Assembly: GCA_025093555.1 (NCBI GenBank)
Contig: JAIWNF010000021.1
Location: forward strand, 558,001 to 622,000
Length of the DNA stretch: 64,000 nt
Reading direction: 5' to 3'
Origin: Circinella umbellata
Lineage: Eukaryota > Mucoromycota > Mucoromycetes > Mucorales > Lichtheimiaceae
The translations under genes and the position numbers were made by a program. A model generated the notes under the pieces. The model ran no database searches. It saw only the letters and a list, made by a program, of their open reading frames with translations, and was not told the origin of the DNA. This document shows, in pieces, positions 1 through 64,000 of this stretch; position 1 is the stretch's first letter; every line of letters begins with the position of its first letter.

Positions 1-3000
1 CTTTAATTTGTTTTCGGATTTCAGAAGCGACTCTTTGAAATACTTTCCGGTTGCTGGTGCGAATTTCTCGCTCATGATAGCCATTTTTTAACAATAAGGC
101 AAGGAAAGAAGAATAAAGTGCCGCAACATCCCCCAAGGTACGAGCGATCCGATGTCGAAGTTCCACGCGACCAGTTCTTGGATAAGGGAACAAACTAACA
201 ACAACGGCACCAACGACACCAGCAAGACATGTAATTGTACGCTGATATTTTTTTTTAAGAATAAAAAGATAATTAATTTAATAAGTCTGCTGGCCGAAAA
301 CCGCATCAGAAGCTGTATAAAGAAAGGATGTGAAACGTTACCTCATAAGTCACTTCATACACAGAAACGTCACGACCTAACAATCGATATTGATGTTCAT
401 AGCCCAAAACTACAACAAAAAAGGAATAGGATGCGATTAGTAAAAAATAAACAAAAATACGCGTGCCGCGTGTAAAAAAATAAGATATCCAATTTTTCTG
501 TTTATATTTATGTTTTGTTTTTGAGTTGTACAAAAAAAACGACTTGTATGAAAAAAAAAAAAAAATACATAACACAAAAAACTTACTGACAGTTGTTGTA
601 ATTAAAGCAAAAAGTCCGGTAGCTTTCCAAAACTTGCCATTTAAGTTAAGCAACCACCAAGGCAAATCAAATATAAACATTAATATAACCATGGCTGCGG
701 CATTTTGTCGGCTGATTTCCCAAATCAATATTGAGCATATAGCACCTAAAAATGTACCAATACTACGAACCATCAATCTATAATAATAAAAAGTTTATTT
801 AGGTTAGTCAAAAACATAATGGTAGAAGAATAGTGTACATGTGATCTCTTGCATAAAAAAAAAAAAAAGATGCGAGCTTTACCCAAAAAAGTTACTGCCC
901 ACAGATGGGCCCATCCAGACCAACGCGACAATTGGAGCCCATTGACCACGCACCCGCATATACCAATCAATAGATTCCTCAATAAAGGCGGGTAAAGACA
1001 GTGCTATGACAACTATACAAGCACGTAAGGCAAAAATTGTATCACCTGTATATAAAAACTTTTTCAGAAACATCCATCCTTTATAAAATATTCTTTGTGT
1101 TCGGGTTGTCGGATAAGCTACATCGGGATCGTGGTACATTGTTGGATCGAGTCCTTTAGATATGACAACCGAAGGACGCTTTCTTTTCTTGGGTTTTGAT
1201 AATTGACCACGGACAGGTACTGATAAATGACCTCTTACGTATCTTTTGTGAGGTCTTCTTCGTCGTATACAATTATCCCCATTCTCGTTCACATTCCCAT
1301 TCCCGTTCCTATTCTCATCCTCATCCTCATCAGCATCTGAATACGAGGGTGTTTCCACAGGGGGTGAATCCAAACTTGTCATATTATTTAGAATGGTCGT
1401 CGTCCGTCTTGATAAAGTATGCTGTAAGCTATTGGATGGATGTTGATTTTCAACAATTGTTGCTGGTGGATCTAGTCCAATATCCGCTTCCAGTGCCCGT
1501 TTAGTGAACCACCATTTCCGAATCGAAAGAGTCGGTAACCAAATGCGCCGCCGTTCTCTACGCTGTTGATCCATTTCATAAATAAGAGAAGATAAGGTAT
1601 AGACGCGCTCAGCATACCCACGAAGATTAAATTGAAAATGCAATAACAAGAATAGGATACGTCGTGGGATCGGCTTCTCAGCGTCGTAATGATAAAGTCG
1701 TTCGAGTCCCGTTAATCGGTGTTCATCAAATTTTTGAATGGCTCGGAGTAAAGGTTCCGAAGGATCAGTATGCTTTTCTTCATCTTCTTCCGACGTATGA
1801 AGAGTTCCCTTATACCAAGCAAAGAGTCGGCTAAAAATTGGTTTATTTTGATAACGTGGGTCGACATGTTGTATACGATAAAGCCTTCGGTTGGATGCAT
1901 GGACGGCAAGAGAACAAGCTTGTGATAACTCGTTATAAATAGGACGTACAGTCTTAAGAAGTTGGTCATATTCCCGACGCCAGGTGCTCTTTGTAAAAGT
2001 AACTTCATCCTCGGGAATATTAATAGTAATATGTTGATTATCTGATGTCCGGATCCCGTTCAACAGATCAATTCCATCTTTTCCAATATTACTTAGTACA
2101 CCTATATCATCTTCTTCATGATTATATTTTTCGTCAGCACTACTATTACTTCCCGAACCACCTTGAAGTGTTGCTGCTGTTGATGTTGAAGGTCGATAAG
2201 GTATATCACCATTATTAGCCGTGAAGGATGTTGACTGTCGAATGGGCTGTTTTTCATTTTGGTGTTGTTCATGACCTTGACTGATATCTTTTTTACTGTC
2301 ACTGTTGTTATTATAAAATTCGTTATTCTTCTTCCTTCTATTGATTTCATCACGTATCGCTGTAGTTTCATCCTCGGAGGAAGAACTATCGCTGCTACTC
2401 TCCGGTGTTTGTTCTTCATCTTCCCAGCAAGGCATTTCATCCCCTGAATCATTGCCTGCATTATCACTCCCTATGGTTGTAAAACTCTGTCCACTATAAC
2501 TGAAACGGTTCTCTTCTTGCTGTGGGTTCTTAATAGGATCTAAATTATCCCTTGCAGCAAACTTCTTGAGTCGATTGGCAACATGACGACGCACCTGCGC
2601 TTTGCGCATATTTTCTTCCATTGTCCTGCAGACACTAACTCCTTGCAGAGGAACCCGCATTTTCTTTACAAGGCGCGTCATATCACTCACATCGCGTGGT
2701 GCGATATAGTTGAAAGAAGCTTCACGACGGACAACTCGTTTCACTTCAACAAGGGATAGCAACTGTTGATCTATGGATTTATGAACTGTAGATAATGGTT
2801 CAGGTGGTATGGATTGATGGGTACGTGATGGATAAATATATTGTTCCCGAGGTACAGCGTTGATATGCAAGAATCCCTCTACTTGACGTCGTGCAATTCC
2901 ATCAAATGTTTCCATCGTCTTAACCAATTGCTGCACGTAAATTTTAGTACTATTTTCAGGCCACACAAATATGCATACTAGAAATGAAATCACCAGAGCA

Positions 3001-4344
3001 CTTAAGATGGAAATTAAGTTTCCCAACTATAATAAGAATAAGATTAAAAAAAACTACGAGTTAGTTTTAAAGTAAATTCTGGATATGAATAGTTATTATA
3101 CAGAATCAAAAAAGGAATTGATACTTGCCACATGCCATGGTTCCCATTTACGGTCAGTGATGGCTGTTGTGAGGCTGATGACTAGAATTGTGGCAGATAG
3201 CATACCTAAACTTACAATAACATATTAATAACTGTATATAAATAAATAAATATGCGCCTATTGTATGTATACATATAAGGTGGATCGACTATTGTAATAA
3301 TGATCAAAAAATGACATAAAATAATAAAAAAAAAAGGAGTCTAGTTTTTTTGTTTGGGAGCGGGGAATAATGAAAGGAATAAAAATAGGGGGGGGTGATA
3401 GAAACGAGAACAAAAGAGAAAGAAAGGTAGAAAGAATGGGGGAGGGAAGGAGAGATCGACATCCACCACTAAAGTTTCAGGGACCAAAAAAAAAACTGGG
3501 TGGGATGACAATGATGAACATAAAAATAAAAATATAAATGATTTTCCAATTCAAAATATATATTTAGAAAATAAGACTAAATAACAATAATAATAGTTTA
3601 CCTCCTACATTTGCTTGGGTTACTTTGGCACGACAATAGTTTAAACAAAAAGCACCAACAAGCAAGAACGAAGCTAATACAGCAGCTACTTTAGGTTGAG
3701 CATTATTAGGATCTAATGGGTCGCGTACCAGAGAAGCACAAAACCCTCCAAGTAAAGCCCAACCACTGGAAACAGAACACATGACAGCTCCAAATGCTAT
3801 ATCCTATCTTGAAAATTTTATAAATTGATATATCAGGAATTACTAAAACTGAATACGATGATAATCACGCACATAATAACAACATAATATATCGACTAGT
3901 ATAAGGGGAGAGTAAATATAGAAAAAGGGAGATAAAGGGGATGATAAAGTTGTTTTTCTGTATTATTCTTCTTGAAATTGTAGATGTTTTTTTTTTCTTT
4001 TACACATTTTTTATCCCACATATGTATAGCAAAATAAAATAAAAAAGGTGAAGAAAGTATACCTCACCGACAGATCCATATGATTTTGCAGGATGAATAA
4101 ATTCCACAGCAACTTGTGCCAAAACAAGCCCATATTCAGTATATTTTCGAAGCGGTTCCACAAATAACAAGATAAAAACAATTGCTAATGCCAAATCAGC
4201 CTTTAAAATGCGTTTTACTACTGGCCATGTCAATATCTCCCAGATTCCATGTAAACGTTGTCGTATCGTTTGTAAAGGAACAATATCCGCAGACGCTGGA
4301 GAAAAATGAAAGCTTAGTTGTGTAACAAAAGCTTCTTTATTCAT
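1..4344 (-). CDS. FUSC/DUF2421-type multi-pass membrane transporter (3' end outside window)
   Basis: Seven exons read on the minus strand: 4344-4063, 3803-3602, 3205-3125, 3026-883, 777-587, 409-342 and 241 to beyond the left edge. All joins use GT-AG and keep frame, giving about 1,070 residues so far. The start is the ATG at 4344. Two hydrophobic blocks (exons 1-3, and the end of exon 4 through exon 6, with WAPIVALVWMGPSVGS and TFLGAICSILIWEIS) flank a long cytoplasmic part containing an acidic, Ser/Asn-rich disordered stretch. This two-block layout, and the final exon (LFPYPRTGRVELR, then LGDVAALYSSFLALL), fit fungal proteins with an ArAE_2/DUF2421 or fusaric-acid-resistance-like (FUSC) fold, related to yeast Bre4 and plant ALMT. 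The family role is efflux of organic anions or aromatic acids, or a related intracellular membrane function; the substrate here is unknown. The 396-bp intron 3206-3601 holds only A/G-rich low-complexity sequence. Confidence 0.75.
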
Positions 4345-7300
4345 TTTTCATATGAATTATATATATATATATGCGTGTGTATGTGTGTGTACGTATATTT
4401 ATATTTATATATCTTTTCGTGTTTTTTGATATAAAAAAAAATAGTTGATATAAAGTGTATACAAATTAAAATAAAAAAGAACAAAAGTACAAAAGCACAA
4501 AAGCACAAAATAAAATAAATAAAAGGGAGAAGAAAGGTTGAATTTGTTTAAATGAAAGCAGAAAAGAAGAGTGCTCTTGTTTCTCCGAAAAAAAAGTGAA
4601 GTTCACTTTATGCGTAAAATTATAGCCACCTTTTTTTCTCAAAAACGAATGCCCCCCATTTTTTTGTTGTTGCTTCGTGTTGATTGTTGTATTGGTTTTT
4701 CCTAATACTTCGCGTCCCCCCATTTTTACTTTCGCCAAACGAGAATTTCAATTTCGCTGAGGGTAATTTCTCAATTTCGCGCATCATGAATTTACACTTT
4801 TGCGCATAGTATAATTTCAATTTCAATTTCGCATTTTGAGATTTTTTACATTTGCGCCTTCGCCTCTGATTAATTTTATTTTTGCGTCCCATTATTTTTA
4901 TATTTGCATTCTATGATTATTATTTATGATTTATCCTTTAAAGCTTTACATAACTTCTTGTTTTCCAGCCTGAGTGGATCAACGTGTTGAGAAGCAGCCA
5001 CAAAACCTGAGCTAATTAAAAACCACTTCTTTTAAACCAGCTTCCATGACAAATGTCTTTTCACCAGGACGACTTATCTTTTTTGTTTGTAGTACTGAAT
5101 ATATGGATATCAAAATCAAAAATGGTGCATTCTTCTTTTTTTTTTTACGATCCCCGTATATCCTTTTCCAAATAAAGAAGGCCAAAAATTGGGGGAGAGT
5201 TAGAAGAACAATCGGCCAACCATCTCTTATATTGTTGGTGAACTTCATTCTGTAACACTTCTGATCTGTTGTCACTCTATTTTATTTATCCTTATTTTTG
5301 CACATGGATCGGATAGCCCAACAATAAAACCTACATACACAATTGTAGCTATATGTTTATTTTCCATAATAAACAAAAATGCAATCACATTAAAGGTAAA
5401 GAAAGAAAAGAAATTCATGCTATTAGAACCAATGATATGTTTTTCCTTTTTGTTGTTGTTGTTGTTGCTGTTGTTCTTTTTGTTTCTTAATATGTAAATA
5501 AATTATAGATATATATATTAACTTTTTAATAATAATAACTGTTATATTTGGTAGTCTTTAGGGCACCGAAAAAGACAATTGCTGATCCCGCTACATCAAA
5601 TAATTATTTAAGACACCCATCATGAAATAAGTAGTGGGTGATGCTGTACAAACACACCATCCAAATACATAGGATATGGTAAAATGCAGAAGCTCCGGAA
5701 AAAAAAAACATGGCATAGATCATAGGTTACCGGATGTCGGAAAGACTAATTTTAGAGGTCAGTAATATGCATGTGTAAATAAAAAAAAAAAGTCGATTCT
5801 ATCCTAAATATGTTTACTACTGTTTTACGGTTGTAAAGATGCTTAGTAAATAGAAAACTTACAAGTAATGGACAACAAGAACTAATATATTTATGTTCAC
5901 GCAATGCTTCTCCCTCCCTATGCTCTCCTTATCCTTCAAACACAAAAATAAGAGCGAATGGGAGAGACGAAGGAAAAAAGTAACTTATAAACTTTGTTTA
6001 AATTCTCGATACCCCAATCTTCGAGCAAAAGACTTCAAGGTCACGAGTAATCGAAGACATAACAAGTTATTGTAGTACACAGTGTCAAAATAATGAAAGT
6101 TCGTCAACCCGATTCGTTCCCGCATTTATAAACTAAAAGCCTCCGAAGTCAGACATCAGTATTCCCATCAAAAGATATTCAGTAAGTGGCAACAATTATG
6201 TGTTCTCTAAGGATAGCGTCTCGGAAACCCTCACCCAATCTGCTATGAGTGAACTCAGTACCTAATTTGCGTCATTTATCTTGATGTTAATTTGCCGATT
6301 ATGTGGTATATGTTATTTTGTAACTTCTTTGTATTACGATAAATAAAAGAAAGATTGATCTTTTTTTTTGTGTAAACAAAAAATAAAGATCTCAGCAAAT
6401 AAATAAACAATCTTTTCCTTTTTTGTAATAACAAACAAAAGAAAAAAGGTCTTCATACCGCACAATACAAACAACGACCAAAAGTTTCCACGACCATAAC
6501 AACCCAAATATTTTCTAAATATGGAAGCCGATTTCAAAACCGAAAGTATAGAAGAAACTAAAGACCAAAAATAAAACAAAACAAGAGTAATCGAGTAACA
6601 ATAGCTCCAAAAAACAAAAAACAGTACCCTATACGTACGATTAAATTTTTAGTGAGGTTTTTAAAATATGGCACAAATAGAAATTGGTAAATACGAAAGA
6701 GTTTTGGATCCAGTATAATACATACCAACTAGGGTAGTAGCAAGAGAAAAACGTTGCTTACGTAGTTGCATTATACTGAAGCTCTTTAAACTTTATCAAG
6801 TTGAAATATCTAGAGATTGGCATAAGCAACATGGTCACGATATACTATAAATATGGGGTCTAAAAAACATATTTTTATACCAGCTCAGTTTATATAACGC
6901 TATAAAAGAAGCACAAATCATAAATATTACAGTAAAAAATATCCTGCATATGAAATAATGCAACTAATAATAATAAACTTTATTGGACAGTCAGTAATAA
7001 AAAAAATAATTCTATATCCGCTCACAACATTTATTCGTTACAGTCATGAGGATGTTTGCCACACAATAAGCTCCAATTGGTAATGTAGTTTCTATAATTC
7101 AATGGCGCGGGTAGGTATCAGGTGACCGGATGGTTCATATTGTAATTGCGATGAATATCCCTCTTGTTCTCGCTGTGTTGCTAGGTTACTCGGCTGTTGC
7201 CATTCAATTCATCGTTGTTGTCAATGAAAATAACAATTTCAAGCATATCGCTCATTTCTTTTATTATAATTTTTGTTGAGTGCATGGATATTATATCCCA

Positions 7301-7987
7301 ATATATATATATAAAAAAGCAGCTGTATATCACAAATGCACACTTCACACACAAATTTATAAAAGATAATTTTCTATTTTACCCCTAAATGGATAATTAT
7401 CTTGTGATAAAACAGAATTTTTTTTTATTCCAGAGAAGAAATTATAAATCGATTATTTCTCGGTTACCTCGTGTTCTTTGACTATATGGTTCTTTTTGTG
7501 ATGAAAAGAAAATCTTATTTATTTTATCAATGTTGTGGGTGGTATTTTTTTTGCTAATAATGCAAAGCAGACAAAAATGGAAAGAAAATATAGAATGTGA
7601 ACAAAAACAAATTTGTTGATGGATACAAAGTAATAAAAAAGGTAGAAAAGAAAAAGGAATACTATAATAAAGTTCTGTGTGTGTGAGGAAAAAAAATAGA
7701 TTGTCTTGTTAGATTGTATAATGTGTATATATAAAGATGTAAAATGAAGTAAAAAAAAAATGAGTTCTGCTGTTGATACGTTTCGAAAAAAAGAACGATG
7801 AAAATTATAATGTTATGTTGTTATGTATACAAGTGTACTAGTGGCGAAAAAAGTAGTTAAAATGTGCTGTGAATGTTGTATTGTGTGTGCAATGATGGAT
7901 TATTGAAAGGAAAAGGCGGAGTCGATGAAGATGATGATGATATGGTGTCTTGCGAAAAAAAAAACAGACGGATGATTTACTCTTCTA
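4345..7987. other. Gene-poor intergenic stretch
   Basis: No convincing intact gene is seen in 3.6 kb. The left end is the promoter side of the FUSC-type gene and carries TA and TG microsatellite tracts near 4360-4400. At 4740-4910 the words TTTCGC and TTTGCG recur many times. Between about 5000 and 5720 the minus strand has short hydrophobic reading frames that look like membrane-protein debris (see findings). From 5800 to 7987 it is AT-rich with stop codons in every frame, and it ends as the 3' flank of the Sel1-repeat gene. Confidence 0.6.
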
Positions 7988-9760
7988 TTACATGATGGTA
8001 CATTCATCGCCATTTTTCTTTTTATTCGATGACTTGCCTCCTTGTACTTTTCCTTGAAGACGTTGGATTGCCCTTTTATCCCCATGTTCTGCTGCCTTTT
8101 TATACCACACCATCGCCTCTTGAGCATTCTTGATCGTTCCAATTCCAACTTCAGTGAAATAGCCAACGGCATATTCAGCCTTTGGTAATTCCTTTTCTGC
8201 AGCACGGCGAGCCCAAACATAAGCTTGTTCATCTGATTGAGGCAAAATACCAGGAGAACCTACAAGGTACCACGCAGTCAAGGCAAAACAAGATTCCCGG
8301 TGACCTTGTTGAGCTGCAATTGTATAATAATGGATCGACAAGGCTGGATCTTGTGCACATTTAAGTTTACCATATTCGTAACATTCACCAAGTCGAAACG
8401 CCGAAGGTGCATATCCCAACTCTGCCGCTTGTGCATACAATGAAGCAGCGTATTCCAAATCAACAAACACAACATTGTCAATCCCCTTTTCATGTAGCAA
8501 GCCTAACTCATGGACTGCATGTGGATATTCACTATTGGCCCCTTCACTGGCACGTTTCAACCATTTTACACCATCTCGCGGATTTTTTGAAATACCTAAT
8601 TCGCCATTCAATTCAGCTATACCCAGACGATACATGGCAGCTGGATGACTTTGTGTAGCCGCCTTTCTATAAATAGCAAGGCCGGTTTAGGTTCATTTTT
8701 GGTTAATGTGTACTTTTTTTAGGGGAATACAAAAGGAAAATTTGGAAAGTTGTAAAAGAAAAAAAAAAGCTGTTGTTTTGTTGTTTTATTTGTGGATAAA
8801 TGGATAAAATAAAAATAGATAGAAACGTAATTTACCTGTAGAATTGAACAGCTTTAGATTTATCTTTACTACAACCAAGACCATCTTCATAACACTTTGC
8901 AGCCCTAGCAAATATAAATCACAAAAGTTAATTTAGTAAGAAAAAGGTTTTCCTTTCTATTACATAGCAAACAATCGTTATTTTTTTTACCTGTAAGCTG
9001 CGTCAGCATGATGCTTTTTTGTTGCTTGAACGAACAAAGGGAATGCGTTATTGAATTCATTTTTACCCTTCTTGCTCAATATACCAGATGCATACAAGTT
9101 TCCAAGGTAATACTGCGATTCTGCATGTCCTCGCGATGATAATTGTTTTAATAACTTTTCTGCCTCTCCCAAATATTCCCAACGTATTTGCTCATCCTCT
9201 GGTGCAGTCAACGGTTTAGCAGCTTCTACCATAAAGATTGCAAAATCACACTGAACTTCTGGACTATTGGTTTTTTTGGCATTTTCACGGTACATGTTGA
9301 TGGTTTGTGAATAGGATAATAAAGATGCTTGATTGCCTGGTTTTAAATGGGAATGATCCAATAACTGATCACCGACAGGTACGTTGACAACCGAAGCCGA
9401 ACTACGGGAGGAACTTCCTGAAGGTGTTTGAGGTGATACAGGAGATTGTAGACTCGATTGACGCATGCTAGGCAATGACGGTACGGACGCGTTGTTAAAT
9501 GTTTGTGCTTGCAATGGGTACTCTTGTTTCATTGATTGTTGTGGAGGAGGTGTCAGCGGTTGTTGTTGAAGGCCAAGATTTTGGTGAGGAGGTAATTCAG
9601 TTGATGATGGCATCATGAATTGTTTGTGATCTTTTGGTGGAGGTGCAGGTACAGGTGGCAAAAACTCTTGCTGCTGCTGTTGTTGTTGTTGTTGCTGTAT
9701 GTGTGGTGGAGGAGGCGGATACGGTTGTTCCGCTGGATGATTTACAGCAGGTTCTTGCAT
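7988..9760 (-). CDS. Sel1-repeat chitin synthase activator (Chs4/Skt5-like) with C-terminal CaaX box
   Basis: Three exons on the minus strand, 9760-8991, 8904-8836 and 8666-7988, give 505 residues with all phases consistent. The first ~150 residues are Pro/Gln-rich and disordered, with a poly-Gln run. After that come tandem Sel1-like (TPR-related) repeats to about residue 480, with units such as AAKCYEDGLGCSKDKSKAVQFY and MVWYKKAAEHGDKRAIQ. The protein ends in a Lys/Asn-rich tail and CTIM, a good farnesylation CaaX box. Yeast Chs4/Skt5 has the same plan of disordered N-terminus, Sel1 repeats and prenylated C-terminus; it activates chitin synthase III at the plasma membrane. A similar role in hyphal wall growth is inferred. 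It is divergent from the TMEM14 gene, with 330 bp between start codons. Other Sel1 adaptors are possible, but the CaaX box argues for this subgroup. Confidence 0.8.
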
Positions 9761-10090
9761 TCTTCTTACACTTTATAAAGATACTAAATATTGACAAAAA
9801 GGAGCGTGTGGTGTTTTATAAAGAATGAAAAGAAGAAAAGAGAAAAAAAAAAAAGGGACCGAGAATAGAAAAACTAATGTAAACGTGAAAAATTCTTGTG
9901 TACCCAAAATAAAAATCTTCTAATGAAGCCAACTGCACGTCATCATTAGCAAATATTTTTAGTCGATCTCTAAAAAAAAATAACGCGTACTTTACCAAAT
10001 AAAATTATAACTTCTTCTTTTTGCTCTCCCCCAATTTTATATTTTTTCAACATTTCCACTTGAAAATTATATAATTACTTCTTATTAGAA
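9761..10090. promoter_or_regulatory. Shared divergent promoter, Chs4-like / TMEM14 genes
   Basis: These 330 bp separate two start codons pointing away from each other. The sequence is A/T-rich with a purine-rich run near 9825-9855 and a TTTTTGCTCTCCCCC pyrimidine stretch just upstream of the TMEM14 start. No clear TATA box is seen. Short reading frames here are interrupted and look non-coding. Confidence 0.5.
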
Positions 10091-10755
10091 ATGACTGATT
10101 ATCTTGGCTATAGTTATAGTGCGTTAGTCTTAATGGGTGGTGCCATTGGTTATTTGAAAGGTAGTAATAATCATACTACGCATTCATTTCTTTCTCCAAC
10201 ATTCTGAAACATATTAATATTATTCTATTTTCAACCCCACTCAATAAAAAACGCCAATCGTTATCGATATGAACTTTTTATTATTCAATTTTACTGCATG
10301 AATTTTGCCTTCTTAGCTGGAAGTACAGCTTCTCTGATATCAGGCACTGTCTTTGGTTTAGCTGCAGGATTTGGCTCATATCAAGTTTCTAATAATCCTA
10401 AAAATGTTGTCTTTGCATTAGGTAATTAAATAGCAACTTTAATTTAATGTGGTTTTGTAGCATTATTTGAATAAAAAACTAATAATAAGTATAATAATTA
10501 TGATAGTTGTAAGCATCTTACTATTCATTGGTATGGGTATTCGTTTCAATAAGTCTGGTAAATTTATGCCTGCTGGTTTAGTAACAATTCTAAGGTAAAT
10601 CATAAAAATAATAAGACAATTGTTGTTATGGTGATGGTATGCTTATTGGAGATCAATAACAATTATTGTATCTCCTTATTCAAATGAATTACCATTATTA
10701 TATTATGTATAGCTTACTGATGACTTTAAGATACGGATCGAGACTCCTTCAATAA
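10091..10755 (+). CDS. TMEM14-family small membrane protein
   Basis: Four short exons, 10091-10160, 10317-10421, 10507-10594 and 10713-10755, join through GT-AG introns into 101 residues; each exon is too short to stand out alone. The protein has three or four hydrophobic segments, with the family signatures GGAIGYLKAGS, SLISGTVFGLAAG and GMGIRFNKSGKFMPAGL, the last being the most diagnostic of TMEM14/UPF0136. The length matches the family (about 100-115 residues). Animal TMEM14C is an inner mitochondrial membrane protein needed for porphyrin import in haem synthesis, while TMEM14-like FAX proteins of plants export fatty acids from plastids; which role applies here cannot be told. It is divergent from the Chs4-like gene. 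Confidence 0.88.
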
Positions 10756-13700
10756 ATTACCAAATGTACGATCTTTGGCAGATTTGTATGTACCCACACA
10801 CACACACAGAGAGAGAGAGATTATTTACTAGTTCGTCACCTTTAAGAAATACACTGTTGATTATATAATTATTGTATCATTTACATTTTTCTACCAAGTT
10901 ATTAATATTATTAATCTTATTATATTCTTCTCTATATTCTCGTTTTGCCAAAAAAGATTCAGCGAACAAATAAAAAGAAAAGTGTTGTAAAAAAATAATG
11001 CATCGTGTGGGATGATACTGGATTACTGATTTTATTTAAATAATGTTTTGGTGAACAAAAGAAAGTTACTTCATTTGGTTATTTATATAGTATGCTTTTT
11101 TTTATTTAGATTGTCGTTTACTTTTCGATTACACACTACCAATCTGTAGTAAACATATCAATTCTTTATTCGGATAATAAGACACGACAATGATGACGCG
11201 CTAAAAACTTTTAGAGCTCTAATACAGATACATGCATATGATATATAAAGGTAGTTACTCATCATTATCACATTTTACATATCATAATTTTCAGACTAAT
11301 ATTTCAAGTATTTCAATATTGGTCTTATCAATGTGAATTGAAGTAAAGAAAACCAAACTATCAAATTTCTCGGTATTGTCATTTAGATACGTAAATAATT
11401 TAAACTAACAAATGAAGCGCAAATTTTGGGTCGAATTCTTCGTTTATTCAATACATTAACACGTGTAGACTTCTTTTTACACAGGTTATTTACGTATTAC
11501 TTATTCATTATCAGTTTAAACTGTTTTTTGATATTTCGGAATCTGCTTATGGAAAAAAGAAGAAAAGGGATGAAATCATTATAATCACTTAAGTTTATAA
11601 ACTACGCTCCTGCAGCAATAAAAAGAGAGGACAACATAACATGGGCCGGAAAAATAAAATAATGTACTTCCACAATATCACAACATGTGTTCCTATTATA
11701 AATTAATGGCCAATTTCCTGTTTATTTCTTTTTTCCACTGTACACTACTCATTATGTAATGATCTTCATATTATCATGGGTGGCATACATGTATGTTTTC
11801 ATCGATGATAAATTAATGTCACTTTCCCCCCTTGTTTTATCATCAGCTTGATTGTTGATACGATTTTTCTTTCATAACTTCTTTTTTTGAGCAAACAATA
11901 AATGTATAATCAGAAGAAATATGCAGCAGATAAGTGAAAAAATGCATTTTGATACTATCTTACGTATTTACATTTACAGTGGTTTTTTCTAATTAAAAGA
12001 AAAGACTACTTTATCGAACTATTCGATTTAAATCAATTATTTACGTCAATAAAATTACTTGACATTTCATTATAGCACGATAAAAAAGAATGATTAAGCT
12101 GTCTATATATATATACATATAAGTTTCTGTGATGCTCCTCTCTAAGTGCTCATATAACCAGATAAACGCATATTGGTGGGATCATCATGAGTTTTTTTTT
12201 TACACTAGTAACAGTAAGGAGGTGTATGCAAAAGTAAATTTGTTTCCCGCTCATGTTACAAACGTCATTATATACTATGGTTTATGGTTTGCCTTTAGGC
12301 AAGGCGCGGAGAAAGAAAGGAAAGAAAAAAAGAAAAGTGTAATGGTAATAGTAATTTATGATTTTGAAAACAGATATATCTTGATTTATTTATTGTATGG
12401 AAGGAAAGCTTAGTAATTGTAACAGATCAAAAAAAGTTCAAATCGTTATTCGCCATCATTTTTGCTTACATCAAACAAAGTCCTTGGGGTCTTCTGATCT
12501 ATAAATATTTGTAATACCAATTATGGGTTTTTCTTACTAATCGACTGAGAATTATTGTTGCGATTCTTTGATCTATCAGATTCTAAACAACCTCCATACA
12601 TTATTAATCTATTTTGCTGTTGTATATCAAAATTAAATTTAAGAATTTGAAAGGGTAAAAGCCTTCTATTCATTTTATGTGTAGGCCTCCTCTTATTTAT
12701 TTTTAACTTATCAGCATCATACTATTATTTCTAATCTATTAGAATTATATATACATATATTAATCAACTTTTTCTAACAATTCCTATTTGATAGAGAGCT
12801 TATTCAATGTTTATCAATTGCTTAACAATACCAGATGTTTCGAAATAAATGGCCGCTTAAAAAGTTTCAGGTGAAACTAAAACGCGACTTTATGTTACAA
12901 GATATAATAAATTTGTTGATCCAGATCGAAATCATTCAACGTGAAGCAAGGCTTCTTGGGGGAGGGTGCGCACGGTGTTGTTGTAAAATTTAACCCGAGT
13001 GAATGTCGGCTTCTCAAAACTCATCCTTATTATCGGTGAAACTTAGGACCGAACTAATGGGTCGGCGCAGTTACCGATAAACGAAGCGAGGGGAGAACCC
13101 GGTAGATAAATGAACAAGATGATGTTATTATCTATAAACATGGGCAAGAAAGAAAAATATGGTTTTGCGCGGATCAAAGTTCACGTTTTTGTCCATTAAT
13201 TATTATGCCTGTCAACTTTTTATTTATAGGTGCATGGTTCCGCACCCACCCAATGTGTTGTTGTTTCGCCCGCCTAAAAAAATAAAGGGGGATAACAGTC
13301 CGACGAATCCTTTCATAATCTACATAATGCAAAAGTTTCTTCCATCCTTGAAGTAAAGAAGAATAATTTAAAAATAGGAAAAAATATTAAGTTATTCTCT
13401 TTTATATAGTATTAAATGATAGCTTTGATCTGATGAATAAATGTAAGGGTAACCTTGTACACCAAGAATTTTATTTTTGGGGGGCCCAAATAACAGTAGA
13501 GAGGTGGCACGATGGTAAATTCATAATGTTTCTTTTTTCTCATGCACAATTATACATATTACTGTTTATATAAAAATTAAGGATGAAACATATTCATTAA
13601 CACTGTTTTTTTGTCAGTTGTACAAAGAGCCTGTTTATGTTTTCTTTAAATGATCTTCGACACATTCAAATGCTCAAAAAAGAAGGAATGAAGGAGAAAA

Positions 13701-16074
13701 CGTAGATCAGATAATGAGTGGATCAAATTATTCCTCATATTTTTATAGCTCACTCCTTTAAAAAAAACGCACGCCAGATAGAGTTTTTCTATTTCTCTTG
13801 TCAATGTATATTATATGACCAATTGCTAAGTCGGTTGTATTTATTTTATTGTTACTCATGATATCTTATTTCGGATGAACTTGTGGAAAGGAGGTCATGA
13901 TATCCTGGATCAATGTTCAACCCATTTACGATAATAAATGGTTGCTCCCATTAAGAAGCCGGTGATATGGAAGATGATTTTAGCGACTAATGGTATTATT
14001 CAACAAATATTCTGATAAGTTCTTAGGAATTTTTTATCCGAGTTTTTTTTTTGTTTACTTCTTTTATACCAAATATAATATTTTTTTTTTCCGGTAATAA
14101 ATATTCTTTTTTAGCTACGTACACCTTTTTTTCTGATCTGAGAGCGATGATCTGACCCTGGATGGATTCACATAGAACGCAAAGGCTAGTATATAGTTTA
14201 ATTGGATTGACAAGTAGTTAGTTTGAAAGATCACCAAATACCGATAAATTTGCTTTATATCGGTAAAATATTCATGCTCTTTATTTAATGCTCCCCCCCC
14301 AAACTTTTTATACTTCTTCTAGTATGTTTTAGTGATATTCTGTCATCTCTTTCAAATTACATACTAGTACATACATCGTTCCCAAAGAGACTTATTGATT
14401 ATTTTTTAAAGTAATTCAGCGCTAATTTTTTTTCAATTTTTTTTTAATTTTTTTGTTTTATTTTAGGTAAAAACGAATAAACCGATTTTTTTTTTTTTTT
14501 TGGAAAACAAAAAAAAAAACGTGGCATTAGCTATGTGTGATGGTGTTGGAAGACAAATCACCTGTCCATTTGATAACCGGCACGGAAATAATGTCTTCCG
14601 ACCAATCATCTATTTAGGAATTGTTCGGGGCCGATGTTCTCTCAATTTCTATAGCATATTATAGATAGTTAGAAAAAAGTAAATGGATTTGTTGATCTGA
14701 TGAAATTCAGGGTTTTTTGTTAGGAACGATGGTAAAATAATATTATGGATACGGAAACATTTTAATAGTGATCCATTCCTTTAATTATTAAGGGGAAAAG
14801 AAAAAAAGTAGAAAAAGGGTTAACTTAAATCCTCTTTTCGACTCTCTTTACGTAGAAGAAAAGTAAAATGACGTGGAATTATATAACACATTACTGTTAT
14901 ATGAAGGATGAGGTGGACATGTGCCTTTTAAGGATATGAGGTATAAGGTAAAATGGCTCTGCATCTCAGGGTTCCAAAAAAAAAAATGCTTCATCAAGTA
15001 AATGATTTGCCGTGTGTTGCTCTGCATTTATCCGACTTGGGGGGTCCTTCAAATCGAGATATATCTCTTCGTCGATGTTTCTGATTATTATTAATAGTTA
15101 TATCAAACCACTTCTCTTTCAATTGATTTACAAAAATAATAATGTGACATACATTACATTCGCAGCGTAAAGGAATGAATACCAGATCAATGTATTTTTA
15201 GCCAACATGGAAATTGCTAAGCAACAACTAGATCTCTATAGTTACGTGGTTATAATTTACTACGTTTTTTTAGTGCGGGCCATGCTCCGAATTGTCGAAG
15301 ACTGGGAAAGGTCTCCTCCAAAAGGGAGATGTTTAGCCGTTACGTGTAACTGCCGGCAAGTCAGCCGCCCCGATATACCGCCTTTTCCGGTAGGATGTCG
15401 TATATTCAATCAAAGCGGCTTCCATTCACCCCCCCCACTTTTGTCTTACTAACCCAGCCCTTCACACATATTATAACACACATGAAATAATCTTGATCTG
15501 CCTAAAAAAATTATCAGGCGGCCTATTCTTTCTATTTATCAGCAATATATAAAGGGTGGCGTACACCGGATTCTTTATTTAACTTTTTCTCTTTCCAACA
15601 TTTGATGCTTTACTGTGAGTATCTTCAATTATTTTTGATCTAATTTTCATATTTTTTTCCACTTCTCCTTTTTTATTTTTTCTTTATGATTATATATTCT
15701 ATCTTCAAACATGCCCCCTTTTTTTTCATATAACAGTTGATGATCTGCATATAATAATTTTATATGTAGGTTTGTGTGGGTGTATGTGCAGCGAATTATG
15801 AAATATGTTGGGCTGTGTATTCTACGGGATTTGTAATGTATATATATTTATATATGTATGTCCCTGCGCCTTTCTTATTTTATATTTTGATCATCATTTG
15901 ATTGACATCTTTTTCATTATTTATATTTTTGATATTTAAGAAACAAAATGAGGAAAATATTAGTTTACTGATTTGCTTTTCTTTTTTCTTAAAACCCAAA
16001 ATTGAAAAAAAAAATACAGAGAACAGAACGACACTATAAATATATATCATTACATCATACACACAATTATAGTA
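10756..16074. other. Long intergenic region with inverted TACCGATA motifs; GATA-like gene promoter at right end
   Basis: No protein-coding gene is supported in 5.3 kb, although a few 60-95 codon frames occur by chance. A (CA)n/(GA)n microsatellite lies at about 10797-10820. Inverted pairs built on TACCGATA / TATCGGTA lie at 13031-13080 and 14239-14265. The stretch 12940-13110 and the stretch 15290-15430 are clearly more GC-rich than their surroundings. The final 550 bp hold the TATA box and probable 5' untranslated intron of the downstream zinc-finger gene. No tRNA or rRNA was recognised. Confidence 0.5.
15511..15554 (+). promoter_or_regulatory. Core promoter of the GATA-like factor gene: TATA box and two TTATCA sites
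   Basis: TATATAAAG lies at 15546-15554. Two TTATCA sites (the complement of the GATA-factor site TGATAA) lie just upstream at 15511-15516 and 15536-15541. Transcription would start about 30 bp downstream. A GTGAGT donor near 15616 and a TACAG acceptor near 16018 suggest a 5' untranslated intron of about 400 bp before the ATG at 16075. Because the gene encodes a GATA-like zinc finger, self-regulation is possible but is inference only. Confidence 0.5.
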
Positions 16075-17662
16075 ATGGATCTTGCAACGACATTAAACAC
16101 AGCTCCGTCTTACGAACAACACCAATCAAAGAATCATCAACCTCATCATCCTCGACATCACCATCATCATCATCATCATCATCATTATAAATCACAGCAT
16201 CCAAGCGCTTTTCACCCAGTTTCAATGCCGTCTCCTCCCGAACTTTTACACGATAGTGAAGAAGATGAAGAAGAATCAATGGGCTCTGCTACTCCTTCAT
16301 TACCACATCTTGGCGATTTCGCCCCTTTGCCAAGAAAAAGTGCTCCACATCGCTCACCACCAGCTGTTAAGGATGCTATTCAAGCAAGTGCACTCGATAA
16401 AAGTGTGGTATTTCAACTCGATGTCAGATCACACCCTTTTTTCCCTGCAGCCACTACTTCGACTACATCAAAACAACGAGCACCACAACAGCAGTCTTAT
16501 GATCACAAACCCACAAAATGTCCCGACTGCAACCTCGCAAATTGTTACGGCATCGCATGTACGTCAAGAGTCATTTGTGGTGAATCATTATTGACGGCTT
16601 TACGTAAACGTGTAGTCGAAGCACGCTCTACATCATCAAATAATCATGTAAAGCGTCGTCGTATGCCTATTCATCGTGGTCGGAATATGGTGAGAAAAAC
16701 AACACATATCGATATACCCAAATCAGTTGGATCAAGGTCATTACATTATCGTAATACAACACCTGTAGTAGATCAAGATGATAAAAGTTATAATGATGAT
16801 GATGGACATGTACAAGATAACATGGTAGAAGATCAAGAAATTCATTATAGCCAACCTGTACAATTCTTACAATCTGTACAGCAGGAACAACACATTCGCC
16901 CAATCCGTCATCATCGACCTTGGCTTGAAGATGAAGATGATGCTGAAGAGAAAGCTGTACAAGAACAACACCAGAAACAGGAACAAGAAATTCCGGACGC
17001 TAAACCTGTTCAACAAAAGCCACGCAAACGGTCAAAACATGAAACGTCTCCTGCTACTTCAACGAAATCATCGTCTGCACAACATCAGCAACATCACACT
17101 TCGTCAGGTCGACCATCACGCGTCAAAGGCCCTTGTCAGGCATGTCAGGAGTCTTCTGATGGATGTATGCGCAAAGCATTCAATTGGCCTTTTTCAACCA
17201 GTTCGATTTACAATGACAAGGGGAAAAATTTTGTTTATCTTTGTAACAAATGTGGTTTAAGGTAAATATCGATGGCAGTTACAAAAAAATAAATGATAAT
17301 AACAGCTACCCTGTTTCAAAAATTATTAATCATTGATCATTAATCATTGTTTTTCTTGTTATAATAGGTATAATAAGAGCGGTGGTTGTGTGTGCCGTCA
17401 TTGTCGATGGGTATTCTGTAAAGAAGAAAAACGTAAAGCTATGCAACACATCGAACAAATGATTCGCTCTCGTCCTGATGGCAAGGTTGATCCAGACGAG
17501 GATATTGAAAACTTCGTATGCACACCAAAATATTGGACTTGTGGCAGACCTTGGAAAGTGGGCTGGGTCTTACAAAACATTGTTTCTACTAATTCACTTG
17601 TAGATGATGAAGATGATGATATACATGACCCATCAGGATCGTTTTCTCCTTCCATGAACTAA
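16075..17662 (+). CDS. GATA-like zinc-finger transcription factor with extra cysteine cluster
   Basis: Exons 16075-17261 and 17368-17662 join in frame across a GT-AG intron that splits the zinc finger, giving 493 residues. The N-terminus is disordered, with a His run near residues 28-36 and acidic patches. A Cys-rich block near residue 143 (KCPDCNLANCYGIAC) precedes a basic stretch (KRRRMPIHRGR). The main finger lies near residue 357: CQACQ, a long loop, then YLCNKCGLRYNKSGGC and CRHCRWVFC. CNKCGLRY is the second half of a GATA-type finger, but the loop is longer than the usual 17-18 residues and lacks the normal TxxWR core. Two more Cys pairs follow at once. A nuclear DNA-binding role is inferred; the target site cannot be predicted because key base-contact residues differ. 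A TATA box and likely 5' intron lie upstream. Confidence 0.7.
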
Positions 17663-20395
17663 GAATTTCTTCTCACTCACTTTATATCTCTTTGCTTTAA
17701 AACCTATTCTCTCCTTTTTTTCTTATATACACAACATGCATTTGTTTTCATCTCATATTTTCACTACATTAATCTCTTTCTTCACTCGTCTGCAACAATC
17801 CCCCTTTTTCTTGCTTTCCTCTCTTTGCATTTATGACATCTTGTAATCGTTTTATGGTTTTATTTTTCTTCGTCTTGTTTTTATTCCCCATTTAGTTTCA
17901 ATTCTCTTGGCCCTTTTTTTTCAGCCATTCTTCTTTGTGTGTCTATATGCTGTTTATCTTCTTTATTCCATCCTCATTCTTCTTTTCTATTCTCATGTAC
18001 ATAGTCAAATATTTTTTTTCAAAAAAGAACGTATACATTGTTTATAAATAATTTCCTTTCTAAAGACTACTCACGCTGATGTGATCTATTAAAAAACATT
18101 ATCTGTTTTATCGGAAAAACCAATTATGCACGTACCATGTGCCATTTTTGATTTGTCACAGAAGGTTCTTTTCAAATCAATCTATGAGAAACTGTTTATA
18201 TGGGGCTATGTGTAATAACTATATTTGTTTTATTGTCGGCCCGACCCGGCCCGCGCAATTTTACTTTTTTGATCCCACACCATAAACATGTCATTCGCCA
18301 CTTTTTTTCTTGAACAAAAAGCACTGTACTACACACCAATTAAACACGCCAAGAAAACAGGAAAAAAAACATTTCAAATCAATAATAATGGTAATAATAG
18401 TATTAATCAAAATTGATTTATTCGTTAACAATCACCAGAAAAATTAAATGATTCTGCCAATTAAAAAAAAAACGCTGGCAGGGTATACAGATCAAAGTAA
18501 ATACAACCCCTTCTTTACCCGGAGAATAATTTTATACACTACAAAGCAAAACACATGTTTTGCAATAATAAGTGGTTTTAGAACAGTTCTCATGACCTTT
18601 CTCTCTTTGGAACCGCCATTTTTATTTTTCGGCGACTGCCACCGTCGTATTTTTTTCTATTCTTGAACTTCTGAAATAACATATCTAAAAACAGTAGTTA
18701 ATCATAATTATTTTATTGCATAAGTAAATCAACTAAATATACTATTAAAAAAGAAAAAAAAGTAAATCAACAAAAAATTTGTTACACATATACCATCTCA
18801 ACAGCATGATCAACTCATTTAACTATCATTATTCCAAATTACCAAACTATTTTACGACCAACACTAGTTTGGGGCTTTTATGATGCTACAAGAGAAAAAA
18901 ATCAAATCACCTTATGATTCTTATTATCTTTTAAAAGATATAATAACTGAGTAGCAAAAAAAAAATGAATTGTATTCTCATAATGATTTTTTGATTAAAC
19001 ATTTGATCTATTCTTTTGTTTCTTTCAAGGTCGGCGCCTTGACCGTGGTTCCTTTTGGATACATTTTGACGTGACAGCGAAAACATTAGCTCCGCATAAT
19101 TATTTCCATTAATCGGTGCTATTTCAAATCTTCTCTGAATCAAACGAATCAGAAATGACTTAATATCTGCGATTAAATTTAATGATATAAAGTGGATAGT
19201 CATGCTTGCTTGCATAATCAACTGTGCGTCCAACACATAATGGTAATTGATTCTGGATTGTTTCAAAAGCAGAAACATGTACTGAAGCCCAGGTAGATGA
19301 GTGATCTGAATACTGTCGTTGTAAGTCCACGTGAACACACCTCTCTTCTCAGGTAAAAATGTTTTTATTTCAAACCGAATGAGATTTATTTTCATTGTGT
19401 TCAATTAAAGATATTACATAAAAGTTACGTGCACTAGCAATAAACAAAGAACCAGTTTTTCGCTATATATTTCTTTACATCACCTTCCTCTTTCCTTTTC
19501 TCCACATGTTTTTTTATAATATCCTATTATACCAATATAATTACTTCCGTTATTGGCCAAAGATATTTTATGCTTGGTCTATCCTGTGTTTTCATATCGA
19601 TTATAAAACACTCTCTCTTCAATTTTATTTAAACCTGAATTTGTTAATAATTAAGAGAAGCAATCAGGTAATAAAATGCGAGAAAGAATAATTTATATTA
19701 CCTTCAGTTCCACAGTCATCAAAAGTGATAAGGTTAAGGTAATTTCTTGTTGAAGAGTGTTTACTTCTTGTCTTTTTACATTCTGGTGGCTGCTGAATTT
19801 CTAAAGTAAATTCATGTACACAATTTAAAGCCACACGAGCACCGTGAGCGTGCGAATTACAACTACTTTTCAATTGTTCCTGTCATTATTTGATTATTGT
19901 TACTTTCAAGTAGTACAAAAATTTATGTGTGTAACCAAATAATATACAGTAGATCAGTTTTTACTTGATTTATATATTTTTTTTTTTAGGATGGCAATCG
20001 TCTTGGCTTTTATGCTTTTAAAATTAACTGATTATTTAGTTTACATGAATATACTCACATAAAAATAACAAATATCACTATCATCATTATCACATCTTTA
20101 TTGACAAAAATAATTCATATGAGGTATTAGTCAGTACCAAGTCATCACTATATCATAATCATGTTTGTTTAGGTTTCGGCAGTAACGTCGAGATTCTGAA
20201 AATTGTTTGTTTTTATTTTATGTGATAAGTTCACAAGAGAAAAAAAAAAGAAGAAAAATATACATCATCAAATAATAATGGGAATGTGTTGCGAATGATT
20301 TGAAATACAAGAGAAATAATGAGAAGGGAGTATGCGTGTTCGTTTGAAAAAGACGCAGGCGGGTAAAAGAAAGAGAGAAAAAAACGGAAAATTAT
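17663..20395. other. Intergenic region with weak coding-like frames
   Basis: The left 350 bp are the pyrimidine-rich 3' flank of the GATA-like gene. Around 18238-18260 there is an isolated GC-rich patch (GGCCCGACCCGGCCCGC). A 157-codon minus-strand frame (18931-19404) is listed separately. Farther right, minus-strand 19702-19884 is an open stretch bounded by plausible splice sites (acceptor before 19884, donor GTAATA after 19702) reading HGARVALNCVHEFTLEIQ, but no family is recognised. The last ~150 bp are the 3' flank of the START-domain gene. Confidence 0.4.
18931..19404 (-). CDS. Hypothetical protein or gene fragment
   Basis: An open frame of 157 codons on the minus strand. Its first ATG is at 19395; the 19404 boundary is a TTG. 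Composition is unremarkable, with mixed charged and hydrophobic residues and no long low-complexity runs, which is mildly in favour of coding. A segment with alternating helices (IQRRFEIAPINGNNYAELMF) looks protein-like. No domain is recognised. A second short open stretch at 19702-19884 in the same direction could be an upstream exon, but I could not find a join that keeps frame through 19400-19460. It may be a decayed gene, or chance. Confidence 0.25.
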   Translation of the reverse strand: MNTMKINLIRFEIKTFLPEKRGVFTWTYNDSIQITHLPGLQYMFLLLKQSRINYHYVLDAQLIMQASMTIHFISLNLIADIKSFLIRLIQRRFEIAPINGNNYAELMFSLSRQNVSKRNHGQGADLERNKRIDQMFNQKIIMRIQFIFFLLLSYYIF

Positions 20396-21860
20396 TTAAG
20401 CCTTGTTAATCTTAACAGTGACAGCACCTTGAATACCCTTTACAATGACGTATTTCTTACCAGCAGCTTCGGCATCAACGATTTCATGGGAAGCAGTACC
20501 GTCAGTAGTCACCTTAACACCGTTAGGGAACATTTGGCCAGAAATGAGCCACTTGACTTGAGCATTGTCACCTTGACCTTCAACTTCAGAAACAAACTCA
20601 CGCTTAGCATGATCAAATGATTCTCTTTTATAGTTGACATTATCAGCAGCTAAAGTAGCTGGTGGGAAACCATAGGTTGAGACGTAGTTAGCAACCTTGC
20701 CAGCACACAAAGGAACTTGTAAATGAATGCTCTTCAAGAATGAAGATGGGATAGAACCAGCCATATCCACTAATATTAAATAGATTTACAAATATTCATG
20801 CGCTTAATTAATAAAATATTCTCAACTTTTGGTTTTTTTTTCTTTCTTTCACTATTTTCATATGCTTTCTGTACGTATTTACATAAATGTGTGTATGACA
20901 TATGTGACAATAAGGGGGAATAATAATTTAAAAAAATTAATATTTATTTTACCTTTAGTGATATAAGTGATACCAATGCCGCCTTCGGCCTTGTAAACTT
21001 TCCAGCCCTACGTTATTTTTTTTAAAAAAAAAAATTAGCATCTTAACACGCTAATATACTAAAATCTCATTGTGATTTCGCACCCACTAGCTTGTTTATA
21101 ATAGTAAGAAAAGAGAAAAAAAAAACATTTGAAAATTTATAGTATATATTTACCGAGATGATGAGGTTACCACGAACACAACCAGAAACTGGAGGAGCAG
21201 CAGGATCTTCAACAGAGGACATCGAAACGTAACATTCATCTTCATCAAAGTCACGCAAAGCAATACCAGTAAAATCACGAGGACTAACAGAAATGATGTA
21301 TTGTTTTTAGTAAGAGCCTCACTATGTGAGAATGTTTCTGCTTCTTTTATGTTCATCTCTTCGTTAATTTATTCATAACAAATAGTTTGCTTTTGTATAA
21401 ATTGTTTATTTACCTAACGGGCCAGGGTGCCTTAAGCTTTACCCAGAATAAAGATTCAAGGGGAGTAAACATCTCCTTGACTTCTGAAGTATCGAATTTT
21501 TCATCCCCTATATAGTAGTAATAGTTTGATTGACGTGTGTATCGTTGTTAGTATACAGGGTTCTATGATGTAAGGATTTCAAATCAAAGAGAAAAATATA
21601 TACGTACAGATCTTACGACAGCCACTTTGAGTAGCAACTGTTGCAACCTCACGTGGAGTATACTTGTCACCAGTCTTGAGAGTAATATCACCGCGAACAA
21701 TAGTGATAGAACTGCCGTCACTCTTGGTATAAAGCTTGACACCTTCCTTTTCTTGAGAGAATTCCCAATCACTCAAAGGAGAACCAGCCAATTCCTTAAA
21801 TTGGGCAAGAGACTTACGGGAGGTAGTGGCATGACGATTGTTGGATTCGAGAAGGACCAT
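20396..21860 (-). CDS. START-domain lipid-binding protein
   Basis: Five exons on the minus strand, 21860-21608, 21507-21414, 21283-21154, 21007-20953 and 20769-20396, all joined by GT-AG introns with consistent phase into 301 residues. The first two thirds read as a START (StAR-related lipid transfer) fold: LSDWEFSQEKEGVKLYTKSD at the start, LESLFWVKLKAPWPVSPRDF in the middle, then DECYVSMSSVEDP, GNLIISGWKVYKAEGGIG, ITYITKVDMAGSIPSSFLK near residue 195. The last ~80 residues form a separate small beta-rich region. START domains bind sterols, phospholipids or other lipids in a hydrophobic tunnel. There is no signal peptide or membrane anchor, so a cytosolic lipid-exchange protein is inferred. 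The ligand is unknown. Confidence 0.8.
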
Positions 21861-22647
21861 TATGTATTACTGTTGTTGTTTTTTTAAGAAAAAGAGGTAG
21901 AGAAGAAAGAAGATAATATCAAAAAAAAAAGAAAACTGTTTCTCCACACATACGCGACTGACTTATATAGAGATTTCCAATGTAAATGGATGTGTAACAT
22001 CAAATATGCCTGTGAAACACCCATGTGAAAGGTAAACTTTCAGGAACCGATTCTTATTCACCATCATATGTAATGATTTGGGTGTTGTGGTATAATAACT
22101 CGTATGAGTAGGTTTCAGCTGTACTGTAATTATATAAGTATATAGCATGCGAGAACAAATGCACACATCATATTCCTAATTATATACTTAAGGTCACACT
22201 AACCCCGGATTTTTTATTATTGCATGTGATTTGTGTGGAGTTATTATTTCATATACGATCTAGCAATGATAATAAGGAGAAAAATATATTTTTAAAGTGG
22301 TGAAAAAACAGAACGTAAAATTTTATTATTTATATTTATAATATTTATAGATTTTTATGAAGAGAATAGAAAAAAGAAAAGAGGAGGTTGACAGAAGTAG
22401 AGTGGTAAATAGTAAGAAGTATAGGATAAAAGGAAAATGAAGTGACGATTATAAGAAGGGTAGAGAGTGAGAAAGGGAGGTGATAGAGGTGGAAGATATT
22501 TCTGTTTTCAACTTGGATGATAAAGGATGAGAAAGAAAAAGGAATAAATTAATAGATATTGGGAAAAAAGAAAAAAATAGAGATAACTCGCACAATGAAA
22601 CAAGCTTATGACAAAAAAAAGAATGATAAATAAAAGTAGAAAGCTAT
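21861..22647. other. Intergenic: START gene promoter and 3' flank of TBC gene
   Basis: About 790 bp lie between two minus-strand genes. The left part should hold the START gene promoter; the right part (22300-22640), very purine-rich on the plus strand, is the TBC gene 3' region. No conserved frame or RNA gene is seen. Confidence 0.5.
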
Positions 22648-25600
22648 CTAAATCTGCTGCTTGACGACGACAGAGTTTCTTATATTGTTTGCAGCAACAG
22701 TTGCCACTGAGGTTGTTGCAGATCCCCCAGAATTCCACAAATGAGCATACATACTTGATCGTTTGTTATGACTGTTGGTGTTACTACTATTATTATTAGG
22801 CGCACTACCTAACGATGTTGCTGAAGTGACAGATGATGCATAACTTTCAGCGGAATCCCGTCGACTCGGGTCAGTGATTGAAGTAGGTGACGTAACTCGA
22901 CTTGCTAACATGGAGAGAGATGCGGTGGAAGTGCGTTTCATATGAATCGAGGAGCGTTGAAGTGATGCCCGCGGTGATAATGGCATAGTTGAAGCTTCAT
23001 ATTCCGCTAATTTAACTTTGGCTTCTGCTAATAATTTTTCCAGTTCTCGACAACGTAAGTCACTTTCGACATACTTGGACTGAAATCCTTCTTCATTATT
23101 TTTTGTTGTTTGTATTTGTAAAGTATGGCGACGTGATAGTCCTTGATTATGATGTTCTTGTTCTTTTTTAGTTGTTTCAAAAAGGATTCGATGAGCAGCA
23201 AAAACTTCTTCGGAAAATGTTCCTCTAGGCATAAAGTATTCTTGTTTTTCTTTTTCCAACGTTTGAACTTGTTTTTCCAATTTCTCCATTTCTTTACTCA
23301 TGCTCATCTTTTCAAACTGAAGCTCCGCAGAGGTCCGCTTAGCAGCCATGTTCTTTTCCATCAACTCCTCATTCTCCCTGGATATATCCTCGTGCTCCTG
23401 CAGAATTTGCTCCTTCTCAAGCTGCAAGGCCTCGATAGTCGTTTGTAAAGCATTCACTTGTTGTTTTAATTCTGTTTGTTCATGTTGTGATGCATTCCAT
23501 TGTTTATCCAATTGCTGATATTTATGACACATTTGTTCGTATTTTTGTCCCATTTCGAAATTTGCCAATTTGATAGCAACAAGCTCAGACGTGACATGAT
23601 GTAATGCTTCACCTCGTTCTTTGCTATTGTCCTTGTGGTTAGTGGGGGATAAATCTTCAATAGCGGTGGCAACTGTATCATTTTCACTATCATCATGTTG
23701 ACTACTGCTGTTGCTATGACGATAAGATGAAGTACTGGCTGTGAGGGAAGACCGGGTGGATGTAGTCGATGAATTTTTTTTGTTGACTTCCCTGGTTTTT
23801 CTGTTGGTGGTAGTCTTTATATTATTGTCACTATCGCTGCTACCATCGGTGGCAAGAGCTCCCGCGATCAAAGAACCGAAATCACCACTCATACGTAATG
23901 AGTCAACAAAGGATTTGAATTCATTATCCTTTTCGAGTTTTTCAATTCGATTATTGGGTGTCGCCGCTGCTGAAGGCGGTAAACTATTGGTTGATGGTGG
24001 TGCACCAGTTGCATTGGCTAGCTTAGCCTTGTATTTTTTCAACCTTTTTTCCAAAGTCGTATTGCGTTTTGTCAACTTGTTACGTTCAGTTTCATAATCA
24101 ATTTGATGCATTTTCATAGAAGTAACGTTTTCATTCAATTGAGAGTGTTCTTTTTGTAATTGAGATAAAGCAGTAACTAAATCTTCGATTTGTTGATGTA
24201 ATGTAGAAACATTACGATAATTATCCAATGATGATTTGTTACTGGGAGCGGGTGAAAGTGGTGATGTTGGCGGTGAGACAGTCATTCCCTTGGATGTTGC
24301 AGTAGCTTCATTGCTGTTGTTAAGTAATGAACTACTGCTACCCCAGGAAAACCACGATTCACGTTTATTTCGTCGATTTGTTTTATTGTTAAGTCGAACG
24401 TTCAATAACTGTTGAGCACGATCTTTGGCTTGTTCATTTTCTTTTTGATAGGTTTCAGCAATACTGTCTAGTTTTGTTATAGTGATAGTACTTGTCAATG
24501 TATCCAATACAGTCATCACCAATTCGTTGGCATCATCAAATAATGTACCACTGGTCAAATACATCATGAGTTGTTCAAATTGACCTATATTCAGAAGTCG
24601 CTCCTGATGCTTTTGCATTACAGCTATCGCCACACGCATCATAGTCGGAATGGCGCCCTGAGAAAAAACGAGATCATACATACGTAAGATAACAGCAGTT
24701 GGTAACGACGAGGCAAATAATGTCAAGAACCATTGAGATGCATACATAGGCGCATGGATACTATGTTCTGATAAATGTTGGAACAATAGAGGGCATTGCT
24801 GTAATAATAATGTCTGAAATTGATGTAACCGCAGATGCAGACCTTCCATATTTAGCATAAAGAGGGTACGCATTTCGTGAGTTTCCATCAATCTATAAAA
24901 TAAAAGATAGTGATTTTAGGGAGGCCTTTCATGATAATTTTTAAGGGATAAAAAAAATTCGTCGTAGAGACAAACACAGGAGAGAATAGGAGAGAAATGA
25001 TTTCATAACTGTTTCTTTATATTATAAGAGTGAAACGAGATCGGCTATTTACCTGACAAAAGTACAAAAAGCTTGTTGTTCAGGCATCTAAAATATTAAG
25101 ATAAAGTAGATAGCAAGTAACAATTTTTTTAGTTTATATTTCATATCAAAAAGAAACAAACATTAGCTAATAAGTAGAAAAGTTTATTCTTTTACCACCA
25201 TAAGAAGGGGCCGTGCAAGCATTGCAAGTCCTTGACAGTATCCGACATGAGCGTCGTACACACTGTACGCTTTGAGTAGGCGAGCCATTGCTTCACGATA
25301 ATGATGGTCAATCATTCGGGTAACATCCCGATCGATTACTCGTTCATAGGAGGATATTCCCATATCACCTTGAATAAGTTTATCATACATGGATGCCAAG
25401 TGGGTATCAGATGATTGAGCCATGGCTTGCCAGACGATACTACGCCAAGGAGTGGCAATCCCATAAAGGCGCAAACGACCAATCAAAAGTCTGGCTATTC
25501 GAGGCACTACTGTATTGTAATCTTCGCTAATACATTTCCAAAATTCATCTTCTTTCTGTTCGTCGTTATTATTGCTATTTAGAATGGTATTGATTTGAGA

Positions 25601-26472
25601 TGATAACCCGCTAGAATCGATGCATGTGGATTTTGGATCGGCAACAAGTATATTTTGTTGCCGTTCAAGGTGTGCCAGTAAATCAAGATCGGCATCCTAT
25701 TTGAAAGTTATTATTAACAGTAATATTTATATTAATATCAATGTTAATATTGTAATTTTTTCATTTTGATCTGAATCGTAATATATATATATATATGAAA
25801 TACGGGAGCGATAGGAGACGAAAAAAAGAAAGAGAAAGGGGTTATGTGTGGAGACGGGTTTCTGGGGGTCGGGGGGATCGAAAAGAGAGGAAGGGCGCGA
25901 CCCGGGGAATATCTCAATTAAAAAGTGGTAACTTAAAAAAAAAGAAAGTTTACCTCTGGTGGCAATTCATCATTTTCGCTTTCATATCTTTCAAGCAAAC
26001 TATCATTATTATTATTATTCTCTTCTTGTTGTATTGATTTTGGAGAAGAGGAAGAAGGAGAGACTAATGTCGATGACTGAGCAATCTGAGCGTACAAACG
26101 TAACTTTTCAGTCGAAGCAGGAATGCGACGTCTTTCAGCTAAAGTCATTGAAGCAGACTTTGTTGGAACAATGTCATCTTGTTCTAATGGTGTTGAAAGC
26201 AATCGATTATCGGCTGATTTCGATGGTTTGGGTTGTGGCTGATTAACACCAAGATGACTAAGATTAGCTGCTTTAAGAATTTCGTCAATAGAAACTGGTC
26301 GGTTGGCATCTTGAAGTTGATGTAATCTTGTAATAACTTCGGGTGATAACTTCATTTTATTATCATTCGTATCAATATTGCTGTTCCCATTACCGTGGAA
26401 TTGCTGTTTCTTTTCCTCTTCTCGGTGCGAAGTAGTAGTAGTATTATTATTGTGGTTTAGTTCGACTGACAT
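22648..26472 (-). CDS. TBC-domain Rab GTPase-activating protein with long coiled coil (Gyp5/EVI5-like)
   Basis: Four exons on the minus strand, 26472-25954, 25696-25196, 25087-25053 and 24892-22648, add up to 1,099 residues with consistent phases. The 35-nt third exon encodes MPEQQAFCTFV, a conserved TBC segment, and would be missed by ORF scanning. The TBC domain spans about residues 240-460. It keeps both catalytic fingers, Arg in IDRDVTRM (near residue 293) and Gln in VGYCQGLAML (near residue 326), so it should stimulate GTP hydrolysis by a Rab. A Ser/Asn-rich N-terminus precedes it. A long Glu/Gln/Lys-rich coiled coil covers much of residues 600-930, and the tail is Ser/Thr-rich. The order TBC then coiled coil resembles yeast Gyp5/Gyl1 and animal EVI5, which act in secretory traffic; the Rab partner is unknown. 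Confidence 0.85.
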
Positions 26473-27977
26473 ATAATATAAAGAAGAAATTGAAAGGTAC
26501 TGTTAAATAAGAAGAAAAAGAAGAAGCAACGAAAAAAAAAGAAAGATATATAATTATCAAGAAAAATAAGAAAAAAACACGGGTAATATAGAAGGAGGGG
26601 CTAATAAAAAAAAATGGGGGATCGGGTTCGAGTAAGGTTGGGAGTAGTATAGCAACAAGTAAGTGTATTAGGTAAAGAGTGAAAAGAAAGGAAAAAAAAT
26701 AGTTATTAAGTTTTTGGTTTTGGTTTGGTGTTGTATATTATATTATATTATTATTTGATTATATTATTATTACGGGCCCTAATAAGAAAAAAAATGAAAG
26801 GATCAGTTCACGTTTTTCGTGCAACGTTAGTGTAACACCATACCCTTTTTATCAAGTACGGTTTTTATTATAATGTTATTAGTTGTACTATGTGGGTGGG
26901 TATAAATTTATATTAAATAACTGTTCGAATAAGAAAGAGGAGAATAAAAAGAGGTAGGTATTATTCAACAAGATGTAAACAAGTGTAGATACACGCACAC
27001 ATATAAATATATAAAAAGAGTAAAAGCAAAAGAGAAAGAGAGGAAAAAAAAAGAGATTGAACCATATTATATATAATGTGGTTATATATCTGTGCTGTTT
27101 TTAAGAAGGCTATATTTTCTTTTCTGCACCCCTTTTACTGATCAGGGGCGGGGCAAATAAGCAACTAATGAATGCTTGACAATATATTTTTTTGGTGCCA
27201 TTTTTCATCTCCAGTTGCATATGCTGAGTGACAAAAGAAAGCGTAGTTTCTTTTAAGGAGGTAATATTTTCCTCAGTTTCTCTATCTTTCTACCCAAGTT
27301 TATATTATCTAAAAATTTATAAGAGAGTGAGTAGGCGTGGAACGAGATGATTGAAAAAAACAGAAAACATTTGATTACTACAGTTATACATGTAAAAAAT
27401 TCAATATGATAAAAATGTAATGTTATTTTTTGAAAATGAATTATGAATGATGAGTGATGAGTGATTATATAATATGAAGAACAATGGTGATACTAATGAA
27501 ACTAATGATGTTAGTTACAATGAATAATGACAGATAATGGGTTTAATATGCTCGAATAGGGTGAAAATGTGTGCTTAATGAACAAGAAGAAATCGAAATG
27601 TTGAATATTGTGTTATATGCGTGTGTTTTGCTTGCATACTTTTTTCTAGTTATAGAATGTTTGCATGAATTAGTATCTACAACAGTGAACTATTATATAT
27701 ACAAAAAAAAAAGAAGAAATTATCAGCAAATTATATGAAGATAATGAGAAAAATAATAAAATACCACAGCATGAAAATAAAAAAGAGAAACTTCCGAGAC
27801 GAATAAAATATAAAAAAAAAATCTAAGGAGAAAAAAAAAAGGAAGATAGAAAGAACTATGATGGATATAAAGGAGATCAAAGGAGTGAAGGAAACGTGAG
27901 TGAGGGCGTACAGTTGATTCCTATAGTTTTTTTTTCTGTTTCCATGAATATTCTATATATACTGAACAGAAACTTAA
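26473..27977. other. Intergenic: TBC gene promoter and velvet gene 3' flank
   Basis: 1.5 kb of AT-rich sequence with many poly-A and GA-rich runs. The left end is the upstream region of the TBC gene. Around 27430-27550 the trinucleotides ATG/GAT recur in a simple repeat-like stretch. No coding frame, RNA gene or transposon end is recognised. Confidence 0.5.
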
Positions 27978-29657
27978 TTATTGCCATGGATATTGTTGAA
28001 GCTGTGGCCATCCAGGACCACTATTATCACCACTATTATCGTCATCATCATCAGACGCCAGCACTGATGATATATGAATTTTCGTGTATTGTGTTGTATT
28101 GGTTGTATTAGGAACTGGAGTCGCATTAACATGATAAGATAGAGGAGGACTGCATGATGAAGATGTGAAAGAATTCTCCACAGCAGATGGTATTGCATTA
28201 GTGGTATTGGTAGAGGAAGTTTTATTCTGCATTGCTTGCTGTCTCCGGGATTCAATAGTAAACGCTGTCTCCTCTAACTCCTCCATTTGGTTATTGCTGA
28301 TTTTGTCCTCGGAAATCCCTCCTTTCCCCCCCGTCCTTTGCGTTCCTAAAGTTACAAACGTTGTTAAAGCTGTAACACTTTGCTGATGTTTATTCATTTC
28401 ATGCTGCTCCTGTTGTTGATGCTGTTGATGTTGTTGCTGTACCGGCATTTTATGAAATACAGAATTCCGTGCTGCTGTAGAGAATGATGAATATGATGCA
28501 GCAGTTGTTGTCGAACTTGGTATGGGCGATGAAGATCCTGATGATTCTTCATATATATTGTCGGATGTACGTTTCGTTCCTGGACCTTTACGAACAGATA
28601 TTTTGATTCCTTGTTTTGAAAAGCAAAGTGATAACGGTGTGGTTCCTGCGAATAAAAAAAAACAATTGGTCAATAAAAGCACTAAATACCACTTTATATG
28701 TAATTAGATAGTAACTAGGGTCACTAGGCAACAACTAGGGCCACCAGGCAATAGCGTGGCTGAATTATAAAAAGCTTATTCCATATTACCTGTCATTCCA
28801 GGAAAGTTCTTTGCAGAATAAACCGAGAATGAATCTGAAAAAACTTCATGTAGCACTTGAGTGCTCATTGTCAAGGGTTCACTAACAAAGTAATATAGAC
28901 TCATTAGAAAAAATCTTAAAATATACCTCAAATAGAATACTTTTTTTTTTCCTTCTAGAATTCTTTGTCTAATAATAAAATGAAACTTTACCCAGCTGAT
29001 AAATCAATGAACCGAAAGCGGAGACAAAAGTTACCTTCTGTTCGAACAGAAACATCATGAAAAATAAAAAAGATTCCCATTCGATCTTGTAGATCCATTA
29101 GTTGATGAGCATTGGAAACCAAAGTACCTAAAAAGTTACGAATAGGTTTTGGATCCTGGAATGACATAACGGCAGCATTACTATTTGGATAGGCGGGATT
29201 AATAGAAGCAGGATTATAAACAACGTTACGATTGTCTTTTCTATCTGCAGAAAATAAATCACACTGAGCAATTAAATGTGAAACATTATCTGTTTCGCTG
29301 AATTATCATAAACATTATATATGTTAATACAGTTACTGATAAAAAAACCCAATTTTATTTAATTTACTATCTTTTACCTGACAGGTGCCAAAGATCCGTC
29401 TGAATTCGTGATGTGAAGTTGAAGAATAGGTGGTGGATTAATAGGTCGTTTGTCTTTTTCCCCAAATCCGCAACATCGAGCTCTTGTCGGTTGTTGAACA
29501 ACAACTAAATTATTTGATAGGTTTCAATCGTTCAATTTCTTTTTTTTTTCGGTTAAATGTATAAAAAAAAAGGTACAAGTGAATTACCTAAACGATACTG
29601 AATGCTTTGCCTACTAGGCCTCCCGAGACCTAACGGCGGTGGTACCGAGGTATTCAT
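27978..29657 (-). CDS. Velvet-family transcription regulator (VosA/VelB-like)
   Basis: Five exons on the minus strand, 29657-29588, 29504-29378, 29297-28992, 28881-28790 and 28645-27978, join in frame into 420 residues. The velvet domain fills about residues 18-225. Recognisable pieces are QPTRARCCGFGEKDKRPINP and PPPILQLHI at its start, then FCLRFRFIDL, VLHEVFSDSFSVYSAKNFPG and LSLCFSKQGIKISVRKG at its end. The remaining ~190 residues are disordered, rich in Ser, Thr, Gln and Asn. Velvet proteins form homo- and heterodimers with an NF-kB-like fold that bind DNA and couple light, sporulation and metabolism in fungi. The uninterrupted domain close to the N-terminus with a long disordered tail suits VosA/Ryp-type members better than VeA, but paralogue assignment needs a tree. 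Confidence 0.9.
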
Positions 29658-32122
29658 TTTTATTTCTTATACTTTTTTACTATTTTTTTTTTGAATATTC
29701 TCTCAAAAAAAGAGAGGGGGGTTGATTGGACCGATGTTTGAGTGATGATTAAATAATTATTTTGTTTGAATAAGGAAGCAGCAAAAAGAGTCAAATGATA
29801 TTATGCAAGAGAAGCAAGTTATTTTCCGTGTGTGTCAAAGACGATCAAGAGATTTCAAAAAGAAAATAAAAAATAAAAAACTGAATTCGGAATGAGGGTT
29901 GCTGGAAAAAAAATAAAAAAGAAGAAAGAAAGAAGAGAGAAAAGAAAAGTTTTCTTTTTTACAAACAATAGAAAAAAGAATAAATAAATAAAAAAGAAGA
30001 AAAAAAGAAAATTTGAATGGATTAGGGCTGTTTTTTAACTATTTAACCTAAACTTCATACTACAAACATAGAACGCATTGCCCATCAGGCAACAAAAAGA
30101 GAATGCACCCATCAAGGTACCAGTTTTTCGGGTCCAGCTCCGACTACCAGGACTTATTAGATTTGGGTTGTATGTATTTTTTATTTCTATTTTTTTTGGA
30201 GGGGTACTGTTGGGGTAAAAGGGACAATTGTTAAAAAGAAAATATAGAAAATAACTGAATGATGTATATTGGAGGGGGGTGGAGAAAAAATTAAAAATAA
30301 GAACAAGGGGGAGAAGAGATTTAGTAGATCTGAAAAAGTAATTGAATGAGTTTGGAAGGGTTCAATATGTATACGTAACAAAAGCGTTGGTTTCACATTC
30401 TTCAACATATAACTTATGTTGATCGATTTCATAGAAATAGGATGAAAACGCCTTGTTAATAATGGAAGAAAGGCGTAGATCAACAACAACAAACAATGAG
30501 GTTTTTATACGTAGTGCAGCATTTATACACATCAACAACCTATTCAATGTATGCCTGCAAAGTAATCCTGACTATGCACGGGCGGAGGTGCTAGGTAGAA
30601 CCAAAGAGCTGTATTTTTCCTTTTCCCTATAAGATTTTGATTGGTTGTTACGTTTATTTTAAATAATTACAACAATGATATAGACATCTCTTCTATCATT
30701 CTAAAATATACAATATATTTCTATAATCCGTGGAATTTGTTAGACCATAAAGATCAGTCGTATTGCGATATTTCTATATTCTCACTGATTTTCCATGAGA
30801 TTTCTTAACGTGAAATTCTAGACTATTGTTATTTTCAGAGTGTCCATGTCTTTTAAGTAAATATTTTCATGTTTTATAATATAATCTTGGAGGTATAAAA
30901 ATTCGCTAGCTCCCTAAGAATAATCTCACTTATACATAGAAACCATATTGGTTTTTTCTTCGCTGTAATTTCATGTTTGCTCTTAATCATTTTCAACTTC
31001 GGAACTCCTTGTATATTAGTACTATAAACAGCGCATACTTGAAATTACACCGCACATAAGTGAAAAATAATTCGGCCGCGAATCATTATGAAAAAAACCA
31101 ATACCATACGAATATATATGAGTATGTTTATTATCTATATCCAAATCTTTTTTGATGCATAGAAGAGCTTCGCTTTTGATTATAGTTTTATTTGTATTTA
31201 TCTATACTTCACTTATGTGAGATTTCTCTACTAAATAATATGAATATACAGCAATTTTTTCGGGCTTTGTCCGAAAGAGTCTACCAATTTTAATCAAGCA
31301 CCCAGTTAATGGGCCTCATCAGCTTAAGTAAAAAATGCTACCTGTGTTTCAGAAAAAAAAAAAACTGTTACATAAATTCCCCGATTCGTTCTTGTGAAAA
31401 TGTGGCACCCAGAAGTTCTTTTTTCAGGTTTCACAAGGTGCAGAAAAAAAAAAGCTTTTTTTTTTGTTCTTTTTATAACGGCATAAATTTGGAATTTAAA
31501 AAAGTGTCAAAATTTGGATATGGAAAATAATAATGGGACAAAAACAAAATTTTTCCAAGGTCATATATTATTAAAAGTTGTTATTACTTGGAGAAAAATA
31601 ATGAAGAAAATATTCATGACTGGTTGTTGATGAATAGAATACTTTTTTGGGGGACAATAAAATTCTAATAACAAAAATTTATAATAATGTCGAATTAACT
31701 TTTGTGTAGAACAAAAAAGCTTGTCTTACCCACCTTCTCTATTCCCGTTTCTTCTTTTTGTTTTTATAAGTTAGCACACGTTTCTTTGTGCAACCATTAT
31801 CCAGCATCTTGGAACCTTATTATTTTGATTTAGCATGCACGTGGTACAAAACCGTTCAAATAAGTGCATATATTACATTATAAACAAAACGTCATGTTGG
31901 GCCCACAAACTCGGCAACGTTGCTGAGGCATTATATTAGTAAAATACCATTTTGTAAGTTGGGACATGTTTCTCTGATTTTGTGTGAGAATAATCTGAGA
32001 ATTATTATATGCGATTAATAAAAGTCAAATTTGGTAATATCCTCTCCATATATGAATAAAGTTTAGAATAAAGAAGATAAATTATGGCTCTGTGTAATGA
32101 TGATGCCAAATTGTGCTCAGTA
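29658..32122. other. Intergenic: velvet promoter and possible decayed MITE
   Basis: No gene is supported. The first ~400 bp are purine-rich on the plus strand and upstream of the velvet start. A hairpin-capable TTGCCCATCAGGCAA lies near 30078. At 30915-31240 there are inverted matching segments (CTCACTTATA-like ends, TATTGGTTTTTT with AAAAAACCAATA inside), possibly an old MITE. From 31260 to 32122 it is AT-rich and anonymous. Confidence 0.4.
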
Positions 32123-32444
32123 CAAAATTTTGCATTCATTTCTGGACACAAACCTCAATTTTTTTGCTTATAATACGCATATTATTTTCTTACTTATGAG
32201 GTCTAAGAGATTCACTTGCGAAGCTTAGAGATTTACACAAATGATAAAGAGAGTTTTTCGCGGCTAATATCAATTTTTTTTCGTATTTGCTACACCTGCT
32301 TTTATGGGATTAACCAAGTGTCATCTATCATAAGCGAAAAAGATGAACATCACAAGGGAAAAAAACTCACATTATAAGTGAAAAAATTTACTCTTATAAG
32401 CAAAAAAATTGAGGGTTGTTTCCAGAAATGAATGCAAAATCCTG
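32123..32444. mobile_element. TA-flanked MITE (Tc1/mariner-type ends)
   Basis: Terminal inverted repeats of 51 bp occupy 32123-32173 and 32394-32444. By eye 47 of 51 positions match; the shared core includes ATTTTGCATTCATTTCTGG and CTCAATTTTTTTGCTTATAA. Both ends are directly flanked by TA, the target duplication of Tc1/mariner elements. The 322-bp element has no coding frame, so it must depend on a transposase made elsewhere. Shorter CTTATAA/TTATAAG-type words recur inside the arms. It ends 80 bp left of the CACTA transposon. Confidence 0.8.
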
Positions 32445-32524
32445 TACATATCAGATACTACTTGCTTCCGCTGTTTATCACAATTTTAATAGAAAATAAT
32501 ACCCCTATCTTTTATCTCGGTTGA

Positions 32525-32557
32525 CACCGTAGGAAAAATATATACAAGAAATATATA
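32525..32557 (+). repeat. Left terminal inverted repeat of the CACTA element
   Basis: 33 bp beginning CACCGTAGGAAAAA. Compared with the right end there are three mismatches, at positions 15, 22 and 23. Preceded by TGA. Confidence 0.88.
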
Positions 32558-32835
32558 GAAAATATATAGATATTCACGTATATGATTTTGCACATTTTTG
32601 AATATTTTTTGTATATCAGATTTGAATATTTTTGAATATTTTTGAATATCTGTATACGGATATACGATTAATATAAACATTTTGTATATTTTATGATAAT
32701 TTCCAATTGCTCATTTTATTAATTGTTTATTATTTTGTTGTATTTATAAACGTGAAAGCTATACAATGCTGGTTACTACTACATAATCCACCCTTACATC
32801 ATTCTTCGTATCTTTACATGGTCCTATAGACTATC

Positions 32836-34594
32836 TTAGCTATTTATAATGTTGTTGCTTTCCTGCATCTTCTTTGTAATACGTCGCTTGGCTTTTGTTA
32901 CTGGTTTAACTGATTTTGATTGTGTTGCTGTTGTAGTGCTAGAATCATTCGCTCCTACTATCGTTTCCATTTTCCTACTGTTTTTTGGTGGCCGTCCAAC
33001 CTTTCTTTTTACTTGGAAATTTTCGTTTGTCTCCTTACTAACCGACGATGCCATCATGCTTCTAGATTCATTAGCATCATTATGATGTAATTTTGGTCTT
33101 TTTCTACTACTATTACTTTTTGCTAAATCAGGTTGTTAATATCAAGTTGCAAAGCATCACATAGATATAAATTCACAGATAAATTTATTATAGCTTACAA
33201 TTATCAGCTTCTTGAACGTTCTTTCTGGTGCTTGTGGGGAGATTTGTGACCATTAGTTTATTACCACGCGTGATATCAAAGAAGTTTTTAAAGGTAGAAG
33301 TTAGTAATTTGCAAGCATCAATACCCTTTCGCCACTGAGATACTATTTTAGTACCTTTCATCATCATATTCAATGGTATCGCTCTCGCTTTCAGACAATT
33401 CAGTTTCCAAATACATTATTTTTTCTTGTTTCGCTTGTTCATTCTCTGTGGCATATACACTAAATATTATAGAATCCCATGGTATTAAAAAATGTACAAC
33501 ATTCGTTAAAGCCCGAACTGTCATATCGAATAAAAAAAATACAAACTTTTGTTCACCATCAATTAAATCCTCATTCTGATCGTCTTCGCTGATAGACAGT
33601 AAAAAGAAAAATAAGATAACAACAATTGTCGCTATATTAGTACAACTATGAAAGTGATTCAAGTCAGTGTAATTAAAAAATACATACTTGACTTCTGAGT
33701 CCATGTGTTGTCTACCAGTTTTAATATATAAATAGAATTATGTTGGTGCACGATTTATTAATCTAGTGTTTTTTTATCCACGTACCTTTCTACACCAGTC
33801 GAGTTTTCATCATCTCCCACAAATGTTTTGTTGTCAGTTGCACCATAATCCGAGACTTCTGTTATCAAAGGAATGAAAGTCATCATAAATAACGATCAAT
33901 TATGTTAGTATACATTAGGTTTTTTTCACTTACATTTTTTATTTTTACATTTAAAAAATGCCTTGCGCATAATTAAATGAGCTCCCCAACTTTCACAGCA
34001 GGCGTTTAACGGATATTGATCACCAACAATTTCTTCAAGTTTTTTCTCAGCTAAGTATTGAATCGATTTGTCCAGATCGGAAAATGTTGAACAAGGATCC
34101 AAGTGATGCTCTCGTTTGAGATCGTAAGCCAGTTGTTCAGAAAAACGTTTAACATTTCTCTTGAATGTTGTGAAATAATGCGCGTGCCATGGTTTTTTCT
34201 TTTTTTCGAGAACGTTTTTACCCAAAGCTTCAAAGTAATCCCAATTGAATTGTAAAGATTTTCCTTCTTGCTTTGGAGGTTGAACGTTACGCGCTATTTT
34301 TTCCCCTGAAAAAGGATTATCATCAATATCTGCTTGTGGATATTCCAATCGTGTTACTGTAGCTTGGTTGTCGAGTCGATTAATTATTAATTCAACTTGT
34401 TTACTCAAACGTTCAACGGTCAAAAGCGTGTGATTGACTTGGCTTGTAAGATCGGCTTCAAATCGAGTATTGTTCTCATCCATAACTTCTAAGTAAGATC
34501 TTACACTTTCAAAGCCTTCTCTGATTTCTCTTGTTGATTCAGTAGTTGCTTGTATGAAAGAAGTAAGTAGCTGACTCGTATTATCTTGGGTCAT
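32836..34594 (-). pseudogene. CACTA accessory (TnpA-like) gene with AT-hook; one-base frameshift
   Basis: Five exons on the minus strand: 34594-33934, 33855-33786, 33711-33688, 33588-33199 and 33122-32836, about 477 codons. The N-terminal ~90 residues look like a helical/coiled region (SLTSFIQ and VRSYLEVM-type heptads), with a Lys-rich middle. The C-terminal exon contains KRKVGRPPKNSRK, a classical AT-hook (GRP core) that binds the minor groove of AT-rich DNA, which suits the AT-rich subterminal repeats. All joins keep phase except within exon 33588-33199, which is one base too long: the frame from the left side stops at about 33349 while the next frame continues open. So this copy is probably broken, or the sequence carries an error. 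Role inferred by analogy with DNA-binding TnpA of plant En/Spm elements. Confidence 0.6.
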
Positions 34595-34685
34595 GGTAAT
34601 AAAAGTTAAAGGGAAAAAAAATAGTTGTGAAAAAGAAAGGAGTTGGTTTTAATCTGAGTTGGCTTCCTCCACTTAGTTTGTTAAA

Positions 34686-37600
34686 ATGCCAGACAGAATC
34701 CTATTACAAAAATGCTCTTCTTGTAAATGGCTTATCCGAGGAACGCGTTTGGAGTTAGATGCTCATGAAACCACATGTATTAGAAGTAAATTAAATTTAT
34801 TGTGTGGTTCTCAAGAATCGCCTACTCCTGAATCTTCTATAAGTAATAATATCAGTTAAGTGAGGCAGTTAATAAGGAATGGACGCGTTTATAAATCTAG
34901 TATCAAAACTAATTATATTGGTATTGTCAATAGCACCAGACCCTGTGAGTTTCTCTGAAGAATCAGCAACCACAAATACTAATGACATCGAAAAGATTGA
35001 ACAGGTAATAATTTTAACAGTAATGCCTACAACTACGTTCCATTAGAAGTAGACCAACATTTCTTTTTTAGTTGGAAAATCCTGAGATTGATGAAACGGG
35101 TCTATCTGATCAACAAGACGACGATGTTGACATCTCTGATTGGAATCAATATGAAAGAATATCGAAAATAACTGAGCAATCTACATTATATCCACAAGAA
35201 TCTTCAATATCTTTGCACGATTCAACGAACCTAATTGAAAAAATATCATCAATATCGACGTCACCACACGGATCAATAGATATACCCTCTAATAATTGCA
35301 CCACTACAATAAATGGCAGCACTCATGTTACTTCTGCTGCAACAGTTATTGACGTGCGTCAGAAATATATCCATGACGATGAACATATTAAAGTTAGTTT
35401 GGACATGTATGCAATTGCAATACACCATGGTGGAACGCAAGAACTATTCGATAAAATGATAACACGATTCAATCAATACATAAACAAACAGTTACCACCA
35501 TTGTATAGCTACAGTAAATCACGACAAGCATTACGAGAATCATACGGTGTAAAGCCAAAACAATATCATATTTGCAAAAACGGTTGTATGATGTTTAAAG
35601 ATGGTAACAATGGTTTAGAATGCGATGTATGTCATGAACCACGCTACCAAGATGCTGATACGCTCACTCCAAATAAAACAATGACACAACTTTCTTTGAA
35701 AGAACAGCTTGCTTTGTTTGTCAATGACGATACCATGCGTACACTGTTAAAGCATCGTGCACAGTGGACATCCACTGATAAAGTTAAGAAAAGTGTTTTC
35801 GATGGTGCAGTATACAAGGAATTACTCAGTAACAACATATTTCAAGGTGAGATGGATATTGCATTAGCATTGTATGTTGATGATTTTGAGGCATTTAAAC
35901 GTGGTACGAATTCCATGTCAATTTGCCATGTCGTGATTTTAAACCTTCCAGAAGATGTTCGGTATGAAGATGCAAACATGATCCAAATTTACGTTGCTCC
36001 TGGGCCAAAGAAACCAAAGGACATCTTCAGTTTTCTTGATCCTGTCCTTCGAGAACTCGATGAACTATGCACACATGGTATGATTGTTGAGACCGACGAA
36101 AAGAGGATCCCACTCAAAGCACACCTATTGTTTGTGGGTGGCGATATTCCAGGTGTAGCCAAGGTAGCAGGTCACATGGGGCACCAAAGTTATTATGGAT
36201 GTAGATTCTGTACAATTAAAGGTATGTATCAAGAAAATCGGATGACATTCCCGCCAGTATCCAAATCAAAACCACAGCAACACGTAACCATCAGCACAAG
36301 TAGTCAAGAGCAGCACCACAACAACAAAGAAGATAATCGGGAAAAGCCTGTTATACGACGGATAGAAACGTTCAAACGAAAGAATGAAAGTATTGGACAA
36401 ATTGATGCTTCCCCATTTGCGAATCTTTGTACATTTCATGGCGCGACCTTCTTTCCCATTGATATTATGCATCTTATGAAAGGTATAGGTGAACAACTGT
36501 GGAAAATGATTAAGGGTGTTTATGGTAAAGATGGCTGTTCATTATATTTATCAAATGTGGAACAAAAGCAAATCGGGTCACGAATTGCATCATCGCGGCA
36601 TTTAACCCCTTCGTCATTTTCTGGAGATTGTGGTGACATATCATTTCAAAGCGGTTTCTACCGAGCTGTGGACTGGATTCATTTTATGCTGTATTTTGTT
36701 CCCACGACTGTTCTTGAATTTTATGTCGATGTAGAAACACGGAAAGCACTTACCGATATATCAATAATTTATCAATATGCTTTTTCAAGGTACATTATCA
36801 ACATTCTTATTTTACAAAAAAAAAGAATATGCAATGTATGTAGCTCAAGTAATGATATGTATAACGCTTATCTTCTTATATAGAGAAATTGACGAAAATG
36901 GTATGACATGTTTAAGAAGCGCTGTCAAGTCGTGGACAAATTGGCTGTGCAAGCAAGTGAACAGCAAAAAATTATCAGCTGCTGCTTTTACGATAAACGA
37001 ACACTATCTTACACACTTGTGCAAAACAATTGAACGCGATGGTCCATTAGTCTATCTAGCAGCTTTTAATATGGAACGAAGTATCGGTGCAATAAAAACA
37101 CGCGTACGATCGCATCGACATCCCGGAATAAATGCAGGCAATATGCTTCTGGATTTAGCTGCAGTGAGAAAACGAAAAAGAAATGAGCTCAATTATGATA
37201 GTAATGATGACGATATCAACGAGAATTCCAAAGACAAAACGGATCAACATCCATTACGGAAGAAAACAAAATCAAAAAAGGTAATAATTGTTTCCAATGA
37301 CAAGAAAAGTTCAGAAATATGGGGACCATTTGCAGTAGAGACTATGGAAGCTTTAGACTGCCGAAAACAGCTTCGCCATTTTTGGGCTTGGAGAAAACAA
37401 ACTTACTCAGGTGTCAATCTTGATCCTGATGAGATGATTGAGACAGGTAATCGTTTGTACAAAGATGGAATTACATATGGTGGAACAGAGAGAGAGTCGT
37501 TACTCCGTTTGCATATATGGGTAGACATAGATAAGTCAAGAAAAAGATCATCTGTGAAACCTGAGCAGCGACAGTATTTTGGACAAGTGAAGTTTTTTTT

Positions 37601-37877
37601 TAAGCATGGGTTTGTCGTGGATGAAGATGAAGGGAAATGTGAAAAACTTCTTGCGTTTGTTGAGTTATGTAGATTAGTTAAAGGCCATGGGCCATGGCCG
37701 TATAAAACAGATGCTAGCAGTAAAATTTATGTAGTAATCGAAGAAGATAACATAATTGGTTTTGCAGGTCGAACAAAAGGCAAAGATACTCGTGAATACA
37801 TTTACTGGTCCCAAAAAACTCCACATTCGCTAAAAGATATTACCATTGACTATAACTTAGAGTATATACCTCGTTGA
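34686..37877 (+). CDS. CACTA/Plavaka-type transposase (Tnp2-like)
   Basis: Four exons, 34686-34854, 34934-35004, 35072-36789 and 36884-37877, give an uninterrupted 983-residue protein. The N-terminus carries a small zinc-finger pattern (CSSCKWLIRGTRLELDAHE then TTC). A second Cys motif (CKNGCMMFKDG, CDVCHEPRY) comes before the catalytic region. Candidate acidic residues are in LALYVDDFEAFKRG, LLFVGGDIPGVAKVAGHMG and NMERSIGAIKTR. GYGCRFC-type cysteines (YYGCRFCTIKG) follow the second motif, as in Transposase_21/Plavaka proteins. The C-terminal third (WGPFAVETMEALDC and onward) is a separate domain of unknown role. The enzyme should cut and move the surrounding element by a DDE/RNase-H-like mechanism. 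Exact catalytic assignments are inferred by eye. Confidence 0.82.
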
Positions 37878-38112
37878 CATTCTAATATTAAATATATTAT
37901 TCGTATAACTGTATATTTCTTGTAAATTTTCTCAATATGATATCAATACATGAATATTATTCATATATTTTTAAATAGTTGAATACTATCTAAATACTAT
38001 CCATATATCCATATATTCCTTGTATATTTTTTTTGAATATAATGTCAAGACATAAATATTATTCATATATTTTTTATATATTTGAATATTATCTGAATGT
38101 TATTCTTATATT

Positions 38113-38145
38113 TATATATTTCGCGTATATTTTTTTCCTACGGTG
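38113..38145 (-). repeat. Right terminal inverted repeat of the CACTA element
   Basis: Reverse complement begins CACCGTAGGAAAAA and matches the left repeat at 30 of 33 positions. Followed by TGA, the second copy of the target duplication. Confidence 0.88.
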
Positions 38146-38148
38146 TGA

Positions 38149-41100
38149 GGTAACTAAGGAAAGCATATTGATACGCATATTGAATGTATACCACGATGAA
38201 AATCACTTCTTTCTGATGTTAGCTATCACTATAAATAGTGCAATATTATAGTTTTGCATCAATAAAGCTTATCTTTAGTCATATTTTTAACTTTTTTATA
38301 GTAATGGTAATGATCAGCGCTCTACAAATAGTTAGAACATTGCGCCTGAACGGCTAAAATGTAACACGCCGCCTTGAACCGATATTCTATTAGCTTTCTA
38401 TCCTCTCTCTATATGTTTACAGCAAACGTTTGGAAAGTTTTAGAGCAAAGTAATGCTCACAAAACATTAAAATACAAGTACTTATTAGAAAAATGAATTA
38501 CAATCTTAGCTGGAATTTAGTAACTGTAAATCAATAGCATTTGAAGTAATGCGTAATTCTGAACTAGTTGGTGTCACTATAAACACAAGAAGAAAAGTGG
38601 CGCATTTGGAATAATGATACTAAAAAGAGTGGCGAGTCAATGTCTACCATATTAGGTTAAAAGTTATTTCTTTACATTAAATGAGATTTGGAGAATTTAG
38701 TGGAAATCTAAACTTAGGGTGTCTAAATTTTGAAAAAGAAAACCTGTTGTTTGTACCACGCGCTAAAAAGAAATTTACTATTTTATTGTTATTTCGGCTA
38801 ACTATCAGCCCAGTATCACGAAGGACCCAGAAGTAAGGTAAATTCCGATATAAGGCAAGCATGTAATAACTGTACACAAGTTAAAGACAAAAACTATATA
38901 TGAATTATAGAAACGGTAGGTATTGGAACAAAACTCACCGGATGATGTTTTCTTCACAAGCAGGAGATACTTATTAGTCTCAAATCTACCAGACATCAAC
39001 AGTTTAATGGTAAGTTATCCCAGGTTTTGTGAACACACAGTACAGTGAACTATAAATTAGTCTCTGTACTGGTGTGCGGTAAACAGATTCAGCTGCTTTA
39101 CTATTATTTTTACTATTACATATCAATAGTAAAAGTGCGAGTGGAAGTCTGGTTAATTGTTGTTGCATATAATTTCATTTCTCGTTACGTATCAACTTTA
39201 AATGAAATTATCGTGGTACTGTGTTTTTGTGTATATGTCACAACAGTGATGGACAATTGTATTAAACTCAGAGTGGATTATGCTTTTTTTTTCCCGTTGA
39301 ATATGTTATAACTTTTAATCCATTAATGAAAGAAGAAACAAGATTGACAGTAATAACTTGTTTCTATGATAACTTTCGCCTGTAAGACATTTGTTTTGAT
39401 TTTGAAAAGTGATGACGAGGAAAAAGAAAAGTCTACAATAAAGGTACGCTGCATCAGAATCAAAACTACGATTCCACTTTTTAATAGGTATGATACTGTG
39501 TACGTACGTACAAGATAACGATGTGATATTTCTACAAGACAGGCTAATTTCGGATTCGGCAGGAAAATGTTCGTATTATTGGTAAAGTTGAAGATTTTTT
39601 TTACTTTTTCGACAATACAACTGCTGAATAGAGATAAATTTTTGGTAAACAATTATATGAAAATACATTTATAAGAATGACTATTGTATACAAGCATTTA
39701 ATCAGTGCTCTTAAATTCTGTGTGTGTAGGATACATTGAATTTCGAGATGAATAAAAGAAGAAACGATTAAAGAAAAGGAAGGTATGAATGTGGCGTGAG
39801 ACTCTTAAAAACAGTCGTGTTACTAAATCTATTTTTACTCTACATCTTTAATGATTATTTGCGTCTCTTTACTTGATCCACTTATTTTTATTGTATAGGG
39901 AACACTCATTCACTGTGATGTTCCATCAATAGTAGCCTATAAGGCAGGCAATGAACAGAGCTCAATTAACTATGAAACAATAATTGAAATTTTTTGTTTA
40001 TTTAGTATGAAAGACTGAGTGACATTCGTCACTCTATAGATATACAGTGGCTTCTTTGCGGTACAAAGGAATAAGAATATATAAAAAAAGAACTTTAAGA
40101 GCGTTGATACCATAACTAAAAAAACCCTTAATGGGAAAAAAGCTTGGCGGAGGAGTCGGGGAGTAAGGAGATGATGTTTAACTGAGTTATTAAATAAGAA
40201 GGCAGTGTAAATGGTGATGGAATGGTTACTGATAGAGGTTTATATGTTGAGAGAGGATGTAATTGAAGTGGCTGCCTGAAGGGCTTCTTCAGGGGGTGGT
40301 TCTTCAACATAATTATATGTGTCAGCTGGATGACTGAGCCTGTCAATTTCCCGGAGTACATGAAGTAAGGCGGGCCAATTGGATTGCTATTTACCAAGGG
40401 TAAGACCAACTTCGGAACGCGGTAACCTATTTAGAATATGATCGATAGGTTGTTGAGGTGCAACCAAGTTTGGGATAGGGCCAAACGCTTCAAGTAGTTT
40501 TTGTAAATGATGTTGCAGAAGTGAGCAGATGGTATAATGTTCTCTGGTAGTTGCTGGTGCATCACAACGACAGTATTGTAATGGGTATGAAGGAAGCCAG
40601 TGCATACGCCATTTGATTAAGCGATGTCAGTCTCTTGAGGTAACACTACAAAACAATAAGATTCATAAAGAAAAGAAAATATATTTTTCTGTGCTCTATG
40701 TAACAAACATTAATGATGATGTGCTTCCTTTGATGTTCTATCTGAAAATTCAATGGATAAATTGCGACCTTTCAAGTAGAACGCATTGCCAGGCTCACAG
40801 GTTTTTGCTAGTGATACTGTTGGCAATTGCTGCGATTGCATTTAATAGTGTGCGATTACTTGGACAATAAATATCGATGCTTTAACTAATAGAATAAAAG
40901 CAATAACAATATGTATATGTTATATGTTATATTTATATGCTTCTAATAATTTTATCAAATAAAAATTGTTAGATTATTTAATTGAGGGACCACATGTAAG
41001 TAATGTGAAGCGTAGCAATTTATTGCTACCCTTTTTCAGATTTATGTACGGAGAGAAAATTAAAAAGGTCAATAGAATAAAGCAGGGTTACGGAAAAGGA

Positions 41101-41326
41101 AAATAATGCGGGCCTAGATATTCATTGGGTTTCGTCGGTCCGAAATGTACGTTTGGATAAATGTATTATGCCAAGAAAGTTACAATATTCTAGTCAATGA
41201 TCATTAGAATTACTTTTGATTATCTCCGCTTTGAAAGGAAGGAGTGGCCGAATACCAATTATCCGAAACTTTTTTCTTCTTTTTTTTTCCTCAAAATTTG
41301 TATTTCTTTTTCTTACTAAATAAAGA
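38149..41326. other. Intergenic with LINE debris
   Basis: 3.2 kb between the CACTA element and the CYSTM gene. Minus-strand 38680-39000 has short frames with splice-like borders (for example LALYRNLPYFWVLRDTG) but no family is recognised and no complete model closes. A degraded LINE piece at 40240-40622 is listed separately. The rest is AT-rich. The last 300 bp are the promoter side of the CYSTM gene. Confidence 0.4.
40240..40622 (-). pseudogene. Degraded LINE-type reverse transcriptase C-terminus
   Basis: Minus-strand frame begins HRLIKWRMHWLPSYPLQYC and continues with CRCDAPATTREHYTICSLLQ. This W-x-C-R-C...TREH...C pattern is the C-terminal zinc-knuckle region after the reverse transcriptase domain in non-LTR retrotransposons, and LIKWRMxWLP followed by NWPALLHVLREIDRL matches a form I associate with Mucorales genomes. 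One in-frame TAG near 40393 breaks the frame before the NWPALL part. There is no RT domain upstream, so this is a truncated, dead fragment. Family assignment is from memory of the pattern. Confidence 0.5.
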
Positions 41327-41749
41327 ATGTCAGCACCACCATATTCATATCCACCACCACCAAGCGGCCAAGCACCATATGCCCCTCCACCAGCTCAACA
41401 AGGTTATTATCCTCAACAACAGCAACAACAACAGCAGTATTATCAACCAGCGTAAGTTATATTTATTTGAATTTTTCACATCTAACCTGGAAATAAATTA
41501 AAATAAACTCTTTCTTCTAACTTCTGGATATACAATACATAGTCCTCCACCGCAAACTGTGGTAGTTCAACAGCCTGCCCATAATAATGACCCTGCCCAA
41601 GATTGCTGTTGTACCTGGTAAAGATAAATAACAAAATAGCAAAATGAACGATAATATTAATTATGAGGCATCTTTAATTTTCTAGTATACAAACCATCAT
41701 GTGTTGTTTTATTTGGCAAGCTTGTTGTTCATTAATGTCCGAAGCATAG
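41327..41749 (+). CDS. Small Pro/Gln/Tyr-rich CYSTM (cysteine-rich tail) protein
   Basis: Three exons, 41327-41451, 41543-41617 and 41686-41749, join in frame into 87 residues. The first half is made of Pro, Gln and Tyr (YSYPPPPSGQAPYAPPP, then a run of eight Gln). The C-terminus has DCCCTC followed by IQTIMCCFIWQACCS, a short hydrophobic stretch rich in cysteine. This is the CYSTM layout: a disordered N-terminus and a Cys-rich C-terminal segment that attaches to the plasma membrane, probably palmitoylated. CYSTM proteins are linked to stress and metal tolerance in plants and fungi; the precise role here is unknown. Confidence 0.7.
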
Positions 41750-42454
41750 CAGCATCATCAATTATTAGCAAACCTTTCATAGAACCTTTTACAGTTATTA
41801 TTTTTACAGGTCCTTGTAATTATTTCTTTTGTTATCTTTCAATGTCAACTATAGTCTTGTTTCCTTTTTTCTTTCTCTACCAACAATATTTTCATAATAT
41901 ATAACCTCTAGTATTGTCCATGTCTTTTTGTCATAAATTTTTTCTCAGAAGGTTACTTTTATTTGACAGCAAAAGAGTTTTTGGAGACAGGTGCTTGGCG
42001 TAAAGCAAACAACTTTTTGTAATTTTAGTAGAGCAGTAATAATAGTTCTTGTTAAACATTATTACTTGTACAATAAAAAAGGAATTTTGCTTATCCAATT
42101 TTCTTTAAATAGAGCTTTAATAGACTTCTTTAATATCTTTTAACACCTCTATAAAAAGTGTTTCTTGATTCATAGTAATCATTTGATATATATAAAGTAG
42201 CGTAAGTAATAAAGCACTCAGACACACATACAAACACATGGGACGTAATCGTACCGACAAAACTTTATCGTTCCAGCCCAAAATAAGAGTGTAAAAGGAG
42301 ACTAACGGTAAATTTGGTGCGACTTGTACGCTTGACTTATTAAGCAGCGCGTCACACCATGAGGAGGTCGGGCTGTATTGCCGGATCAAAGGAGTTTAAG
42401 TTATTAGCTTCTTTTTTTTTCTGTGCTTTCTCACTTTTTGACAAATAATACAAG
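41750..42454. other. Intergenic: CYSTM 3' flank and glycosyltransferase promoter
   Basis: 705 bp of AT-rich sequence. Short frames on both strands look accidental. The 90 bp before the next ATG are pyrimidine-rich, as is common upstream of fungal start codons. Confidence 0.5.
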
Positions 42455-43741
42455 ATGAGGTCAAAGGGGTGGATATTAACCATCATCTTTGTCTTTTTTC
42501 TTTACTTCTCTTTTTCATCCTTAAACTCCATTGCACGATCCAGATCACGACGGCCTAATAATGATATTGTTATTCAACGTAACAACCCTTATCGACAACT
42601 CAACAACACACTCTTGGCATCAGTTTTAGCACATATTCAAAGTGGTTATGTATCCAATAGAACACCCGACTTTGATACACCACCATTGCTTGTCTTGTAC
42701 AGTTGTCGAAAACCTAATCAATGCGGAACTTTTGAAGAACGATTATTAAGCATGACGACTGCCTATTTATTTGCATTGCTATGGGATGGTGCTGCATTTG
42801 GAATTGACATGGATGCTCCTGTCAAGTTTGACTGGTATTATCAAACGACATTGGGTTATATGAGTATGAACGAAGGTCAAGTGAATTATTATCTTGATAA
42901 AGCAGAAAAGAATGACCCTTCTTCAATTTTGGATCTGGATACCATGTCAGCACAAGAACTGGAGTCAACGAATTTTATGACTCAATATCGAAACGATAAT
43001 GTTAAGATATTACGATGTGGTCAATGGGAGAATTGGAAGGCATTACTTAAAAACCCATCGGTATGGCGATATCGTGACAAGTACCAATTGCAAAAATTGA
43101 CACAATCCCAGGTATTCTATATTGTTCATCAAATCTTGTTCCGAAAGCCTAGTGATTGGCTTGCAAGTCACTTGGGACCTTATCGTGATTTGATGGGTGG
43201 TGAGATGTACAGGGATCCAATTAAAAGGAGGCCTATTCCGTATGATAGTGTAATACATCGATGGATGCGAGTTGGTATCCATATGCCTTCGGATAGTACA
43301 CAGGTGGAATTGGATTGTGTTGCTTCCAAGGCCGCCATGGTGTGTCGTAGCGCTCAAATCATGGGTAAAGAATGTCATGTTTTTCTATCAGCACCTTCTC
43401 AAGATATCATTCAAGACCTTCAAAAATCAATTCAAAAACGTAGTCAAAAGGAACGTCGTACAATTATTCATGCTGTATCGGAATCATACGAATTTACTCC
43501 AGCAACAGCTATGGCCGAAGCCGATGTAGTGGATCCCTCGGATGAACAACGTGTTAAACTCGTTTATGCAAGAGAAATTATGGATTGGACTATTTTATCT
43601 CGGATGGATTATTTAATTGGAAGTCATGGTGATTTGTTCCTCAAGACTGCTTCAGCTGCCGCCCAAGTTGAAACTGGTGTTTTCGAATATAACAAAGATG
43701 GAGAATGTGAAGTAGTCGTAATGAAAGACTGGTTTAATTAA
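42455..43741 (+). CDS. Golgi type II membrane glycosyltransferase, fucosyltransferase-like
   Basis: A single uninterrupted frame of 428 residues, unlike the intron-rich neighbours. MRSKGW is followed by one hydrophobic segment (about residues 7-24), then a basic stretch: the plan of a type II Golgi protein with a lumenal catalytic domain. The pattern YSCRKPNQCGTFEERLLSMT then LFALLWDGAAFGIDMD resembles the first motif of fucosyltransferase-superfamily enzymes (a Cys/Gly loop, then a helix ending in a short acidic strand). Near the end, YLIGSHGDLFLKTASAAAQ is in the place of the motif where such enzymes close the donor site. GDP-fucose use is therefore inferred, and would fit the fucose-bearing wall polymers of Mucorales. 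The family is divergent, so another GT-B glycosyltransferase cannot be ruled out. Confidence 0.55.
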   Translation: MRSKGWILTIIFVFFLYFSFSSLNSIARSRSRRPNNDIVIQRNNPYRQLNNTLLASVLAHIQSGYVSNRTPDFDTPPLLVLYSCRKPNQCGTFEERLLSMTTAYLFALLWDGAAFGIDMDAPVKFDWYYQTTLGYMSMNEGQVNYYLDKAEKNDPSSILDLDTMSAQELESTNFMTQYRNDNVKILRCGQWENWKALLKNPSVWRYRDKYQLQKLTQSQVFYIVHQILFRKPSDWLASHLGPYRDLMGGEMYRDPIKRRPIPYDSVIHRWMRVGIHMPSDSTQVELDCVASKAAMVCRSAQIMGKECHVFLSAPSQDIIQDLQKSIQKRSQKERRTIIHAVSESYEFTPATAMAEADVVDPSDEQRVKLVYAREIMDWTILSRMDYLIGSHGDLFLKTASAAAQVETGVFEYNKDGECEVVVMKDWFN

Positions 43742-45508
43742 CCCTTTTTTTTATTCGTAATCATCATCTATCTCTTTTACACACTTTATATAAAAAAGCA
43801 ACAACTATCGCTTACTCTCTTCTCCCCTTTATCCGGCGTTTATTCCACATTAGCGTACATATGCACACATCCATTTTTTTTGTAACATACATTTTTCTTT
43901 CTTTTTTTTTTTCTTTCAGTCAAAAAAGCCTTTTCTTTTTCATTCTACCCACATACATCTTCCATGTTTTCTTTTAAGAAAGAAAACATTGTTGTTCCCT
44001 CCCACCCAACATATTATAATTTCTACTACAAACTACTCTACCTCACTTAATTGTCACTATTGTCTTATTGATTTTCAAAAGAGAGTAGGCTCATTACCAC
44101 TAATATACGATCTAATTTACTGACTCGAAAACAAAACTTGACATCATGGGATTATATTTAAACAATGATGTAGGCCCCTTGAAAAGATAAAAGGCTTGTT
44201 TTGCATATACTATCATCAAATTCGGAATAGCAAAAATAATATATATTGTAGGTTACGCATAAAATAAAAAACAACAACAGCAGTAACAGCAACAACCAAG
44301 CTTGTAGAACCCGATCACCACATAATCCATATCAAGTATATATCAAATTTGTTCCCACATTAAGACAGTTCTGTTTGTGTAACAAAAGTGATAGCAATGT
44401 AACAGATCTGTTTTAATCGCGGATACTATAATGAAAAAAGCAAATGTTGTTAAAATAGTCTTATACATGCAACAGAAAAAATAGAAAAATAGTTTCTGTT
44501 GATAAGAAATATCTATATGCCTGGTAATAAGAAAAATAGAGCTTTATTGGTTTTACCCCTTGGATGTATTTATACGTAGTATTGTATGAATGTATTGCTA
44601 ATTATAAAAAGTTTCTTAATATGTATTATTTTATACAACGTATAATATTTTAAATATAAAAGTAGTATGTACTGATAATAAAAGCAACATATAGCTGTAT
44701 TAGAATTTTTCAGATCGAATCAAATAATTTGCCATTACATCGTTGAATGACCACACTAACATACCATTATTATATACATATACTCTCAAATATTTTTCCT
44801 TCGTGAGCATTATTACGTATTGTATTTTAGCACATACATACCATCTTGCTCTTTTGTACCGATTCTAAATACATGCATGCTAATCACAAGTTTACATATT
44901 AGCGTATTGATAAGAAACTTTTAACGACAAAACTGTTCAAATTTATTTACTCTACGTATGGTGACATAATATATTTTTTTTATCGAAGTTACCTATTTGG
45001 TAGTTACCAAATTGGCCAAGTAGTTGGGGTTCCCCAACTAGAGCTTATAATATAAAATAAGATCTTTTTTTTTGTTGCACCATATTTACACCTATATATA
45101 CTGGGTGCTTAATTTCGAGTGTTTATCTTATTTTATTTAGTTAACTAAAAAAACTATTTCCAATAATAATTGTTGTATGTAGCCTGTAATGATCACGCGT
45201 GCATTTTTTTTTTTTTTGTAATTCGATCATGGCCAATTATAAAGATTCTTTTAAAAGAAATATACGCATTCAATAAAAAGCTTTAGTGCGCTATTTATTA
45301 ACGAGAGACATTTTATTAAGAAGAAAAATCTATTTCACTACGAAACTGAAAAAAAAACCTTTTTACTATAAACTTGAACCAAGAAATTCTTTTGACATTT
45401 CTTTACTTCTTTCTTCCCCTAGCATTGACTCTTTTTATATTCCACTTTATCCTGGTGTTTTTTTTCTTTTTTGAAAAAAGAAATCCTCACTCTTTGATAT
45501 TTATTCTG
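43742..45508. other. Intergenic with a cluster of palindromes
   Basis: 1.8 kb without coding signal. The first 350 bp are the pyrimidine-rich 3' flank of the glycosyltransferase gene. Three palindromes lie next to each other at 44995-45040 (see findings). Poly-T runs occur at 45066-45076 and 45206-45218. The end is the 5' region of the disordered-protein gene. Confidence 0.5.
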
Positions 45509-46354
45509 ATGAAAAAATCAAACTTCATTACTGCAAAAAATAATCAGGCAGCCTTTGCATATAATGATATTAATCGCAATGAAAAATGGAATCAACAAGA
45601 TACAGCTATTGTCATGGATATTCAGGACCGTTCTGATACTACTGCTAAAAGTAGTACATTCTTGCAAACCATTACATCAGAAGATAAATGTAATCTATCT
45701 TCTTCATTAGAGATAGGAAAATTAATTAATCAAAAGTGTTGTTATACTATCAGCGAACACGAGCACAAACGTCGTCGTAGCAACAATGATAGTAACAAAA
45801 GAATATCGCAATTACAGCCATTAAAGTATCAACGGCGCAGTAAAAAGAAAAATTTCTATATTGCTAATAATAATGATGATGATAGTGATAATGATGAGGA
45901 CGCAATTGGCGAATGTTATTTTGATAGTAATTGTTCTTCAACAGTAACCGCCATACGTTCAAATTCATTCAAGAATTACTCATGGTTGAAAGACGGCGAA
46001 CATTATTATAACTGTAATAGTTGCTGCTCAAGTAGTGATGATGATTATTTTGACCCATTACCCACGCCTACAAATACTGAAATAACAACAAATACAACAA
46101 GTTTTACTTCTACTACTGCTACATCATTATTATCATATATTGAAGCAACAACAAATAAAGAGCCACACTTGTCGTTAATGACGAGATTTGTTCCTGATTC
46201 GACTGAATCAAATATAAATAGTAATAATCAATCAGTATCCTCAACATCAACGGTCGACCATAAATCACTTTATCCAACACCATTACTTCGTCGATGTGAC
46301 ACCAAATGCTACTCTGGACTTGACGAGTGGTTCGCCTCTAGATTACATGGCTAA
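45509..46354 (+). CDS. Hypothetical disordered acidic/Ser-Asn-rich protein
   Basis: 281 residues from the ATG at 45509 (MKKSNFITAKNNQ). The frame is open upstream to a TTG at 45374, but that stretch is hydrophobic poly-Phe from T-rich leader and is unlikely to be translated. The protein is almost wholly disordered: Asn/Asp/Ser runs (NNNDDDSDNDEDA), a basic patch KYQRRSKKKNF, a Cys pair region (YYNCNSCCSSSDDD) and a Thr/Ser-rich part. It ends with a more ordered stretch, LYPTPLLRRCDTKCYSGLDEWFASRL, which may be a short conserved motif. No family is recognised. The 3' end faces the acyltransferase gene, 189 bp away. Confidence 0.5.
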   Translation: MKKSNFITAKNNQAAFAYNDINRNEKWNQQDTAIVMDIQDRSDTTAKSSTFLQTITSEDKCNLSSSLEIGKLINQKCCYTISEHEHKRRRSNNDSNKRISQLQPLKYQRRSKKKNFYIANNNDDDSDNDEDAIGECYFDSNCSSTVTAIRSNSFKNYSWLKDGEHYYNCNSCCSSSDDDYFDPLPTPTNTEITTNTTSFTSTTATSLLSYIEATTNKEPHLSLMTRFVPDSTESNINSNNQSVSSTSTVDHKSLYPTPLLRRCDTKCYSGLDEWFASRLHG

Positions 46355-46543
46355 AATATTATAGTACAAGTTTTACTCCCGCTTCACACAATGCGTCATA
46401 TATACACATAAGCATTTTATGGTTTTTGTGGACATTATTGTCATATAGCATAATATACATTATATTGTTTATAAACATATGCAGAAAAAGTTCTTTTATT
46501 TGGTTTCAAAAAATAAATAGCTATTTACAAAACGTACTCAATA

Positions 46544-47897
46544 TTATTTACGAGTTGTTTTCATATTGACCTCTCGTAGCAACAAATTAAATTCTGGTAC
46601 AAATTGACTACAAATGCTTTTTGCAATATTAGGATATTTTGAATGGTCATCAGCCATCACAGTAATGTTAACTTGATCACAGTAAGAAATCAAACCAATA
46701 GCAAGGCTTCCTTTGCCATTTTGGGGTGGTAATACATGGATGCTTCTGATACGTTTTCCACCAAATTCGATAGGTTCCGTGGGTCCTGGTATATTTGTAA
46801 AAACACCATGGGGAATGTTGACTAGCCGATTGACTGTAGGTAAAAAGGCCGTTAAAAACCCAGGAAAATATTTAAGAATTCCTTCTACTGCATTTTTATA
46901 CATGAGTCGTGGAACACGAGATGATTTAACGGCCTGCATTTCCGCTCGAACTTGAGCTAATAAATCACTTGTTTCAAGATCTTTCATTGAAAACCATCCC
47001 CAAATTCCACTAATAACGTTTTTGAAGCTAAATATAGAAAAGAGAACAGTAATAACATAATTGCCACCAGTTAGCCCATCGATAAAACGCATTAATAAAT
47101 AATCGCTTATTTTGCGTCAATACTTGTATACGTATTTATATACCTTCGATCGTCCAAATTCTCACGTTGATTAATAGGCACAAATAAACGTACAAAATCA
47201 TCGTGACGCATTCCAATTTCTTCTAAATAATGCTTTATACAGCGTGTGACCACCAGAACCATTACATCGTTGACCGTGCCTTTTAAAGCACGCCGCACTA
47301 TACGTACATCTTTGAGCCGTATCGTATCTGACCATGCAACTTGTTTTTTAAAAGACTGTAAACCAGTATAAAAGAAGTCGCGGCGATTGGAGGATAACCT
47401 TGCAGGTAATATGCATAAAAAACCGACCCATAAATCATGCCATAATGTAATCAATAGAATAAAAATGCTGTTTATTAAAATAAAGTACCAACTTGTTAAC
47501 CATTGAAGCCATCGAGGAAGCAAATAATATATTTGGTCAGGGATATCATTTATTAGTAACGGCCGTTGGTGGTGCCTTTTATTGCTATTATCGCTACGTC
47601 GGAAACGAGCGGATTTACGTGTGAGTCGTATAGGACGGCCCATTGTTTGTTGTTGTACATTTGTTGGAAATGAAGATCCTTTTTTCTTATTGTCAACGAA
47701 TATTATTGGTTTTTCATTTTTGTTATCCTTATTCGTTGTAGCGGCGGAAGTAATTTCTAATAAACTTGCGACAAACCCTAGTCCATCAGCCAAACAGTGA
47801 TGAGCTTTCCAGAAAAATGCACATTGTTCATCCTGAAGACCTGTGATAGCATGTAGTTCCCATAATGGCTTGGAATAATCGAACGGGCGTGATTGCT

Positions 47898-47951
<54 letters not shown>

Positions 47952-48303
47952 TTATTTAGTTATATATAAGTTTATACTATGATATGCCGATGAGGATTAC
48001 CATATCAGAAATGTATTCTTGTAAAGATTCTTCGCTCGGTGATTTGAGTCGATGACGTTCAATATTCATTTGTGGTTGCCAGCCGATCGGATTACTCCAG
48101 GTAGGAGTATCAACGACAGATCCATGAGCTGGTACTGTAGAATATCTCGGATAATCATCACATAACTGTTCAATGGCTTCATAAACAAGAGAAGGGTTTA
48201 AACGTTCATCAAATTTCCATAAACTACTAACGGTCATTAACCGTCGTGGATGCTCAATTTGGAGAAAAAGGTTATCCAATCCAGATAATTTTTCCTCAAG
48301 CAT
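46544..48303 (-). CDS. WS/DGAT-family O-acyltransferase (wax ester synthase / diacylglycerol acyltransferase-like)
   Basis: Exons on the minus strand: 48303-48001, 47895-47144 and 47105-46544, giving 538 residues. The start [19 protein letters not shown] is the usual opening of the family. The catalytic motif HHxxxDG is present as HHCLADG at residues 133-139, and the domain continues with [22 protein letters not shown] and, in the C-terminal half, [13 protein letters not shown] and [20 protein letters not shown] hydrophobic segment (residues ~205-235, [13 protein letters not shown]) suggests membrane attachment. Such enzymes join a fatty acyl-CoA to a long-chain alcohol or diacylglycerol and feed lipid droplets. 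The last intron would be only 38 nt, so residues around that join ([13 protein letters not shown]) are uncertain. The first intron has a (TG)n tract against its acceptor. Confidence 0.82.
47900..47939. repeat. (CA)n microsatellite inside an intron
   Basis: About 19 CA units on the plus strand, immediately followed by a TA run. In the gene's own orientation it is (TG)n lying within 10 nt of the 3' splice site of intron 1 of the acyltransferase gene. Confidence 0.95.
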
Positions 48304-49075
48304 CTTTGGAGGGATAATTCAGAAAAGAAAAGAAGCTGTAAAAATATATAAAACTACTAGTTGACAAACAAAAAAAAATATTGTTTCAAGTTATTAAAAG
48401 CAGGGACCTTTTTGTTTCGGGTACTTTATTATTATATATAGATAATTTCAAGATTAAGTGCGTATAAAATTGTAGATATGTATACAGATGAAGATTATCG
48501 ATTTATTTTGTTGTGTCATGCTGTTTTTCTTTTATAATAAGTACCCCACGTTGACTCATTAGATATATTTAAAAAAAATTGATAGCTTGGCTGTTTTATT
48601 ATTGGTTTCTTCTCTCTCTCTCTCTTGCTCTCTCTCTCTCAACATCAACTAAAAGACATTGATTACATCAGCAATATATTAATAAATATGGTGCATAGAT
48701 TTATATACGCACCATCAATGGTAGGCTTCCACTGATTGGAATATCCAACCACAAGCTGCCGGTATGCTGGTATGGATATCATAAGAATGAACGTTTCTCA
48801 CGATGATTACAGAGTAAGTTATTATGAATTTGATGACCTTTTGATATAACAATAAAAATGAATATAAGAAAGAAAAAAGACACAAAAAGTAACGTGACCT
48901 TTCTTTCTTTACATTTTTGGGTAGTAGCACGAGTCTGGACTTGGATATGCAAGAGCAGCAGCTGCTGATGAGAAAGAGAAATAATCACTGGTCAAAATTA
49001 TTATGTAGAGAAATGGGCAAAAAAATTTACAAATCACACATAATTTGATTACTCCCTTTATCTTCTCTAATTAGA
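48304..49075. other. Intergenic: acyltransferase promoter
   Basis: AT-rich, with a (TC)n microsatellite at 48609-48640 that could be part of the promoter. Short minus-strand frames at 48715-48990 are low-complexity and unlikely to be genes. Confidence 0.5.
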
Positions 49076-49610
49076 ATGAACATTGGATAGAATGACTTGA
49101 AAAAGTAGTACTTGCTATGGCACTTGCTACCAAGGGTTCTGAAGTCTGTACTGGTAATATGAGAGTATGAAATAACTAAAGGTCCAGAAGCAATCATTAC
49201 TACAGATGATCAATGCAAAGACCTATGCGACGACAAAGTAAGCTATATCAACTACAAGAGCATTAGTGAAGTCATCGATATTGGTAAAGCAGTCTATATT
49301 GATGATTGGACCCTCTCCTTCCAAGTCCTTAAAGAAACAAAGCGATCGAACATCTTGAAGTGCGTGCCTTGAACAGTGGTAAACTTTCAGCCAAAAAGAG
49401 TGTCAGCTTGCCTAGTACACCTGTCGACTTGCCGGCATTATCTGAAAAGAATAAACATGGTCTTGAATGTGGTGTGTAACATGTTACCCATAAAACGTTT
49501 GCCTCATTTATTCGTCGTGCTCAAGACATCAAGGACATTCGAAAGTCTTGGGAAGTCAAGGAAAAAATATTACAATCGTTTGCGAATTGGAAAATCATCA
49601 AGGTTGGGCT
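49076..49610 (+). pseudogene. Truncated, frameshifted pyruvate kinase pseudogene
   Basis: Three frames together give a recognisable pyruvate kinase middle section. LATKGSEVCTGNM is the LDTKGPEIRTG motif; then, after a shift near 49166, EITKGPEAIITTDD to SEVIDIGKAVYIDDWTLSFQVL; after a second shift near 49365, [20 protein letters not shown] and [17 protein letters not shown]; and after a stop at 49476, FASFIRRAQDIKDIR. Pyruvate kinase converts phosphoenolpyruvate and ADP to pyruvate and ATP. Here the N-terminal part and the whole C-terminal half are missing, with at least two frameshifts and two stops, and catalytic Asp/Arg positions are changed (for example WT in place of DG after IDD). There are no introns in the fragment. 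It is a dead copy of a normal gene that must lie elsewhere. Confidence 0.8.
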
Positions 49611-52600
49611 AACTTTCAGGATATATATAGCCACAGAATTTAATCGTTCAAACGAATCTTTGCTGTTATGCAAGAATGATGGACGAATAGTTCGAGTACT
49701 ACGTACTAAAACTATCTGTGTTCATATTGCTGCTTTATTGTATCAATCATTCATCCTTCTATTAATTCTTCAAATTTTATTTTTGATTTGTTTATGGATC
49801 CTTGTTTATTTGTATATAGGAATTTTTGTATGTATGCAACTTTAATAAAAAAGAACATATGCATAGCTTTTTGAACTGCTGTTTTTTTTGTCCTACGTAC
49901 ACTTTCTTCTTGTCTCTCTCATCTCTCTTTAATGTACTATTAGTTTTATGAACTCTGCTTGCTTTTTTTGATGTTTATGATATACGTAGGTGTAATTTAA
50001 ATAAGGTAAGAGATTACAGAAAAGTAATAGTTTAGGAAAATAAGAAAATAGGAACAAGTATCAGTCTTGTGAGAATCGATCTAGATATTTTTTATTATAA
50101 AAGAATGTCTCCTCTTCATTTGTTTTTTAAAGTAAGTCTTTATATATGATTTTAATATCAATTGTTCGAATGATAATTGTGTGTTAATGAGATATGTAAT
50201 CGTGAATTATTATTATTATTAAATATATTTAAGTTTGTTATATTGTTTGTAAGTGATATACAATATTATATCATATTAAGAAAAGCAATCGATTATTTCT
50301 TGTTTGTTTGTTATGATGGAATGAGAAGATATTATATAAGTGAATAATGAACAATAGAATGTGAAATACCACGAAAGAAATAAGCACAAAAAAAATAACA
50401 GTCTTCTTCCTTTTTGTTCTCTCCCCTTTTTTTCTTCAAAATAAATATCTATCAATTAAACAGCAAGAACTACTTTGAACACCAGAAAGACTTAAGTCAC
50501 ATCCAATTTCCGGCTACAAAAAGAGCCCACAAGTCATACCTCACAATACAACAAAGCAATAGAAGAATGCTATATGACAAACCAATGACCACGGAATTAC
50601 AAACGAAAATATAGCAACTAACACTGATCTAATGATAAACATGTTGAGACATCCTATATATTCAGCAAGAAAACTTAGAACAATACGATTAATAGCGTTT
50701 ATAACTATACACTGGTAATAGTTGTAATATTGTAATAAAAGTATTTATGTATAAATAGCCAAGTTTTTTTCAAGATTTTTGCCCAAGTTCAAACTTCAAA
50801 TTATATCTAGTGTTCCAAAAATAAGCAAAAGCAAATTAAAATCAAGAAAACAATAGAATACCATTTGCAAAATAATATCCTTGGATTGGATTTGAAATAT
50901 CTTTTGAATTGGAAAAGTAGTTTTAGTTTCAAGTAGGAGGGCGGTTTAGGCTGTGTAGAGCAAAAATGTTACAACTAGAAATGAACACAGGCACCTATTG
51001 TGGAAATACTAACCATATATATAAAAAGCTTGCTGTTACAGTACTTCCACTATCAGTTGGACATTTTTTTTTTGAAAATATTGGTCACTGTTTGGTACCT
51101 CAATTGGTTATTTGTTTGAAAACCAATTGGTCACTTTCTAAAAATTCATTTGATCACTTTTTATAAAATTCATTTGGCTTTATATATTCACAGCACTTTT
51201 GCTTAAATCCACGACGCTTTCATAAAGCCTGGAAACACGGACGCAGGCGCTTAATCTGGTTTCTACTGCCACTAACTTCATATCTATGTTGAATCAACTG
51301 AACGACTAATTACTGATTGTCAGATTTTTTTCATTGGCCCGGTAATACTTACTATACCACGGGTTTAAGGGAGCAATTTGCTTGCAAGAAGGGTGTAAAA
51401 GCAATGAAAGGCCTGGAAGCTCGGAAAGACAACAAACGCTAGATAGGAAAAAAGCAAGTAGAAAAGTATCATTGTACTAGCCTACATGAGATTTTTCTTA
51501 TACACATGGTGCATTTTTAGGTTTTATATTCAAATAAACATCTTAGGCACTGGAAAAATATGTCGTGGATATAAACCGGTACATCGATATTCATATTGAC
51601 TTTGTATTAAAACTTTGACAGACTTGTGCTGTCCCTGACTTTTTCTCCATATTATATGTTAGTTTATCTTTTTTCTTTCTTATTATTGACCTTTTCTATT
51701 CTTAATTCGAGGTATTTGGTTCGTAGATGCACACACGAAGCCTGTTGCCAGAGTATATGAAGTATCCTCGATGTATAAACCCGTAAAAAATTTAATTGGG
51801 TGGGTGACCCTGCCACAACTGAAGAGTGTTTTAATCTAAACCGCAAAAATTAATATCTCCTCTACTGAATACATTTCGTTACTTGAATACAAGGCAAAAG
51901 TTTACTTGTGTGAAATTACACATATTATTCCTTTTTTATTTATTTATTATTTTGAATACATAAAAGCATATTTTGTTGTTTACTATTATTAATATAAGCT
52001 CAGTGGGAAAAGCAAGGGATTTTCTGGTACTTTTTGATTTTGATGAGATGGATTCAGCATATGTCAAGAAAGAGAGGGGTCCTGATGAAAAAGACTTTTT
52101 TGTATGATACTACTCTTGGACGGCTTACACCATATTATAAAGGAGCCATTGTTGTAAGGTCCATTCATATATTTTTGTAATAATTATATGTTGTTGAAGA
52201 ATTGTATAATGAAATAAATATATGATACCAAAAAACCAAATGCCAAGTAAAAAACGTTGTCGGCCATTCCAATTTTCATCGCGCTCCAAGTTAAAATCTC
52301 CCATCGCCAAATGGAAATTGGTGTCACGCCAAGTTAAAAAGCAAGGTGCGTCAACCATTAGTGAAAATCCTGTATATTGTAAAGAGCAAATTTTATTTTG
52401 AGGTACAGTGGCGAAAAAAAGGGGTTTTATGAATTAACAAAAGTGTTAATTATAACGACCATTCGTCTTTTAATAGTAGATAGCTTTATAAATATATGCA
52501 GTATTTCATATATTTCCACAATGATATAGTTATGGGGCTTAGTTAATTGGATCATGTAAATGATTGATATTAAAGTCAGGTACTTGAGATTAGTCATTAA

Positions 52601-52701
52601 TATGGAAAGTTACTATAGCTACTGTTCTGAAGTATATTACGCTTAGCCATGATACTCTACCTATGATTCCTTATCTTATTTGAGATAAAGAGATAAGGTT
52701 C

Positions 52702-53295
52702 TTATAATACAACAGTATCAACAAGACTATAAATGAAAACAGTGTACAAAACAGCGATACAATTACTAGTGATGATCATGACAATGTACATAACAACAAC
52801 ACCACATCTGAAAGCAGTATGCATAACAACAAAACAATCACCGGTGACAATCATGACAATGTCCGTAACAACAAAAACAACAATACCGCTATTGATGTCA
52901 ACACCTGGATTAGTGGCGTTAAAAATGCAAAAAAGAAGTTGAAGGTGACCTCCACCGTCTCCGTAAAAAGTTATAGATGTTAGAAGCTTTTACATGTTAA
53001 TAATCGACTGAATAAACTGTTGAATTGTACTATTCTTTTTCAGTTTTAGCTTTCAATATATGGTATTAGTACATCTTTCGAAGGTGGAATTATATCTGCT
53101 TTCCTGGCAGGCATTTTTAAATGTGGATTGCTAATCACCTCCTCGTGGTCACATCTGGGCAGCTATCATCTTCAAGGTATAGGCCAAGTATTAGCGACTT
53201 ATTTATTCAATTTTGAAAGCACTATAGTGTTAAATGTTTTCGATAAGAACGGTATGCATGGAAGGCAGTTTGTGGTGGGTGTGGAATTTAGTTAA
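52702..53295 (+). pseudogene. Orphan coding-like frames with internal peptide repeat
   Basis: Frame 52702-52983 is open for over 90 codons without an ATG at the start. It holds a twice-repeated peptide, TITSDDHDNVHNN and TITGDNHDNVRNN, then WISGVKNAKKKLK. A second open frame (53053-53295, about 80 codons) reads EGGIISAFLAGIFKCGLL and then HLGSYHLQGIGQVLATYL. An intron from GTGACC (after the KKKLK codons, near 52946) to TTTTAG (53046-53051) would join the two in phase. No start exon was found and no family is recognised, so it may be a decayed gene or an exon pair of an unseen gene. Confidence 0.3.
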
Positions 53296-53755
53296 CCTGG
53301 AAGGTAGATGATAAACAAAACAGGCATAGAAATTCTTTGCGACTCGATATATGTTTAACAAGAAGATTGAGAATTTGAATAAAGTTCCTTTACAATTACA
53401 GTTACAACAGCTTATTTATGCTTTTTCTATTGTATGGATGTGAACTTAGTTGGTAGTTTTACATTAACGAATGGTTGAATCGAATCCTTTTGATCAGGCT
53501 ATAATCCTTATATCGGATTATCTTGGACATGACATTGATACGATCTTTTATTCTTTAATATCATATAGTTCAAATGGCGCGTAGTATGTCGTTACTCGAT
53601 CATATTAGTTTACTTTTTAGAATTGAGATATGTACACTTCCATATTGTGTAATGTAGATTTATGAAGTGTTATGTTGGAATACATTAGTGTGTTATGCTA
53701 GGATACATCATACATATTGTGGAGAACTGAGAATACATACAATGTACTTTACGTG

Positions 53756-53910
53756 TACCTATATCCACCGATTATGAATCCCATTGAAGGACACTGATCA
53801 AAACTAAAAGCTGGTGTCAAGTGTAAGTTTTTAACAAAGGACGCTTCTAGACATCACATATCGTTAGTTCTACCAAGCATGTTACCACCAGTGATTGCTA
53901 AAAATGTGTA
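53756..53910 (+). pseudogene. Fragment of a Tc1/mariner-like transposase
   Basis: The frame reads YLYPPIMNPIEGH, a stop, then SKLKAGVKCKFLTKDASR. This matches the DDE-family signature YLPPYSPxLNPIExxWSKLKAGVKR, where the Asn-Pro-Ile-Glu block carries the last catalytic acid. The region before it has no recognisable catalytic Asp, and a stop codon replaces part of the motif. It is a dead remnant, ~150 bp. Confidence 0.5.
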
Positions 53911-54370
53911 GAGCACGTGACATATTTGTAGGCCGCATCATGTAGAGCAAATAAAGCATAATCCTTAAAATAATAAAACATAGACCGCTAAGTTAAGATT
54001 CCTTGTTGGATGTCAACATATAAAACGTGCATTCTAGTTGTTTTTTTTATAATACATAAGCCAAACGCCAAATTGGAATTTTAACCATGCCAGAATAAAA
54101 ATACTGCTTTGCGCGCACAGTAATTAGTTTTTTTTGCGCATTTGGCTCTTTTCTTTTAAAAAAATGCACTTGCGGGCATTCTAACCCTTCACTTAATAAA
54201 GTACTAACTGTACCAAGATTTTCCGAAAAAGGTGCATTATTTTATACGTGTGGGCAGAACAGTCACCTAACAATGAAATTTTACTGGTCGAGATACCGAA
54301 ACCAAGATTTTCTTTTTCAACCAATTCGAACTCTTGCATACAGCATAATATATAAAATAAAGTCTATATA

Positions 54371-55192
54371 ATGTCAACAACTGGAAATCAATCAGGCGAT
54401 GAAGGTGATCTTGATCTTAAAGAGCAAGATCGTTATCTTCCTATTGCAAAGTATTTATTTACACGAGTTGCTTTCTTAATGTATAAATATGGATTTAATA
54501 TGTGGTTGCTAATAATCTTTACTTTGTAAATCAAATATATATACGTGTTCTATATATTTTTAGTGTTGCACGCATTATGAAGAAATCATTACCTGAAAAC
54601 GCGAAAATAGCAAAAGAAGCAAAAGAATGTGTTCAAGAATGTGTTTCTGAATTTATTTCATTCATTACTAGCGAATATCCTTTTTTATAAAAAAAAAGCG
54701 TGTGTCTATATTTATAGTGGATTATATGATCCACTTTTAAAAAAGAATCCTTAACCTTCTATTTTGTGTGTTTTTACAGCTAGCGATCGTTGCTTACAAG
54801 AAAAGCGTAAAACTATTAATGGAGAGGACATTTTGTGGGCAATGCAATCATTGGGCTTTGAAAATTATGCCGAAGCACTCAAAATATACCTTGCTAAATA
54901 TCGAGAGGTAAAACAACTTTTTGGCTTTTACATTACATGTGGATATAGACCATGACTAATAAATAAACTGCTGTGATGATTATTGTTATTTTTATTATAG
55001 ACTACTAAGTTGGAAAGAGCCACCTCATCTACAAAGGAAAAAGAAGAAGAAGGTTCAGCAGACTCAAAACAACCACAAGATCCACAAGCAACACAACAAC
55101 AGCTCTATATGCAACAACAGCAACAGCCACCTGTATCACAGCCAGGACAACCTCCAGCAAACATGTCCGGCAATTTTTATAACGGGCAATAA
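54371..55192 (+). CDS. hap3: NF-YB / Hap3 histone-fold subunit of the CCAAT-binding complex
   Basis: Four exons, 54371-54450, 54564-54674, 54778-54907 and 55001-55192, encode 170 residues. After a short acidic N-terminus ([20 protein letters not shown]) comes the whole histone-fold domain, residues ~23-112: [59 protein letters not shown] and [17 protein letters not shown]. This is near-identical to NF-YB/Hap3 of other eukaryotes. The tail is Gln/Pro-rich. The protein pairs with NF-YC/Hap5, then NF-YA/Hap2, to bind CCAAT boxes in the nucleus. Introns 1 and 3 are ordinary GT-AG introns; intron 2 has U12-type AT-AC signals and only this reading gives the conserved SEASDRC join. Confidence 0.95.
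54675..54777 (+). other. U12-type AT-AC intron in the NF-YB gene
   Basis: The intron begins ATATCCTTTT, the exact U12-type 5' splice-site consensus, has a TCCTTAAC branch-site consensus at 54748-54755, and ends TTTTTAC just before AGCTAGCG. There is no GT donor after the codons for FITS that would preserve the frame; splicing as AT-AC gives GA+A GCT AGC GAT, that is SEASD, as in other NF-YB proteins. Ending at the overlapping CAG instead would shift the frame. Branch A to intron end is about 23 nt. Confidence 0.88.
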
Positions 55193-56091
55193 TAAACTAT
55201 ATTAAAACATCAATAATAATAAAAAACCACGTATATACATTGCATATTACTTTGCTATCCCGTTCTTTCTTTCTTTTTCTCGCGACACATACCGCACGTT
55301 CAATTGTAAACTATCAATATAAAGCGACTCTTATGATTGATCAATACAAACACGTTGCCCATTCATCTTTTATGAAAATTAACTAAAAATAAAAATGTAT
55401 GGATTTTGTTGTACTACAATTTGAAAAATCGGGTAATAACCTTATTTTCTACATAAACAAAAACAGAGGAGATTCTTGTTGATTCAAGCAAGCTATATAT
55501 ATATTAGATTACATTTGTTACTAATAAGACACCATAACCTTTTTCGGTTGTCGTGGTAACAACTGCTAGCATTCTTCCACTTCAACAATAGTTTAATTTC
55601 AAAGAAATATGTATGTGTACTCTATGAATCATAGCTATTCTTATTGTGCTACTGTAAATGAAAAAAAAAAGTTGCCTCTTATGTTTGTAAAAGTTGGTAA
55701 ATATGAGCTTTCTACAATAAATAATAATAATCAGTCTTACAATTTGAACATCAAAACCGTTATTCACTGTATAGACTATGCAATTAGCTTTATCTACATT
55801 TATATTTATATATCTTCTTTCTTTCTTGTATGAAAAACACCAAACAATTATTGTCTTTTGCTTGAAATTAGTCTTTCTAGTATGGTATGATCGGTGAACC
55901 TGACTAGGATGTCATTTACTGGATAGTAATAGAAAAAAGTGTACTGTAAAATTTTCAAAAGCTTAATTATCCAGTGTTTTATATGCGTAGTATATAACCA
56001 AGTATAGTAACACTATCGCATAAAGAGCGCTCTTTCATCTTTATTTTCCTATCTTCCTTTCACCTTATATTTTTTATTTCTGTTAACCGTA
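55193..56091. other. Intergenic: NF-YB 3' flank and VPS20 promoter
   Basis: 900 bp of AT-rich DNA. AATAAA-like words lie soon after the NF-YB stop. Short frames at 55580-55830 are low complexity. The ~50 bp before the next ATG are pyrimidine-rich. No other feature is seen. Confidence 0.5.
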
Positions 56092-57126
56092 ATGGGTTCA
56101 AATATTTCCAAAAATAAAATCACTTCTCAAGATAAAGCTATCCTTGATTTAAAAATTCAAAGAGATAAATTAAAAACATATCAAAAGGGCGTAAGTTCAT
56201 TTAATTAAAGTAACGTGGATGAGGAGTTAACTAAAAAAAAGTAACGTAATTTGGAGGGATTGTTATATAGATCAATGTAGTTCTTGAAAAAGAAACGCAA
56301 ATTGCAAGAACTGCTTTAAAACAAGGCAATAAAAAGAAAGCGCTTTTAGCTCTTAAAAAGAAAAAGTACCAGGAACAACTTTTAGAAAAAACAGACCAAC
56401 AATTAATGAATCTTGAAGAATTGGTAAAGATTGAATGAGGGGGAAGGAAAGAATAGTTATATTGGATACATATGTCGCAGGATCAATTAATCACCACACA
56501 ATTTTATTATTGTAGACACAATCAATCGAATATGCAGTTGTTGAGAAAGAAGTGTTGGATGGATTAAAGAATGGAAATTTTGTATTAAAGGAAATACATA
56601 ACGAAATGTCATTGGAAGCTGTTGAAAAGTTGATGGATGATACGGCAGATGCTGTTGCTTATCAAAATGTGAGTTATCTCTATGGGAAGTATTGATAAGA
56701 AGATCTATGTTTTATTTACGCAATAACATTATAGGAAATTGATGAATTATTAAGCGGAAAGATTACAAGTGAAGATGAAGAAGAAATTCTTCAAGAACTT
56801 GAAAGCTTACAACAGCAAGAGGTAAGAAATGAAAAAAAAAATTGCGTATAAATGGATGGGATTGAGGTCTGAATTTTGAACTGAATTTACTGTAATTTAT
56901 TAGATTGAAGCACAATTGCCAGAAATACCCACTACTGAGATACCCGGCAGAGAAGCGGATCAGTTACCAGAAGTACCGACACATAGACCCAAAGAAAAAG
57001 GTATGGATAATAAATATCGAACATCCATTATTGTTATTGTTTTTAACGAAAATCTAAATATTCTCATTTATTTTTGTTAATCTAGAAAAAGCCAAAGAAA
57101 AACCAGCAGAAGCTATGTTGGCATAA
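56092..57126 (+). CDS. vps20: ESCRT-III subunit Vps20/CHMP6
   Basis: Six exons (56092-56190, 56271-56423, 56516-56668, 56735-56821, 56904-57000, 57086-57126) join in frame into 209 residues, the usual size for the family. Gly2 in MGSNISKNK is a likely N-myristoylation site, as in Vps20. The basic helical core follows: DKAILDLKIQRDKLKTYQK, IARTALKQGNKKKALLALKK, YQEQLLEKTDQQLMNLEEL. The acidic second half contains IHNEMSLEAVEKLMDDTADA and EIDELLSGKITSEDEEEIL. Two Pro-rich motifs near the end (QLPEIPTTEIP and QLPEVPTHRP) match the MIM2 motif that binds Vps4. Vps20 is recruited by ESCRT-II to endosomes and starts Snf7 polymerisation for multivesicular body formation. Confidence 0.92.
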
Positions 57127-57670
57127 TATATTTGAAATATATTAGATGACTGACTTTTGGAAAAAAAATTGGTAGAGGTGATCGTGGTCGTGGGATGCAG
57201 AAATTAGTGTATCCATAGTAAATAATATCATGTTGTAAATTACGTACTGATAAATAAAAACAATGTAAAACAATGTATGTAATTGTGTTTATTATCATAC
57301 AATTTATTTCCTCAATTGTTTATTGTGATTCAAGATACAATTTCCATATCAAGAATTTTTATTTACATTACTATAAATATCATAATGTTATTGCTTATGC
57401 GCAATCCAGTAATTAAGAAGATTTCTTGTCTTAAAATGTAAATCAAGTAAGTATACGAAATGGTAATATTATTAATAATGAATGAATTAAAGAGTATCAA
57501 ATAATGTTAAAGATATATAAGGTTGTGAGGAATAACGTAATAGTATAATGTGGTAAAGACTACTGTATAAAAAAATGCGATTAATAAGAACAACAACAAA
57601 AAAAAAAAGGAAACCAAAAACGAAAAACGAAAAGCAGTTAGAAAACCTAAAAAATAAATCAGATGGAGGA
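57127..57670. other. Intergenic between convergent VPS20 and RhoGAP genes
   Basis: About 540 bp holding the 3' ends of two convergent genes. It is AT-rich with AATAAA-like words on both strands. No gene or repeat is recognised. Confidence 0.55.
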
Positions 57671-59659
57671 TTAACGCAAGAAATAGTTGGGTCTAGCAGA
57701 TGGGATGAAAGCAACAGACATGGGTCTTTTGTTTGTTGTTGGCGCTGCAAAATCAGCATTCTGAGAAAGTGATTTTAACCAGTCCCCTTTGGATCTCAAG
57801 CTATTTAAGTTAGTCTTTAGCTCAAGCGTTGGTATATACCGTTCTTCATCTTCTCGTTCTTTCCAATGTTGCCATATAGCTTCATATTTAGTACCGATAA
57901 ACCGAGTAGGAGACTCCAAATCTTCATCATCATTATTAATCCCACTAGATGTATCAGCTGTCATTGTGCGTCGTAAAGAAGCCATAGGTGGTGTCCATGT
58001 ATCAGATGAATTTCTTTTACGTGATACTGTAGCAGCTGCTGGAGGGGGCAATAATGCTGTATGATGTGGTTTTTGTTGTCTCTTGCTGAATGATGATCCT
58101 GATGAAGGTGATGATAAAACATTAGGTTCGGGTCCATTCAATATGGATGGGCAGATAGGTGGAGATAGTCTTGATGAGGGATAGTGTGTCCTTGATGTGG
58201 GTGATGTTGTTGGTGACATGGATATATTTAGGTCCTGAGCAATATCAGGGAACATCGAAAGCATACTACCAAATATATCCTTAATCCTCCGGACTTTGGG
58301 GGATGTTAGAGAATGGTTCGAGTCCATTTCATCTTCTGTTGATACCAAAATTGTATCTACGTCGTTGTCATTTCCATTGTATATTGCCATTTGTTGATCT
58401 TCCAAAGAGGAAGCTGCTGAACAATGACGGGTATAATTAAACTTCGGAGCATTCTCGATCATAAATTGGAAAAATTTATTCCATCGTCCACTTTCTTTAA
58501 CAAGACTTAATTGTAGTAAATCCCGTGGTTCATACTTTGGAATAGGCCGTTGTTGCTGTTGTAATTGTTGTTGTGATCGATTGCTGTTTTGAATTGATGA
58601 AAAGAGAGGTTTTAATCGATTTCCGAAGGAATGAGGTGATATTTTATCACAGGATAACGTTGCTTGAGACGCAGAAGGTCGTGGCGGAACTAAAGTTCGA
58701 TTGGTTTTCCTTAATGATAAAGTGCGAAACATTTTGACAGGTTTTTGCATTGGAGAAGATTTGACTTTTTCCATACTACTACTACTGCTATTTGATAATA
58801 ATTGACCAACCCCATCTAATCGTACACATGTTGGAGCGAAAATAATTGACAGGTTTTCTGCTGACATCTTGTTTTTGTCGGCATGACAACTGACAGTGTG
58901 AGCAAATTGAACAACAAATAGGAGCAAGTTCCCGTGGAAACCAGGTAATACTTGACATGCAGCATTAATACGTCGTAATTTTTCTTGAATGTCTAAATCA
59001 TTATTATTATTATTATTGTTTTCAGGATTAATTAAATGAATTCAATTATTATAACCATAATTTAGGAAAAAAAAATTAAAAGAAAAAAATTGACTTTTTT
59101 CGGGTCCGGTAACTAATTTTTTATTTTTATTTTTGTTACTTGCCTGGGGTGCTTTCATAAGCATTTAAAAGTTCAGGTTGGAACAGTTTAGGAATCACAG
59201 GTTCGGAGAGTTGTTGAAGATAACGTTTAAAAAGACCTGTAAGTGTATGTATTGGAACAGTACTAAGATCAATACAACGTGTATCATCGACATCACGGAA
59301 TTCCTTTAGGAGTTTTTCAATTAATGCAGTGTTTCCGGAACGACGAAAAATTCCTTCAATGACAAGTCCTTTAAAATAATCCAGTTGTCAGCTTCCTTTT
59401 TCTTTTTCTTCTCTCTTTAAAAAAAATCAGTTCCAATGATAAAAATAAATAATAAGATACCTCGTGCTTGGATTTCTTTATTACATTTAATTAATAATGC
59501 TGGAATAGGTCGAGTTTTGTGCGACGGGGATTTAACAGATGTAGAAGAACAAGTTGAATTTCCATCAATAGCTTCAGAGGCAATACAGGCAAGAGTAGGA
59601 GGTTTTTGTGCTTGATTATGCCAGAATTTTCTACGTAAAGATTTCCTTAAAGTAGGCAT
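57671..59659 (-). CDS. RhoGAP-domain protein
   Basis: Three exons on the minus strand, 59659-59461, 59368-59144 and 58992-57671, give 581 residues. The start is the ATG at 59659 (MPTLRKSLRRKFW); an in-frame upstream ATG at 59797 would add only a Phe/Ser/Lys-rich leader from low-complexity DNA. The RhoGAP domain covers about residues 55-235, with the arginine finger in GIFRRSGN (Arg75), then IHTLTGLFKRYLQQLSEPV, LPGFHGNLLLFVVQFAHTV and NKMSAENLSIIFAPT. The rest is disordered, Ser/Pro-rich, with possible phosphorylation sites. It should switch off a Rho/Cdc42 GTPase and so act in polarity or wall growth. The second intron begins with GC, not GT. Confidence 0.85.
58993..59143 (-). other. GC-AG intron in the RhoGAP gene
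   Basis: The donor reads CCCAG|GCAAGT and the acceptor GATTTAG|ACATTC. The GC donor gives phase 1 and G+AC restores frame (STPDIQEKLRR). The GT four bases downstream (GTAACA) gives the wrong phase with this acceptor and no other AG is available before the frame closes. Confidence 0.75.
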
Positions 59660-59888
59660 ATTTTTTCTAAATAAAATAAAAAGTGAGAGGGATAGAAAAG
59701 GAAAGAAAAAAAAGAAGAAAGAAGAAAAGCAGTTTAAAGATGCTATCCGGCTCTTTTTTTTTTTTTTTACTTCTTCTGTCGGTCGATTTGAAAACATTGA
59801 AATCTTACTTGATTTAGTAACTGTTTTTTTAAATTCTTTTGTTACGCTTTTTTCTTATTTGCTAACCACACAATCATAATCGTCATTT
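59660..59888. promoter_or_regulatory. Bidirectional promoter, RhoGAP / OB-fold genes
   Basis: 229 bp separate two divergent start codons. The interval has a poly-T tract (59754-59769) and a purine-rich run, nucleosome-free-type sequence often found in fungal divergent promoters. No TATA box is obvious. Confidence 0.5.
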
Positions 59889-60553
59889 ATGGCCCCTACT
59901 ATTCTTCATGCTGTCATTTTACAAGCAACTTCACGTTCCATGATTTTTAGAAAATGTGATGAATGCACCAATAAAATTATTGGTATTGCTCAAAATGTTG
60001 AATTACGTTCTGCAGGTGTATTGTATTATTGTCCTGAGTGTGACAAGGACGTAGACAAATATAAAGCCAATTACGATCTACAATTGATCGTCAGTGTTTC
60101 CAATGGTCAAAAAATTCAACAAGCTGCAGTTTATGATGAAGGTGTCTCGAGACTCCTTGGATGTTCGGCTGATAAGTTATGTGAGGTAACAACATATGTG
60201 TCAAAAAACGCGTGGTTTCGTTTTACAACACGGTCCATCACAACGCTTTCGTTAATTGCTTAAAACAAGCTGACGCGATTTTTTTTTTTGGTTTCTAGCT
60301 TTTATTGGAAAACCCAGCATTACTTGATGAAATTGAAGAAAAATTGATAGGATTAAGATGTCATCTTGTCACACGTCAAGAAAAGAAAAAGAAGGGCAAA
60401 AAGGTAAGTTCTGTACAAATGGATGTATTAAGTGAATGCAGTATTAATTCAACACATATATTATAGCCTAGTAACAATGTGGTGATTGTGGATGCGATTA
60501 TACCAGCAGATCCTCGTTTTCGACCTGTATTTGTAGAAAATGAAGAAACCTAA
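59889..60553 (+). CDS. Small OB-fold protein with internal zinc ribbon (RPA-C-like)
   Basis: Exons 59889-60185, 60299-60403 and 60467-60553 give 162 residues. A beta-strand start (ILHAVILQATSRSMIFRKC) leads into CDEC, a spacer, then YYCPECDKDV, forming a four-cysteine zinc ribbon placed inside an OB-fold. After it come YDLQLIVSVSNGQKIQQAAV and YDEGVSRLLGCSADKLCEL, strands and a helix with the order seen in the C-terminal DNA-binding domain of RPA70 and in related domains (meiotic MEIOB, Shieldin-2). The protein is just this one domain plus a short Lys-rich loop (KKKKGKK). Binding of single-stranded DNA is inferred; a partner subunit is probable. It is not RPA70 itself, which is far longer. 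It shares a promoter with the RhoGAP gene. Confidence 0.6.
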
Positions 60554-61237
60554 AGTATACTCGATGTATCTTTAATTCTCAAAGAAAACCGCATCTTTTT
60601 TATCTCTTTAGTCTTGTTATCTATTCAACAATTGGCTGTTATAAATGAAAAAGAAATCTCACGAGTCAAATACAGTTTTGCCCTTAACTTTCACTTATAA
60701 TATACATATTATTAGAAAAAACTAGTATATTATTGTACCCTTATTCAATCTATTCCATTAATAGGTCTATACCCACGGTTTACATCTAGATACATGATAA
60801 GTAAAACTATTTTTAATTCCTTTAAAGGGTTGATAATTAAAGTTCTTCTTTTCTAAGCAATTTTATTTTTACATTGGAATACAATTAATGGTTGAACAAA
60901 AACAAAGTTGATGATGGGCACGTATGACAAGATTCCTATCATCCTGAATAGTTTTTTTTCATCATATACATTATATACCTCTTTAATCTTAAAATAAACA
61001 GTATTATAATGACGACTTTAAAGAAGACAGTATCATGACTGTATATTTGTACAAACACGTTTTTATATTTATTGATACGTAAAATAATAAGAATAGTAAT
61101 AGTAAGATACAATAATAAATTTTTTTGTTGACTTTTCTTTTGCTGTCGTAAATTGTGTATATGTGTAGATGAATAATAAGGGAATGATTTATGTGGTATT
61201 TTTTTTTCTTGTACGTATCTGAAGTTACAAAAATCTG
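60554..61237. other. Intergenic between convergent OB-fold and large Pro/Gly/Met-rich genes
   Basis: About 680 bp of AT-rich sequence containing the 3' ends of both genes. No coding frame, RNA gene or repeat is recognised. Confidence 0.55.
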
Positions 61238-64000
61238 TTATTGTGAACCCCCTCCAAAAACATTACTGAACAGCCTTGTTACTCCTCCACTACCAGGACC
61301 GGGATTACGTCTTGAACCACCACCGTAGCCACCCATTTCATTAGGATGAAACTCTGGTCGAACAACAAAAGTGGTATCTTGTGTGGGTAAATACTGTATT
61401 TCAAGTATATCCGGATTCCCGAAAGTAGATCGGAAATGACGTGCAAGCATGGTTCTTGGCGATACATAAACAGTACCCGGTAATTTTTCCTCCTTGTCAA
61501 GACTGATGGTAGTTCCGCCATTCATTTCACTAGCACGGTGTAACTTGTGTTGATTTGCTACACTAAAAGGTGCCCATATATTACTACCACCTCCATGCTC
61601 ATCTTCGCCATGTTGCTGCTGTTGTTGTTGAAACATAATATTTTTTGGTCGGTAGCACCAAAGTCCAGGAAATTGTTGTAATTGTTGTGCTTTAGTTGAT
61701 AACTTTCGACTACTTTTTCTAGATAGTCCACCACCCCCTGGCATCCCTGCGGGACCTCCACCACCACCTTGTTTATGAATAGACATTTGTTGTAAAGCAT
61801 CTTCTAATGGCACCATAGAATCACGATCCCATCTGTTCATATCCATCATCATATTTTTGTTGCCAGAACCACCATTGTTTCCAAAGATGCTACCAAAAAA
61901 TGATTTACTTCTTCCAAGTTGAGGTTGTCGTCCATTACCAAATCTACCACCGCCAGGCATACCATTCATCATTGGACTTCCAAAACCACCACCACCACCT
62001 TGCATCATCATACCGGAAGACGGGCCTCCAGGACCACCGTTACCAAAATTGCCCCCGCCTCGAGGACCTCCGCCACCATGATGCATCATCTCGTCATCAC
62101 CTCGACCACTACCAAAACCACCGCCGTGGTGTCTTTGATCCATATCGTCATCATGATGATTCATCATATCGCCTCCACCCATGTTGTTACCATTCATACC
62201 ACCATTCATACCGCCTATAGATGGATCCATTCCTCTGCCGTTGGAGCCACCGCCACCGCTGCCACCACTCATAGGTGGTCCATCCATTATACCACCACCT
62301 TGATTGCCACCGTTACCACTACGCATATCATTTTGGTCTTGGTGGTTTGGCATGTCATCATGATGATGATCGTCTCCCATCATACTTGCATTGGCACTAC
62401 CGTTACCATTATTATTCATACCATTCATCATTCCTGGTGGCATCATACCCATTGGAGGAGGAGGCATCATTCCCATACCAGGAAAACCCATACCAGGAGG
62501 TGCAGGACCCATACCCATTGAAGGAGGTGGCATCATCATTCCCGGAGGAGGCATACCCATTGGAGGTGGAAGCATCCCACCCATTGAAACTGAAGAAGTC
62601 ATCATTGACGTCATCGGATTTTGATGTTGGTGTTGAGGATTCATTGAAAGAGGTGGACCACCTCCACCACCTGATGGACTTGAAAAATAAGAAGCAGGCA
62701 TCCATGGTGTGCTCGGTGCACTATTGTTGTTACTGTTTGTACCCGAATGATCGCCATTACCTAAAGGTAGATCCATATTTGAGTTACCAAATGGTCTATT
62801 AAGACCCATGGGCACTGGAGGAGGAGGAGGGACCATACCTCCTCCTATAGACATGCGACGCATCATGGGATGCTCCATCATTTCCCCAGACATGGGTCCT
62901 GGTTCATAAAGTGAATGACGTCTACCTAATCCAGAAGCAGCCATACCAATACCTGGAGGAAGGTGAGGTCCCATCTGTGGCATTGGTGGCATTGGTGGCG
63001 GCGGCGGTGGAGGACCAAATGTCTGAATAGATCTTCTTCTCATTGCTGATGGTGGCATCGGTGTTTGACCCATAAATGACCGTCGTCGTCTGATACTATT
63101 TCGTCGTCTTTCTTGTTCTTGTTCTTCTTCATCATCATCGTCACTTTCTTCTTCACTTTCTTTGTTGTCATCACTATTATCCGATTGTTGATGTGTTTGA
63201 GCATCATGAAATTCTTCATGTTGTTCATGAGGATCAAAAAAAGCTGGACCCATTGTAGGAGAAAAGAGTTCAACAGGTGAAGCAGGTACACTCATTGCTT
63301 GGCGTTGTTGACTAGTTCTTCGTCGTAAAATAGATCCACCGCGGCTTTTTGTGGGTGACGATGTTAATGAATTGGCTCGACGTAACTGAGATGATTTTTT
63401 CTTTAATCGGCTTTTTCGTTTACTACCACTACCTCGTTGTAATATTGAAACCGGTCTTGTATGTTCAGGTGGAGATAAGTCAGGATAATGATCATCTTCT
63501 ATAAGAAAATCATCAGGCGGGAGAAAAGGTGGATGAGGTGGTAATGGCGGTGGAGGCGGAGGCAAATGGCCTGTCCGCTTTCGGGTCGGAAGTGACCGCG
63601 ATCGGTTAAGTCGCGCGGGAAGCATTGGAAGAGGTGGTAAAAATCCAGGTGGTACAATTGGAAAATCATTTATCATCTCATGTTCGTCTTCTTCTTCTTC
63701 CATGTCTTCATTATATATATCATCTGGATGCATTCCACCGTGCATAAATGGAGGAGGATATGGACCATGAAAAAGCGGATGCATGTGTGGTAGCGGAATA
63801 GGTAAATGAGGCGGAGGAAATGGTAACATTATCTCTTCTTCAAATTCAGGATCAAATGGACCATATGGATCAATGAACGCGTCTGGATGATGATGTGGTG
63901 GTGGCATACCTGCTGCCGCCATATGTCCTGGTAATGATGGTAGTGGATGATGCTGATAAGAAGGTTGATCCCAGATATCATAATCGTCTACATGATCGTC
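61238..64000 (-). CDS. Large Pro/Gly/Met-rich disordered protein with WWE-like C-terminus (5' end outside window)
   Basis: A frame of over 920 codons on the minus strand, open at the right edge; the frame continues in phase past the ATG at 63922, so the true start lies beyond the window. Residues are organised in low-complexity blocks: His/Pro (PPPHHHPDAF), Ser/Arg with RS-like units (SKRKSRLKKKSSQLRRANSL), Asp/Glu runs, Pro runs, Met/Gly/Pro repeats (PPPMGMMPPGMM) and Gly/Asn/Asp/His-rich stretches. The final ~150 residues look folded: LWCYRPKNIMF, then NIWAPFSVANQHKLHRASE and GTVYVSPRTMLARHF. W-x-PFS-x2-NQ-x2-L resembles the WWE fold. Function is unknown; RNA- or condensate-type roles are possible given the composition. 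Confidence 0.7.
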   Translation of the reverse strand, partial: DDHVDDYDIWDQPSYQHHPLPSLPGHMAAAGMPPPHHHPDAFIDPYGPFDPEFEEEIMLPFPPPHLPIPLPHMHPLFHGPYPPPFMHGGMHPDDIYNEDMEEEEDEHEMINDFPIVPPGFLPPLPMLPARLNRSRSLPTRKRTGHLPPPPPPLPPHPPFLPPDDFLIEDDHYPDLSPPEHTRPVSILQRGSGSKRKSRLKKKSSQLRRANSLTSSPTKSRGGSILRRRTSQQRQAMSVPASPVELFSPTMGPAFFDPHEQHEEFHDAQTHQQSDNSDDNKESEEESDDDDEEEQEQERRRNSIRRRRSFMGQTPMPPSAMRRRSIQTFGPPPPPPPMPPMPQMGPHLPPGIGMAASGLGRRHSLYEPGPMSGEMMEHPMMRRMSIGGGMVPPPPPVPMGLNRPFGNSNMDLPLGNGDHSGTNSNNNSAPSTPWMPASYFSSPSGGGGGPPLSMNPQHQHQNPMTSMMTSSVSMGGMLPPPMGMPPPGMMMPPPSMGMGPAPPGMGFPGMGMMPPPPMGMMPPGMMNGMNNNGNGSANASMMGDDHHHDDMPNHQDQNDMRSGNGGNQGGGIMDGPPMSGGSGGGGSNGRGMDPSIGGMNGGMNGNNMGGGDMMNHHDDDMDQRHHGGGFGSGRGDDEMMHHGGGGPRGGGNFGNGGPGGPSSGMMMQGGGGGFGSPMMNGMPGGGRFGNGRQPQLGRSKSFFGSIFGNNGGSGNKNMMMDMNRWDRDSMVPLEDALQQMSIHKQGGGGGPAGMPGGGGLSRKSSRKLSTKAQQLQQFPGLWCYRPKNIMFQQQQQQHGEDEHGGGSNIWAPFSVANQHKLHRASEMNGGTTISLDKEEKLPGTVYVSPRTMLARHFRSTFGNPDILEIQYLPTQDTTFVVRPEFHPNEMGGYGGGSRRNPGPGSGGVTRLFSNVFGGGSQ

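Follow-up and report, generated by a model that had tools for sequence, protein, structure and literature searches.

Is the second interruption of the NF-YB gene in the fungus Circinella umbellata a genuine U12-type AT-AC intron and, if it is, does it belong to this fungus alone or to an older history of the gene? A sequence-only reading of the locus had answered the first part with an AT-AC intron at 54675..54777 in an NF-YB/Hap3 gene of a Mucoromycota-like fungus, and both the gene and the fungal group proved to be as proposed. The window (i.e., the whole stretch of 64,000 nucleotides that was analysed; G000:C124:558001-622000) comes from the 50.8-Mb, 210-contig genome of C. umbellata (Mucoromycota, Mucorales, Lichtheimiaceae). 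The joined coding sequence comprises four exons specifying a protein of 170 aa, which matches HapC of 4g91 with an E-value of 3e-49 in a comparison with solved structures, shows the CBF/NF-Y histone fold with a score of 98.7 bits against the Pfam model CBFD_NFYB_HMF (PF00808) and is 99% identical to a public C. umbellata record in an unselected protein search. Weaker NF-YB-like matches were seen elsewhere in the genome on contigs C172 (48% identity) and C151 (36%). The features of the gene are as follows:

54371..54450, + strand: NF-YB exon 1, with the start codon at 54371 (joined CDS; protein matches NF-YB/HapC)
54451..54563, + strand: NF-YB intron 1, GT-AG, ordinary type (GTATTT...TTTTAG; joined CDS)
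54564..54674, + strand: NF-YB exon 2, whose 3' end GA provides the first two bases of Glu64
54675..54777, + strand: predicted U12-type AT-AC intron, phase 2, 103 bases (motifs and frame; the genome has 8 more candidate introns like it)
54675..54684, + strand: predicted U12-type 5' splice site ATATCCTTTT of this intron (sequence read directly and by script)
54748..54755, + strand: predicted U12-type branch site TCCTTAAC of this intron (sequence read directly and by script)
54778..54907, + strand: NF-YB exon 3, beginning with the third base of Glu64
54908..55000, + strand: NF-YB intron 3, GT-AG, ordinary type (joined CDS)
55001..55192, + strand: NF-YB exon 4, through the stop codon TAA at 55190-55192

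Splice signals and reading frame of the candidate AT-AC intron

The candidate intron opens with the donor ATATCCTTTT (54675-54684), which conforms at intron position 1 to the U12-type 5' splice site [AG]TATCCTTT, carries a perfect branch site TCCTTAAC (54748-54755), from the end of which 22 bases remain to the end of the intron, and closes with AC (54776-54777). The pair ATATCCTT...TCCTTAAC, with its members 20-120 bases apart, occurs once in the window when both strands are considered, and 2 out of 300 order-1 Markov simulations of the window contained it one or more times.

The reading frame was followed by enumerating the in-frame joins of any dinucleotide class with donors at 54655-54699 and acceptors at 54755-54799. 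Among the 325 such joins, the peptide ITSEASDR emerges solely from AT-AC 54675-54777 and from its equivalent one-base slide, TA-CA 54676-54778; the earlier contention that the AT-AC boundaries are the only ones to restore the conserved histone-fold sequence thus stands as regards the restoration itself and has to be widened to admit the slide. The AT-AC join, which reads AGCGAAGCTAGC at the junction, unites exon 2 (ending in GA) with exon 3 (beginning with AGCT) to give Glu64-Ala65 and restores FITSEASDRC. The protein so joined aligns without a gap over the junction to the best three solved chains, namely HapC of 4g91, NF-YB3 of 7cvo and NF-YB of 4awl, which are fungal, plant and human, respectively. 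Alternative joins alter the peptide: AT-AG two bases further on (54677-54779, reading AGCGAATCTAGC at the junction) yields ITSESSDR, and GC-AG (54671-54779) yields ITTSDR. When the intron is retained, conceptual translation ends after ITSEYPFL, inside the histone fold, and hence minor splicing should be needed for functional NF-YB. With the motifs present and the frame restored by AT-AC and its slide alone, the proposed class and boundaries are upheld, and we regard it as very probable that 54675-54777 is a genuine U12-type AT-AC intron, predicted to be used with these boundaries.

Putative relics of the intron in predicted NF-YB proteins

A wider view of this position came from protein searches, in which relatives were compared as predicted proteins and putative relics were read from protein letters. 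An unselected search with the joined protein listed 120 of 5829 matches; two further searches used relic-bearing queries, hence their counts are selected, and listed 120 of 6643 and 120 of 6824 matches. Pooling the three lists gave 273 distinct proteins, in which insertions were scored by alignment to a 92-residue core.

Among the 120 proteins listed in the unselected search, seven have core insertions, every one of which lies directly after Glu64 and starts with Tyr-Pro-Phe. They come from Circinella minor, Fennellomyces, Dichotomocladium, Apophysomyces, Gongronella, Absidia glauca and Gigaspora rosea, and Glu-Tyr-Pro-Phe is precisely what an unspliced GA followed by ATATCCTTT reads. At this place, a further five of the 120 have SES, and another two, which both carry the name Rhizopus microsporus, have ITT; these are the peptides that the AT-AG and GC-AG joins described above give for the C. 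umbellata gene. Thus, 14 of the 120 listed proteins are disturbed at the Glu64 codon, and the other 106 have Ala without insertion, a state that is uninformative regarding the intron, since one with a stop codon leaves no relic. The disturbance at the Glu codon is best explained by gene callers mishandling an AT-AC intron, although an SES protein, the Piromyces one for instance, may possess a true substitution.

The pooled lists present a similar picture, in that 43 of the 46 core insertions found in the 273 listed proteins are at the place of this Glu. Ala directly follows Glu in 222 of the 273; the remaining 51 are made up of 18 insertions beginning Tyr-Pro (YP), 19 beginning with Tyr and another residue, 6 with SES, 2 with ITT and 6 others. 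The YP class divides into 12 YPF, 3 YPL, 2 YPS and 1 YPC. From the relic-aimed searches it gained, among fungi, a second Dichotomocladium protein, Rhizophagus clarus, Syncephalis and Thamnocephalis; among animals, the spider Caerostris darwini (two proteins) and the sea slug Elysia marginata; and, in addition, Gb_10622 (presumably a Ginkgo identifier), P0134, P0160 and P0167. By eye, the Caerostris and Elysia proteins resemble those of animals over the whole histone fold, which makes fungal contamination an unlikely source. In P0134, the insertion reads YPF...SLT-SI-TA and seems to hold a whole intron of about 72 bases, with an xTATCCTTT-like donor, a TCCTTAAC-like branch site (Ser-Leu-Thr) and an AC end, codon degeneracy permitting other spellings in such a back-translation. 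A comparison with other Mucoromycota, animals and plants had been suggested from the sequence; at the level of predicted proteins, relics occupy this very codon in other fungal phyla, two animals and a plant-like entry.

The insertions with Tyr and another residue appear to be of a different make. Among the 17 that were examined (the class also includes P0217 and P0256, and several of its members are without a name), 14 have, by eye, V, A, D, E or G after the Tyr, corresponding to G as the fifth base of the intron, like that of a U2-type donor, and 13 end in Arg-Ala, corresponding to an AG that precedes the third Glu base and a GCN codon. Those of the 17 that bear a name are land plants or green algae.

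Some further sequences depart from these classes at the same Glu codon. The relics in P0160 and P0167 start with YPSS and end in RA, and are possibly from a GT-AG intron of either class. P0124, P0141 and P0161 have insertions beginning with Gly (GN, GE), which suggests that in some lineage the intron has moved by one or two bases. Separately, P0122, a Cricetulus griseus record, is a predicted NF-YB with a part of the histone fold tandemly duplicated, probably an annotation artefact.

Age of the intron position

Going by the relics at the identical codon in its relatives, the NF-YB intron is not peculiar to C. umbellata, and common descent is the likely reason for its recurrence, rather than parallel gain. 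A minor intron would accordingly have occupied this Glu codon ahead of the split between the fungal phyla; most likely the ancestor shared by fungi and animals would already have had it, and its origin possibly predates the divergence of plants. The position seems to be shared with the green lineage, with a different, mostly U2-like class there, and the simplest history would be that of an old U12-type intron turned U2-type in much of that lineage.

The shared position might alternatively reflect independent insertions of minor-class introns at one codon. The green lineage offers the point in its favor, since the named proteins there are mostly U2-like at the position (14 of the 17 with Tyr and another residue, scored by eye, several of the 17 being without a name). 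Against it, the codon, phase and class (YP being xTATCC or xTACCC) are common to Mucoromycotina, Glomeromycotina, Zoopagomycota, the spider and the slug, and it is accepted that an intron can pass from U12 to U2 class while staying in place. Moreover, significant gain of minor introns is called extremely rare in the part of PMC10639083 consulted, which again counts against independent insertion. We therefore hold separate insertions to be unlikely and favor descent from a single old intron. With the position seemingly of U12 type in fungi and animals and mostly U2-like in green plants, it offers a handy test case for intron class switching.

The deposited protein and its AT-AG boundary

The deposited C. 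umbellata 'histone-fold-containing protein' (P0001) is letter for letter the product of AT-AG 54677-54779, with SESSDR, and differs from the AT-AC reading by one residue, Ser65 for Ala65. Splicing as deposited, with Glu-Ser-Ser-Asp in place of Glu-Ala-Ser-Asp, would find company in P0002, P0012, P0022, P0111 and P0159, which also have SES, and if the P0001 model rests on transcripts, the AT-AC boundary would be wrong. However, the U12 donor consensus begins at 54675 and not at 54677, and Ala directly follows Glu not just in the said 222 of the 273 listed proteins but also in the three aligned NF-YB-type solved chains. Further, other species present three mutually incompatible predictions at this place (YP insertions, SES and ITT), as expected when gene callers are confused by an AT-AC intron. 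Splicing as deposited is thus very unlikely in our estimate. In light of the preponderance of Ala and the fact that U12 donors start with ATATCC, the deposited record is taken to be the one in error, its SESSDR model probably being a mistake of annotation.

More generally, the AT-AC intron seems to corrupt public NF-YB models, and several such records, probably including that of C. umbellata, are suggested to contain an error in the centre of the histone fold. Conversely, Tyr-Pro-Phe/Leu after the conserved Glu supplies a protein-level signature by which unspliced minor introns may be spotted in public predictions.

Other candidate AT-AC introns in the genome

Introns were sought across the 50.8-Mb genome by strict consensus only. 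The pattern RTATCCTTN{51,81}TCCTTAACN{8,24}AC gave 11 matches at 8 distinct places, versus 2 matches for the reversed control. A shorter spacing without the AC, ATATCCTTN{20,50}TCCTTAAC, gave 5 matches versus 3 for the control, and hence no signal by count alone; four of the five are copies of one repeat, and the fifth, L004, lies outside repeats. A strict GT-type minor intron, GTATCCTTTN{30,60}TCCTTAAC, had no match in the whole genome and none in the control. A bias to AT-AC is not claimed from these figures, as the 30-60 spacing includes just two AT-type introns (L004 and L053) and the longer pattern required the AC.

The dispersed repeat is represented by near-identical copies at L001 1501-1563, L002 and L003 1501-1563 (both minus strand) and L005 808-870, each bearing a perfect ATATCCTT and TCCTTAAC pair that measures 63 bases end to end. 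None of these copies has a long open frame ending at the motif, and all four were left out of the count of introns; the repeat may be seen as a chance decoy or as a potential source of new minor-intron-like signals.

In total, 9 candidate AT-AC introns, including that of NF-YB, were collected. All nine permit the choice of an in-frame join whose AC lies 12-22 bases beyond the branch motif, and several allow other in-frame joins as well. Beyond NF-YB, five of the eight are spanned at the junction by a Pfam domain scoring above cut-off: IBN_N (importin N-terminal), FancD2, Glyco_transf_22 (Alg9-like mannosyltransferase), DCP2 (box A) and Brr6_like_C_C. L043, L049 and L050 have no Pfam domain above cut-off over the junction, NCBIfam named none for them (one match being far below cut-off), and they are the weaker cases.

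Components of the minor spliceosome

In minor splicing, U11 and U12 recognize the donor and the branch site, respectively, before U6atac pairs with the former. Applied to NF-YB, the ATATCCTTT donor would be recognized by U11 and the TCCTTAAC branch site by U12, U6atac would then pair with the donor, and AC would serve as the acceptor in joining exon 2 to exon 3. From the sequence we infer that the AT-AC boundaries are actually used in this manner.

The genome search that the sequence-only reading had recommended for the snRNAs of this machinery recovered a part of them. Rfam models run over the genome found one match each for U11 (C131; 71.2 bits, cut-off 39), with the 5' end AAAAAGGG as well as GCAUAAUUUUUU, and for U6atac (C24; 53.9 bits, cut-off 33), with the cores AAGGAGAGA and CCCCUUGA..AAGGA. 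The absence of all U12-specific snRNAs, which had been named as one of two outcomes that would refute the intron, is therefore not what this genome presents. A homologue of the PDCD7 family (U11-59K) was also found, as a single match that scored 24.8 bits by itself and 31 together with its neighbours when the genome was searched, and 31.8 on the open frame (cut-off 27). The other part of that search returned negatives that cannot show absence: the Rfam model for U12 found none with 42 of 4627 first-look candidates scored, and that for U4atac none with 48 of 2042 scored.

Motif searches for U12 gave a comparable result. Its 16-base core, allowing up to 2 mismatches, occurs at 174 places versus 237 for the reversed control, i.e., there is no signal, and Rfam scans of 30 of these loci (L007-L036) revealed no U12. 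TGCC combined with the branch-recognition core occurs at 2 places versus 3 for the control, and the U12 core combined with an Sm-like site at 5 versus 1; both of the former were scanned with Rfam and the latter were read by eye and likewise scanned, none proving to be U12. Besides U6atac (L006), the Rfam scans of U12 candidates produced three matches far below gathering scores (two microRNA families and one lncRNA region).

The U6atac candidate (L006 1501-1653) has AUCUUUGGCA for the consensus AAGGUUAGCA, in the stretch where U6atac should pair with U12 and U4atac. This departure predicts matching changes in U12 and U4atac, and we infer both to be present in this genome. That the ordinary U2-type spliceosome removes the NF-YB intron, its U12-like motifs being a relic or chance, is hardly credible: some AT-AC introns are indeed spliced by the major spliceosome, and the Rfam searches for U12 and U4atac came back empty, but donor and branch site fit the U12 consensus perfectly, the same pair is found in 8 other candidate introns of the genome, and U11, U6atac and PDCD7 are present.

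Significance and comparison with known systems

With this intron, a subunit of a master transcription factor is added to the set of genes expected to need the minor spliceosome for their expression. What is new is probably that the NF-YB minor intron is old and widely shared; in the literature searched, no paper was found tying NF-Y or NF-YB to minor introns, and tables of human and Arabidopsis minor introns may list it. A sensitivity of NF-Y output to minor splicing, as had been imagined from the sequence, and any regulatory role are speculation. In its boldest form, slow, U6atac-limited splicing of the ancient intron would set the amount of NF-Y, coupling the minor spliceosome to CCAAT-box transcription, and this coupling would be the reason for the persistence of the intron since before the divergence of animals and fungi, and perhaps plants; we consider this quite improbable.

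Phycomyces and Rhizopus are, like Circinella, Mucorales. The parts of PMC2846911 and PMC10639083 consulted report minor introns and snRNAs in Rhizopus, Phycomyces and Rhizophagus, and hence one in a gene of Mucorales is no surprise; the same parts state that convincing minor introns were not found in Ascomycota and Basidiomycota, and make no mention of NF-YB. The early-diverging fungus Rhizophagus irregularis has 205 minor introns, a subset of which occupies positions that are conserved across other fungi, animals and plants, and, unlike C. umbellata as recovered here, where U12 and U4atac are missing from the set, it has all four minor snRNAs (PMC10639083, in the part consulted). By one of two rules in the consulted part of PMC2846911, Phycomyces blakesleeanus has 9 AT-AC and 8 GT-AG introns of U12 type and Rhizopus oryzae has 1 and 2, respectively. 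The Rhizopus ribosomal protein S13 intron is GT-AG (PMC2846911, same part), unlike the AT-AC intron of C. umbellata NF-YB; the U12 introns of Phycomyces and Rhizopus share with the latter both the order and the splice-site class.
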